Shown piece by piece: positions 1-45,531 of a DNA stretch of 45,531 nucleotides. The translations under genes and the position numbers were made by a program. This stretch comes from Chthonomonadaceae bacterium (lineage in GTDB: Bacteria > Armatimonadota > Chthonomonadetes > Chthonomonadales > Chthonomonadaceae): the NCBI GenBank assembly GCA_025352825.1, contig JANXSG010000164.1, positions 1 to 45,531 of the forward strand, given 5' to 3'. Positions within the stretch are counted from its first letter, which is position 1. Every line of letters begins with the position of its first letter. A model generated the notes under the pieces. That model was not told where the DNA came from, did no database searches, and saw only the letters and a program-made list of their open reading frames with translations.

Positions 1-2431
1 AGTATAGCAATGCATCCTTCCAGGTGTCGTGCCCTAGTTTATCCTCTGCATCAGAAGCGCTGTATTTATACGAATCGAGGCTCATTCCTTTGATGAGCGC
101 TAGTTTCGCCGTGATATCGCTTCGCTTGAACCCGCGCTCAGTTTCGATCTGTTTCTTTTCAGGATCGGTCAGAGCAAGGTCAGCAGATCTGGAAAAATCC
201 TTGCTGACATCCGCAAAATTACCAGCAAGAGATATCCCTTTCGTATCGAAAAGAAAACTCTCTCGCCGCATCTGAGATAGGATGGATGTGGCTGCCTGGC
301 CAGGAGCTACTCCACTAGAAACTGCGGAGGCAAATGCATTTGCATACGCATCTGCGGTATCACTGAAGCTCAAACTATTAAAAGCAAACTTCGTCTTCTT
401 GTTGACCTGCCAGTTGAGGCCGAACTGCTGTTTGTGCAGGCCGTGTTCATTTCCAAACTGCGCTTTTTCAAAATCAGATAGATCGGTGAGTTTCGTAAAG
501 TTATCTGCAATCGACTGATTTAGGATTGATATCTGCAGCGATTTGGTATTCAGTGCAAACTGTTGTCTGTCGATAGCTCCAGAAGCTGCCGGCTGCGCAG
601 TGCCTGTAAGTGCGGTGGTTATTCCCGAATTACTAAAAGTGAAGCTGCTTCCTTTTGCTAAATCGAACTTCCCAAAGAGGGAATTACGAGTAATTCCAGC
701 CTCTTTGCCAGCTTGATCTCGTTCTTTCTGAGTCACCTGCGCAATCGTTGCGTTGGGATCGAACTGACGTCGTATATCCAGTGCGATGTTGTTCTTTTCA
801 ACATCTGCCAGATCGCCAATTCGTCCAAAGTTTAATCCTGTTTTCCGACTAACCATCAGTACAGAGAAATGTTTCTGCTCAAGATTGATCGCCTCACGGT
901 TGAGGGCATTATCGCCTGCAGCATCCGCAGTAGAGGAGTCCTTGACACTAAGCTGAGAAAACGATACAAGCCCAGATTTACCCAGCGTATCCAGAAGGGA
1001 GATACCATCGCGTTTTAAGCCAGATTCCTTTGAAACCTGGGCTTTGTCTGCAGCGGTAACCTGAGATAAATTTGCTCTTAGATCGTACTGCTTGTATAAG
1101 TCGAGAGCCAGATTTGCCTTGTCTAAATCGGAAATATCACCAAGGCGTCCGAATGCTTTCTCTGAGCTGCGATTCATGAAATTCAGACCCAGCCTGCCGG
1201 AGTGTAAGTTAATCACTTCACGCTTGAGGCTTCCGGAAGTATCGCCAAAGTTCTGATTCTGTAGATCAAGAGTGCCAGGCGCTTGAGTTTTAGATCCCCC
1301 ACCCAGATTAAACCCAAATCCAAGGTTAGAAGTGTGGAGCCCTTTTTCATGTGCCCACTGCGTTTTATCGGCATCACGCAGACCCGCAAACTCTTCAAAA
1401 CCACTAGAAACATCTCGGGATGAGTAGTTTAAGTGAAAGCCTTTGTTTGCAAACTCTGCGCTTTGCTGACTGATAGTTCCTTTGCCATCCTGAACTTGAT
1501 TCCAGTCAAAGCCGAACCCACCGCCGTTCTTACTATTCGGGTTAAGATTCATCCCCAAACCAAACCCGAGCCGTTTCAACCCTTTTTCGCCTTCGAGCTG
1601 ATCCAGCAGAGTTTTATTCGCGCTACCACTTGCCCTCAATCCCTGGAAGCCATTGAATCCTTTGCCGATATCCTGATAGTTGGCGTAAACATCGAGGCTT
1701 CCACTCTGGACATTTAAATTTTGAGTGATAAACTGCTTGGAACCTTCTGGTTTTTTCGGGTTGGGATCGAACTTTACATCTTCAGACATCTTATTGTTGA
1801 ACGCCGACATCGGATTCTCAAAGAACATCATTCCGGAATAGTTCCCTGCTCTCCTCTCGCCAAATGCTGTGGAGAGGTTCAGACCGAGCGGAGAAGTGCC
1901 CATCGTAGAACTTTTTTGATCTGAAGGCAGCTCAAACAGGATATTTAGATGTGTAGCGGATCCATAACCTAGTTGAAGATTTGGTACTCCAACCAGTTTT
2001 TTCTGTAGAAGAATACTGTCTTTATAGCGATAGCCAACTCTTATACTCTGTGCACTGTCTATTGGGTTTGTGAAACTGAGGGTACAACTGACTGGCTCGA
2101 AGTTATAGTCCTGCGTAGCTATCATCGTCCTGCCGCCAACGCGTACTACAAGACTGTCTGGAAGGACATTTGCCTGCGAAAGCACATAACCGGTTTTTAA
2201 ACCACTACCATGGAGCACTTCAAAAAAAGAGAGAGAGTTAGGAGTGACAGGATTTGGAGTTACAGATACAGACTGAGCAAAGACCGGCTGGGAGATGGCA
2301 GGAGCTAAAGGCAGCAACAGCATCCAGGCAGAATATTCAGTGCAGTGCCATCCGCTTACTCGTCGGCGAACCATCGTCGTGGATGGAGATGTATTTGATT
2401 TTATTTTTCTTGCTTCTTGCATTGTGACCAT
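1..2431 (-). CDS. Large exported repeat protein (C-terminus beyond window)
   Basis: The minus-strand frame is open without a stop from ATG at 2431 to the left edge, giving 810 codons of an incomplete protein. A hydrophobic stretch at about residues 36-50 followed by PVFAQ looks like a signal peptide, so the product is exported. After an N-terminal domain, a degenerate module recurs about every 90-110 residues (near 255, 343, 425, 535, 645 and 740). Its core reads roughly F-x-x-[IL]-x-D-[IL]-x-D-x-[ED]-K, then an acidic/basic stretch, then E-x-G-[LIF]-x-R, then alternating polar and hydrophobic residues such as FGLGMNL. This alternation would suit beta-strands of an outer-membrane or surface protein, which is inference. 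An alternative ATG lies at 2422. No strong ribosome site is seen. It lies 99 bp downstream of the anti-sigma-like gene and probably shares its transcript. I recognise no named family. Confidence 0.8.
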   Translation of the reverse strand, partial: MVTMQEARKIKSNTSPSTTMVRRRVSGWHCTEYSAWMLLLPLAPAISQPVFAQSVSVTPNPVTPNSLSFFEVLHGSGLKTGYVLSQANVLPDSLVVRVGGRTMIATQDYNFEPVSCTLSFTNPIDSAQSIRVGYRYKDSILLQKKLVGVPNLQLGYGSATHLNILFELPSDQKSSTMGTSPLGLNLSTAFGERRAGNYSGMMFFENPMSAFNNKMSEDVKFDPNPKKPEGSKQFITQNLNVQSGSLDVYANYQDIGKGFNGFQGLRASGSANKTLLDQLEGEKGLKRLGFGLGMNLNPNSKNGGGFGFDWNQVQDGKGTISQQSAEFANKGFHLNYSSRDVSSGFEEFAGLRDADKTQWAHEKGLHTSNLGFGFNLGGGSKTQAPGTLDLQNQNFGDTSGSLKREVINLHSGRLGLNFMNRSSEKAFGRLGDISDLDKANLALDLYKQYDLRANLSQVTAADKAQVSKESGLKRDGISLLDTLGKSGLVSFSQLSVKDSSTADAAGDNALNREAINLEQKHFSVLMVSRKTGLNFGRIGDLADVEKNNIALDIRRQFDPNATIAQVTQKERDQAGKEAGITRNSLFGKFDLAKGSSFTFSNSGITTALTGTAQPAASGAIDRQQFALNTKSLQISILNQSIADNFTKLTDLSDFEKAQFGNEHGLHKQQFGLNWQVNKKTKFAFNSLSFSDTADAYANAFASAVSSGVAPGQAATSILSQMRRESFLFDTKGISLAGNFADVSKDFSRSADLALTDPEKKQIETERGFKRSDITAKLALIKGMSLDSYKYSASDAEDKLGHDTWKDALLY

Positions 2432-2530
2432 TAATAATCTAACGTCGTGTAAGAAATGTATGTTCAATAATAAATAGCTAACATATCATTCCATTTCCCG
2501 TTGCAAAATTATCCGAATATTTGCCAGGTA

Positions 2531-3628
2531 TTAGAACCTTCCCACTAATTTTACTGTCGCCTGTCCTCGTTGTATGCTGGCAATGGTCTCTCGGTCGTAA
2601 CCCTGGTTAGCAGCATCTCGGAGTTTTTTGAAATCTGCACTCGTTTGAATACTTCGCGAATCGGGTGGCATCTGAGAAGTGATAAGATGAGCGATACGGA
2701 TTTTGACAGAAGAATTAGTATCCTTACTGGTGTCAACTTCAGCAGAAGTTTTTTCTAAGTTCGAGGTCAGCTCATCCGAAACTTTTATCTCCTGCCAGGG
2801 AATAGATGTTGACACTGCCCTAACCATGAGTGAACGCTGGATATTGGCATCCATCATCGGTCGAGTAGAATAAGCGGAGGCTACAGTTTCTGCATGGGAT
2901 GCTGGTGCGGCAATATTGACAGCGGAAACGGGAGGAGCATCTGGTATTGCAGGAGCCTGTACTGCAACTCGGGAACTAGCCGGCAGTAACTCCCGATGCA
3001 ATATCACTGATGAAGAATTTCGATGTCGGTGAGGTGCCCTCTTCCCAGATGCAGAAATTTGGGATGCTCTTATATCCTGAACATGTGGCGTTTCATCCAG
3101 GAAAAAACTCTCTGTATTCTGATGATTTTTTTTAGTGTTTATTGCTACTTCAATATCATGCCTGGGGGCAGCCTTTTCGTGGCGAACAGGTTGCGTTTTC
3201 AAAAGAGTGTGTGTGTAGACTGAAAACATGACTGCAGTAAACGCAATTACAGCTAACGATCCTACAGGGAAAGCATACTTTAATTTGGTGTTCACTCGCC
3301 GAGAGAATAGCCGAGAGGCAAAAGACTGTCGGTCTATAGTAGCTGCAAATATCGATTCTCGAAGGTGGCCAGGAACATCTAGAAGCGGAATATCTGCCTC
3401 GTTCATCGAAATCGACTTCATCAAACTGTACTCAAATTCCAGTTGTGGAGTTTGATGCATCAAGGACTCTAATTCCAGACGCTCAACATCATTTGCTTCC
3501 CCATCCAGCATCAGACTCATCAGCAGAGTCGCTCTACTCTGTGGTGATTCAATATCCATTTGCCAAACAGCATGGGATGACGGCCAATCTCTGATTTGTG
3601 ACTGTTTCCAGTTAAACTTCACAGCCAT
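2531..3628 (-). CDS. Membrane-anchored anti-sigma-factor-like protein
   Basis: The start is the ATG at 3628 because AGGAG sits 7 bases upstream; the frame stays open further up (to 3757), but that part has no comparable site. The 365-residue product has a cytoplasmic head whose text (LMSLMLDGEANDVERLELE, then VPGHLRESI) resembles the helical region of anti-sigma factors, but the H-x3-C-x2-C zinc ligands are absent. One membrane segment lies at about residues 118-140, followed by a long, low-complexity periplasmic part with a conserved-looking end (residues about 310-365). The family role would be to hold a sigma factor at the membrane. No sigma gene is adjacent, and the closest, at 10780, has its own anti-sigma. 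It probably forms an operon with the exported repeat protein downstream. The anti-sigma assignment is moderate. Confidence 0.7.
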   Translation of the reverse strand: MAVKFNWKQSQIRDWPSSHAVWQMDIESPQSRATLLMSLMLDGEANDVERLELESLMHQTPQLEFEYSLMKSISMNEADIPLLDVPGHLRESIFAATIDRQSFASRLFSRRVNTKLKYAFPVGSLAVIAFTAVMFSVYTHTLLKTQPVRHEKAAPRHDIEVAINTKKNHQNTESFFLDETPHVQDIRASQISASGKRAPHRHRNSSSVILHRELLPASSRVAVQAPAIPDAPPVSAVNIAAPASHAETVASAYSTRPMMDANIQRSLMVRAVSTSIPWQEIKVSDELTSNLEKTSAEVDTSKDTNSSVKIRIAHLITSQMPPDSRSIQTSADFKKLRDAANQGYDRETIASIQRGQATVKLVGRF

Positions 3629-3846
3629 ATACTTTCTCCTGCTTGCAATAGTTCGTCCTTGAACCCGAGGAAGGAATGCATCACTCGAGTATCTTTCTGG
3701 CATTATAGACATCTGCGTGCAGTTATTGTTACGGATATTTCTTTTATTACCAACCAACCTCTAAGATCAAACAGACTTTTTGCAGGAGTTTGAGCAGCTT
3801 AAAGCGAACCAAATAGGGTAACCACAATATTAATAGGAGAGAGTAT
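3629..3846. promoter_or_regulatory. Divergent intergenic promoter region
   Basis: This gap of about 220 bp separates the minus-strand anti-sigma-like gene from the plus-strand mutarotase gene, so it must carry promoters for both directions. AGGAGA (3835-3840) lies six bases before the TTG of the mutarotase. I could not single out convincing -35/-10 pairs. Confidence 0.4.
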
Positions 3847-4266
3847 TTGTTAAAAACAGAGTTATTACATCCCGATATTCTTCAGGCGCTTGCCTCTGCT
3901 GGCCACGGATCACAAGTATTGATTACTGATGGCAACTATCCAGCCTCTACTGGATCTGCGCCGACCGCCAAGAAGGTTTATTTGAATCTCTCCCCGGGAC
4001 TTATTAATGCGACAGACGCACTTAAAGCAGTCGTTTCAGCCATTCCAATCGAAGCTGCTCACGTCATGCAGACAGCAGATGGATCGACACCTCCTATCTT
4101 TGCAGAATTCTCTGCGTTCCTGCCAGAGGGAATGATTCTTGAGCCGCTGGAGAGATTTGCTTTTTATGCGGCAGCTGGCCAGCCATCCCTATGTCTGACG
4201 ATTGCCACGGGTGAACAGAGAGTCTATGCTAATATCCTACTGACAATTGGAGTGATCAAGCCTTAA
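3847..4266 (+). CDS. FucU/RbsD-family sugar mutarotase
   Basis: The 139-residue product begins with the family's signature: HPDILQALASAGHGSQ followed by ITDGNYP, which contains the catalytic His and Asp region of L-fucose mutarotase (FucU) and D-ribose pyranase (RbsD). These cytoplasmic proteins interconvert the anomers of a free sugar so that it can be phosphorylated or oxidised. The length matches the family (about 130-150). The start is TTG, supported by AGGAGA six bases upstream. No sugar kinase or transporter is adjacent; the next gene is an inositol-monophosphatase family enzyme 64 bp downstream, which could be cotranscribed. The exact sugar cannot be read from the sequence; FucU-type is favoured by the GHG-x-x-[IV]-x-I-x-D-x-N pattern. 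Confidence 0.85.
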   Translation: MLKTELLHPDILQALASAGHGSQVLITDGNYPASTGSAPTAKKVYLNLSPGLINATDALKAVVSAIPIEAAHVMQTADGSTPPIFAEFSAFLPEGMILEPLERFAFYAAAGQPSLCLTIATGEQRVYANILLTIGVIKP

Positions 4267-4330
4267 CAGAGTATTTAATATTAGGATAAAATCAGATAAC
4301 AAGCTGAGATTGGGAAGGTGGTTTTTCAAG

Positions 4331-5095
4331 TTGAGTGATATTGATATAGAATTCGTAAAGCAGGTTGCGGAAGAAGCTGGGAAAAGGGCAATTGTTCTCA
4401 TCGAAAGTATGTCGCCTGAGTTTAAAGCAGACAGCTCTTATGTGACAGATGTCGACCGAAAGACGGAGATATTTATTCGTGAACAGCTGGAAACTCGCTA
4501 TCCTGATTTCGGATTTTTGGGTGAGGAGTTTGGAAGGCATGGAGATGAGACAGCTCCACTCTGGGCCGTAGATCCTATCGATGGAACTACTAATATGGTC
4601 TTCGGGCTTCCCATATGGTGTGTTTCTATCGGACTAATATTTGAGGGGGAAGCAATAGCAGGAGCGATATCCATGCCGCGCACAGGCGATATCTACTGGG
4701 GTGTCAAGGATCAGGGAGCTTTCTGTAATGGCGTGCAAATGACAGCGCCAGATAGGGATTCGCTGCACCCTGAAGATACACTCGGATTTACAAGCGGTGC
4801 GATTAAAAAACTCAATCCTCAAAATCTCGTTGGAAGACTGAGATGCCTGGGAAGCATCGCAATGGATATTGCATATACAGCCAATGGTTCTCTCTGCTGC
4901 CTTGTCGGACTCAACGAAGGAGCCTACGATATGGCGGCTGCCCTTTGCATGGCTAAGGAAGCAGGCTGTTCAGCGGAGTATCTCACAGGAGAACCGATGG
5001 AGATCGATGTCATATTGAAAGATGGAAAGACGATGGCGCCATTCGTGATCGCACCGCCTAAAATGGCAGCATTAATCCAGAAATCGTTGGTGTAA
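4331..5095 (+). CDS. Inositol-monophosphatase family phosphatase
   Basis: A 254-residue member of the Mg2+-dependent, Li+-sensitive phosphatase superfamily (SuhB, histidinol-phosphatase, CysQ). The metal-site motifs are intact: LGEEFG near residue 66, WAVDPIDGTTN near 82, and the C-terminal Asp region in EGAYDMAAALCMAKEAG. The length is typical. TTG at 4331 is chosen because GGAAGGTGG ends nine bases upstream; an upstream TTG at 4310 lacks such a site and would place that purine run inside the gene. It removes phosphate from a small molecule, but inositol-1-phosphate, histidinol-phosphate and PAP cannot be told apart here. It follows the mutarotase gene and converges with the zinc-ribbon gene, leaving only two bases between the stops. 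Confidence 0.88.
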   Translation: MSDIDIEFVKQVAEEAGKRAIVLIESMSPEFKADSSYVTDVDRKTEIFIREQLETRYPDFGFLGEEFGRHGDETAPLWAVDPIDGTTNMVFGLPIWCVSIGLIFEGEAIAGAISMPRTGDIYWGVKDQGAFCNGVQMTAPDRDSLHPEDTLGFTSGAIKKLNPQNLVGRLRCLGSIAMDIAYTANGSLCCLVGLNEGAYDMAAALCMAKEAGCSAEYLTGEPMEIDVILKDGKTMAPFVIAPPKMAALIQKSLV

Positions 5096-5097
5096 TC

Positions 5098-5481
5098 TCA
5101 GCTAGCCGCTTGAGCTCCTCGGAATACCAGATAGAATAATACTGCTATCCCGCCAAAAACCAGCGCGCAAGTTCCCAAATCCAGAACTATCTGCCGAGAA
5201 AACTTAAAAGAGATTGCTGGCAATCGTGGAGTAGATGCTGACTTTTTAACATTAGCTAGCTCGACATTTCGATGTACAGGTGATCGATCGACTGGTTTCC
5301 CACATGAGGTACAAACACTATCCGTAGGGAATAGCAGCCATTTGCAGTAAGGGCACTGATCCAGGTGAACCAGGTGTTGTGTATTGAGTTTTTGCGTGCC
5401 TGTGCTCTTCTTAAGATGGGCACAACGTGGGCATGCCGTCTCAAACGGCTGAAATTCATAGCTGCATCGGTGACACTTCAT
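5098..5481 (-). CDS. Double zinc-ribbon protein with C-terminal membrane helix
   Basis: The 127-residue protein has two treble-clef or zinc-ribbon knuckle pairs: MKCHRCSYEF with CPRC at the N-terminus, and CPYCKWLLFP with CTSCGKP at about residues 43-60. A linker leads to one hydrophobic segment near residues 100-122. Such tail-anchored zinc ribbons are common and mostly uncharacterised; they often mediate protein-protein contacts. No function can be assigned. It converges on the phosphatase gene with a two-base gap and has more than 500 bp of non-coding DNA upstream. Confidence 0.75.
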   Translation of the reverse strand: MKCHRCSYEFQPFETACPRCAHLKKSTGTQKLNTQHLVHLDQCPYCKWLLFPTDSVCTSCGKPVDRSPVHRNVELANVKKSASTPRLPAISFKFSRQIVLDLGTCALVFGGIAVLFYLVFRGAQAAS

Positions 5482-5996
5482 AGCGCAGCCCGCCTTTCAC
5501 AGAGAAATACGTGTCGATCGCTTGGACAAAGGGCAGTTGAAAAATTTCGACTATATTCAAGAAGGCCCTGCCTGGATAAATTCCAGAGTTGTGTATTCGA
5601 GTGGGAATACAGTTAATACATTTGCAAAAAGTAAATTTTCTTATGGTCTGACTCAGTATGTAAAAGCATTATACCACGGTTTCAAAAACATAACGAATAC
5701 CTGATCATGAACTCGATTTCCTCGTTTTAAATATAATCTTAACAAACTCTCAAACAGTTCTCAGCGCCTCTAAAGGTCGTACGGGTATAATTATTTGACG
5801 TCAATGTTTGCAGTTTCTGAGTATTTTCTCATACATTGAACTAACTGTTATAATCACCGTCAACCACGTATACTCAGCTTATGGACTGAATATCTTTTTA
5901 AGGAACATATTCAGCCATACCCTAAAGCAGCATCTCGTGCTAGCATTGCTTGAGGGTTATTAACCATTGTGCTAATTGATTTAGGAGGTGTGAATT
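5482..5996. other. 515-bp AT-rich intergenic region
   Basis: The gap lies between the divergently transcribed zinc-ribbon gene and the propeller gene. The only plus-strand frame of note (5522-5704, TTG start) has no ribosome site and an unnatural composition, so it is not called. The sequence is AT-rich and likely carries promoters for both neighbours. The right end holds a near-perfect ribosome site (AGGAGG, 5983-5988) for the gene at 5997. No repeat or RNA is recognised. Confidence 0.5.
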
Positions 5997-7037
5997 TTGA
6001 AAAAAATAATACTGTCGATGGCAGCCGGACTAACGCTGTTCACGGCAAGTGGCTTAGCCCAGCAGCCAGCCAGTGAAGGCTCGTACCAACTTCAGAAAAC
6101 CACAAAAGTTGGCGGTGAAGGCGGTTTTGATTATGTTTATGCGGATGAAGACGGGCGAAGGCTATACATAGCGCGTTCCGGGCCTTCTCCTCGCGTGTCG
6201 GTATTCAATCTGGACACGATGGAAAACGCCGGCGAGATAGCTATGACCAATGCGCGCGGTGCAGCTGTAGATGCTAAATCCCATCATGGATTTGCATCAA
6301 GCAAACCTGTAGCTATGTGGGATTCGAAAACCCTGTCTCTTATTAAAACTATTCCAATCGATGGAAGACCAGATGGAATTTTGAGTGATCCATACAATCG
6401 TCGTATCTATATATTCAGTCATAGTGCTCCGAACGCAACGGTGATTGATGCTGCTGATGGCTCTGTCCTGGGTACTATCGATCTTGGTGGCGCTCCCGAG
6501 CAGGCTGTTACGGATGGCAAAGGCCACATCTATGTGGATATCGAGGACAAGGACACTGTGGCGGTGGTGGATGCAAATACGATGAAGGTAACTGCACAGT
6601 ATAGCCTGAATGGAAAAGGCGGCGGCAACGCAGGGCTTGCCATCGATGTGAAGAATCATATTTTGTTCGTGGCGTGCCGCAATCCACAAGCTATGGTAAT
6701 GCTAGATGCTAACGACGGCAAGTATCTGGCTGATCTGCCAATCGGCCGAGGCTGCGATGGAGCTATGTTCAACCCGAAAACGATGGAGTGTTTTAGCTCG
6801 CAAGGTGACGGTACGCTGACGATCATCAAGGAATCGAAACCGGCTAACTTCGTGGTGGAGCAGACGGTCAAAACTGCGCCAGGAGCCAAAACACTTACTC
6901 TCGACCGAAAGACTGGAAAGATATATCTCATAGCCGCGGAGTATGGCCCAGCGCCTGCGAATGCTCCTGTAGGGAGATATGAAAATAGAGGGCCGATGCT
7001 TCCGGGATCATTTTCTATTCTTACGGTGGGGAAATAG
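5997..7037 (+). CDS. Secreted YVTN/YncE-like beta-propeller protein
   Basis: The 346-residue product has a signal peptide (MKKIILSMAAGLTLFTASGLAQ, cut after about residue 22) and then repeated propeller blades of the type D-x-x-x-R-R-[IL]-Y-[IV] and V-[IV]-D-A-x-[DT]-x-[KS], as in DPYNRRIYIFSH, VIDAADG, VVDANTM and MLDANDG. This is the YVTN/YncE family of periplasmic or exported seven-bladed propellers; its roles are mostly binding or scaffolding, and no enzyme activity can be claimed. The start is TTG with AGGAGG eight bases upstream. It stands alone as a plus-strand gene and converges with dprA across a palindromic repeat. Confidence 0.85.
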   Translation: MKKIILSMAAGLTLFTASGLAQQPASEGSYQLQKTTKVGGEGGFDYVYADEDGRRLYIARSGPSPRVSVFNLDTMENAGEIAMTNARGAAVDAKSHHGFASSKPVAMWDSKTLSLIKTIPIDGRPDGILSDPYNRRIYIFSHSAPNATVIDAADGSVLGTIDLGGAPEQAVTDGKGHIYVDIEDKDTVAVVDANTMKVTAQYSLNGKGGGNAGLAIDVKNHILFVACRNPQAMVMLDANDGKYLADLPIGRGCDGAMFNPKTMECFSSQGDGTLTIIKESKPANFVVEQTVKTAPGAKTLTLDRKTGKIYLIAAEYGPAPANAPVGRYENRGPMLPGSFSILTVGK

Positions 7038-7059
7038 CCCAATTTTAGTTTGCAGTAAA

Positions 7060-7285
7060 GTAACTATTCAGCAGAATCAGGTTTCAGTCACTTCGATAGG
7101 TATTAATATCGAAATAGGTATTAATTACCAATATCAGTAAGGATAAGTTAGCCGCAAAAAAGCACAAAATATGCAAAAAAGCTATCCATGTGTTTTTTCG
7201 ATAGTTTATTTTGCTTAGAAATTATAGATAGTTTTTTGCGCTTTTTTGCGGCTAATAATTTGACTTCGAGTTCACTCAGTTTTAC
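7060..7285. repeat. Palindromic intergenic repeat, copy A
   Basis: A segment of about 226 bp that shares most of its length with 43104-43332. Shared blocks include GTAACTATTCAGCA at the left, ACCAATATCAGT-AGGATAA in the middle and GGCTAATAATTTG at the right. Its core is an inverted repeat with perfect 16-base arms (7148-7163 and 7240-7255) that begin TTAGCCGCAAAA. It lies between the convergent propeller and dprA genes, and its right end reaches the dprA stop codon. A third, shorter relative is at 23836-23970. It may work as a two-way terminator or as a REP/MITE-like element. Confidence 0.75.
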
Positions 7286-8508
7286 AATGTTCTGATATAG
7301 AGATTACCGGGCAGGCGTTTTACCAGGCCAGTGAGTTCTAGAAGTGTCATCTCGACACCTGCCTCGGAGGATGGAAGCCCTGATTCGGAAGCCAGATGGT
7401 CGATATGCTGAGGGGTAAGAGACAGTTTATCAAGGAGCATGCGCTGATTAGGGCTTAGCCCATTCAGCGCGTTTTGTGTTATCTGAGAGCGGGCATCTTG
7501 ATTGGAGGATGATTTTCTGGCTGCAACACGAACTCCTTCTATTTTATCTTCAGTAGCGCTGTCTGGTTCCCACGGCAGATCAAGAGTTCCCTGATGCTCA
7601 TGTCTGGCCGGCATCGCAATAATATTCAGAGCACGCAGTACATCGTCGCTTTCTGTGATAGGTATGGCGCCATCCTTGAGAAGTTCGTTTGAGCCGGCGC
7701 TCGAAGGACGGTCGATATTTCCAGGAACCGTCATCACCGGCCGGCCCTGCTCCAAAGCGAACCTCGCAGTTATCAATGCTCCACTCTGCCACGGAGCTTC
7801 CACCACCATAACACCCATCGAGAGGCCGCTTATCAGCCTGTTTCGCAGTGGAAATCTCCAGCCCTCTGGCTGCGCTCCAAGAGGATACTCAGATACTAAC
7901 GCGCCGTTCTCGAGTATTTTTTCGAAAAGCGCTCGATTCTCGCGAGGATAGTCGACATCCAGCCCACAGCCAAGAAATGCGATTGTTCTTCCGCCAGACT
8001 CAGTCGCTCCACGATGGCAGGCAGAATCTATGCCGACTGCTCCGCCACTGATGATTGTAAGCCCTCGGGAAGACAGTTCGCGTGCAAGCTTCTCCGCGAT
8101 CGATTTGCCATAGGGAGTTGCATGGCGCGAACCCACCATACCCACTCCGAATTTGTCTGTATCCCTGAGTTCACCACGCACAAAAAGCATCGCTGGAGGA
8201 TCTGGAATATCTCTCAGATTAGAGGGATAACTGTTATCACCAAGCACTAGAATCCGAACTTCGTGTTTCTCTAAATACTGAACCTGGCGCTCGGTGGCGG
8301 CGAGAAGAGGGTCTATCAGTCGGGTGTAGTAGCGAGGGAGAAAGCCAGGAACCTGTGCTAGATCAGATGGAGAAGCACTGAAAACAGCATTGGGAGAGTT
8401 GCCAAATCTAGCCAACAGTGCACAGTTGAGCTTGGCAGAGTACTGGAGGTTTGCCAGGCGCATCCATGCCGCTGTCTCTTCAACAGATCTCACTGAAGAA
8501 TTTATCAT
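7282..8508 (-). CDS. dprA: DNA-processing protein DprA/Smf
   Basis: The 408-residue protein has the full DprA layout: an N-terminal helical (SAM-like) part, the Rossmann core from about residue 85 to 300, and a C-terminal winged-helix part (about 345-408). Core motifs are visible: YPSNLRDIPDPP, the nucleotide-fold GMVGSRHATPYG near 123, SGGAVGIDSACHRGA near 154, and GALITARFALEQGR with VPGNI further on. DprA binds incoming single-stranded DNA in the cytoplasm and loads RecA during natural transformation. The start is ATG at 8508; the ribosome site is weak. No other competence gene is nearby. Its 3' end abuts repeat copy A, which may end its transcript. Confidence 0.95.
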   Translation of the reverse strand: MINSSVRSVEETAAWMRLANLQYSAKLNCALLARFGNSPNAVFSASPSDLAQVPGFLPRYYTRLIDPLLAATERQVQYLEKHEVRILVLGDNSYPSNLRDIPDPPAMLFVRGELRDTDKFGVGMVGSRHATPYGKSIAEKLARELSSRGLTIISGGAVGIDSACHRGATESGGRTIAFLGCGLDVDYPRENRALFEKILENGALVSEYPLGAQPEGWRFPLRNRLISGLSMGVMVVEAPWQSGALITARFALEQGRPVMTVPGNIDRPSSAGSNELLKDGAIPITESDDVLRALNIIAMPARHEHQGTLDLPWEPDSATEDKIEGVRVAARKSSSNQDARSQITQNALNGLSPNQRMLLDKLSLTPQHIDHLASESGLPSSEAGVEMTLLELTGLVKRLPGNLYIRTL

Positions 8509-8573
8509 GTTTTTGCGCTCTTAACTGGAGTGGGCATGGGAAATCTCGGGAAAAATGAAGATACATAGTAAAG

Positions 8574-8604
8574 AGACCTGGCAGAAGCATATCCTGCCAG
8601 GTCT
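8574..8604 (-). terminator. Hairpin terminator of the PQQ-type propeller gene
   Basis: A perfect 11-bp stem (8574-8584 with 8594-8604, built on GACCTGGCAG) with a nine-base loop lies 26 bp beyond the stop of the minus-strand gene ending at 8630. A modest T-rich stretch follows on the minus strand. It separates that gene from dprA. Confidence 0.65.
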
Positions 8605-8629
8605 TCATCTTATTGAAGGATTGAAGAGG

Positions 8630-10390
8630 CTACTCGTTACCCCCGCGGCCACCGCCATTACCTCCACCACCAATTCCGCCGCCGCCGATACCACCGCCCC
8701 CGAGACCGCCGCCGCCGATACCACCGCGTCCACCATTTCTGCCGTTATTGGGGCCGCGTTTCTTTTTTGGAAGTGTGTCGTCTGTGAAGAAAGTCCAGGA
8801 TTTATTAATTGAATTTCCGGCCCAGTCTGATACGCTTATCGTAATCGTATGATGGCCGTCTTTCAATCCATAGTTACTGCCGCCTTCGTTCTCCACGGTA
8901 GCATAGTCGATGGAGTCGTTATCTGGATTATAGTAAAATCCAGGCGTGTCCGAGAGGTCTTCACTTGTTTTTCTGCGTGGAAGAAGCATATCATCCAGCT
9001 TGATGCTTAGAGTACTTAGATTCACACCGGAACCTTCATCCTTCACTCGGGCACTGATATGAAACGGCGGCCTTCCGCTAAGAGCTTCACCAAGTTTAGG
9101 TTCGAAGACTGTAATAATAGGAGGCTGACCGTCGGATATCTCATGGCTAAACGCAGTTACCGTGCCATCGTCTGTGAGTACATATACCGTATTCCCATCA
9201 ATGATCGGTGAGGTAATCACATCGCTGCTCTGTGGTATGGTGGATGCGAAAGTACCGCTCGGGTGAATAATGTAGTTCCATTTTAGCGCGCCTGTCGCCG
9301 TATCGAGTGCGTAAACACCGCCCTGCGTGGTTCCTATAATAAGCAGTTTATTGGAAACCACCGGATTCGCAATCACTTCAAAATCCAGTACGGGAGCGTG
9401 TTTCCATACTCCTCTTCCACGAATATCTACTGCATAAACAGATCGGTCTGCGGTAACCACGTAAGAAGTACCATTCTCATCCACTGCAGGAGCTGTCACG
9501 GGCGATGCCGGCAGCTGAACAATCCATTGGCGTGAACCATTGATAGCTCTCCAAGAGGAGAGGCTGTTCCCAACGCTCATATAGATCGATTCCCCATTAA
9601 GAACCGGAGATGTATGCGAATCGCCATCAAGCCTTCTTGCCCATTTCTGGGTACCCGAAGCGATACTTGCGGAGTGCATAATCTGATCAGAAGTGATATA
9701 GTACATCATCCCATCATTGATAATAAAATCTGCAGTAATATCCGCCCCGACATCGACTCCGGCACGTGCGCCTTTGCTCCAAATCCCCTTCAATGCCACT
9801 CCGTCGCTGGTATTGACCGCATAAAAGCGTCCGCCATCCGAACTAAAGTATACAGTTTCACCAACCACGACCGGAGAAGTACTTACCGAGCTTTTGAGGA
9901 AGTAGTGCCATTTCATTTTACCTGTCTGAGTGTCTAGAGCATAGAGTCCATCGCCTGCGCCAAAATAGAGCGTGCCATTATCATAAGTAGGGGTGGTTTG
10001 AATAAGTACAGGCAGAACACCTTCGGTGGGATAGCGCCATTTCATACTGCCATTTGAGAGTGCAATAGCAAAAACACGGTTGCCAGTCGCAAAATATCCA
10101 GAATCCCCACTGATACATAGACCGGCAGGATTGTTCGCAAAATGGGTGCCCGTAAATTTCCAATTAACTGCGAGGGGGGCTCCTACCATTCCTGCACGAT
10201 GTGCGTGTGCAGCAGGCTTGGCGGGTTCAGGACTTTTCGCAAAAGCCGCTTGACTTGCAATCACCAGTGATAGTACCGCCAATAAACCCACGCAAAACGA
10301 TGCACTCTTGAATGCGGTGTGTCGTTGGAAGCATTTCGAGCGATGCGGTGAAAATAGTGTTCGTCTGATATCATGTGACGATGTCAACAT
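8630..10390 (-). CDS. Secreted PQQ/BamB-type beta-propeller protein with Gly-rich tail
   Basis: The 586-residue protein starts at ATG 10390 with AGGGGGG close upstream. A signal peptide (about residues 28-51, ending QAAFA) is followed by a propeller of about eight blades from residue 70 to 425, each with the PQQ-repeat pattern [VL]-Y-A-[LV]-D-x-x-[TS]-G-x-x-x-W (for example LYALDTQTGKMKWHY and VYALDTATGALKWNY). An Ig-like domain follows (about 430-545: an RPPFHISARVKDEGSGV part, later HTITISVSDWAGN). The final 35 residues are almost pure Gly with Arg, Asn and Ile. Propellers of this type bind other proteins in the envelope, or quinone cofactors in dehydrogenases; dehydrogenase catalytic domains are not seen here, so it is probably structural. 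It is oriented away from the ECF sigma gene. Confidence 0.85.
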   Translation of the reverse strand: MLTSSHDIRRTLFSPHRSKCFQRHTAFKSASFCVGLLAVLSLVIASQAAFAKSPEPAKPAAHAHRAGMVGAPLAVNWKFTGTHFANNPAGLCISGDSGYFATGNRVFAIALSNGSMKWRYPTEGVLPVLIQTTPTYDNGTLYFGAGDGLYALDTQTGKMKWHYFLKSSVSTSPVVVGETVYFSSDGGRFYAVNTSDGVALKGIWSKGARAGVDVGADITADFIINDGMMYYITSDQIMHSASIASGTQKWARRLDGDSHTSPVLNGESIYMSVGNSLSSWRAINGSRQWIVQLPASPVTAPAVDENGTSYVVTADRSVYAVDIRGRGVWKHAPVLDFEVIANPVVSNKLLIIGTTQGGVYALDTATGALKWNYIIHPSGTFASTIPQSSDVITSPIIDGNTVYVLTDDGTVTAFSHEISDGQPPIITVFEPKLGEALSGRPPFHISARVKDEGSGVNLSTLSIKLDDMLLPRRKTSEDLSDTPGFYYNPDNDSIDYATVENEGGSNYGLKDGHHTITISVSDWAGNSINKSWTFFTDDTLPKKKRGPNNGRNGGRGGIGGGGLGGGGIGGGGIGGGGNGGGRGGNE

Positions 10391-10779
10391 CTGAACCCCC
10401 CTGTTTGGTGGATAATCTGCGAAGGACGATAGTGCGCCCGAAGTCTAAATGTATGTACAATTGGACGTTCAACTATTGGAGATGGTTACTCACTGCATAA
10501 TTACAAACTGCATATGACCATGCGGCACTTGTAAGGGATGCCCCAATTACGAACATTATAATCCTCTCATCATATTCGTGTCAAGCATTAATGATTCCTG
10601 CTCTTATTCAATAATATAGAAACTGTTTTATGTAAAGAGTTATAGTCTTCACATCCTCCGTTCAAATGCTTCCTTATAAATCGCTGCACACTCTCTTCTG
10701 GCGTTGTGATATAATTGATTTCAGTTCTACGACACTTCAGCAGGATATTCAACGTCGGATTTGGGAGAGCAGTATTAAT
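10391..10779. promoter_or_regulatory. Divergent intergenic region upstream of the ECF sigma gene
   Basis: The gap separates the minus-strand propeller gene from the plus-strand sigma factor gene. TATAAT at 10710-10715 is a plausible -10 element for the sigma gene, but the -35 match is poor. The frame of the sigma gene stays open from an ATG at 10666, upstream of this element, which argues against that ATG as the start. A regulated promoter recognised by the sigma factor itself would be expected here. Confidence 0.4.
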
Positions 10780-11361
10780 TTGAGCAGTTTCACACCTGGA
10801 AAACAGGAGTACCGAGAGAGCGAGTTTGAAAAACGACTCATTAAGCGATTCCAGGCGGGGGAGTCGGAGGCTCTCGGCCCGCTATTCGAGCTGTATGTCG
10901 AGCATATTTTTGCTTTTGCCAAGCATCTTCTTGGCAGCAGAGAAGATGCGGAAGAGGTGACTTCAGACGCTTTTGTGCGCGCCCTGGAGAAGGTGAGCAG
11001 TTTCCGCGGCGAGTGCCCGTTTCGTGGATGGCTCTTCGGTATCACCCGCAATCTCTGTTATGATCGCCTTCGGCAGCCAAAACTTCTGCTTATGGAGCCG
11101 GAGGCAGCGGATAGGCAGTCTGACCGAGGGCGCGATGCTAGGCGCATGGAAACTTCCACGGCAGTTCGAACGGCTCTCAATTCGCTTTCAGAGGATCATC
11201 GCATGGCGCTGCTGCTGTGCGATGTTGAGGAGTGGGATGCGCTGGAGGTGGCAGAGATGCTGGGTAAATCGCTGCAGGCCACCAAATCGCTGCTCTATCG
11301 GGCACGGCGTGCCCTAAGGAATCAGCTTTCCCCGGCATGGGGAGAAGGAGTAGAGACCTAA
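10780..11361 (+). CDS. ECF-family RNA polymerase sigma factor
   Basis: A group-4 sigma-70 protein of 193 residues from the TTG at 10780. Region 2 covers LIKRFQAGESEALGPLFE through EEVTSDAFVRALEK to FRGWLFGITRNLCYD, and region 4 covers ALNSLSEDHRMALLLCDVEEWDALEVAEMLGKS and LYRARRALR. TTG is preferred since GGGAGAG lies ten bases before it and a TATAAT lies between it and the in-frame ATG at 10666; that ATG would add 38 poorly conserved residues. It directs RNA polymerase to a stress or envelope regulon. The stop is one base before the start of the zinc-finger anti-sigma gene, so the two are cotranscribed and probably partners. Confidence 0.9.
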   Translation: MSSFTPGKQEYRESEFEKRLIKRFQAGESEALGPLFELYVEHIFAFAKHLLGSREDAEEVTSDAFVRALEKVSSFRGECPFRGWLFGITRNLCYDRLRQPKLLLMEPEAADRQSDRGRDARRMETSTAVRTALNSLSEDHRMALLLCDVEEWDALEVAEMLGKSLQATKSLLYRARRALRNQLSPAWGEGVET

Positions 11362-11362
11362 A

Positions 11363-11671
11363 TTGACTTGTGACAATGTACAAAAATTGACCGACCTCTA
11401 TCTCGATAGCCAGCTTCCGGAGGAGCTAACCGCTGATTTCGAGACGCATCTTGCCACGTGTAAAAGCTGCACGAGTGAATTGCAGTCACTGATTCAGGCA
11501 CACGACTTCCTGCTTGCGGGCGTTGCCCCTGCCGAAGTCTCCCCTGCCTTCCTCGAACGCACCACCGCCAAACTCTACGATATCTTCGCCGACCGTCTCC
11601 ACTCCAGCGCTCCCAAAGAGTTCGACCGCCAATGGACACTTCCATTCCTCTATGAAGATGAGCCAGTGTAA
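11363..11671 (+). CDS. Zinc-finger anti-sigma factor (zf-HC2 type)
   Basis: The 102-residue protein carries the anti-sigma zinc-binding signature: Cys3 near the N-terminus, DLYLDSQLPEE, then FETHLATCKSCTSEL with the H-x3-C-x2-C ligands. It follows the ECF sigma gene with a one-base gap, the normal arrangement of a sigma/anti-sigma pair. It has no membrane helix, so it would act in the cytoplasm, perhaps as a redox- or zinc-responsive (ZAS) anti-sigma that releases its partner on oxidation. The start is TTG, and the ribosome site overlaps the end of the sigma gene (GGAGAAGGAGTAG). The C-terminal half (residues 50-102) is not conserved in an obvious way. Confidence 0.85.
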   Translation: MTCDNVQKLTDLYLDSQLPEELTADFETHLATCKSCTSELQSLIQAHDFLLAGVAPAEVSPAFLERTTAKLYDIFADRLHSSAPKEFDRQWTLPFLYEDEPV

Positions 11672-11714
11672 TTTATAGCCGCATGATCGATTCCTCTTGG
11701 CTGGAGAACTGTTA

Positions 11715-12045
11715 ATGAAGGCAGATGTGAAAGACACCAACCACCCAGTTTTGAATAATCCATGGGAATACACCATAATTGGTCTGGATTACCAGATACC
11801 ACAGTATGATGCTACGCCTTATTTGGATTTGACTTTAATAAAGGGAAACGAAGTACGACGACTGCGATTTTTGTCACCGCAGAGTTTAAAATAGAAGGAG
11901 GTTTTCCAAATCCAACGCATGGAATGGTGATCCTTGATATAGCACATCGTCAGTGGGGCAATATCGGCGTTTGGGTAGATGATTTTGAATCATCGTGGGG
12001 AAGCATCACTTCTATGCTGCTGAAGTGATTGACTTGGATGCTTAA
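11715..12045 (+). pseudogene. Small protein gene with two frame breaks
   Basis: From ATG 11715 (GGAG eight bases upstream) the text NPWEYTIIGLDY...YLDLTLIKGNEVRRLRF reads well, then meets TAG right after AGT TTA AAA (11894). In the -1 frame the protein-like text continues (IEGGFPNPTHGMVILDIAH, later WVDDFESSWGSIT), and then needs a second -1 step near 12010 to end as YAAEVIDLDA and stop at 12043-12045. Both breaks would be repaired by one extra base in a short homopolymer (AAAA and TT), so either indel errors in the assembly or real decay would explain them. The first break is also a canonical T-TTA-AAA slippery site. The family is not recognised; size and style recall small immunity-like proteins. 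The whole would be about 110 residues. Confidence 0.6.
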
Positions 12046-12166
12046 GATATAAAGCTAAGACCAATAATATATTGATTAGAACGTGAAGCGACTTTAGTAA
12101 TTTTTATGACAAATTTGAGTAAAGTTTTAAATACGCATTTACCTGAAAGTCTGTGCATACTACTCT

Positions 12167-12393
12167 CATTCAGCACAGATATCGATTCCCCTCAGAAGGA
12201 ACATCCCCAATCCGTCGTGAACATTTCCTGTATGAAGACATCCTTCACACCATATTTCAATCGTGCTTCTGCTCAATCTTCCTGGCGTACAAACTGTATT
12301 GTGCGCAATAGCTGCTCACAGTCAGCTAGATACTCCACCAAGTCTACAGGAACACGAGAATTACAGACGTGAAATCGCTCGGGATAGGATGAG
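12167..12393 (-). pseudogene. Possible degraded minus-strand gene fragment
   Basis: On the minus strand one frame gives protein-like text (SSYPERFHVCNSRVPVDLV, then EYLADCEQLLRTIQFVRQED), a TGA, then AEARLKYGVKDVFIQEMF and TTDWGCSF, another TGA, and, after a frame change, GIDICAE with a stop near 12167. No start codon or ribosome site is seen. The family is unknown. The opposite-strand ORF here (12106-12372) is rich in Ser/Thr and has no ribosome site. The region may hold the remains of a gene that once lay beside the E2/JAMM pair. Confidence 0.3.
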
Positions 12394-12401
12394 CTAGCAA
12401 C

Positions 12402-12950
12402 ATGCTAAATGCCAGACAGCTTCGCCTCCACGCAGACTATAAGGGTGTAGCCGCACTCTCCAAAGGCAGCGATGGAAGGCTCATGATCGAAGAAACCAGA
12501 GGCCGCCCCACCGATGAGTATGTTATCGTCTATCGGTGCCGGAGTATCGAACGGCTGGAAGACGGGCGGCCAATCTATCGCGACCTGCACCGCGTGAAGA
12601 TAGTGCTGCCCGCAAAGTACCCCGCGCCCACATCCCCGCCCAGAGTATCCATGCTCACACCACTCTTCCATCCCCATGTCTACCGCAATATGGAAGTCTG
12701 CATGGGCAGTTGGGTAACCAGCGAATACCTTGAGGATTTTTTGGTACGCCTTGGCGCGCTGATACAGTACGACCGACGCTTTCTAAACGTTCACGACCCG
12801 GCAAACGAAGCGGCAGTATACTGGGCCAATAGCAATCTGCTCCTGCTGCCCACGGATTACCAAACCTTTGGCAAAGAAGAGCCTACGGAACAGATTGCGC
12901 CTGAAATCGAAACTCCTCAGGAGTGGCTCGATATTTCAGACCCTTCATAG
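12402..12950 (+). CDS. Ubiquitin-conjugating enzyme E2-like protein
   Basis: The 182-residue protein matches the UBC fold in order: a helical start, strand region DEYVIVYRCRS, then the E2 hallmark stretch PAKYPAPTSPPRVSMLTP, FHPHVYRNMEVCMGSW with candidate catalytic Cys100, and a C-terminal helical part (EDFLVRLGALIQYDRRF, NEAAVYWANSN) that mirrors the eukaryotic L-L-x-x-P-N-x-x-x-[AP]-x-N pattern. The canonical HPN triad reads HPH here. An E2 carries a ubiquitin-like protein as a thioester and passes it to a target. An in-frame TGA at 12390 fixes the start at ATG 12402. The next gene is a JAMM peptidase 14 bp on, a pairing typical of bacterial ubiquitin-like systems. No E1 or ubiquitin-like gene is visible in the window. 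Confidence 0.85.
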   Translation: MLNARQLRLHADYKGVAALSKGSDGRLMIEETRGRPTDEYVIVYRCRSIERLEDGRPIYRDLHRVKIVLPAKYPAPTSPPRVSMLTPLFHPHVYRNMEVCMGSWVTSEYLEDFLVRLGALIQYDRRFLNVHDPANEAAVYWANSNLLLLPTDYQTFGKEEPTEQIAPEIETPQEWLDISDPS

Positions 12951-12964
12951 GAAAGGATTATCGA

Positions 12965-13744
12965 TTGGCAATCAGTCCGGGGATTTCTGGAGTGCTCGCA
13001 GTGGTCGGCGCTGCTGCCCTTATATTGAGAACCATTCTTATTAAAAAGCGGTCAGTGAAATCGTCACCTGTTGAACTCCGGGATGAGATGATCGAAAAAG
13101 ATATTCAGGATGGGCCTATACTAAATGAATCTTTTCTACGCCGAGTTGTGAATGATTCGGCGAATCGGCAAACGGCTGTCGATATCGACTGGGAGGAACT
13201 CTCGGACGGCTACCGGCCCCAACCTCTCCGAACCTCCGAATTCTATTCTACATATAGTATCGAACCAAATCTGAATTTAAAGAAAAGTGAACCCATTATA
13301 TTGGTTCGAAATAGCGTATTCGAAGAAATTCTTAATCATCTTAAATCAGATACGAGTGTAGAGAAAGGAGGTTTACTCATTGGCAAAGCATATGATGATG
13401 CGCACGAGTCTAGATATATGCTTCAAATAACCCACCAATTTGAAGCCAATGCAGGATTGGAAACAAGTGCCACATTCACCTACACCCCTTCCACCTGGGA
13501 GCAGCTTCTTCCTCAAATAAAGAGTCTGTCTCCTGATACCACCATACTTGGCTCTTACCATTCACACCCCGATATGGGAGTCTTTCTCTCAATTACGGAT
13601 ATGGAGGCTCAAACAGAGATATTCAATGCAGATTGGCAAGTGGCTATGGTGGTCGATCCCGTGCGAAATGAAGCTGGATTCTTTATTGGTATGGAGGGCA
13701 CGAAGTGCGAAAACTGGCAGATATGGGACGATAAACTGCACTAA
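12965..13744 (+). CDS. Membrane-anchored JAB/MPN (JAMM) metallopeptidase
   Basis: From TTG 12965 (AGGAAAGGA just upstream) the product has 259 residues. The JAMM zinc motif is complete: Glu133 in VEKGGLLIG, and His199, His201, Ser209 and Asp212 in SYHSHPDMGVFLSITDM, an exact H-x-H-x7-S-x2-D. The domain spans about 108-250. Residues 4-26 form one hydrophobic helix followed by KKR, which suggests an N-terminal membrane anchor with the enzyme probably cytoplasmic. JAMM enzymes of this kind process or remove ubiquitin-like proteins. It follows the E2 gene by 14 bp, so both are cotranscribed. An in-frame GTG at 12923 overlaps the E2 gene and has no comparable ribosome site. Residues 30-105 are a variable linker. 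Confidence 0.88.
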   Translation: MAISPGISGVLAVVGAAALILRTILIKKRSVKSSPVELRDEMIEKDIQDGPILNESFLRRVVNDSANRQTAVDIDWEELSDGYRPQPLRTSEFYSTYSIEPNLNLKKSEPIILVRNSVFEEILNHLKSDTSVEKGGLLIGKAYDDAHESRYMLQITHQFEANAGLETSATFTYTPSTWEQLLPQIKSLSPDTTILGSYHSHPDMGVFLSITDMEAQTEIFNADWQVAMVVDPVRNEAGFFIGMEGTKCENWQIWDDKLH

Positions 13745-13748
13745 CAAA

Positions 13749-14468
13749 CTAACCAGCAGGCGTACCAGGATCGGATGGCATCATGCTATCATGCCACTCT
13801 TTCATACGGAGTGATCGCGCGTGGGATTCTTCCAGCTCTCTTTGAGATACTGTGTCATCCATATCGGCATCATCTTCAGCTTCAAGTTCGAATGCAACTA
13901 TTCGATTTGCGAAAACACATCCCACCATCGCAGCAATTCCAGTTACCATTAATACAATGGATTGCCATGATCCATGCCAGCCATATGTCACAAGCCCATA
14001 GCCGGTGAAATAGAGGGAAGCAGCCCCAAAGTAACATCGACGCGCCCACACTGTGCCAGGCCGAACAGTTTCTGCCACTGCCGCAGTCATTGCAAGAAGT
14101 GCAGCTATAATGAGACCAAGTGGCCGGATCTGTTCAATGAAATCATAGTCGAGCATCGGTGGAAGATGCTGATGCCGAAAATGAACTACATCTCGAATTG
14201 CAAGAAAAGCAACCCCATAGCAAAGAATACTAACCAGCATGGTTCGTATACGTGGATGAAGGAGAGACGACAGCAGGAGGCAGATCACCATGGGAAGCAC
14301 GGACTCTCTGCCGCGAACCCAGGGAGTAACAATAGGCTCCAGAAGTACCGCTGATAAGGCAATCACAGGAGGGCAGAATGCCAGTATGGTTTTATTTAAC
14401 GGCGTCATTATCGTTAATACTCCAAAAACTATACACTCTGTACACACTTCACCGAAATCACCTAACAT
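13749..14468 (-). CDS. Polytopic membrane protein of unknown function
   Basis: The 239-residue product has about six hydrophobic segments between residues 20 and 190 (for example ILAFCPPVIALSAVLLEPI, LPMVICLLLSSLL, LGLIIAALLAMTAAVAE and IVLMVTGIAAMVGCVFA), followed by an acidic cytoplasmic tail (ELEAEDDADMDD). I do not recognise the family. ATG at 14468 has only a weak TAGG upstream; ATG at 14408 (residue 21) has GGAG at a long spacing and is an alternative. It converges with the JAMM gene (five bases between stops), so it is not in that operon, although a membrane role alongside the anchored peptidase cannot be excluded. Confidence 0.75.
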   Translation of the reverse strand: MLGDFGEVCTECIVFGVLTIMTPLNKTILAFCPPVIALSAVLLEPIVTPWVRGRESVLPMVICLLLSSLLHPRIRTMLVSILCYGVAFLAIRDVVHFRHQHLPPMLDYDFIEQIRPLGLIIAALLAMTAAVAETVRPGTVWARRCYFGAASLYFTGYGLVTYGWHGSWQSIVLMVTGIAAMVGCVFANRIVAFELEAEDDADMDDTVSQRELEESHARSLRMKEWHDSMMPSDPGTPAG

Positions 14469-14554
14469 ATCATACCTATACTCGCATCAAATAGTGTCAC
14501 TGAATGCAAAATAAATGTTTCACTTCGTGAAAATCCAGCAAATATAAGTACATC

Positions 14555-14584
14555 TTGCCGACTGTAAGCTGCCCGTGCTATAAT
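14555..14584 (+). promoter_or_regulatory. Sigma-70-type promoter of aroF-tyrA
   Basis: TTGCCG (14555-14560) and TATAAT (14579-14584) are separated by 18 bp. Transcription would begin near 14591, downstream of the in-frame TTG at 14587 and 47 bases before the GTG at 14638, which supports the GTG start. Confidence 0.65.
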
Positions 14585-14637
14585 AATTGCTTATTAGTCA
14601 TACTTTATCGATGCAGTACGCAAGGAGAAATCGTCAC

Positions 14638-15660
14638 GTGATTATCATTCTCGACCCCGCTGCAACAGCAGCTCAGCGCGATGAACTGACTTCCGATCTC
14701 AAGAGCCGGGGCTATGGCATTCACCTCTCTGAAGGTGTAGAGCGCACGATTGTAGGTGTGATAGGCGCTATCGAGCAGGATAAAAGCAGCCTGGTTGAGC
14801 AGTTCGAAGCGCTGCCATATGTAGAGCGTGTAGTCCCAATACTTAAGCCTTATAAACTGGTCGGTAAACCCTTTAAGCCAGAAGGTACCGTTATAAATGT
14901 TCGTGGAGTTCAGATCGGCGGGGGCACTCTCTGCGTTATGGCAGGCCCATGTACTGTAGAATCTCCGGAGATGCTGTTCGAAACTGCTGACTATGTTAAA
15001 TCTGTGGGAGCGCACGTGCTGCGTGGAGGGGCTTTCAAGCCCAGCACTTCGCCCTACTCCTTCCATGGAATGGGAGAAGCAGGCTTAAAATTACTGGCGG
15101 AAGCGCGGGATCGAACAGGTCTTCCTATCATAACGGAAGTGATGGATACACGCGATGTTGAGCTGGTAGGTAAATATGCCGACATTTTCCAGATTGGCAC
15201 CCGGAATATGGCGAACTACTCGCTGCTGCGAGAAGTGGGGGCGTCTCGTAAACCTGTCATGCTCAAACGCGGTTGGGCGAGTACTATTGAGGAATGGCTG
15301 CAGGCTGCGGAATATATCGCGAGCCAGGGCAACTATGAGATAATTCTCTGTGAACGTGGAATCCGTACTTTTGAGACATATACCCGAAACACTTTCGATA
15401 TAAACGCCATACCTGCAGTGAAGGAGCTGTCTCATCTGCCCATTTTTGCAGATCCTTCACATGCAACTGGTCGGCGAAGTCTGGTAAACGCAGTGAGCCG
15501 AGGCGCTGTCGCAACTGGCGCAGATGGGCTCATCCTGGAGACTCATCCTAACCCGGAGAAGTCCGTTAAGGATGGAGCACAGTCTCTCACTTTCGATCAG
15601 TTTGGGCAGTTGATGAATGACATTCGACCAATTGCATTGGCGGTTGGGATGAAACTGTGA
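14638..15660 (+). CDS. aroF: 3-deoxy-7-phosphoheptulonate synthase (DAHP synthase)
   Basis: The 340-residue enzyme condenses phosphoenolpyruvate with erythrose-4-phosphate, the first step of the shikimate pathway, in the cytoplasm. It has the Thermotoga/Bacillus layout: an N-terminal ferredoxin-like regulatory domain (about 1-70, from MIIILDP) and the KDPS-like barrel (about 85-340) with CVMAGPCTVES, VLRGGAFKPSTSPYSF, QIGTRNMANYSLL, PVMLKRG, LCERGIRTFE and DPSHATGRR. GTG at 14638 is chosen because AAGGAGA lies nine bases upstream and a promoter ends at 14584. The N-terminal domain in this type gives feedback control by aromatic amino acids. It overlaps tyrA by four bases (GTGA), so the two are translationally coupled. 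Confidence 0.95.
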   Translation: MIIILDPAATAAQRDELTSDLKSRGYGIHLSEGVERTIVGVIGAIEQDKSSLVEQFEALPYVERVVPILKPYKLVGKPFKPEGTVINVRGVQIGGGTLCVMAGPCTVESPEMLFETADYVKSVGAHVLRGGAFKPSTSPYSFHGMGEAGLKLLAEARDRTGLPIITEVMDTRDVELVGKYADIFQIGTRNMANYSLLREVGASRKPVMLKRGWASTIEEWLQAAEYIASQGNYEIILCERGIRTFETYTRNTFDINAIPAVKELSHLPIFADPSHATGRRSLVNAVSRGAVATGADGLILETHPNPEKSVKDGAQSLTFDQFGQLMNDIRPIALAVGMKL

Positions 15661-16625
15661 GATCAAAATCCTCAGACTTCGAGGATAGAGAATCCGAAAA
15701 CAATAAGAGTGTAGGGGATAGAATTCAGGGTGCAGGCTTAGATTTGGAAGATACACATACCAGAAACGCATCTTCAATCGGCAGTAAACCGCTTTTCAAT
15801 ACGGTCGCCATAGTGGGTGTGGGACTCATGGGTGGATCGCTTGGTATGGCGATGCTGGAACGCGGATTGGCAGATAGTGTTCTGGGAATTGGGCGAAATC
15901 CAAAATCTTTGATACTAGCGCAGGAGATAAAAGCTGTTTCAAGCTGGAGTCTGGAATTAGCAGATGTCTGTTCGGCTGACTTGATCGTGATCGCAGTTTC
16001 GGTGGGATCAATTTCGGCGGTCTTATCCAGCATTAAGCCATTCGCAAATAGTGATGCACTCATAACGGATCTCGGCAGCACCAAACAGACGATTGTAGCC
16101 GAAGGTGAAAAACTCTATGGCTCTAGATTTATTGGCAGCCATCCGATGACAGGATCTGAATTGAGTGGCATCGAGGCTGCTAGAAGTGATCTGTATACAG
16201 GCGCCGCCTGGGCTGTAGTAACGAGCGCCGAACAGACAGCAAATACCCATACAAATTCAGATCGCATCATTCAGCTAGCTAAATCGTTAGGTTCACGGCC
16301 AGTCTCCCTCACACCTTCGGATCACGACCGCATCATAGCACTGGTAAGTCATCTTCCTCATGCGCTCTCTTTTACGTTTGCCAGGACAGTTGGTGCCACG
16401 AAAGACGCAGACATTGCCAGGAAACTGGCAGCCGGAAGCTATAAGGACATCATGCGAGTGGCATCCTCAGAACCCGAACTGTGGCGGGACATTTTTCTGG
16501 ATAATCGTGAATCTGTTCTCGCCTCACTATCATCCTTCGAGCAGAAACTGCAGGTTTTGAAAAAGGCAATTGAAGAAGGGAATTCGGAGGAGTTAATCAA
16601 GTTTATTAAGCATAACGGAGGGTGA
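15657..16625 (+). CDS. tyrA: Prephenate dehydrogenase
   Basis: The 322-residue protein has the dinucleotide-binding site VAIVGVGLMGGSLG (about 50-63) and the TyrA signature text: ITDLGSTKQTIV, FIGSHPMTGSELSGIEAA, DLYTGAAWAV, SDHDRIIALVSHLPHALSF. It oxidises and decarboxylates prephenate to 4-hydroxyphenylpyruvate for tyrosine. The catalytic His lies in the SHLPHAL stretch. A 45-residue polar N-terminal extension comes before the Rossmann fold and is unusual; the GTG start is tied to the aroF stop, so the extension is probably translated, but a later start cannot be excluded. No ACT domain is visible at the C-terminus. It forms an operon with aroF. Confidence 0.92.
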   Translation: MRSKSSDFEDRESENNKSVGDRIQGAGLDLEDTHTRNASSIGSKPLFNTVAIVGVGLMGGSLGMAMLERGLADSVLGIGRNPKSLILAQEIKAVSSWSLELADVCSADLIVIAVSVGSISAVLSSIKPFANSDALITDLGSTKQTIVAEGEKLYGSRFIGSHPMTGSELSGIEAARSDLYTGAAWAVVTSAEQTANTHTNSDRIIQLAKSLGSRPVSLTPSDHDRIIALVSHLPHALSFTFARTVGATKDADIARKLAAGSYKDIMRVASSEPELWRDIFLDNRESVLASLSSFEQKLQVLKKAIEEGNSEELIKFIKHNGG

Positions 16626-16721
16626 ACATTCTCGTATAGGAAACTGTGAAACTGAAATCACAAATATATTCAAAGAAATACATGACAGCCCTTACCAAAA
16701 TATTTTCTGGGAGATTTAAAG

Positions 16722-16961
16722 ATGCAATCTGACAATTTGTGGAATGATTTCTCTGCTTTACCTGTAGATGCACAACGGCAAGTTACAGAGTTAATCGCAA
16801 ATCTCCGCCAGCGTTATCTACAGCAACAACCTAAGAAGAAGCTGAAAAAACTTGATCTGCGCGAGGAACCATTCATAGGGATCTGGAAAGATCGCGAAGA
16901 TATGCAGGATAGTTCAGCGTGGGTGCGCAATTTGCGCGAGAGCGAGTGGAAAAATCGATAA
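16722..16961 (+). CDS. DUF2281-like antitoxin
   Basis: The 79-residue protein has an N-terminal helical part (LPVDAQRQVTELIANLRQRY) and the C-terminal text PFIGIWKDREDMQDSSAWVR with NLRESEW, which is the usual tail of DUF2281/VapB-like antitoxins paired with PIN toxins. The tail normally threads into the toxin's active site. ATG 16722 has GGGAG about 11 bases upstream. Its stop is followed directly by the ATG of the PIN-domain gene, so the pair is one operon. It would neutralise the toxin and probably repress the promoter, which must lie in the 96 bp after tyrA. Confidence 0.85.
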   Translation: MQSDNLWNDFSALPVDAQRQVTELIANLRQRYLQQQPKKKLKKLDLREEPFIGIWKDREDMQDSSAWVRNLRESEWKNR

Positions 16962-17348
16962 ATGGATACAGAACTGATAGACACCGATATCCTAATCGAA
17001 GCTATTCGCAGTATGCCGCAAGCTATCGATTGTCTGGCAAAATATGATCAACAGTCTATTCTCGCCATAAGTGTCATCACTCAATTAGAACTGATGGTAG
17101 GTTGCCGAAACAAATCTGAACTTCAAAAGTTGGAGAAGTTTCTTCGAAGATTTAAAATAATTACTTTAAATGATCAAGCCTCCCAAATTGTAGCTGATCT
17201 TATCAAAAAATATCGCCTTAGCCACGGGCTGCTAATCCCTGATGCGCTCATTGCAGCAACGGCTTTATCGTATGATTTACCATTTTTAACCAGAAATCAG
17301 CGAGACTTTCGCTTTATCACTGGACTGAATTTGCTGTCATACCCTTGA
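16962..17348 (+). CDS. vapC: PIN-domain toxin, VapC family
   Basis: The 128-residue protein has the four acidic positions of PIN ribonucleases: Asp7 in LIDTDILIEA, Glu43 in ITQLELMVG, Asp94 in LIPDALIAATAL and Asp115 in the NQRDF stretch. The length is typical for VapC (about 130). Such toxins cut tRNA or rRNA when freed from the antitoxin. The start codon follows the antitoxin's stop without a gap, a normal toxin-antitoxin layout. All catalytic residues are intact, so the module looks active. It opens a short accessory patch that also holds an orphan nuclease and a dead MazEF pair. Confidence 0.9.
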   Translation: MDTELIDTDILIEAIRSMPQAIDCLAKYDQQSILAISVITQLELMVGCRNKSELQKLEKFLRRFKIITLNDQASQIVADLIKKYRLSHGLLIPDALIAATALSYDLPFLTRNQRDFRFITGLNLLSYP

Positions 17349-17408
17349 TCATAAATAATAAATTAGGAGATCAATAGAGTATCGATTAATTTAGAAATGA
17401 GATACCGA

Positions 17409-18392
17409 ATGTCAAAGATTCATTATTTTCAACGTTACTCCTCGCTTGAAAACACGGTTACGAATAATACCCTACAACTGTTCGCGAAAATATATAACTA
17501 CTCAATAACTCAGGCGTCACAATTCCTAACCAATTTAACGGGTGAATCTATTGACCTTGGAATTGAAATCAATCAGCAGATTCGTGCTATAGACGGCGTA
17601 CCAGATGGCGCTGTGATCCAAAATAGCTTCAAGCTGCTAATTGAATCCAAAGTAGATTCTCCGATAGATATCGATCAGTTATTGCGACATTCCAAAGGAT
17701 TCAATAGTGAGGATCAAAAAATCTTATTACTTGTAACAAAGCAATCTATAGGTACAGAAGAAGGTCGAATTAGCAAAATGATTTCCGAAGAATCTACTGG
17801 CGTCATTTTCAAAAACGTGACCTACGAGGGAATTTGCGACGCAGCAAAAGGATTGTTTAAAGAATACGAGTACGAGATGAAAGACCTAGTAGCAGATTAC
17901 TTAGGATACTGCACAGATATCGGCCTCTCCGATGATTCAAAATATCTAATGCGTATCGTACCGTGCGGAAAAAGCCTTGAACTGAATAAAAAGTACGGAA
18001 TCTATTTTCATCCTACAGATCGAGGATATACAAAACACTCATATCTTGGAATATATGCGAACAGATCGGTACATTCAATGTGGGCTATTGACAGCATTTT
18101 TGATGTGGAATATGATGGTGTAATATTGACAAAGACCTATGTATCTGGTCGAGATATCAGCGATTATGATGACCGAATAGTTGCAATCATTAAAGATGCA
18201 AAAGAGCAATGCGATTACGATATCATGTCTGGACACCGCTTCTTTTGCGGTAATCCTGTAGAAACTGAGTATCGAAAATCAACCCCAGGCGGGATAATGA
18301 GCGCACGATATATAAACTTGAAAGATGTACTTGGAAAGCTCTCGAACACCATTGATCTGGCGCAAAAACTAAGAGGTCAACAATGGTCTTAG
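17409..18392 (+). CDS. Orphan PD-(D/E)XK-nuclease-like protein, possible defence gene
   Basis: The 327-residue protein opens with SKIHYFQRYSSLENTVTNNT, which I associate with a family of uncharacterised nuclease-like proteins. A PD-(D/E)XK-type core follows: Asp66 in DGVPDGAV, then Glu79-x-Lys81 in FKLLIESKVD, then QLLRHSKGF and the strand KILLLVTKQ, a layout shared with restriction-type endonucleases. The C-terminal half (about 190-327) is a separate domain with no recognised motif. ATG 17409 matches the family start; an ATG four codons earlier (17397) is possible. It stands between an intact and a dead toxin-antitoxin pair and has no methyltransferase partner, so an anti-phage role is inferred only. 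Confidence 0.65.
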   Translation: MSKIHYFQRYSSLENTVTNNTLQLFAKIYNYSITQASQFLTNLTGESIDLGIEINQQIRAIDGVPDGAVIQNSFKLLIESKVDSPIDIDQLLRHSKGFNSEDQKILLLVTKQSIGTEEGRISKMISEESTGVIFKNVTYEGICDAAKGLFKEYEYEMKDLVADYLGYCTDIGLSDDSKYLMRIVPCGKSLELNKKYGIYFHPTDRGYTKHSYLGIYANRSVHSMWAIDSIFDVEYDGVILTKTYVSGRDISDYDDRIVAIIKDAKEQCDYDIMSGHRFFCGNPVETEYRKSTPGGIMSARYINLKDVLGKLSNTIDLAQKLRGQQWS

Positions 18393-18447
18393 AAATTATT
18401 ACGATGAACCATTATCGCCTTTACCCCCTCGAACGAAAGGAATAAGA

Positions 18448-18693
18448 ATGACAACAGCAGTTTCAATATCAGATACGCTATTTGAGACGGCAAAAGAGTA
18501 TGCAGTGCGACACGGTCTCTCGCGAAATGAACTGTACGAAGCCGCTTTATAACACTATATGAAAGGACAGTCTCCACCTATCGATAAAAGTGTTCTCGAT
18601 CAGTTTAACGCAGTTTATAGCACTCAAACCAGCAGCTTATATCCGCTTTTCGTAGATATACAATTGCGTTCAATTTCACAGGAACAGTGGTAA
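18448..18693 (+). pseudogene. MazE-like ribbon-helix-helix antitoxin with an in-frame stop
   Basis: ATG 18448 follows AAAGGAATAAG. The frame reads TAVSISDTLFETAKEYAVRH then GLSRNELYEAAL, a ribbon-helix-helix start of a MazE-type antitoxin, then TAA (18550-18552), and continues in the same frame with HYMKGQ and a typical tail (LDQFNAVYSTQTSSLYPLF, RSISQEQW) to the true stop at 18691-18693. A single CAA-to-TAA change would explain the internal stop. The stop overlaps the ATG of the MazF remnant (TAATG), as in intact mazEF operons. Confidence 0.8.
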
Positions 18694-18764
18694 TGAGACG
18701 TGGCGAGATATGGTGGGTAAATCTTAGGGTTTGCGATTGTCTTTGTTTCTATAATGACTATTAA
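18693..18764 (+). pseudogene. Truncated MazF-like toxin remnant
   Basis: The first 11 codons, MRRGEIWWVNL, are the classical N-terminus of MazF/PemK endoribonucleases. From about 18726 the text (RVCDCLCFYNDY, stop at 18762) is unrelated, so about 100 codons have been lost by deletion. Together with the antitoxin that has an internal stop, this is a dead toxin-antitoxin module. Confidence 0.75.
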
Positions 18765-18896
18765 TCATTATTTTGCGGGTATAAGCCACCTATCTGATTC
18801 ATTTACATCCTAGATTAGCGCTATCATTTGCAAAACACCATACGCGAATAAGGTGCTTGTATCGTAAAATATTTGCTTGGTGTGTGGCGAACATGA

Positions 18897-20324
18897 CTAT
18901 TTGTGCTTCTTATCAAGCAAGCTCATGATGGCTTCGGCCAATCGAGCCGAATCGTGGCGTACCACATCGGTTTGATTGATAAAATTTCCCTTGATGGGCT
19001 TGTAGCCTTCTTTTTTGATTCTATCGGTATCTGCTTCTACCAGATCTGAACCAGTCTGTTCATATTTCAAGAGCAGTTCCGGATTAGGCTCTCCCGTATT
19101 CACCAGGACGTAGTCGAATACTCGCTGACGTGCATGTAGTTCCAGAGCTCGAATATGATCGTATGCTGAGTATCCATCGGTTTCGCCCTGCTGCGTCATT
19201 ACATTGCATACGTAGATTTTTATGGCTTTTGATCGATGCATCGCTTCTGGTATATCCTTTACCAGCAGGTTGGGGATAATACTTGTGTAGACGCTTCCTG
19301 GTCCCAGCACGATAACATCAGCTTTTTCGATTGCCTCGAGAACATCTTCGATGGGTCGTGTGTTCGCCGGGCAAAGGCTCACACGCTTTATCTGTAATGG
19401 AGAGCTAGCGATGGCTGTCTCACCTTCCAAAATAGATCCATCTTCCATTTCACCACGCAGAAAAACATGGCTTACAGTGGATGGCAGAACCCTCCCTCGT
19501 ATATTTAGGACTCTGCTGGTCTCTTCCACGCCTCTTTTGAAATCACCATCGTAGATCGCACACATTGCTGCAATAAGTAAATTTCCGAAGGCATGATCCC
19601 GCAATCCTTCTCCAAAACTGTTACCTTCACGCCGGTTTTGTATGGGAACTTCCATTTCCGCAACTGAACTTCCCCGTATCGATCCCACTGGCTCAGGAAC
19701 AGCACTCTCCACCCTTACTACTTTGTGTACAGTGTCCCGAAATCGGTATTGAAATAGCTCAGTCATCTGGGGTTCTGCATCTGCAAGAGCTACCAGGCAG
19801 TTTCGAATATCGCCGGGAGGCAGAATGTTAAGCTGTTTTTGAAGCTTTCCAGAAGATCCCCCATCATCGGTGACGGTGACAATTGCTGTGATATTGTGGG
19901 AGTAGCGTTTCAATCCACGAAGCATGGTGGAGAGGCCTGTTCCACCTCCAATCACTACGATGCGCCGTCCTTTGGAAAGGCGGCGGCGTTCGTAAATGAC
20001 ATCCACCAGGTCTCCGTGTTCTAGATCCGGATCTAGTACGCTAGTTAGTGATAGAATAAGTCTCGCAAGCGCAGAGATTCCTACTACCGCTCCGATCCCA
20101 GAAAGCGCCAGCCCAAGAACTCTAGGGCGAACCAACCCTTGTGTCCGAAGAATAATCCAGTTCGAAAATTGAACTACCAGAGGAGAGCTTTCGATAGGAT
20201 GCGACTGAATGGTGACACCTACGCCGATTAGAAAGACGACAAACCCCATAAAGCCAAGAACAAGCCATCGTTTGATTAAAAGTCCGGGATAGAACCACTT
20301 CACGGCAGTACTGAACTGGCTCAT
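18897..20324 (-). CDS. yvcK: YvcK/CofD-like regulator with N-terminal membrane segments
   Basis: The 475-residue protein has two hydrophobic segments (about 20-42 and 66-90) before the CofD-like core, which starts at about residue 120 with RRIVVIGGGTGLSTMLRGLK and continues through ITAIVTVTDDGGSSGKL, LPPGDIRNCLVALAD, DHAFGNLLIAAM and LGPGSVYTSIIPNLL. These are the motifs of YvcK (gluconeogenesis factor, UDP-sugar-binding), which links carbon metabolism to cell-wall synthesis; the membrane-anchored form is known in several phyla. It overlaps rapZ by four bases (ATGA), giving a rapZ-yvcK operon as in many Gram-positive bacteria, but whiA, the usual third gene, is not beside it. Confidence 0.93.
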   Translation of the reverse strand: MSQFSTAVKWFYPGLLIKRWLVLGFMGFVVFLIGVGVTIQSHPIESSPLVVQFSNWIILRTQGLVRPRVLGLALSGIGAVVGISALARLILSLTSVLDPDLEHGDLVDVIYERRRLSKGRRIVVIGGGTGLSTMLRGLKRYSHNITAIVTVTDDGGSSGKLQKQLNILPPGDIRNCLVALADAEPQMTELFQYRFRDTVHKVVRVESAVPEPVGSIRGSSVAEMEVPIQNRREGNSFGEGLRDHAFGNLLIAAMCAIYDGDFKRGVEETSRVLNIRGRVLPSTVSHVFLRGEMEDGSILEGETAIASSPLQIKRVSLCPANTRPIEDVLEAIEKADVIVLGPGSVYTSIIPNLLVKDIPEAMHRSKAIKIYVCNVMTQQGETDGYSAYDHIRALELHARQRVFDYVLVNTGEPNPELLLKYEQTGSDLVEADTDRIKKEGYKPIKGNFINQTDVVRHDSARLAEAIMSLLDKKHK

Positions 20325-21259
20325 AATCCCAGCTCACTATTTGAAACCGAGATTAATTCCTGCCGGTTGCTGGATTCTCTTTCCATTTCGCTTGCTATGG
20401 GCAGATCGCGGTGTCGCACATGCACTCCATAGCCAGCCTTCTCAATCGCGATAGCCAACTGTTCGGCAAGCGCCACAGAACGATGTTTTCCGCCTGTACA
20501 TCCTATAGCAATATTAAGATATGCCTTCCCTTCCTCACGATATTGCGGGAGGGCAAAGATAATGAGATCTTCCATTTTCTGCTGAAGCTCTTCTGTTCTG
20601 CTGTCCGCCAATACGTAGGCTAGCACTTCTGGATGTCTGCCATCTTTGCCTTTCAGCTCCGGTACGTAGTGAGGATTTGCAAGAAATCTCACATCAAATA
20701 CAAGATCTGCTTCCATGGGAATGCCATATTTGAATCCGAAAGAGATCACTGATATAAGCAGTACTGGCCTGGTTTTAAGCGCATACATCTCTCCCAGCAG
20801 ATCACGAAATGTGAGCGGAAAGACCGTGGAGGTATCAATGATTCCATCAGCGATAGACCTTGCATCAAGAAGTAGTTCTCGTTCTTTGCGGATAGCACTC
20901 AGTATACTGCTCTGATCTAACTCCTCATAGGCTCCTCGGTGTAGCGGATGAGGTCGCCGAGTCTCTTTATATCGCTGGACCAGGCACTCTTCAGATGCAT
21001 CCAGAAACAGAGTTTCCACGCTATTTCCATCGGATTTCATCTGCTGAATGGTGGTTGGCAGGTCCTTAAGTAAATCACCGCATCGGGTATCACACACCAC
21101 GGCACAACGGACAAATCCTGCTTTTACACAATAAGTAAACAGCTCTGGGAGCATGGCAGGGGGCAGGTTATCCACGGTGAAACATCCAGCATCTTCGAGG
21201 CTATGCAGCGCCAGTGTTTTTCCAGCGCCAGACAATCCAGTAATAACAACAAATCTCAT
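20321..21259 (-). CDS. rapZ: RapZ/YvcJ-family nucleotide-binding RNase adapter
   Basis: The 312-residue protein has Walker A GLSGAGKT (8-15), the family stretch ALHSLEDAGCFTVDNLPPA, the RRPHPL text, SFGFKYGIPMEADLVFDVRFL, and the C-terminal IGCTGGKHRSVALAE that forms the phosphate/metabolite-binding part. RapZ-type proteins bind ATP/GTP and, in enterobacteria, glucosamine-6-phosphate and small RNAs; the role outside that group is less clear. The length is typical, with a short extra C-terminal tail (about 290-312). It is the first gene of the rapZ-yvcK operon; AAAGGTTAGG lies before its ATG. The gap of 252 bp to the divergent gene at 21512 should hold its promoter. Confidence 0.95.
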   Translation of the reverse strand: MRFVVITGLSGAGKTLALHSLEDAGCFTVDNLPPAMLPELFTYCVKAGFVRCAVVCDTRCGDLLKDLPTTIQQMKSDGNSVETLFLDASEECLVQRYKETRRPHPLHRGAYEELDQSSILSAIRKERELLLDARSIADGIIDTSTVFPLTFRDLLGEMYALKTRPVLLISVISFGFKYGIPMEADLVFDVRFLANPHYVPELKGKDGRHPEVLAYVLADSRTEELQQKMEDLIIFALPQYREEGKAYLNIAIGCTGGKHRSVALAEQLAIAIEKAGYGVHVRHRDLPIASEMERESSNRQELISVSNSELGL

Positions 21260-21438
21260 ATAGCCTAACCTTTATCCTATGGTACGTACAAATCAGATCG
21301 AGATTGAACTATTGTACCGCGAAATAATCCGCATCACAATCTCAACACAATTTATATTACTTGGCATTACTGTTTGTACAAATGCTTATCCAGAATAAAA
21401 ATCCATGTTGAACACAGGATTTTGGTGACTTATACGGC

Positions 21439-21467
21439 TTGACGTCATTGAGTACAACAGCTATAAT
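21439..21467 (+). promoter_or_regulatory. Strong sigma-70-type promoter
   Basis: TTGACG (21439-21444) and TATAAT (21462-21467) with the ideal 17-bp spacer. Transcription would start near 21474, 38 bases before the ATG at 21512 of the ADP-ribosylglycohydrolase-family gene. Confidence 0.75.
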
Positions 21468-21511
21468 GCATATCAGATCGAAGCGCAATTTGAGTTCAAG
21501 AGGAGTACGTG

Positions 21512-23791
21512 ATGCCAGGTTTGATGTTAGATCGTGAAATATACCGAGATAGAATACTGGGGGCATGGTTCGGGAAATGTGCAGGCATAACCCTCGGAGC
21601 TCCATTTCGCGGGAGTGTAATTCCCTCGCATGTGAATTTCTATCAGCCCATTCCCGGTCAGCCTGCACATAGCCTCGGGCTCGATTTTCCTCTCGTCTGG
21701 CTCAATGCCCTGGAAGAGCACGGGCCGAGTATAGGCACGGACGACCTTGCAGTCGCCTGGCTTGAGCATCTTGATACGCCTCAGGATGAACTCGCGTATG
21801 CTATCCTCAATCTGAGGCGCGGGCTTGCTCCCCCATCTTCTGGAGCGCACTCCAACTGGTTTTCTCAGAGTACAGCAGCGGTTTCGCGCGCGGATATGTG
21901 GGCGATGTTGTGCCCGGGATCCCCTCAGACCGCTGCAGCCTATGCATACCACGATGCATCCATAGATCATGCGGCTGAAGGAGTGTGGGCCGCGATGTTT
22001 CTAGCGGCTCTAGGGAGTGCTGCCGTTTTCCTGAACGACTATTTTGTGCTGACCACTATTGGGCTCGCCATGATTCCAAGAACCTGCCGCGTGGCGAGGT
22101 CGGTCAAAGCGGCGCTGGCTGCTGCTCAGCGAGGGGCTGGCTGGCTGGAAGCGCGTGAGAGTGTCAACAAAGAAGTTAAGAGCGAGAATTTTACAGATGT
22201 GGCACAAAATATGGGTTATATCACGATAGGACTACTCTATGGAATTGGTGATTTTGGAGGTTCCATATGCGCCGGAGTCAACTGCGGAGGAGACACTGAA
22301 GTAGTGGGCGGCGCGATTGGCGCTGTTCTTGGGCTTCAGCGTGGCAAGGCCACACTTCCAGAGTCGTGGTTAACACCGATTGGGGATGTCTATATTCCAA
22401 CTTCGGCGCTGCGTGATATTCCTTTTCCGGATACGATCTCCGAAGTGGCGTTGCGAACGTATGAAGCGGGGCTGTTAATGATAGCTGATCGATGCCATGA
22501 TGTCACTCTTGTCGATGCACCTACCGAGGCTCCTATAAACCTCTCCGTTCTGCTTCCTGATTCGGCAGTTCGGCCAGTCGCAGATGAAGTTCCAATCGTG
22601 CCAACCGAGGCAGCTGTGAATGTGGTGCCTAATGCGAGTGAATCGCCAGTGTCTGAGGAAGCACAGCCCGAGCCTGTTTCTGCTCCTGAAATCCTGGTTT
22701 CTCTGCCAATTATTGATATTACCATTCAGCCTGTTCAGGAAGCTGCGGCAATGGATTCCGGGTTAAACGCCAACGCTATTCTTACTCCGCAGCCATCTGC
22801 TGTCCCTGGGGAGACAGCAGACATTTCTTCCTCTTCTATTCCTGCGGCGGAGCCTCCGATGTCAATTCCTGCATCTCCGGATCTGCTGCATTCCATTGCA
22901 TGGGCGGATAGTACTCTCGTAAAACCACTTTTAGTAACTCCTGCTCACGCAGTGAGTATGCAGCTTGGTCCTTTTGAGATTACAATGGATCCCGGAAGCA
23001 CTCCTGCCATTGCTTTTGGAACCCCAAAACGTATAGCTTTCACTCTGGTCAATCGTGCCGACACCAGTTTTACTGGGAGAATTTCTCTGTTAGCTCCCTC
23101 AGGCTGGAGAGTAGTTGAGCCATCGGGGATGGGGCAGCGGCAGTTTATAGCCGCCAATCAAGGGATTTTTCGGACCGAGTTTACTCTGCATGTCATAGAA
23201 GGGGCTGGGAGAATCGAGTTGGCAAACGCCATCACACTTCGAATACAGCCTGAGGCGATAGGTGCGCCGGTGGAGACGAATTTTCTGTTGTTAGGGGCTT
23301 CGTGCTGGTGGACTGCAGGGCCGTTCGCGAACTTTGACGGGGAAGGATTCGACCGCCAATATGCTCCGGAAGGGCGCTCCGGCCTCCGTGAAACCTATGT
23401 AGATCGCACGATGCAGAGCTGTACCTGGCAGAAGCAGAGTTTCCCGGAGAGTGTATTGGAGTTGGAGCCTCTTTTCAAACAAAGTTCTGGGATTGTCTAC
23501 GGCCAGACTATTCTGCGCAGTCCCACCACTCGGGATGCACGTATTACCGCCAACTCGAACTGTGGTGTGAAGGTCTGGCTGAATGGAACTCTCATTTTTC
23601 GACGCCACAACCTCCAGCCATTCCACCCGGAGTTGGGCTCTGGGCCGTGGGCGTTTGATGTGCAGCTTCAGGCAGGAGATAATCAGGTGATGGTCAAGTG
23701 GGTTCGCAGCCAGGAACCATCACAGTTCAGTCTTACCGTCTCAGATCGATATGGCCGCGGCCTCCCCGAAGTCGGCAACACCTCCTGGTAG
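21512..23791 (+). CDS. ADP-ribosylglycohydrolase-family protein with large C-terminal extension
   Basis: The 759-residue protein begins at ATG 21512 (AGGAG six bases upstream, promoter at 21439). Residues 1-330 are DraG-like: YRDRILGAWFGKCAGITLG, IGTDDLAVAWLEHL, a central SIDHAAEGVWAAMF, and CGGDTEVVGGAIGAVLG. The two acidic metal-site motifs read TDDL and GGDTE, where the family usually has TDDT and GGDTD, so metal binding or substrate may differ. About 330-470 is a Pro/Ala/Ser linker. 470-600 looks like an Ig-like domain, and about 600-759 is a beta-rich domain (CGVKVWLNGTLIFRR, GDNQVMVKWVRS) like those of exported sugar enzymes. No signal peptide is visible. The family removes ADP-ribose or related groups. 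Its last 38 codons recur as a fragment at 25390. Confidence 0.85.
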   Translation: MPGLMLDREIYRDRILGAWFGKCAGITLGAPFRGSVIPSHVNFYQPIPGQPAHSLGLDFPLVWLNALEEHGPSIGTDDLAVAWLEHLDTPQDELAYAILNLRRGLAPPSSGAHSNWFSQSTAAVSRADMWAMLCPGSPQTAAAYAYHDASIDHAAEGVWAAMFLAALGSAAVFLNDYFVLTTIGLAMIPRTCRVARSVKAALAAAQRGAGWLEARESVNKEVKSENFTDVAQNMGYITIGLLYGIGDFGGSICAGVNCGGDTEVVGGAIGAVLGLQRGKATLPESWLTPIGDVYIPTSALRDIPFPDTISEVALRTYEAGLLMIADRCHDVTLVDAPTEAPINLSVLLPDSAVRPVADEVPIVPTEAAVNVVPNASESPVSEEAQPEPVSAPEILVSLPIIDITIQPVQEAAAMDSGLNANAILTPQPSAVPGETADISSSSIPAAEPPMSIPASPDLLHSIAWADSTLVKPLLVTPAHAVSMQLGPFEITMDPGSTPAIAFGTPKRIAFTLVNRADTSFTGRISLLAPSGWRVVEPSGMGQRQFIAANQGIFRTEFTLHVIEGAGRIELANAITLRIQPEAIGAPVETNFLLLGASCWWTAGPFANFDGEGFDRQYAPEGRSGLRETYVDRTMQSCTWQKQSFPESVLELEPLFKQSSGIVYGQTILRSPTTRDARITANSNCGVKVWLNGTLIFRRHNLQPFHPELGSGPWAFDVQLQAGDNQVMVKWVRSQEPSQFSLTVSDRYGRGLPEVGNTSW

Positions 23792-23835
23792 CAGATATTA
23801 ATCACCATTATTTATTTACTGATCTCAAAACAGTT

Positions 23836-23970
23836 TGAGTTAGCCGCAAATATGCACAAAAATACGCACAAATAACTCAGTTCGATCAGTATGTTTTTGC
23901 TGATCAACGAGACGGAAGTGGATGTTGCAATCTGGTTTTGGGCTTTTTGTTCATCTTTGCGGCTAGTTCA
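23836..23970. repeat. Palindromic intergenic repeat, copy B (short)
   Basis: Inverted arms TAGCCGCAAA (23841-23850) and TTTGCGGCTA (23956-23965) bracket about 105 bp that include runs such as GCACAAAAATACGCACAAA. The arms are the same as those of copies A and C; the rest is only loosely similar. As with the other two copies, it lies between the stops of two convergent genes (23791 plus, 23980 minus). Confidence 0.65.
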
Positions 23971-23979
23971 AGTCATTTC

Positions 23980-24519
23980 TCAGATTTGGCGCTGCTCCGT
24001 TTGTTCTAACACATCCAACGTCTGATGGAACCATATATTAAGATTTTGCCAACAATCCGGTGGTTCGTGCCACCAATTATAGCGAGCTTGCACCATATTA
24101 TTATCGAATGCTACCTCATAACGAGTCCCATCAAGACCTATAGTTTCGAAATCGACCATGACATTAATGACAAGGCTTTTCAACGCAACTAGTGTTGCTT
24201 CGACCCAATCTGCTTCAATCGGGTATTGATGGAATTCTATGGTAGGCAAAAGAGGACGTGGATATCGCAGGCGAATTGTGGGTGTTTCAAACTTGTTTAG
24301 ATCAGAATCTTTATGCCAGATTCTGTGTATTACGAAATGCCGATTCTCAGTCTTTCTATCTTCGCAAATCTCCCAGCTCGATGGTGCCTCAAATGATGGC
24401 AGTTCAAGCAATTGGAACAACTGACGTACTTTCAAACTGCTCGATGTATTGCCTCGTCGAAGCAGTTCTATTGCTAATTGTTCTAGCGAATTCCATTCTT
24501 CATGCTGATGCTCTTCCAA
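23980..24519 (-). CDS. Hypothetical protein
   Basis: The 179-residue protein starts at a TTG (24519) with AAGGCGG seven bases upstream. It has a helical acidic N-terminus, a central stretch rich in aromatic residues and histidine (RHFVIHRIWHKD, YPRPLLPTIEFHQYP), and a Trp-rich C-terminus (ARYNWWHEPPDCWQNLNIWF). No signal or membrane segment is seen. I do not recognise a family; the soluble, acidic, Trp-rich make-up resembles some polymorphic-toxin immunity proteins, but no toxin is present. It lies in the accessory stretch between the two copies of the ADP-ribosylglycohydrolase gene's 3' end. Confidence 0.7.
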   Translation of the reverse strand: MEEHQHEEWNSLEQLAIELLRRGNTSSSLKVRQLFQLLELPSFEAPSSWEICEDRKTENRHFVIHRIWHKDSDLNKFETPTIRLRYPRPLLPTIEFHQYPIEADWVEATLVALKSLVINVMVDFETIGLDGTRYEVAFDNNMVQARYNWWHEPPDCWQNLNIWFHQTLDVLEQTEQRQI

Positions 24520-24620
24520 TTAGTGCCGCCTTCAAAAATCTCTAAAATCCAAATTACGAATACACGTTCGAAAGTGTTATTTTATCATCAGTAAAATAGA
24601 CAGGAGTAAGGTTAAAATAA

Positions 24621-24998
24621 TTATGGATTGGTAATGGAGTGCAGGGTGAAAGTGGCACCATCAAGAATGGGCAAAATTAATTCAAAGCCATACATCAGCG
24701 ACATCCCAATAAGTGGCTCGGCATCTATCTCATCAACTGGGATTATGACGAGATTACTGTCCCAAACGACTGTTGCATTATAGACGTTGAATAGTGCTTG
24801 GCTTCCGTCTGCTAAGGTCGCACCGCCTCGTTCTCTCCATGCCAATCCCAACTTAGATACGATTTCAGGCGGCAGAGTCAACCATCCAGTATAGCCAGTA
24901 TCCACAACAGCTTCGATTTTCTGTTCTTTTCCAACGAAATCATGCAGAATGACTTGCAAAACCGCTTCTCGTTCAGCGTTGACGATGCCGGATATCAT
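24621..24998 (-). CDS. Clan AA (retropepsin-like) aspartic protease
   Basis: The 125-residue protein has the single-lobe aspartic protease pattern: strand-turn AVVDTGYTGWLTLP with catalytic Asp in D-T-G near residue 33, a flap-like middle (GGATLADGSQALFNVYNATV), and the second hydrophobic motif EPLIGMSLMYGF. Such small proteases work as dimers. It overlaps the preceding gene (24995-25273) by four bases (ATGA), a pairing seen in many bacteria in which the upstream gene encodes a small helical protein. Substrate and role are unknown; an accessory or toxin-antitoxin-like role has been suggested by context only. Confidence 0.85.
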   Translation of the reverse strand: MISGIVNAEREAVLQVILHDFVGKEQKIEAVVDTGYTGWLTLPPEIVSKLGLAWRERGGATLADGSQALFNVYNATVVWDSNLVIIPVDEIDAEPLIGMSLMYGFELILPILDGATFTLHSITNP

Positions 24999-25273
24999 GC
25001 AATCCGCCGACTGCGGCCAGCTCCGAAGCGACGCAAGTATTCATATCCGACACGCTTCATCCACGTTTGAGCGTCTGGGATACGCGTGAAAAGCCGGTCT
25101 CCTGCCACGAGTTCGTCTGTGTCCATTTCCCATTGGCCTGTTTCGATGTCTATTGCGATGAATTTGCCTTTGTTCTGTTCGCTCTCCACCTGTGTTTTAA
25201 TATCGCGGTTATAAATCTCATCACCACGTCTGGCGAATTCCTCTTTTGTGTATCTGGGCTGCCGTACCAACAT
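24995..25273 (-). CDS. Small conserved partner of the aspartic protease
   Basis: ATG 25273 is preceded by GGAGG seven bases upstream, so the 92-residue product begins MLVRQPRYTKEEFARRGDEI and continues with KFIAIDIETGQWEMDTDEL and RLFTRIPDAQTWMKRVGYE. I recognise this as the small protein often encoded just before clan AA proteases. The longer frame up to 25435 has no ribosome site and runs across the duplicated gene fragment. No catalytic motif is seen; the arrangement (four-base overlap) suggests that both proteins are made together. Confidence 0.8.
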   Translation of the reverse strand: MLVRQPRYTKEEFARRGDEIYNRDIKTQVESEQNKGKFIAIDIETGQWEMDTDELVAGDRLFTRIPDAQTWMKRVGYEYLRRFGAGRSRRIA

Positions 25274-25389
25274 TTGATTTCCTCCATAAGCAGAAGTGGA
25301 GTGCAATACTTTGCGCTCAACTCTATTATACATCAGTGTTCGTGCTAATGTTAGTCCTTCCAACAACCGTCTCTTCCGTTTTTTGGAAA

Positions 25390-25506
25390 GGCGAAAATCA
25401 GGTGATGGTGAAATGGGTACGCAGCAAGGAACCATCGCAATTCAGTCTCACCATCTCAGATCGTTATGGCCGCGGCCTCCCAGAAGTAGGCAGCACCTCC
25501 TGGTAG
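25390..25506 (+). pseudogene. 3'-end fragment duplicated from the ADP-ribosylglycohydrolase-family gene
   Basis: The last 38 codons (GENQVMVKWVRSKEP to STSW and TAG at 25504-25506) match the end of the gene at 21512-23791 (GDNQVMVKWVRSQEP to NTSW) at about 88% of bases. Nearly all differences are at third positions, which suggests that the copy diverged while it was still a working gene. Sequence upstream of 25390 is unrelated, so the copy is truncated at its 5' end. Confidence 0.85.
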
Positions 25507-25590
25507 AAGATCACATTGCTTTGCCTTGTATCATAGTACATGATCTTCATTGATTTTATATATCCTCGCATCTAACCCTTCCTTTAATCA

Positions 25591-25626
25591 TATCAATTCT
25601 CTCCCGATTAAGGGAGAGAATTGATA
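25591..25626. terminator. Bidirectional hairpin after the PEP-CTERM gene
   Basis: A perfect 15-bp stem (25591-25605 with 25612-25626, containing AATTCTCTCCC) and a six-base loop lie just 12 bp beyond the minus-strand stop at 25639. There is no clear T-run, so it may act as a bidirectional or protective hairpin. Confidence 0.6.
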
Positions 25627-25638
25627 TTTGAGAACAGC

Positions 25639-26262
25639 TTATTTCCTTCGACGTTTAATCAAAAGAGTCCCGCCCATCGTTCCTGCACCTAATAGAAGTG
25701 CGAGAGAGCCTGGTTCGGGAGTGACAGTCGTAATTACTGGCGCTACTGCGATGTTGTCAATAAAGAAACTTGAATCATCGCCTCGTTCACCACTAAGACT
25801 GATAGTTAAAGTCGAAGCTGGTGCAACGAAATCCACGTCGAAAGACTTGTAAATATCATTGTGGGTAAAATCTGCGAATGGTCGGGCGAATGCCCCAACC
25901 AGTACTCCATTTACTGAGACACCAAAGGACAAAGTGTCGATAGTACCGTAACTCGGGGAATAACTAGCATAATCTCCTGTTAAATGATATGTCTTCCCAA
26001 GTGTAAAACCCGAAACGTCTTGGGATATAGTTGGGTCAGAATTTAATTCACCACCTGCATTTAATATAAAGGATGTGCTATGGTTTCCATAATCCGCCCA
26101 GCCTCCATGAAGATCTATATTGTCCGATGTCCATCCACCGCCTGTTCCATTATTGGGTACAAACGTATCAAATGTACCATTCACGATAGACTGAGCATGA
26201 GCCATTGGCGACAAACATATAATTCCTAGTACCAGTAGACCATTCCATCGATTGCTAAACAT
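25639..26262 (-). CDS. PEP-CTERM sorting-domain protein
   Basis: The 207-residue protein has a signal peptide (MFSNRWNGLLVLGIICLSPMA, cut after HAQ), an extracellular beta-sandwich region (about 24-180; SIVNGTFDTF, DYGNHSTSFILNAGGEL, FFIDNIAV), and a C-terminal PEP-CTERM anchor: VTPEPGSLALLLGAG, a short hydrophobic stretch, then KRRRK. Such proteins are processed by exosortase and join extracellular matrix or polysaccharide. No exosortase gene is in the window. The ribosome site is AAGGAGAG before ATG. The N-terminal half resembles DUF642/choice-of-anchor-type domains that bind carbohydrate, which is inference. Expect cotransport with other PEP-CTERM proteins elsewhere. Confidence 0.88.
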   Translation of the reverse strand: MFSNRWNGLLVLGIICLSPMAHAQSIVNGTFDTFVPNNGTGGGWTSDNIDLHGGWADYGNHSTSFILNAGGELNSDPTISQDVSGFTLGKTYHLTGDYASYSPSYGTIDTLSFGVSVNGVLVGAFARPFADFTHNDIYKSFDVDFVAPASTLTISLSGERGDDSSFFIDNIAVAPVITTVTPEPGSLALLLGAGTMGGTLLIKRRRK

Positions 26263-26643
26263 AGTTACTCTCCTTTCAAGAGAGGAAAAATACCAATTCT
26301 AATTCTTAAATTATTGAGATTGGTTTAGATTGCAATTATGCCGATTAGTGAAGCATAATTTTAAAATCCGGGAAGCAGATTCATCACACAAAATCGTAAA
26401 GAGTAGGTGCCGCTAGGAGTACAGTCTATCGGCACCCGATCTCAACATTCTTTTACCCGGTGGCATCCTGCAGCCAGGCATAGGAAGCGCGTTGTGTGAT
26501 CACCTCATCCATAATGGAGAGGCTGCATTTATTCATGAACATAAGCAGGATATCATACTAAGCGTTCATTTAGGCGTAAGCGAAGCGTAAGCGAAGCGTA
26601 AGAATGCGGAAATGAGGTGTAAAAAAGAAAAAATATTTGAGTT
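26263..26643. other. Intergenic region with hairpin and tandem repeat
   Basis: The gap upstream of the PEP-CTERM gene should contain its promoter. It also holds a GGTGCCG/CGGCACC hairpin near 26408-26441 and an 11-base tandem repeat (unit CGTAAGCGAAG, about 2.5 copies, 26575-26602). No coding region is seen. Confidence 0.45.
26575..26602. repeat. 11-bp tandem repeat
   Basis: CGTAAGCGAAG occurs twice in tandem and is followed by a third partial copy (CGTAAG). It lies in non-coding DNA. Confidence 0.7.
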
Positions 26644-26967
26644 CTATGGGTTGCCCCAGTCGAAATAGTTCACCATGAGCGTGCTTCCTCCTTTTGTAGG
26701 GCTAGCCTGTCCTACTACAAGATAGCCAGTTCCATAACTGGAGGATGCATCTGGATAGTTACGGCGTTGATATGCATAACCTTTGAACACTGCCTGATCT
26801 TCAATATGACCTTCCGAATTAGCTTTTGCAGCGACTATGCAACTATCCCACCCAAAACTCGAATTAGAAAGTTGTCCTATGATGCGAGCAGTACTATCGT
26901 CTGCTAGATAGAGTGTATTTATTGTGGAAGAGCTGCTGGTTTGAAGGATGTCAAAGTTGTCCGGTTT
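26644..26967 (-). pseudogene. 5'-truncated ORF remnant
   Basis: A minus-strand frame of 107 codons with no start codon runs from just after a TGA (26968-26970) to TAG at 26644. It gives protein-like text: DNFDILQTSSSSTINTLYLA, DDSTARIIGQLSNSSFGWDS, GYAYQRRNYPDASSSYGTGY and LMVNYFDWGNP. No initiation codon occurs in the first 90 codons, so it is a remnant whose N-terminal part is lost or frameshifted. The family is unknown; the polar, Ser/Thr-rich text suggests an exported beta-rich protein. Confidence 0.55.
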
Positions 26968-27076
26968 TCAAATACACATACGACGTTAAAATTTGTAATT
27001 CCCCTTGATTGCAGATAGATTGAACTAACCTACGGTCACTCACGTCCAGCCAGCAAAGAATTGATTCTAAAAAAAG

Positions 27077-27113
27077 AGCCAGGGTTCTCTGTGATTAGCA
27101 GAGAACCCTGGCT
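27077..27113 (-). terminator. Rho-independent terminator
   Basis: A perfect 15-bp stem (27077-27091 with 27099-27113, built on GCCAGGGTTCTCTG) and a seven-base loop, followed on the minus strand by CTTTTTTTAG. This is a textbook terminator for the small secreted protein gene ending at 27136. Confidence 0.9.
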
Positions 27114-27135
27114 TCTGTGATATTGAAATACCCGC

Positions 27136-27486
27136 CTACTTCGAGATAGACTTGACTACGTCCATCAATTTGCCGGCTGCTTCGATGCATCGATCCGAAT
27201 CGTGAGCTAATCTCGCAGAGCGAAGTGATTTGACGGCATCTTTGACGGAAGATGCACTTTTCATATCGAGAGATTTAATTAATTTACCTTCTGCTGCGAC
27301 GATGCGGTCGACTTCGTGATTTACTCGGGTCCACTGGTAGTTCCCCGCATTGTGCTTCACTTCCGATGCGTTCTCCAGGATGATATTCACTGGCCCCATG
27401 GGAATTCCCTCGCCAGCAAAAGCTGAATTTGTATAAGATAGTCCAAAGCTAAGTATAAGTCCGACTGCGATTGTAATTTTGTTCAT
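27136..27486 (-). CDS. Small secreted helical protein
   Basis: The 116-residue protein starts at ATG 27486 with AGGAG seven bases upstream. A signal peptide (about 1-24, ending NSAFA) leads to a mature part of about 90 residues that is mainly helical and charged (RVNHEVDRIVAAEGKLIKSL, then KDAVKSLRSARLAHDSDRCI). It has one Cys in the mature part. A good terminator follows, so it is a single-gene unit. I do not recognise a family; such short periplasmic helical proteins often act as metal or stress binders, but nothing here shows it. Confidence 0.8.
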   Translation of the reverse strand: MNKITIAVGLILSFGLSYTNSAFAGEGIPMGPVNIILENASEVKHNAGNYQWTRVNHEVDRIVAAEGKLIKSLDMKSASSVKDAVKSLRSARLAHDSDRCIEAAGKLMDVVKSISK

Positions 27487-27690
27487 TGTACTGCTCCTGG
27501 AAAACTGCTATTCAATTAGGAGTACGAATTTTTCCGCCTCAAGGTTACTATTGCAAATCGAGTGCCAAATTGTTATTTATGACACTCGATTATTACCTGT
27601 TTCTAATAGAATCACAAATATTCTGTTACTTCTGCCTGCATAACTATTACGTTCACTCAGCGTTCGATTTTTCTCTTGAGCCAACTCGAA

Positions 27691-28488
27691 TCAGTCCCCT
27701 GCAAGCCGGATCACTTGCCCGTCGTAAGCCAATTGGATATGTGGTGGGAGCTCCGCATTCACCGTATCATGTTCAAATTGGTGCGAAAGGTGGGTCAGAA
27801 GCGCCTGTTTTGGTTTCAGCTCTTCTATAATCGATACTGCTTCGTATAGTCCGTAGTGAGTGGAATGCGGTTCATAACGCACGGCATCCAGAATTAGCAG
27901 ATCCAAGTTGTGAAGCTGCGCCATAGATTCCGGGGGAATATAGTTGACATCAGTCACATAGGCTGCGCTTACGGCTGGAGTCGAATTAGTTTCAGGCCGA
28001 TCAAAGCGGTAGGAGAGCACAGGCAGTTTCCCATGTATCACATAAAAAGAGGTGATTTTGAGGCCAAACATCTCAAAAGAGCGTTCGACTTCATGAAGTG
28101 TGATTCGAGGTTTACCCCCGCCTGTCTGCGTGTGCGTAAAGATATACGAGTATATTCTGCGGATGTCGGCGAGTGTCGCTGCATCACCATAAACAGGAAT
28201 TTCCGTATCCATCAAATCGTTAAATCTTCGCAGATCGTCCAGGCCGAAAATATGATCCGCATGGGTGTGCGTGTAAAGAACTGCATCCACTCGATTTACA
28301 CCAAAAGCCAGAGCCTGGAGCCTTAGTTCGGGTGTGGTATCTATAAGGAGTGATTTTCCGGCATTCCTTACCATGATTGATGGCCTGAAGCGATGATTTT
28401 TAGGATTGTTTGATCTGCAAACCGGGCATTCACATCCAATCATTGGCACGCCATGAGAAGTTCCGCTGCCCATAAAAAGTATTTCCAT
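27691..28488 (-). CDS. PhnP-like MBL-fold phosphodiesterase
   Basis: The 265-residue protein shows the metallo-beta-lactamase fold: MEILFMGSGTSHGVPMIGC, a Cys pair in CECPVCRSN, LLIDTTPELRLQ, the metal motif THTHADHIFGLDDL (about 74-87), and later HGKLPVLSYRF, DLLILDAVR and LTHLSHQFEH. This architecture is that of PhnP (phosphoribosyl cyclic phosphodiesterase) and its relatives, but no phosphonate-utilisation genes are present, so the natural substrate is unknown. The start is ATG at 28488. It stands alone as a minus-strand gene, divergent from the membrane protein at 28687. Confidence 0.88.
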   Translation of the reverse strand: MEILFMGSGTSHGVPMIGCECPVCRSNNPKNHRFRPSIMVRNAGKSLLIDTTPELRLQALAFGVNRVDAVLYTHTHADHIFGLDDLRRFNDLMDTEIPVYGDAATLADIRRIYSYIFTHTQTGGGKPRITLHEVERSFEMFGLKITSFYVIHGKLPVLSYRFDRPETNSTPAVSAAYVTDVNYIPPESMAQLHNLDLLILDAVRYEPHSTHYGLYEAVSIIEELKPKQALLTHLSHQFEHDTVNAELPPHIQLAYDGQVIRLAGD

Positions 28489-28686
28489 AATATGGGTAAT
28501 TCGGGAGAATAAGTCTGTTTCCCTTCGTCACTTCGCTTCACTTTTGTGAATCCTGGTATATGTAAGGATGTTGACATAGCGCTTATATGAAGTGAAAACT
28601 AGTGAAACTCATATTGGATTTGATAAGTATACAGATTAATTCAATGCTAATAGTAGTGGTTAGTCCGCTATTGAAAGGAGATTGTG

Positions 28687-29214
28687 ATGACACTTGCACA
28701 GGTTCAGGCTGCCGTTGCTGTCGTTGCCGCGCTGGTTGGAACATGGACAGGACTTCTGATAGCGGTGGCTTTGTTGCTGCCGAAACAGGCGGCAAGAGCG
28801 GAGCTCGCGCTGGAAGAGCATCCAAAAGCATGTTTCGTCAGTGGGCTGGGAATGGTGGCGGCTTTAGTAGGAGTATTTATTGTATTTCAGATCCCTAACA
28901 CCCTTGTCAAGCTCATTGGACAGCTGCTTTTTCTTGGAATAAGCGCTACTCTAATATTGGGCGGGGCGGGGCTTGCCACTTTGATGGGGCGAAGAATATC
29001 CGAGATGTCTGGAGCGAAGACATCATTTGGTTCTCTAGTTCGAGGCAGTCTGATATATAGCATGGCAATCGGATTTCCATATGTAGGCTGGCTGCTATTT
29101 GCTCCACTTTCGGCTATTTTTGCTCTGGGCGCGGGAATCCGTACTCTATGGCCGCGCAGGCATCAGATCGCACCTGTACCTCTTACTTCAATAGAAGGAC
29201 ACGGAGCAGTTTGA
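28687..29214 (+). CDS. Membrane protein upstream of a DUF1800 gene
   Basis: The 175-residue product starts at ATG 28687 with AAAGGAG seven bases upstream. It has about four hydrophobic segments (residues about 8-32, 50-70, 76-100 and 120-150), with a TWTGLLIAVALLLP helix first. No catalytic motif is visible, and I do not recognise a family. One base separates its stop from the ATG of the DUF1800 gene, so they form one operon. It may anchor or assist the DUF1800/DUF1501 proteins, but that is inference from position only. Confidence 0.75.
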   Translation: MTLAQVQAAVAVVAALVGTWTGLLIAVALLLPKQAARAELALEEHPKACFVSGLGMVAALVGVFIVFQIPNTLVKLIGQLLFLGISATLILGGAGLATLMGRRISEMSGAKTSFGSLVRGSLIYSMAIGFPYVGWLLFAPLSAIFALGAGIRTLWPRRHQIAPVPLTSIEGHGAV

Positions 29215-29215
29215 G

Positions 29216-30742
29216 ATGAACACCGCACCCACTGAAAAATTGGAACTCTCCTCTGAGAGACTCGCACTGTTTGTAACCGCGTCTGCCGCTATCGGAACCG
29301 CAGGATGCAGTCAGATTCGCAATCAGACTTCCCGAATTACAGGAGCGCCTAAGGTTCCATTTATACCTCTGGTTTGGCGAGGAGAAAAATCCGAAACGGC
29401 TCGATTTGTTCTAGGCAGGGCAGGGTTTGGGGCAGATACGGGTGCAGTCAATCGAGTCGCCGATATGGGGTCAGCAAACTATCTCGAAGAGCAGCTCCAG
29501 GATAGGCAGGAAGAGGATCCTATTGTCAGTTGGCGTGTCGATTCATTGGAAGTTCTGCAGAGTGAAAAAGATGCACCTGATGCACTTTATAGTATGTCGG
29601 ATGAACAGCTCTTACGTGAAATTCAGCAAGCTGCACTGCTTCGTGCCGTCTATAGCCGACATCAGCTTCGCGAGACTCTGGCCGATTTCTGGACTAACCA
29701 CTTCAATATCTATGCCCTGAAAAACGATGGTCGTTCACTCATACCTTCTGACACAGAGCGAGTCATCCGACCTCATGTTCTGGGTAGTTTTCATGATATG
29801 CTAGTCGCCTCGGCACACAGCCCTGCCATGCTGGCATACCTGGACAACAATCTCAACCGAAGAGGTGTGGCCAATGAAAACTATGCTCGTGAACTCATGG
29901 AACTCCATACTTTAGGAGTATACAGTGGATACTCACTGAAAGATATTCAGGTGGTGGCTAAGTGTTTTACGGGGTGGACTGTACAGACTGGTTTTAAGCG
30001 TGGCCTGCCCGATTACGATCCGAAGAATCACGATGACAGCATTAAATTTATACCATTTCTGAATCTCACGATTAAGCCCAATGGAGGCAAGCGAGATGCA
30101 GCCCAGGTACTGGATGCTTTAGCCGCACACCCCGCCACCGCAAGATTCATCGCCACAAAACTCTGTATGCGCTATTTAGGTACTGCTCCAGAACCGATCG
30201 TAAATTCGGCTGCTGCTGCGTATTTAAAAAGTAATTCAAATATTACTGCAGTAATGCGCCCAATACTTCTCGATGGTCTGCTCTCGCGGGAATACACTTT
30301 GCCGATATTAAAACGCCCTCTAGATTTTGCCGTGTCCGCTATACGTGCTCTGGGGGCAGATACCGATGGCGGAGATGGCGTGCAGCAGTATCTAGCAGCA
30401 ATGGGGCAGCCACTCTATCAATGGCCGATGCCGGACGGGTTTCCATCTAAGCCAAGCGCCTGGACTGGTTCGCTGCTTGGGCGCTGGAACTTTGCATTCG
30501 CACTGACCGCTGGAACGATCAACGGCACCTCAATCAATTTAGAGAATATCTCCAGCATGAAGTCCGATAATGCTGTCTATAGACTTTTAGAAACAGTTTT
30601 CGCATATCCTGCGGCACATTCAGCGATCCGCAGAGAGCGAAATACCCTGATGAGTTTAAGGGATAAAGCCCAGAATTTATCACAACAGTTGCAAGAGCTT
30701 GCCGGTCTGTGTATAGCATCGCCTGCGTTCCAGAGTTGTTAA
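29216..30742 (+). CDS. DUF1800-domain protein
   Basis: The 508-residue protein has the DUF1800 signature: ARFVLGRAGFGADTG near residue 62, LRETLADFWTNHFNIYALK, DMLVASAHSPAMLAYLDNN, ANENYARELMELHTLGV and YSLKDIQVVAKCFTGWT. A hydrophobic stretch with Cys (TASAAIGTAGCSQI) at about 22-33 could be a poor signal or lipoprotein-like segment. DUF1800 proteins are typically paired with DUF1501 proteins and exported; the function is unknown. Here the DUF1501 gene is the next but one downstream, separated by a GspF-like gene and a block of palindromic repeats. The start is ATG 29216, one base after the upstream stop. Confidence 0.9.
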   Translation: MNTAPTEKLELSSERLALFVTASAAIGTAGCSQIRNQTSRITGAPKVPFIPLVWRGEKSETARFVLGRAGFGADTGAVNRVADMGSANYLEEQLQDRQEEDPIVSWRVDSLEVLQSEKDAPDALYSMSDEQLLREIQQAALLRAVYSRHQLRETLADFWTNHFNIYALKNDGRSLIPSDTERVIRPHVLGSFHDMLVASAHSPAMLAYLDNNLNRRGVANENYARELMELHTLGVYSGYSLKDIQVVAKCFTGWTVQTGFKRGLPDYDPKNHDDSIKFIPFLNLTIKPNGGKRDAAQVLDALAAHPATARFIATKLCMRYLGTAPEPIVNSAAAAYLKSNSNITAVMRPILLDGLLSREYTLPILKRPLDFAVSAIRALGADTDGGDGVQQYLAAMGQPLYQWPMPDGFPSKPSAWTGSLLGRWNFAFALTAGTINGTSINLENISSMKSDNAVYRLLETVFAYPAAHSAIRRERNTLMSLRDKAQNLSQQLQELAGLCIASPAFQSC

Positions 30743-30795
30743 GGTAAAAAGTAAATACATTGGTGTAAATGCTTACAATCTATCAAGAGTGTTTC

Positions 30796-30902
30796 TTGGT
30801 ATCTTTGCGACTTTGTGGTTTAAGAAAACACACATATCGTTGTAGGTAAGTACGGAAGTAATATGGAGCAATGAAAATAAACACCAAGGCACCAAGGAAA
30901 AT
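30796..30902. repeat. Dispersed-type purine/pyrimidine repeat pair
   Basis: The left half (TCTTTGCGACTTTGTGGTTT) and the right half (ACACCAAGGCACCAAGG) are arranged as opposed, imperfect inverted units of the 'AACCACAAAG... CACCAAG' kind that is widespread in bacterial intergenic DNA. Confidence 0.5.
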
Positions 30903-30942
30903 ACAATAAAATAATTTCAGACCATTATCTTGACCATCTCGT

Positions 30943-31080
30943 TGCCTAACCCCCCGGCCCTTCCCTGACCACGCAAACGATAAAGCTGTTTGCGTTAGGG
31001 AAGGGGGAGCACTAACGATCAAGATTCCCCCTTCCCTCCGAGGCACGAGGGAATCAGGGAAGGGGGCAGGGGGTTAGGCG
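30943..31080. repeat. Nested palindromic intergenic element
   Basis: The outer arms GCCTAACCCCC (from 30944) and GGGGGTTAGGC (to 31079) enclose an inner CCCTTCCCTGA/TCAGGGAAGGG pair, a perfect 8-bp hairpin ACGCAAAC/GTTTGCGT (30971-30995) and a perfect 12-bp hairpin on AGGGAAGGGGGA (30997-31008 with 31026-31037). The whole can fold as a branched structure. Sequences of this CCTAACCCCC...CCTTCCCT type are dispersed repeats in many bacterial genomes. Confidence 0.75.
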
Positions 31081-31110
31081 CAGAAATTCATTTCGTCGAA
31101 AATTTTTGCA

Positions 31111-32265
31111 TTGCCTCCAGATCAACATCAGATCATGCTTCAGAAGAATCTATTAAACACTCAAAATGAAAATACACGAGAAGGGCTGGAATCCGAGGAG
31201 ATTTCAGTGCCGCATCGAAACGTTTCTGAAGTCATCTTCAATGAGCAAACGCTTGAAAAGCGTACTGCAGCGCCACGTAAAAATAGGCGGGTGCAGCTGC
31301 AGGATTCCCTCTTTTTGGCTCTGCAAGGCAGTGAAGGTAAAAATGGTGAGTATGCAAAATTTTTGAGCAGGTTGAGTTCGCTGCTCTCTTCTGGCAGTAC
31401 TACGGCACAGGCATTGATAGCAGCATCGAACGAGGCCAGCCCAGAATTGAGAGAGATATGTGTCGCGGCATCGGTAACTGCGGCGATGGGACTGCCACTT
31501 TCTGATGCACTTATGCCGCATCGATCTCGGCTGCCCGAGATATTGATACCTACTTTACAGGCAGGCGAGCGAAATGGAAATGTGTTAGGCGCGATTGAAA
31601 GACTGACGGTTACTTTCAACAAAAGCATTCATGTTAATCATAGATTCGGTACAAGTGCTCTAAGCCTTCCCACTCTATTCGGACTGGAAGGCTCGGCATG
31701 GAATGCATCTTCGCGAAGTAGTCTCAAGGCTGTTTTGAAATTTGCCTCGGCTCCCAAATATATTGTACCAATACTGGGACTCTCTTTCCGGAGCGCTGCT
31801 GGTGCAAGGTGGGCTCGATCCTTTGCAGCTAACTGGGAAAATGGAATTCCCGTTTCACAGACTTTGGAGCTCTCTGCAATAAGCGTTCGGAACCGTTCCT
31901 ATGCCTCAGCAATGATGATGGCAGCCGCCAGAACCAGAAATGGCTGGTCACTCAAAGATAGTTTGGCACATGTGGAATGGCTGCCACCCAATCTGGTCAA
32001 CTATATCGAGACGGGCGAACTGACCGGTAATTTCGAGACTTGCCTGAACCAACTCGCAGTTCAGATGGAAGACGATGCAAAGGTATTCATGGGGAAGGCT
32101 GTCTTCCTTGCTACTTATGGAGTACTTTTTGGAATAGCTTTTGTTGGTGCAGTGATAGCATTCGTGATGGCTTGGATGATCGTAGCAGAGTTCGAACGCA
32201 CTCATCCCGAATACGCCAAACCATTTCGTGAGGCTCTGGATAGATATCGCACGACAGGAGAATAG
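31111..32265 (+). CDS. Type II secretion GspF-like (T2SSF) protein
   Basis: The 384-residue protein has two T2SSF-type helical domains. The first (about 83-175) reads FLSRLSSLLSSGSTTAQALI, LREICVAASVTAAMGLPLSD and PTLQAGERNGNVLGAIERL; the second (about 225-330) includes SFAANWENGIPVSQTLELSA and VNYIETGELTGNFETCLNQL. The only strong membrane segments lie near the end (about 330-362); the region after the first domain lacks the usual helices, so the protein is divergent. GspF is the inner-membrane platform of pilus and secretion systems. The start is uncertain: TTG 31111 or ATG 31135, both without a good ribosome site. DUF1501 follows 10 bp later. Confidence 0.7.
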   Translation: MPPDQHQIMLQKNLLNTQNENTREGLESEEISVPHRNVSEVIFNEQTLEKRTAAPRKNRRVQLQDSLFLALQGSEGKNGEYAKFLSRLSSLLSSGSTTAQALIAASNEASPELREICVAASVTAAMGLPLSDALMPHRSRLPEILIPTLQAGERNGNVLGAIERLTVTFNKSIHVNHRFGTSALSLPTLFGLEGSAWNASSRSSLKAVLKFASAPKYIVPILGLSFRSAAGARWARSFAANWENGIPVSQTLELSAISVRNRSYASAMMMAAARTRNGWSLKDSLAHVEWLPPNLVNYIETGELTGNFETCLNQLAVQMEDDAKVFMGKAVFLATYGVLFGIAFVGAVIAFVMAWMIVAEFERTHPEYAKPFREALDRYRTTGE

Positions 32266-32275
32266 GAAGCTCAGC

Positions 32276-33577
32276 ATGAAAATAACACGTAGACATCTTA
32301 TATCCGGGGCAGCTCTGGCGGCAGCAACTGGCGGATTAAGCCAGAAGCGGAGCGCACTTGCAAGTGTGGCACTCACTCCCACAAATAAACGAGCATCAGA
32401 CCATGTACTGGTGGTTCTATTTCTTCGTGGAGGAGCGGACGGCCTCAATATAGTACCGCCCCATGGTGAGGATTCTTACTATCGCCTGCGGCCCTCCCTA
32501 TCTCTCGCCAGGCCTGGAGATAAGAGTGTACTCGCTTCGGCTCGTGCGCTCGATCTCAACGGCTTTCATGGGCTGCATCCCTCGCTCGCTCCACTCTATG
32601 CTCTCTACCAACGAGGGGAACTGGCGGTAGTACATGCCGTGGGATCTGGAGATCAGACCCGTTCACATTTTGAAGCAATGGCGACTATGGAAAGAGGATT
32701 GTCACAAGATGGCGGCTCTGCAAGCGGATGGCTGGCTCGGTATCTAAATAGTACTACCGGTGAAACCGAATCTCCTTTGCGTGCGGTGGCAGTTTCAGAA
32801 ACTCTCCCAGATTCTCTGCGAGGAGCCACGAATACCTCTGCATTTAACAACCTTTCCAGCTTTCGACTGATGGTTCCTACTGGGAGTGGCGGCACACAGC
32901 ACCATACTTCCAGCGAGGCCGCACTAAACGGCGCTCTGAAAGCTATGTACCAGTCAGAAAAAACCAATACTAATCTAGTGCTGCGTGCCGGTGAAGAGAC
33001 ACTTGCTGCTCTGGACGCGGTTAAAAAGTTGGATTCCACCAACTACCGTGCTGAAAATGGAGCTTACTATCAGGATTCGGAGCTGGCAGCAGGATTTCGC
33101 CAAACAGCTTGTATGATCAAAGGAAATGTGGGGTTAGAGGTGGCTTGCCTGGATATGAGCGGCTGGGATACGCATGTGGCTCAGGGGCGCGATACCGGAT
33201 GGCAGCCGGCGAGACTATCCGATCTGGCACGCTCAGTGAGAGCTTTCACGGACGATCTGGGCAGACTAAAATCGAGAGTGACTACGATCGTGATGACGGA
33301 ATTCGGAAGGCGGGCTTACGAGAATAGCGGCTTAGGAACCGATCATGGCAGAGCTAGCTGTATGTTTGTTTGGGGTGGAAGCGTTGCTGGAGGAAAAGTA
33401 TTTTCTGAATGGCCGGGTATATCAGAGCATCAGCTGGATGGCCCTGGCGATCTGCGAGTGACCACAGACTACCGGGATATTCTCAGTGAAATTGTTCAAA
33501 AGCAGATGAGGCCTCACAACGTTTCAGATATCTTCCCGGATTTTACACCCTCATACAAGCAGATTATTCGCAGCTAA
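32276..33577 (+). CDS. DUF1501-domain (sulfatase-like) Tat-exported protein
   Basis: ATG 32276 (AGGAAG upstream) gives a 433-residue protein with a Tat signal, TRRHLISGAALAAATGG. The DUF1501 text follows: LVVLFLRGGADGLNIVPPHG, LNGFHGLHPSLAPLYALYQRG, DQTRSHFEAMATMERG, LDMSGWDTHVAQG and VIVMTEFGRRAYENSGLGTDHGR-like text near residue 345. The fold is alkaline-phosphatase/sulfatase-like, but no activity is established for the family. It is the usual partner of DUF1800, here split from it by a GspF-like gene. The upstream TTG-frame extension to 32228 overlaps that gene and lacks the Tat start, so the ATG is preferred. Confidence 0.92.
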   Translation: MKITRRHLISGAALAAATGGLSQKRSALASVALTPTNKRASDHVLVVLFLRGGADGLNIVPPHGEDSYYRLRPSLSLARPGDKSVLASARALDLNGFHGLHPSLAPLYALYQRGELAVVHAVGSGDQTRSHFEAMATMERGLSQDGGSASGWLARYLNSTTGETESPLRAVAVSETLPDSLRGATNTSAFNNLSSFRLMVPTGSGGTQHHTSSEAALNGALKAMYQSEKTNTNLVLRAGEETLAALDAVKKLDSTNYRAENGAYYQDSELAAGFRQTACMIKGNVGLEVACLDMSGWDTHVAQGRDTGWQPARLSDLARSVRAFTDDLGRLKSRVTTIVMTEFGRRAYENSGLGTDHGRASCMFVWGGSVAGGKVFSEWPGISEHQLDGPGDLRVTTDYRDILSEIVQKQMRPHNVSDIFPDFTPSYKQIIRS

Positions 33578-33597
33578 CACGTAAACTGAGCAGTCGT

Positions 33598-34110
33598 TTA
33601 CGTATCGCCAAACGTGGAGGGGTCTTTGCCATCCGTCTCTGCTGAGAAAATCCTCCACTCCTTCGTATGATAAAGTCCGAATATATGTGGTACATTTACC
33701 CGACGCCAGCGAAGCTTTATGTGCCCTCGATAGTCCTCTGCGGTCATCGATTGTTCCTGATGATGCACCACTAAATCGAATTCTGTTGTCGGAGATTCTC
33801 CGCTGCCTACGAAAGTTAAATTATTACAGTCGGCGATTAACTTCCCAGATACATGGAATGCTCGCGAGATCAGCAAGGCTAGATTATCAGGGTGCATTTT
33901 AGCGATCTCTACCTCAGGGTCAGGTGCAATATACGCCATTATCCCACCCACACTCTTATGGCTGACGGCTTTTTTCATCTCCTCAATCATGCTGTTTGCA
34001 GATTCTTTAGTCAGGACTTCCGGGCTGCTTCTTGATAAAAAGAACGCAAATCCCAGACTTGAACACAACACAAATGAGATCAGTAGTAGAATCCAGGATT
34101 TTCGCTGCAC
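33598..34110 (-). CDS. Membrane-anchored NTF2-like hypothetical protein
   Basis: The GTG at 34110 (GGAGGG ten bases upstream) gives 170 residues. An N-terminal hydrophobic helix (about 6-26, RKSWILLLISFVLCSSLGFA) leads to an extracytoplasmic part of about 140 residues. The helical opening SANSMIEEMKKAVSHKSVGG and the strand-rich end (HIKLRWRRVNVPHIFGLYHT, KEWRIFSAE) resemble an NTF2-like fold, which is a tentative reading. No function can be given. It sits 49 bp downstream of the alanine racemase gene on the same strand and may be cotranscribed. Confidence 0.7.
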   Translation of the reverse strand: MQRKSWILLLISFVLCSSLGFAFFLSRSSPEVLTKESANSMIEEMKKAVSHKSVGGIMAYIAPDPEVEIAKMHPDNLALLISRAFHVSGKLIADCNNLTFVGSGESPTTEFDLVVHHQEQSMTAEDYRGHIKLRWRRVNVPHIFGLYHTKEWRIFSAETDGKDPSTFGDT

Positions 34111-34159
34111 GTACTTGTTCCCTCCAATTACATCATTGTACACGGATGATGACGTGGCG

Positions 34160-35344
34160 TCAATCAGGATTTACATACACTCTTGGGAGTCGTGATGTTA
34201 GGGCCACCGGAATTTCATGTGGTGTGGTGCAAATCTGCCTTGCAATCTCTTCGATAGTAATTCGCGAGCTGCCATCCCGCCCAATGCATACGACTGTATC
34301 GCCGGCTTCTACACCCGGAATATCCGTAATATCCACCACAGTTTGATCCATACAGACACGGCCGAGTACTGGAGCATGCTGACCTTGAATTAACACTGCT
34401 CCCATATTTGACAGTCTTCTTGGGAATCCGTCTCCATAACCGATGAGTACCGTTGCCACCCGAGTGGGGCGAGAGAGCGTATAGGTTGCTCCATAACTTA
34501 TGGTATGGCCAGCCGGAAGATTACGAATCTGACCAATTCTTGCTTTAAGTGAAAGTGCTGGCTGAAGCTGGTTCCATAGTGAATTGGAACAGTTGTCCTC
34601 ATGTGCCAAAGGTGATATGCCATAAATCAATAGGCCAGGCCGCACCAGATTACACGGAGAATCGAGATCTGTAAGTGTTGCAGCACTATTCGCGGTATGT
34701 ATCCAATCAAAACTTGCTCCCGCAGCCTGAAGATGTTCCAGAGTAAATTTGAAAAGTGCTTTCTGGCGAAGCTGGATATTACTATTTGGGTGTTCAGCAT
34801 CAGCAAAATGAGTGGTCACACCCCTCACTTCCAGCCCTGCAGACTTGGCCTCTTTCCACATCTCCACTGCCTGTTCGGGCAGCACACCAGAGCGCCCCAT
34901 TCCCGTGTCGATGTCTAGATGCACCGCACACTCCCCGCCCTCCTTCACAATTTCTGCGAGAGCTGTAAGCATGACTCTATCACCCAGGGGAGGCGTTACC
35001 CTTAAACGTGCAATATCTGCTGCATCCTGCGGCGCTGCCACACAAAGAAGATAGATCGCGGATGACACGCCTGCATCTCGAAGTAACGAAGCTTCGTGAA
35101 GTGTTGCCACTCCCAGCCATTTTGCACCGGCTGTCACTGCCTTTTTAGACACAGGTACCAGTCCATGACCGTAAGCATCGCATTTTACGACTGCCATGAG
35201 CTCGCAAGAGTCTTTTCGAGCATTCAGGGAATCACGAACAGCTCTCATGTTTTGCTCTACTGCTTTGAGATCCACCTCAACCCATGCGCGGGACTGACTG
35301 CTGATCTGATTATTTGAAGTTAAAATATATTTTCCTGATTTCAA
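34160..35344 (-). CDS. alr: Alanine racemase
   Basis: The 394-residue PLP enzyme interconverts L- and D-alanine for peptidoglycan. It shows the PLP-lysine region LMAVVKCDAYGHGLVPVSK (about 49-67; most homologues have Ala where Cys stands), HLDIDTGMGRSGV, FDWIHTANSAATL, VRPGLLIYGISP, the second catalytic Tyr in ISYGATYTLSR, and IGYGDGFPR with RVCMDQTVVDITDI. The length is typical. The TTG start (35344) overlaps the stop of the upstream gene by four bases and has a weak ribosome site, so translation is probably coupled. The 16 polar residues before the usual family start suggest that an internal start is possible. Confidence 0.95.
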   Translation of the reverse strand: MKSGKYILTSNNQISSQSRAWVEVDLKAVEQNMRAVRDSLNARKDSCELMAVVKCDAYGHGLVPVSKKAVTAGAKWLGVATLHEASLLRDAGVSSAIYLLCVAAPQDAADIARLRVTPPLGDRVMLTALAEIVKEGGECAVHLDIDTGMGRSGVLPEQAVEMWKEAKSAGLEVRGVTTHFADAEHPNSNIQLRQKALFKFTLEHLQAAGASFDWIHTANSAATLTDLDSPCNLVRPGLLIYGISPLAHEDNCSNSLWNQLQPALSLKARIGQIRNLPAGHTISYGATYTLSRPTRVATVLIGYGDGFPRRLSNMGAVLIQGQHAPVLGRVCMDQTVVDITDIPGVEAGDTVVCIGRDGSSRITIEEIARQICTTPHEIPVALTSRLPRVYVNPD

Positions 35345-36075
35345 CTTTTCTTTTCAAGCAGACGCTTCAGCGCTTCCGCCATCGGGCTGTTTGGGTCTGG
35401 CTCATTCGATTCCGGATCGACTGCTTCTGTATTAGCATACTGCCGCCACTCTTCCCGTTCGGGATCTTCCAAAAATCCTTCCCTGGATTCTGGCAGAAGC
35501 CAGTCTTCCGGGAGATCGAGTTCAAGTTCACCAGCCGCTTTTATCACCTCGGATGGCGGCACCCAGATCACCCCCAGCTCAGCGTACTCATCGTTCGGCT
35601 CGAGTACAGGTAAATCTTCTAATACTGGAACCTGCTCCTCCGCCACATACACCAGGCGCTTCAGAATATAATCGTATTTTTTCGATTCGAACAAGATATC
35701 TGACGCAATATTCAACTGACGAATTCCCGATCCATCCTCCATGTGTTCTGAGGTTGTCAGCTTCATCTCAAATAGGCAGAGAGAAACATCGTCAATCTGC
35801 GATACTGCATCGAGTTCTCTGTATAATGTGCCGTGTCTGCCGTTACGCAGCCGCTGTTCCCAAGTTAAGATTCGCTCGGGCTGCAGAGCTACAATTTGCG
35901 AGAGCCAGTGCCGTACCGCGAGCTCCACTACTCCGCCCAGATACTCTCCTGCCGCTCGCGGGCCTCCTCGTGATGGCCTTTTATCCGCCATTCGCCCCAT
36001 AAACGCCACGTACTCATCGTCTTCCGGGGGAACCAGCTTTATATTTCTGTAACTATCGGTAATATTTTGCCGCAT
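35341..36075 (-). CDS. PD-(D/E)XK-fold-like protein upstream of alr
   Basis: The 244-residue protein has a nuclease-like central pattern: helix EYLGGVVELAVRHWLSQIVA, then GTLYRELDAV (acidic Glu/Asp), then SLCLFEMKLTTSE, where Glu-x-Lys follows a hydrophobic strand, as in PD-(D/E)XK folds; QLNIASDILFESKKYDYILKR follows as the next helix. The C-terminal third (about 150-244) is acidic and Pro-rich. No DNA-binding domain or partner gene is visible, so activity is uncertain; it could be a degenerate member. The start is ATG 36075 with a weak site. Its stop overlaps the alr start. Confidence 0.6.
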   Translation of the reverse strand: MRQNITDSYRNIKLVPPEDDEYVAFMGRMADKRPSRGGPRAAGEYLGGVVELAVRHWLSQIVALQPERILTWEQRLRNGRHGTLYRELDAVSQIDDVSLCLFEMKLTTSEHMEDGSGIRQLNIASDILFESKKYDYILKRLVYVAEEQVPVLEDLPVLEPNDEYAELGVIWVPPSEVIKAAGELELDLPEDWLLPESREGFLEDPEREEWRQYANTEAVDPESNEPDPNSPMAEALKRLLEKKS

Positions 36076-36162
36076 AGCGATGCCGCTCTCATTTTATTTA
36101 TTACTACGAATTTCAGTTGTTCAGGAGGATGCGAATTATCTATATTGTATCAGAATTCTGCG

Positions 36163-37224
36163 CTAGTCAGTACTACCTGGAGGATAGATAGCCGTCTTAA
36201 TTATGCCGCTTCCGTTAAGAAGAGATGCCAGTACTGTAGGAAGCTCTGAGAGAGGAGACTTCTGCTGGATAAAATAACGGGCTGGCAGATCACCGTCTTC
36301 AATGAGTTTAAGTGCTCCACGAACGGTTTTTGGGGTGTGGTGAAATGTTCCTTTGATAGTGAGTTCATCGTAGTGAACCCGATGTGTATCCAGCTTCGCA
36401 ATTGAGTCTGCGGGGCAGCCTCCAAAAAGACTTACGACCCCTGCCTTCCTCGCTAGAGTCATCGCAGTTTCCCAGGCATCAGTCGATCCCACCGCTTCAA
36501 TCACTTTATCCGCGCCTCTAGAACCTGCCGTTCGTGCTTTCAAGTGAGCCGTAATATCTCCAATCACAGATGAATCGAATACCTCATCGGCTCCGAGTTG
36601 GGTGGCCATTTCTAGACGTTCTGAACGCCTTCCAACTGCCAGGACACGTGCTCCGGTCAGCTTGCACAGACGAATGAACATCAGGCCGATTGGCCCTGTA
36701 CCTAATACAATCACAGTGTCCCCGGATAATACCGGCACTTCCTGCATTCCGCGCACAACACAGGCGAGCGGCTCGACAAGCGCTGCTTCCTCAAACGAAA
36801 GATGATCGGGGATAGCGAGAAGATTCTTCTCCACAATGCGAGGCGAGATGTTGATAAACTGCGCGTAGCCACCATTTAAGAACAGCAGATATTCACATAG
36901 CTCTTCGAGTCCTCGTACGCAGTAAAAGCAGTCTCCGCACGGCGCAGAGTTTGCCGCAACCACCCGCTGGCCAGGCTCCCAAACAGACACACCAGCTCCT
37001 ACTTTTTCAATGATTCCAGCAAATTCGTGTCCGAAGACAGCGGGAGGCTGGATCATCCGTGCGTGATATCCGCGCCGAAAGACTTTCACATCCGTACCAC
37101 ATGTGAGCGCAGCCATGATCCGTACCTGAACCTCACCATCTGCCGGATCATGCAGGCATAATTGTTCGATACGCACATCTTCCTTGCCATAGAGCACCGC
37201 GGCAGTCTGATAGATGCTATTCAA
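36163..37224 (-). CDS. Zinc-dependent alcohol dehydrogenase (MDR family)
   Basis: The 353-residue medium-chain dehydrogenase has catalytic-zinc ligands in TCGTDVKVF (Cys) and GHEFAG (His-Glu), the structural zinc loop CGDCFYCVRGLEELC, and an NAD-binding site VIVLGTGPIGLMFI (about 170). The family oxidises polyols or secondary alcohols (sorbitol or threonine dehydrogenase type) using NAD(P)+; the substrate is not readable. It is the upstream-most but separate neighbour of the second dehydrogenase on the same strand; a 102-bp palindromic element lies between them. The paired dehydrogenases suggest a sugar or inositol catabolic function, which is inference. Confidence 0.9.
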   Translation of the reverse strand: MNSIYQTAAVLYGKEDVRIEQLCLHDPADGEVQVRIMAALTCGTDVKVFRRGYHARMIQPPAVFGHEFAGIIEKVGAGVSVWEPGQRVVAANSAPCGDCFYCVRGLEELCEYLLFLNGGYAQFINISPRIVEKNLLAIPDHLSFEEAALVEPLACVVRGMQEVPVLSGDTVIVLGTGPIGLMFIRLCKLTGARVLAVGRRSERLEMATQLGADEVFDSSVIGDITAHLKARTAGSRGADKVIEAVGSTDAWETAMTLARKAGVVSLFGGCPADSIAKLDTHRVHYDELTIKGTFHHTPKTVRGALKLIEDGDLPARYFIQQKSPLSELPTVLASLLNGSGIIKTAIYPPGSTD

Positions 37225-37269
37225 TTGGTGACCCTTTAAACAAAGATTTCATATTACCATTGCATTTCT

Positions 37270-37371
37270 GATTTAACCACGAATTACGGCAATTACACGA
37301 ATGGATGCAGGCAACTTATTTTGAAGCTGTGGGCATTTATTCGTGTAATTGCCGTAATTCGTGGTTAAATC
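37270..37371. repeat. Perfect 33-bp inverted repeat between two dehydrogenase genes
   Basis: Arms 37270-37302 and 37339-37371 are exact reverse complements, built on TTTAACCACGAATTACGGC. They bracket a 36-bp loop, and the right arm ends four bases before the stop codon of the gene at 37375. The arm sequence is of the AACCACGAATTAC type found dispersed in many bacterial genomes. It could fold into a long hairpin in the mRNA leaving the upstream gene. Confidence 0.85.
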
Positions 37372-37374
37372 TCC

Positions 37375-38430
37375 TCATGAGTTCGGCACCACCATAATTT
37401 TCATGGAGTTACCACGTGGGTGAGAGGCTGCATCAATTGCGTCGTTTATCTGTTCCAGAGGGAAACTGTGGCTGATGAGAGAGCGAACGTCGACCTTCCG
37501 CGAAAATATGAGATATGCGGCCTCGTCCTGAAGAGTGATATCGCTGGAGTAGGAACCAATCAGGCTCTTTTCGAGCATGCATACTGCGCCAGCATCCACT
37601 TCCAACGGATCATTCAATCGTGTCTGAGCGAACAGCAGAACTTTCCCGCCAGGCCGAATCGACTTAAATGCTGTCTGCACCACTTTTGTGCTCGGGACAG
37701 CTACTATCGCCACATCTGCTCCACGCCCATCGGAAAGTTTTCGAATTACAGAATCGAGGTTATCACTCTCGGCGATTACACCTTCATCTGCCCCCAAACG
37801 GGATGCCAGAGTCAATCTCTCTTCAGACTTATCCGATACTACTACTTGCGCTCCTACAGTCTTGCAAAGCTGCGTGAAGAGCATCCCGATCGGCCCCTGG
37901 CCAATGATGAGTACTGTGTCGGCTGGTTCTATACCTGCCATCCGCACGCCTTTAAGGCAGGTGTTCAGAGGCTCCACAAAAGTGGCTTCTTCGAATGAAA
38001 TATCATAGGGTATGCGAACCATGCCGCTCTCGGCACACCAGTCCAGCACGCGCACATACTCCGCATATCCTCCGCCTGCCGGCTCGAATCCTGCGGTAGC
38101 TCCAGTGGTTTTATAGACAGGGCACTGCGCATAGGAGCGCTTTCGGCAATAGTGGCAGCTCTGTTTCATGCAGGGGACGTGGTGATTTATTGCGACTCGA
38201 TCCCCCACATTCCACCCTGCGATCCCATCTCCAACAGCAGCAATTACGCCCGAAGTCTCATGCCCAAAAATACGAGGCGGCGGAACCAGCCCATACTGGA
38301 TCTTTTTGAGATCGGTACCGCAGACGCCGCAGGCTTTCACCTGCACCAAAACTTCTTTCGACCCGATCTGTGGTATGGGAATATCTTCAATTTGAATACT
38401 GCCAGCGCCTCGGTAGACGGCTGCACGCAT
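37375..38430 (-). CDS. Zinc-dependent alcohol dehydrogenase (threonine dehydrogenase-like)
   Basis: The 351-residue protein has GVCGTDLKKI and FGHETSG for the catalytic zinc, a structural-zinc loop with an unusual spacing (CMKQSCHYCRKRSYAQC), an NAD site VLIIGQGPIGMLFTQ (about 170), and GGGYAEYVRV. It is an MDR-family dehydrogenase, related to but clearly different from the one at 36163. ATG 38430 is used; the in-frame TTG at 38442 would add four residues. Both have weak ribosome sites. The substrate is unknown. The GNAT gene upstream ends 36 bp before it, so the three genes on this strand may form one transcript. Confidence 0.9.
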   Translation of the reverse strand: MRAAVYRGAGSIQIEDIPIPQIGSKEVLVQVKACGVCGTDLKKIQYGLVPPPRIFGHETSGVIAAVGDGIAGWNVGDRVAINHHVPCMKQSCHYCRKRSYAQCPVYKTTGATAGFEPAGGGYAEYVRVLDWCAESGMVRIPYDISFEEATFVEPLNTCLKGVRMAGIEPADTVLIIGQGPIGMLFTQLCKTVGAQVVVSDKSEERLTLASRLGADEGVIAESDNLDSVIRKLSDGRGADVAIVAVPSTKVVQTAFKSIRPGGKVLLFAQTRLNDPLEVDAGAVCMLEKSLIGSYSSDITLQDEAAYLIFSRKVDVRSLISHSFPLEQINDAIDAASHPRGNSMKIMVVPNS

Positions 38431-38477
38431 TGTTGCGACCAACTAAATAATCATCCTTCTTGGGAAATGCTTTCCAC

Positions 38478-39257
38478 CTACCCCATATGCCTGCGCAGTA
38501 TATTGACTCCCCAGGATTCAAATCCTAGTTCAATGTACAATGATTCCGCAGCCCCACCAGACTCAGTGCAGAGATATGTCACGGTGTTTCCAAACTTGAG
38601 TGATTCGTATACTGCCTCAGCTACCAGCGCAGATGCCACACGTCGCCGCCGAAATGCTGGGAGAGTAACCACACTATCAATTCTCCCCCAGTTTTCGTAT
38701 GAAAATAGGCTGCACGCACCAACGGGTTCCCCATCCAGAATAGCAAGAAAAAGAGTGGATTCACGGCGAGAAGATTCCCGAATAAGTACCTGTCGCCATA
38801 CGTCTTCTTCAGGAGTGCCAATATCCTCACACAGTGCAGTTTGAACCCATAAACTCAGTTCATCACTCTCCTGCTGACTCGGGATACGCATAACCTCAAT
38901 GTGCGGATAATCTTGCGATTTAATTTCCTCGGCAGGATAACGCATCCAGTGCGTATCTCCGCAGACAGGAGTAATACCTAATCGCCTCAATTCTCTTCCC
39001 ATCCCCTGTATTTCTGAGATCGAATCCAGGTCTAACACAGGGCGCATATGACGCTCTCTGAAAAATGAGTCGATTTCCAGAGCGGTCGCAGACGCGTCGC
39101 CAACCATTCGAACCCTCACCGCTCGGTTTGCTGATTGATAGATTCCTATCGATGGTGCTAAAGCATACCAGGCGGAAGGTGTGCAAATAATTTCATCTGT
39201 CATATTAGCGTAGTGCACGTCATGGCTAATAATCAGGTCGAGTGTTCTATCATCCAT
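38478..39257 (-). CDS. GNAT-family N-acetyltransferase
   Basis: The 259-residue protein has an N-terminal domain (about 1-120) and a C-terminal GNAT domain (about 122-259) with a FLAILDGEPVGACSLF beta-strand and the acetyl-CoA-binding loop VTLPAFRRRRVASALVAEAV (motif A, R-x-x-R/G-x-[AG]), and AAESLYIELGFESWG at the end. It would transfer an acetyl group from acetyl-CoA to an amine; the substrate is unknown. The motif-A loop reads R-R-R-R-V-A rather than the usual Q-x-x-G-x-[AG]. ATG 39257 is in a weak context. It is the first gene before the two dehydrogenases on the minus strand. Confidence 0.85.
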   Translation of the reverse strand: MDDRTLDLIISHDVHYANMTDEIICTPSAWYALAPSIGIYQSANRAVRVRMVGDASATALEIDSFFRERHMRPVLDLDSISEIQGMGRELRRLGITPVCGDTHWMRYPAEEIKSQDYPHIEVMRIPSQQESDELSLWVQTALCEDIGTPEEDVWRQVLIRESSRRESTLFLAILDGEPVGACSLFSYENWGRIDSVVTLPAFRRRRVASALVAEAVYESLKFGNTVTYLCTESGGAAESLYIELGFESWGVNILRRHMG

Positions 39258-39330
39258 TGTTGAAATTATTGATTTGAGCGCATGTCAACAACATTTTAGT
39301 TATATCATATGCCATAACAAGAGATCGATT

Positions 39331-39576
39331 CTAAGCTGAATATATATTGTACCCGCTCATATCTTGGATAGCAGGCAAAATATACTTCTGATTAGTCATG
39401 TTTAGCTTTACCGGAGTGTTGAAGATGACTTCTGCTCTCGTATGCAGGCGGCCACCAGGCAGCTTAGGAAGGAATTCAGAGGCTATTGTGCGAATAAGAA
39501 ATCTTACTTGAGGCAGTTGCAAAAATCGAGAACATTTTGGTTGAGATGCGACGAAATAAATTTTTTTCGCATACTT
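39331..39576 (-). pseudogene. Possible ORF remnant upstream of the GNAT gene
   Basis: A minus-strand frame of 82 codons runs from just after a TAA to TAG at 39331. It reads YFVASQPKCSRFLQLPQVRF, ASEFLPKLPGGRLHTRAEVI and QKYILPAIQDMSGYN. It has no ATG start and no ribosome site (a TTG at 39522 exists). The text is protein-like but matches no family I know. It may be a decayed fragment or a chance frame. Confidence 0.25.
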
Positions 39577-39634
39577 TTACAGTTATATCGAACTAATACT
39601 ACTCTTAACCACCAGTTTTATGATGGAGGCCAAT

Positions 39635-42211
39635 TTGCATTCTTCTCTATATATTATACGCAGTTTCAAACTAATCACTCTTTCTCTTTTAATATCGTCG
39701 TTTACTATTCCCACGCATGCTCAGAACCCTGGAGCTCGCGGAGCGGCTTTTCAGCCGCCTGCTGCAACTGTCCACTATGCACGAAGCCGCGATTTCCATG
39801 TGCGCCATATGCGGCTAGAATTTATAATTAACGCTGAAAAGCATTCTGCCGAAGGTGTGGTGACACACTATCTAACGTCTTTCAAGAATGGGCTCAGTGC
39901 GATCACATTCGATGCGGGAGATAATCTTAAAATACGTGCATGTAAAATTGATGGAATATTCGCAAATTTCCTCAGGCTTCCAGGGCTGGTAGTGGTGTTG
40001 GCTGGCGTGCCTCTTCAGCAGAAGAGAGAAGCTGCTGTAGAGATATCGTATGAAATGCCATCCGGGAGGCGGGGAGGTGGGGCAAATGGAATTGGCGGTT
40101 TTTCCTGGATCGATCCTAAGCTGAGCGATCCTGAACGCAGGCCAGCTTTCTTAACCCAGGGCGAGACTTCTACAAATCGGAACTGGGTTCCATGCTTCGA
40201 TTTTCCCAATGATAAATGCACCAGTGAAAGTATTGTTACTGTTCCCGAGAATTGGGAAGTAGTCGGCAACGGTCGCGATGAAGGCACTACCCACGATTCT
40301 GATAAACACACCCGAACATTCCATTTCCGAATGACACAGCCACACTCGACCTACCTATTTTCTCTTCTGGGGGGCGAGCTCGATATCAAACGTTCCAGCT
40401 GGCAGGGAGTTTCGCTTGTCTATGTCACTCCAAAGGGCAAAGGCGATCTCATCCCTGGTTCCTTCGGGAACACCCCGGACATGCTTAGTTTCTTCTCAAA
40501 AATTCTTGGTGTCAAGTATCCGTGGCCTAAATACGCACAGAGCGCGATGTACGATTTTGGCGGGGGTATGGAGAACGTATCTGCCACCACTTTGGGTGAA
40601 GGAAGCCTTACCGATCTTCGTTCGGGAAACTATCCGATGAGTTCACTAAACTCGCATGAGCTGGCTCATCAATGGTTTGGTGATCTGGTGACGTGCAAAG
40701 ATTGGGGCGATATATGGCTGAATGAGAGTTTCGCAACATTCTTCGAAATGGTCTATCTCGAGCATCTTCAGGGAGAGGATGTTTATGCTGAGGAACGCGA
40801 GGGTAATCGACAGGAGTATTTACGAGAAGCCTCAGGTTATAAACGTCAGCTTGCTATCAAACTCTACTCCAATCCAGACGTACTATTCGACAGGCATACT
40901 TACCCTAAAGGAGGGGATATCCTTCACATGCTTCGCAGGCAGCTAGGTGACGACGCGTTCTTTCGAGGACTGCGACGCTACCTGCGAGTAAATGCATACA
41001 CAGCAGTAGATACACATGATCTTGAGAAGGCATTGACAGAAGAGTCTGGTCAGAACGTTGAACCCTTCTTTGATCAGTGGATTTTCAAACCTGGGCATCC
41101 TGTACTGGAATCGGAATGGCGTTATGATGATTCACTTCACCAGGTGATTCTTACCATAAAGCAGACACAAGATACTGCCGATGGAACGCCAATATATTCC
41201 ATCCCAATGGAAGTAGCTGCTCTTCGTTCTGAGGCAGACACCGGTGCAGAACGAGCGAAGATATCACTCGATAAAGCAATTCAGGAGTTTCGTATTCCTG
41301 TAAAAGCTAAACCTGATGTCGTTCTGATAGACCCCGATCACGACATTCTGAAAGAGACCAAACCGGTGGAGCGTAATTCCTTAGAACTTACGACTATACT
41401 TCGTAATGCGCCCTCCATACTCGATCGCCAGGATGCGCTGCGTAAATTTGCGCCGTTAGTTTCAAAGCTGACGGATGCAGAATTGAATGTTGTACGGGAT
41501 GCCTATAAATCTGACCCCAGTATAGGTATGAAAGCAAATCTACTGCACAAACTTAGTGAAACAAAACGTGAAGAGTACCGCTCTCTCTACCGTGAAGCTC
41601 TTAATAGTAAGGCACGTGAAATTCGTGCTGCGGGGTTTGAAGGCTTAGGAAATCTTAAGGCAGACCCTTCAGACGAGAAATTGATGAAGTCCGCTGCAGT
41701 GAGCGACACAGAGCAGTATAATGTAGTCGGCGCAGCAATGACAGCGCTGAACCACCTTGATAAATCGGCGTACATCGATCTCTATAAGCACTGGTTCACC
41801 GCACGTACTTCCCGCTATCGATTGACGACACAGGCGATGAATTTGATTTCTCAGGCAGCGGAAGAAAAAGCGGTTCCGGCATTACTCGAAGCAGTAAGCA
41901 CAAAGTATTCTTTGCCAGTGCGCAGAATCGCTCTGAATACAATGGGGCGAAACTTTTCGACGAATAAGCAGATAACTGATGTGATAAATGCCGCACTCAA
42001 AGACAACTCGAATCCTTCTTTACAGCTTTATGCGATAGATGCTGCCCTGAATCGCACAGATAAAGAAGCGCTCCAAACCCTCAAAGATCTGTCGAACTCC
42101 CCATTTCCAGAACTTAAAACGGCTGCGATGGAGGCTGTTAAATTTATTGAGGCTGGTACTGCTCCTCCACAGAGAAATTTTGGTGGCATGCGCCCACCGC
42201 CGGGGAGTTAG
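39635..42211 (+). CDS. M1-family zinc aminopeptidase with helical-repeat tail
   Basis: The TTG at 39635 has GGAGG five bases upstream and starts a signal peptide (MHSSLYIIRSFKLITLSLLI, cut after THAQ), so the 858-residue enzyme is exported. The N-terminal beta-domain leads to the GGGMENVSATTL exopeptidase motif (near residue 309) and the zinc site HELAHQWFGD with NESFATFFE (about 339-370), the HExxH-x18-E pattern of M1 enzymes. Residues about 490-850 look like HEAT-type helical repeats (LRKFAPLVSKLTDAEL, REIRAAGFEGLGNL, RRIALNTMGRNF), as in large M1 family members. It removes N-terminal residues from peptides outside the cytoplasm. plsC follows 7 bp later. Confidence 0.93.
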   Translation: MHSSLYIIRSFKLITLSLLISSFTIPTHAQNPGARGAAFQPPAATVHYARSRDFHVRHMRLEFIINAEKHSAEGVVTHYLTSFKNGLSAITFDAGDNLKIRACKIDGIFANFLRLPGLVVVLAGVPLQQKREAAVEISYEMPSGRRGGGANGIGGFSWIDPKLSDPERRPAFLTQGETSTNRNWVPCFDFPNDKCTSESIVTVPENWEVVGNGRDEGTTHDSDKHTRTFHFRMTQPHSTYLFSLLGGELDIKRSSWQGVSLVYVTPKGKGDLIPGSFGNTPDMLSFFSKILGVKYPWPKYAQSAMYDFGGGMENVSATTLGEGSLTDLRSGNYPMSSLNSHELAHQWFGDLVTCKDWGDIWLNESFATFFEMVYLEHLQGEDVYAEEREGNRQEYLREASGYKRQLAIKLYSNPDVLFDRHTYPKGGDILHMLRRQLGDDAFFRGLRRYLRVNAYTAVDTHDLEKALTEESGQNVEPFFDQWIFKPGHPVLESEWRYDDSLHQVILTIKQTQDTADGTPIYSIPMEVAALRSEADTGAERAKISLDKAIQEFRIPVKAKPDVVLIDPDHDILKETKPVERNSLELTTILRNAPSILDRQDALRKFAPLVSKLTDAELNVVRDAYKSDPSIGMKANLLHKLSETKREEYRSLYREALNSKAREIRAAGFEGLGNLKADPSDEKLMKSAAVSDTEQYNVVGAAMTALNHLDKSAYIDLYKHWFTARTSRYRLTTQAMNLISQAAEEKAVPALLEAVSTKYSLPVRRIALNTMGRNFSTNKQITDVINAALKDNSNPSLQLYAIDAALNRTDKEALQTLKDLSNSPFPELKTAAMEAVKFIEAGTAPPQRNFGGMRPPPGS

Positions 42212-42218
42212 GGGTTAG

Positions 42219-42890
42219 ATGTTCTATCTATTCGTTCGTTCTATAGTGTGGGTGCTGCTGCATATCATCTATGCCGGTGTGGGTGGGATTCGATTTGAAG
42301 GAAGGAAGAATGTACCTCGCAAAGGCGGAGTGCTTATTACTCCAAACCATATAAGCGACGCCGATCCGCCTACAATCTGCCTGGCTCTGCCTCGCACCTG
42401 CTGGGTGATGGCTAAAGAAGAGCTATTCGATATGAAAGTAGTCGGGACTCTTATTCGTTGGCTGCAGGGCTTCCCGATCAAGCGAGATACTGCCGATAGA
42501 TCCGCTCTTCGCCGTGCTGAAGAGCTGATGAAGGCTGGGCAGGCAGTCGTTATATTCCCGGAGGGCAAAATCAGCGAAAATGCCGAGCTTCTGCCTATGC
42601 TCCCCGGTGCTCTGCTGGCAGCTCAGCGTGCGAATGTTCCGATCGTGCCTACCATTCTGATCAACACCAATTTGGTGATGCCTTATACGAAGCTCGTTCC
42701 CCGGTATGCTGGCAAACGAACGATTGTCCGTTTTGGCCCGGCTGTATCGGTGGCGGAGTTAACTGCCGGCGCGAAGGGCGGAGATAAGCTGAAACAGGCT
42801 GCGCAGCGTCTTGGTGAGATCATGCTCGCACTTCAGCAGAACCGGCCATACCCCATTTTTGAACCTGCCCTTGAAAAATCAGCGCCTTAG
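42219..42890 (+). CDS. plsC: 1-acylglycerol-3-phosphate acyltransferase (PlsC family)
   Basis: The 223-residue membrane-associated enzyme has the acyltransferase blocks: NHISDADPP (residues 43-51; the catalytic N-H-x4-D is Asn43, His44 and Asp49), GFPIKRDTADRSALRRA as the second block, VVIFPEGKISEN (the FPEG substrate-binding motif), and VPIVPTILINT as the fourth. It esterifies lysophosphatidate at the sn-2 position for phospholipids. An N-terminal hydrophobic segment (3-22) anchors it. ATG 42219 comes 7 bp after the aminopeptidase stop and has AGGGG upstream, so it is probably cotranscribed. The downstream gap holds repeat copy C. Confidence 0.93.
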   Translation: MFYLFVRSIVWVLLHIIYAGVGGIRFEGRKNVPRKGGVLITPNHISDADPPTICLALPRTCWVMAKEELFDMKVVGTLIRWLQGFPIKRDTADRSALRRAEELMKAGQAVVIFPEGKISENAELLPMLPGALLAAQRANVPIVPTILINTNLVMPYTKLVPRYAGKRTIVRFGPAVSVAELTAGAKGGDKLKQAAQRLGEIMLALQQNRPYPIFEPALEKSAP

Positions 42891-43411
42891 AGCCCCTCGC
42901 AGTCCGAATTTGTTATTTTTCACACCTGAATTCTAGATCGCAGTTTGGGTAAAGACTCGTCAATAAAGTACCGGTCTGGATTTGCGAAGGCCATCTCCGG
43001 TCGCTGAGGCTCCCTGCATGTGCTAATTTTTCGGTTTCAACTTTCAAGAACACACCAATATAGGATGAAGTGTACAATGTGAGTAATAAAGTGATACTAT
43101 TCCGTAACTATTCAGCATAATCAAATCACAGTCATTTATATGGGCATTCAAATCAAATAAGTATTTATAACCAATATCAGTGAGGATAAAATAGCCGCAA
43201 AAAAGCACATAATGCGCAAAGTAACTATTGCATACATACTTGTTGGAGAATTTATTATGCTTGAAAATTCTACTTAGTTTTTTTGTGCTTTTTTGCGGCT
43301 AATAATTTGTCTTGAAGTTCAATTAGTCTACAGATTCGACGATTTGAAAGTGAAGTTACACTGTATTCGATTATGGCGAAGCGTCATGATGAATAGTTAC
43401 ACTATTCCAAT
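42891..43411. other. Convergent intergenic region with repeat copy C
   Basis: The 521-bp gap between the convergent plsC and serine hydrolase genes contains the palindromic repeat at 43104-43332. A further short inverted pair, GTAACTATTC near 43104 and GAATAGTTAC near 43391, brackets that repeat. Nothing coding is seen. Confidence 0.6.
43104..43332. repeat. Palindromic intergenic repeat, copy C
   Basis: This copy corresponds to 7060-7285 across its full length, from GTAACTATTCAGCA through ACCAATATCAGTGAGGATAA to GGCTAATAATTTG. Its core inverted repeat has perfect 17-base arms (43192-43208 and 43285-43301) starting TAGCCGCAAAA. It lies between the convergent plsC and serine hydrolase genes. 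Confidence 0.75.
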
Positions 43412-44704
43412 CTAATCAGTCACGGATTCACATACCATCTCAAGAATGCGGCGTAGGACATCGTCACCGCCAAGGCTGCCGTCGCTGAACGGAGTGCGCG
43501 GGACGGGTTTCCAGTTGTCGCGGGAGGTATCCGGCGTGAATATGAGTGGGATTTCGGTAAGCGATGGTTCATATTGACCATTGCTGCCACCCATTTTGTA
43601 GATGACTATATCTAACGAGGGGACGATAAAGATGCAGAATCCGCCGGCGCCGGATTTCCAATAGGCATCTCTAGGAGCCCCTGCAACATGGCCGTCCGAA
43701 TTATTCTCAAACATCAGGCTGTAGGGCGAATGAGGGTTGTAAGATAACGGCTGATTGCATTTCGCCACATAATCGGAAGGCACCAGCTGTCGGTTTCCCC
43801 ATTTGCCTTTATGAAGCAGGCAGTATCCAAACCGTAATGCATCGGTCGCGTGAACTGCAATGCTCCCGGCCCCGTTTGCGTGCGGCATCAGATAGTCGCC
43901 GCGATGCAGGCAGTAGTCCCACGGTCCCCAGCCCATCGGCTTTGCCAGATGGACATCGATATAGTCTTTAAGATCCATTCCGGTCAGACGGCGGAGTACC
44001 ATCGAAGCGATGTGCGGTGCAGGTGATGAGTAGGAGTAACCGACGCCTGGATCTATCCACAAGGGTGTCCGGAGCGACGATCCATCGAGATCATGAATAT
44101 CTTGGCCGGGAACAGGCTTCAGTGGGACGACCTGGCCATGAACCATGCCCGGACTGCCGCCCTCTCCATGAAATCCTGCCGACATGCAGAGCAGCTGCCC
44201 GAGTGTGATATTTGCTTTTCGCGGGTCATCAAGAGGGAATGCTTCCGGTAGGTATTTCGCTGTGAAGACCTTTTGATCGAGCCCATCTGGGATGGCATCG
44301 TGTTTTTCCTGCAGCATTATTCCACAGGCAATACTGGTATAAGCCTTCCCAGTGGACGCCATATCCGGATTCGCATTACGATTAGCCCTGCCAAAATAGC
44401 CTTCGTACACCAAATATCCGTGCCGTACAACGCACATAGAACCGTTCTGCCCGCACCTCTGAGTGAACTCATAAGCCTGCTCCAGCCTGGTGAGATCCAT
44501 CCCCGCCAGCTTTCGTAGTGAAGCTGCATCTTTTAGAGTACGCCAGCCACCTTTTGCATCAGGCGGTGGGAAATAGTCAGCGGGTTTAGCAAGCGAAGCG
44601 GTCGGCGCAAATATAGCCAGTATAAGCGCAATCGAGATCGAAATACAATGAATGCGGGACCAAAACAGAGTGATCTGCTCGGGGAGATAACACCATCTAC
44701 TCAT
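43412..44704 (-). CDS. Serine hydrolase, beta-lactamase class C family
   Basis: The 430-residue protein has an N-terminal hydrophobic segment with a probable cut after SLAKPADYF (about residue 40), so it is exported. Motifs are the S-x-x-K site Ser117-Thr-Gly-Lys120 in PDMASTGKAYTSIA, Tyr in the GYSYSSPAPH stretch (the Y-x-[NS] position), and helical context LVYEGYFGR and LCMSAGFHGEGG. Class C-type serine hydrolases in this family include esterases, D-amino-peptidases and transpeptidase-like enzymes; true lactamase activity is not implied. ATG 44704 has GAGGG before it; a GTG at 44716 is an alternative. It converges with plsC and lies in front of tRNA-Met. Confidence 0.88.
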   Translation of the reverse strand: MSRWCYLPEQITLFWSRIHCISISIALILAIFAPTASLAKPADYFPPPDAKGGWRTLKDAASLRKLAGMDLTRLEQAYEFTQRCGQNGSMCVVRHGYLVYEGYFGRANRNANPDMASTGKAYTSIACGIMLQEKHDAIPDGLDQKVFTAKYLPEAFPLDDPRKANITLGQLLCMSAGFHGEGGSPGMVHGQVVPLKPVPGQDIHDLDGSSLRTPLWIDPGVGYSYSSPAPHIASMVLRRLTGMDLKDYIDVHLAKPMGWGPWDYCLHRGDYLMPHANGAGSIAVHATDALRFGYCLLHKGKWGNRQLVPSDYVAKCNQPLSYNPHSPYSLMFENNSDGHVAGAPRDAYWKSGAGGFCIFIVPSLDIVIYKMGGSNGQYEPSLTEIPLIFTPDTSRDNWKPVPRTPFSDGSLGGDDVLRRILEMVCESVTD

Positions 44705-44756
44705 AACAACCCTCACTTCTTTTAAGCCAGGCGATCTCTTCGGATACGATTTCTCG

Positions 44757-44792
44757 CGCAGAGTACACAGATACGCAGAGAAGTTCAGATAA
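44757..44792. repeat. Short dispersed-type repeat half
   Basis: The text TTCTCGCGCAGAGTACACAG and ATACGCAGAGAA belongs to the 'CGCAGAG' class of dispersed intergenic repeats; a matching opposite arm is not seen nearby. Confidence 0.35.
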
Positions 44793-44842
44793 CTATTTCT
44801 GCTATGATTACTTACCAGTTCGACAAGAGGTAGTCGTTTTCC

Positions 44843-44872
44843 TTGACCAATTCCGGGGGGCTATGGTATAAT
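44843..44872 (+). promoter_or_regulatory. tRNA promoter
   Basis: TTGACC (44843-44848) and TATAAT (44867-44872) with an 18-bp spacer, followed by the tRNA 47 bases later. It has a G-rich discriminator stretch in the spacer and reads like a strong housekeeping promoter. Confidence 0.8.
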
Positions 44873-44918
44873 TCAAAGTCCACTCGCGGTGAAGTATTCG
44901 GAATGGAATGGTTATTTT

Positions 44919-44992
44919 GGCAGCGTAGCTCAGTTGGTTAGAGCGCACGGTTCATACCCGTGTTGTCCTCGGTTCGAGTCCGAGCGCTGCTA
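44919..44992 (+). tRNA. tRNA-Met (CAU anticodon, elongator)
   Basis: The cloverleaf fits: acceptor GGCAGCG pairs with CGCTGCT (first pair G-U), D-arm GCTC-AGTTGGTTA-GAGC, anticodon stem CACGG/CCGTG with loop TTCATAC (anticodon CAT), T-arm CTCGG-TTCGAGT-CCGAG. The discriminator is A, and CCA is not encoded. The initiator's three G-C pairs in the anticodon stem are absent, so this is an elongator tRNA or a tRNA-Ile with lysidine; elongator Met is more likely. A promoter and a terminator flank it. Confidence 0.95.
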
Positions 44993-45017
44993 CTTAATAT
45001 GATATCAAGCATTTGCC

Positions 45018-45053
45018 GGGGGGTTAAAGTATAATACTTTAACCCCCTTTTGC
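45018..45053 (+). terminator. Rho-independent terminator of the tRNA
   Basis: A perfect 12-bp stem (45019-45030 with 45036-45047, GGGGGTTAAAGT) and five-base loop are followed by TTTTGCT. It lies 26 bp beyond the tRNA. Confidence 0.85.
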
Positions 45054-45112
45054 TATATAATAAAAATGATAGTTCAACATATCAAGATATTGTTTTGGTT
45101 TGGAGGAAACGA

Positions 45113-45433
45113 ATGGATTTCCTGCTTCACAACCCTCTGGCTGAGATGTATGGGCCACTGTTTCTGCTGTTTTACGCAAGCGTGATTGTGGTGACATTGG
45201 CGACCTGTCGCTTCCTCGTGCATCAGAGTGTTAGTGGAACGGTGCGCGTTCCGCGCGTTCCTGTCAATCCCGACCCCTATCAGATAGCATATCTTCGCCT
45301 GTCTCAGGCAGGCTCGCCCGTCTGCTCCGCCGAATCACGTTCACTTTCGTTTCGGGCTGGTGTTTGGATCAGACCCTTCACCGGACTTCTCACGAAGGAC
45401 GGCTGTCATGTTTCCTACAGGGGATACAACTAA
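45113..45433 (+). CDS. Truncated TIGR04222-like membrane protein
   Basis: ATG 45113 has GGAGG seven bases upstream. The start HNPLAEMYGPLFLLFYASVI then a membrane helix and VNPDPYQIAYLR matches the N-terminal region of TIGR04222-domain proteins, in which the DPY-x-IAYLR-GG segment comes before a domain of unknown function. From about codon 63 (45300) the text changes to unrelated residues (LSQAGSPVCSAES...) and ends at 45433 after 106 codons; full family members have about 280. The break coincides with the start of a strongly structured segment, so the gene is disrupted or truncated there. It is reported as a partial gene; no function is known for the family. Confidence 0.55.
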   Translation: MDFLLHNPLAEMYGPLFLLFYASVIVVTLATCRFLVHQSVSGTVRVPRVPVNPDPYQIAYLRLSQAGSPVCSAESRSLSFRAGVWIRPFTGLLTKDGCHVSYRGYN

Positions 45434-45491
45434 TGCACAGGTTCCCCTGGCGGGATTTAAACCCGCTAGCGAAGTGCGCTGTGAGGCGCAC
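45297..45491 (-). ncRNA. Structured segment, possible 5' part of a group II intron
   Basis: Six hairpins lie in a row: GCCTG/CAGGC (45297-45313), CCTTC/GAAGG (45375-45398), AGGGG/CCCCT (45419-45448), GCGGG/CCCGC (45450-45466), GTGCGC/GCGCAC (45474-45491) and, just outside, GTGTGC/GCACAC (45496-45510). On the minus strand the segment starts with GTGCGCC at 45491, like the 5' end of bacterial group II introns (GUGYG), and GAAA-type loops occur on that strand (AACGAAAGTG). No reverse transcriptase or domain V is seen, so it would be a 5' fragment. Group II intron is a tentative label; another structured RNA or DNA element is possible. Confidence 0.35.
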
Positions 45492-45531
45492 CCGAGTGTG
45501 CTTCGCACACGATTCTAGCATCATCGAATCC

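Follow-up and report, generated by a model that had tools for sequence, protein, structure and literature searches.

The adjacent E2-like and JAMM genes of the window (the whole 45.5 kb stretch of DNA analysed, contig C21 of a 4.87 Mb genome in 298 contigs) very probably encode two of the five components of a bacterial ubiquitin-like protein (Ubl) conjugation pathway, whose genes are spread over three loci of the genome: E2-JAMM (C21), Ubl (C63) and RING-like-E1 (C163). The best explanation is that the E2-JAMM system belongs, with its genes scattered, to a known kind of system that was predicted for bacteria in 2006–2011, and is not a new two-gene pathway. The initial annotation had described a compact two-gene module without E1 and modifier, a description that falls, since an E1 (C163) and a Ubl (C63) are present in the same genome and lie beside E2 and JAMM in relatives. 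It had also allowed for partners elsewhere and had taken a distant conserved E1 and modifier locus as the mark of a known kind of system, merely split; that is the outcome found at C63 and C163.

When a bacterial E2-JAMM pair has no E1 or Ubl beside it, the pathway may nonetheless be complete: its components can be inherited together without being linked, and therefore operon-based surveys undercount such systems. The case supplies a bacterial Ubl pathway that can be tested and lies outside the known systems of defence. It has a clade-specific E2 with HPH, its membrane segments recur, and it bears on how eukaryote-like conjugation arose and on the uses that bacteria make of conjugation.

The E2 and JAMM genes of the window

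The two genes and their main features are as follows.

12402..12950, + strand: E2 ubiquitin-conjugating-like enzyme, 182 aa (Pfam UQ_con, predicted UBC fold)
12669..12677, + strand: HPH tripeptide, E2 residues 90-92, replacing canonical HPN (alignment, subfamily tree)
12699..12701, + strand: Cys100 codon, predicted thioester cysteine of the E2 (conservation)
12965..13744, + strand: JAMM/JAB metallopeptidase, 259 aa, predicted Ubl processing and deconjugating enzyme (Pfam; co-occurrence with E2)
12986..13042, + strand: predicted N-terminal membrane helix of the JAMM, then KKR (hydropathy 2.19)
13361..13363, + strand: Glu133 of the JAMM site (invariant)
13559..13600, + strand: JAMM motif HSHPDMGVFLSITD (H-x-H-x7-S-x2-D; His199, His201, Ser209 and Asp212 invariant)

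The E2 exceeds the Pfam cut-off for UQ_con (E 4.7e-7), and its family profile finds eukaryotic E2s in the PDB (human UBE2T, UBE2L3 and UBC9; E about 1e-6), in whose alignment Cys100 coincides with the catalytic Cys and HPH with HPN. An AlphaFold model built from 8 sequences (five models, pLDDT 46 to 82, best mean 81.8) matches E2 structures with a Foldseek probability of 1.00 and TM-scores up to 0.68. Identity of the window E2 to seven relatives is 48–62%. The 8 close E2 relatives all share Pro91, His92, Asn96 and Cys100, and nearly all relatives in the phylum also have Cys at the Cys100 position. By profile and predicted structure, the protein is a member of the E2 superfamily with a UBC fold, and Cys100, downstream of HPH in the HPN position, is its predicted catalytic residue. 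Thus, what had been proposed for this gene from its letters stands: profile search and structure prediction both return an E2, the HPH variant occupies residues 90-92 as described, and Cys100, whose loss in close homologues would have spoken against an E2, falls on the eukaryotic catalytic Cys and is kept in 8/8.

The JAMM reading frame begins with TTG, 14 bp after the E2 stop and on the same strand, so the spacing given in the initial annotation agrees with the ORF coordinates; a GGAAAGGA stretch sits 7 bp upstream of the TTG. The protein exceeds the Pfam cut-offs for both Prok-JAB (9.6e-9) and JAB (2.4e-7). Its metal-motif residues and Glu133 are complete and invariant in close relatives, which bears out the JAMM call, and the HxHP..S..D pattern is present in 67/71 JAB hits across the phylum loci (some of these 71 being repeats or fragments).

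The membrane helix noted earlier is real in the window protein (best 19-residue Kyte-Doolittle mean 2.19), and as it is followed by KKR the catalytic domain is predicted to be cytoplasmic. By hydropathy, the helix is also strong in G018, weak in G017 and absent in G013-G015 and G028. The membrane anchor is therefore no constant feature of the JAMM family, because these last four relatives have a well-defined start (that of the G027 JAMM is uncertain). Among the phylum loci, a strongly hydrophobic stretch occurs in 28/71 JAB hits (some repeated) and in 13/17 RING-like hits, and the Prok-RING_1 proteins at Armatimonadota loci likewise carry such stretches. This is suggestive of membrane attachment recurring across the phylum on differing components, not as a fixed trait.

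A tblastn search of the whole window, with the actual partner proteins as queries, returned no relative or remnant of E1, Ubl or RING-like genes (best E 0.07), in line with the local absence of E1 and modifier reported before. Promoters did not exceed shuffled expectation. Upstream of the E2, an ECF sigma factor is followed by a zf-HC2 anti-sigma-like gene (10666-11671). At 16722-17348, a small gene directly precedes a PIN-like protein; judged only by eye, the two look like VapBC toxin-antitoxin genes.

Partner genes elsewhere in the genome

A profile of the small protein (~85 aa) from the operons of relatives has exactly one match, the Ubl, in the window genome, at C63:15472-15717 (E 1.6e-33), next to genes that look like fatty-acid synthesis and other genes. 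The E1 profile matches C163:1610-2728 (648 bits), directly after a RING-like gene.

C163:1203-2755: RING-like-E1 gene pair, the E1 start overlapping the RING-like stop by a few bases (ORF coordinates)

Hence E1, Ubl, E2 and JAB are all present in the window genome, and they are genetically linked in relatives. The E1 resembles ThiF/MoeB; judged from operon relatives, it consists of a ThiF domain and a four-Cys C-terminal region and has an invariant Cys within RxSCxG. The RING-like domain falls just under the Pfam cut-off for Rtf2 (E 1.4e-5, 25.0 bits versus 27.4) and has six conserved Cys, not eight ligands. The three contigs C21, C63 and C163 have a GC content of 0.47-0.475 and tetranucleotide correlations of 0.94-0.95, and these correlations argue for a single genome.

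The Ubl of G017 is predicted to adopt a beta-grasp fold, with SUMO and the Caldiarchaeum ubiquitin bound to its Rpn11 homologue as best PDB matches (Foldseek). Among 8 genomes, the Ubl ends exactly in HG in five, in HG + GG in G027 and in HG + ANTGTNVI in G018; that of the window genome has HG before TNEPSS. The tail beyond HG suggests processing, by analogy with Caldiarchaeum. More distant Ubls end mostly in AG or AGG. A terminal Gly is not universal, because the ends YVAA (one pair of relatives) and EVS (one cyanobacterial copy) occur. The best Pfam match of the Ubl is YukD, at 18.7 bits under a cut-off of 27. Its neighbours are not T7SS-like, and with the score below the YukD cut-off it does not qualify as a YukD/EsaB protein of type VII secretion.

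Other candidate partners in the genome were set aside. Proteins similar to a MoeB-like E1 on C24 are found in many class genomes without E2 and Ubl. A third ThiF match, on C287, is weak, in two pieces, and within a 357 aa protein of other context. ARC/Mpa-like matches to a proteasomal ATPase, under the curated cut-off, are found throughout the class, and therefore nothing links them to the E2-JAMM system as a dedicated partner.

Co-distribution and gene order in relatives

A single-sequence E2 scan of genome contigs gave no relative; with an alignment, we found E2 relatives in 7 other genomes among the 31 examined in the class. The Ubl is present in 8/31 genomes (G000, G013, G014, G015, G017, G018, G027 and G028), and E2 and JAMM are in exactly the same 8/31, a count that leaves out two distant E2s of another system. 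The full-type E1 is found in these 8 and in G016 (64% complete). The survey of related genomes for third genes, ThiF and beta-grasp proteins thus returned an E1 and a Ubl that co-occur in the same 8/31 genomes, and a RING-like gene adjoining E1. The chance of an identical distribution is ~1 in 8 million for 8/31 genomes, 1 in 24,310 for 8/17 family members and 1 in 462 for 5/11 family genera, the last being the fairest figure because of relatedness.

G017, G028 and G018 have one operon, RING-E1-Ubl-E2-JAMM (in G018 a contig end cuts the JAMM; the G027 contig starts inside E1). In G013-G015, of another genus, E1, Ubl-E2 and JAMM are spread over three contigs, so the window genome is not alone in having dispersed genes. 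The order RING-E1-Ubl-E2-JAMM also occurs in another Armatimonadota family (L117) and in a Betaproteobacteria-labelled MAG (L082). Viral contigs contained no relatives. The plasmid search gave one cyanobacterial relative by E2 and none by Ubl: the mobilizable Crinalium epipsammum plasmid pCRI9333.03 (L131, 38825-42302) carries E1-Ubl-Ubl-E2-JAB, with a hydrophobic segment at the C-terminal end of the JAB.

In G017 and G018, the five-gene operon is preceded (at L021:3098-7142 and L020:6279-10224) by conserved genes resembling an ATP-grasp/alpha-E/transglutaminase cluster and a GlnB-type protein, identified by eye only.

Comparison with known systems

Burroughs, Iyer and Aravind reportedly predicted bacterial RING/E1/E2/JAB operons with a YukD-like Ubl in 2011 (Mol BioSyst 7:2261). 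The system described here shares with them a separate E1, E2 and JAB, a RING-like protein and a YukD-like Ubl; it differs in that the genes of the window genome lie in three loci, its E2 has HPH, and the RING-like domain of the window clade is Rtf2-like, not Prok-RING_1 (PF14446), a domain that does occur in Armatimonadota relatives. In 2006, Iyer, Burroughs and Aravind had predicted operons of bacteria that combine E1, E2, JAB and Ubl (PMC1779556). Their type 6d (Ubl, JAB, E1, E2) likewise has four separate components and a small Ubl ending in Gly (PMC1779556). However, the 6d E2 has no upstream His and relies on one downstream instead, whereas the window E2 keeps the upstream HP, and the 6d helical protein is not seen in the window system. 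Caldiarchaeum subterraneum has a Ubl, E1, E2, small RING protein and JAMM, with a tailed Ubl precursor (PMC5654768, PMC6043591), and its ubiquitin is a top Foldseek match of the Ubl model. Its system is archaeal, with parts near the eukaryotic ones and a di-Gly end, while the window system has an HG end and HPH.

Alternative explanations

A 45 kb window devoid of any partner would suit a stand-alone E2-JAMM module that has neither E1 nor modifier and is perhaps a new pathway linked to the membrane. Gene content already refutes this reading, since the same genome has partners at two further loci, the components are perfectly co-distributed, and relatives keep all five genes in an intact operon; its probability is close to nil. 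One may also suppose that the genes really form one operon and that the three-way split is an artefact of assembly or binning. The assembly does consist of 298 contigs, and the RING-E1 pair is 1.2 kb from a contig end. However, the E2-JAMM and Ubl loci are each flanked on both sides by >6 kb of unrelated DNA and therefore cannot adjoin each other or E1; moreover, the three relatives of another genus also split E1, Ubl-E2 and JAMM over three contigs. We regard such an artefact as very unlikely.

Anti-phage defence like that of CBASS type II (Cap2/Cap3), Bil or Bub would use the same toolkit of Ubl, E1, E2 and JAB and the same conjugation chemistry; the JAB and E1 match PADLOC E1-E2/JAB models weakly to moderately, and a related operon is on a mobilizable plasmid. 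Cap2 is a fused E1-E2, whereas E1 and E2 are separate genes in the window system and its relatives. CBASS, Bil and Bub stand in a defence context; none was seen for the window system: the neighbours examined include no recognised CD-NTase or effector, the genes are spread among ordinary chromosomal genes with no defence island, and viral contigs contain no relatives. The active site of BilB is Cys-Glu-His-His (Glu at +6, His at +8 and +13 from the Cys; PMC11354881), a spacing that the window E2 lacks, having Thr106 (+6) and Glu108 (+8) after Cys100. The defence libraries (PADLOC, NCBIfam) gave no specific assignment of the E2/JAMM system, all NCBIfam defence models being below cut-off. Defence of this kind is accordingly an improbable reading. 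Slightly less probable still is that the Ubl serves as a structural protein or sulfur carrier akin to YukD, with the E2 as a mere binding partner and no protein conjugation. YukD is indeed the best, below cut-off, Pfam match of the Ubl and is reported as not conjugated (cited in PMC1779556), and the E1 resembles ThiF/MoeB. Against this, the catalytic Cys is invariant in E1 and E2, as are the JAMM residues; a RING-like partner is present; secretion or thiamine/molybdenum genes were not seen adjoining; and separate MoeB-like E1s exist elsewhere in the same genomes.

Proposed pathway

From the presence of the genes, their predicted folds, residue conservation and exact co-distribution, we infer the catalytic steps, tail cleavage, E3 role, substrates and outcome of the favoured dispersed conjugation pathway as follows. 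The Ubl would be made with a short tail (..QPMPTHG|TNEPSS), which the JAMM would cut after His-Gly. The E1 would adenylate the exposed Ubl glycine, link the Ubl by a thioester bond to the conserved E1 Cys (RxSCxG) and hand it to Cys100 of the E2, where the transition state may be stabilised by His92 of HPH in the role that Asn has in HPN. The Rtf2/RING-like zinc protein could act as E3 in the transfer of Ubl to substrate amines, and the JAMM, predicted to be membrane-held in the window species, may also strip the tag, making the pathway reversible. The reconstituted Caldiarchaeum system works likewise, including removal of the pro-peptide by JAMM (PMC5654768, PMC6043591). The flanks of the three loci differ among themselves and look like ordinary chromosomal genes, and no substrate or role could be read from these neighbourhoods. 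We favour, with low certainty, a cellular, non-defence role in protein modification.

The HPH subfamily and related loci

In a midpoint-rooted tree of 47 E2s, the HPH/NPH sequences group with the cyanobacterial plasmid E2 (HPN) with a support of 0.999, separate from the HPN E2s of other Armatimonadota; deep branches inside the group are weakly supported. The HPH/NPH group comprises the window's family, another Armatimonadota family and the Betaproteobacteria-labelled MAG, and the order of its HPH members is RING-E1-Ubl-E2-JAMM wherever the set is complete in one place. By phylogeny, HPH marks an E2 subfamily with a common gene order. HPH is otherwise typical of eukaryotic Ube2W, in which the second His is thought to act in the stead of Asn (PMC4630614, PMC11649903). 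Ube2W and the window E2 both have HPH for HPN and a catalytic Cys downstream (PMC4630614), but Ube2W is absent from the best sequence or structure matches of the window E2; the common HPH is likely convergent at the motif. Whether it alters the acceptor, as in Ube2W, is speculation by analogy. There is perhaps some chance, though a small one, that this HPH-E2 Ubl subfamily prefers alpha-amino or non-lysine sites like Ube2W, acts at the membrane through the anchored JAMM and RING-like protein, and serves as a dispersed chromosomal, non-defence pathway of housekeeping or quality control.

Other gene arrangements were noted among the surveyed loci. L022:850-10852 (G020) and L023:767-10956 (G018) encode a RING-like protein, E1, E2, a ~290 aa protein, JAB, an Mpa/ARC-like AAA ATPase and two Dop/PafA-like Pup-ligase-family proteins. 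No Ubl was recognised in this operon, which joins E1/E2 conjugation with pupylation-type enzymes in one cluster. L111, L112, L113, L118, L119, L120 and similar Armatimonadota loci often contain two or three JAB genes and, in several cases, two E2s, a trypsin-like protease and a membrane-bound Prok-RING_1 protein per cluster. The second E2 at L128:7309-8154 has Phe at the expected Cys position.
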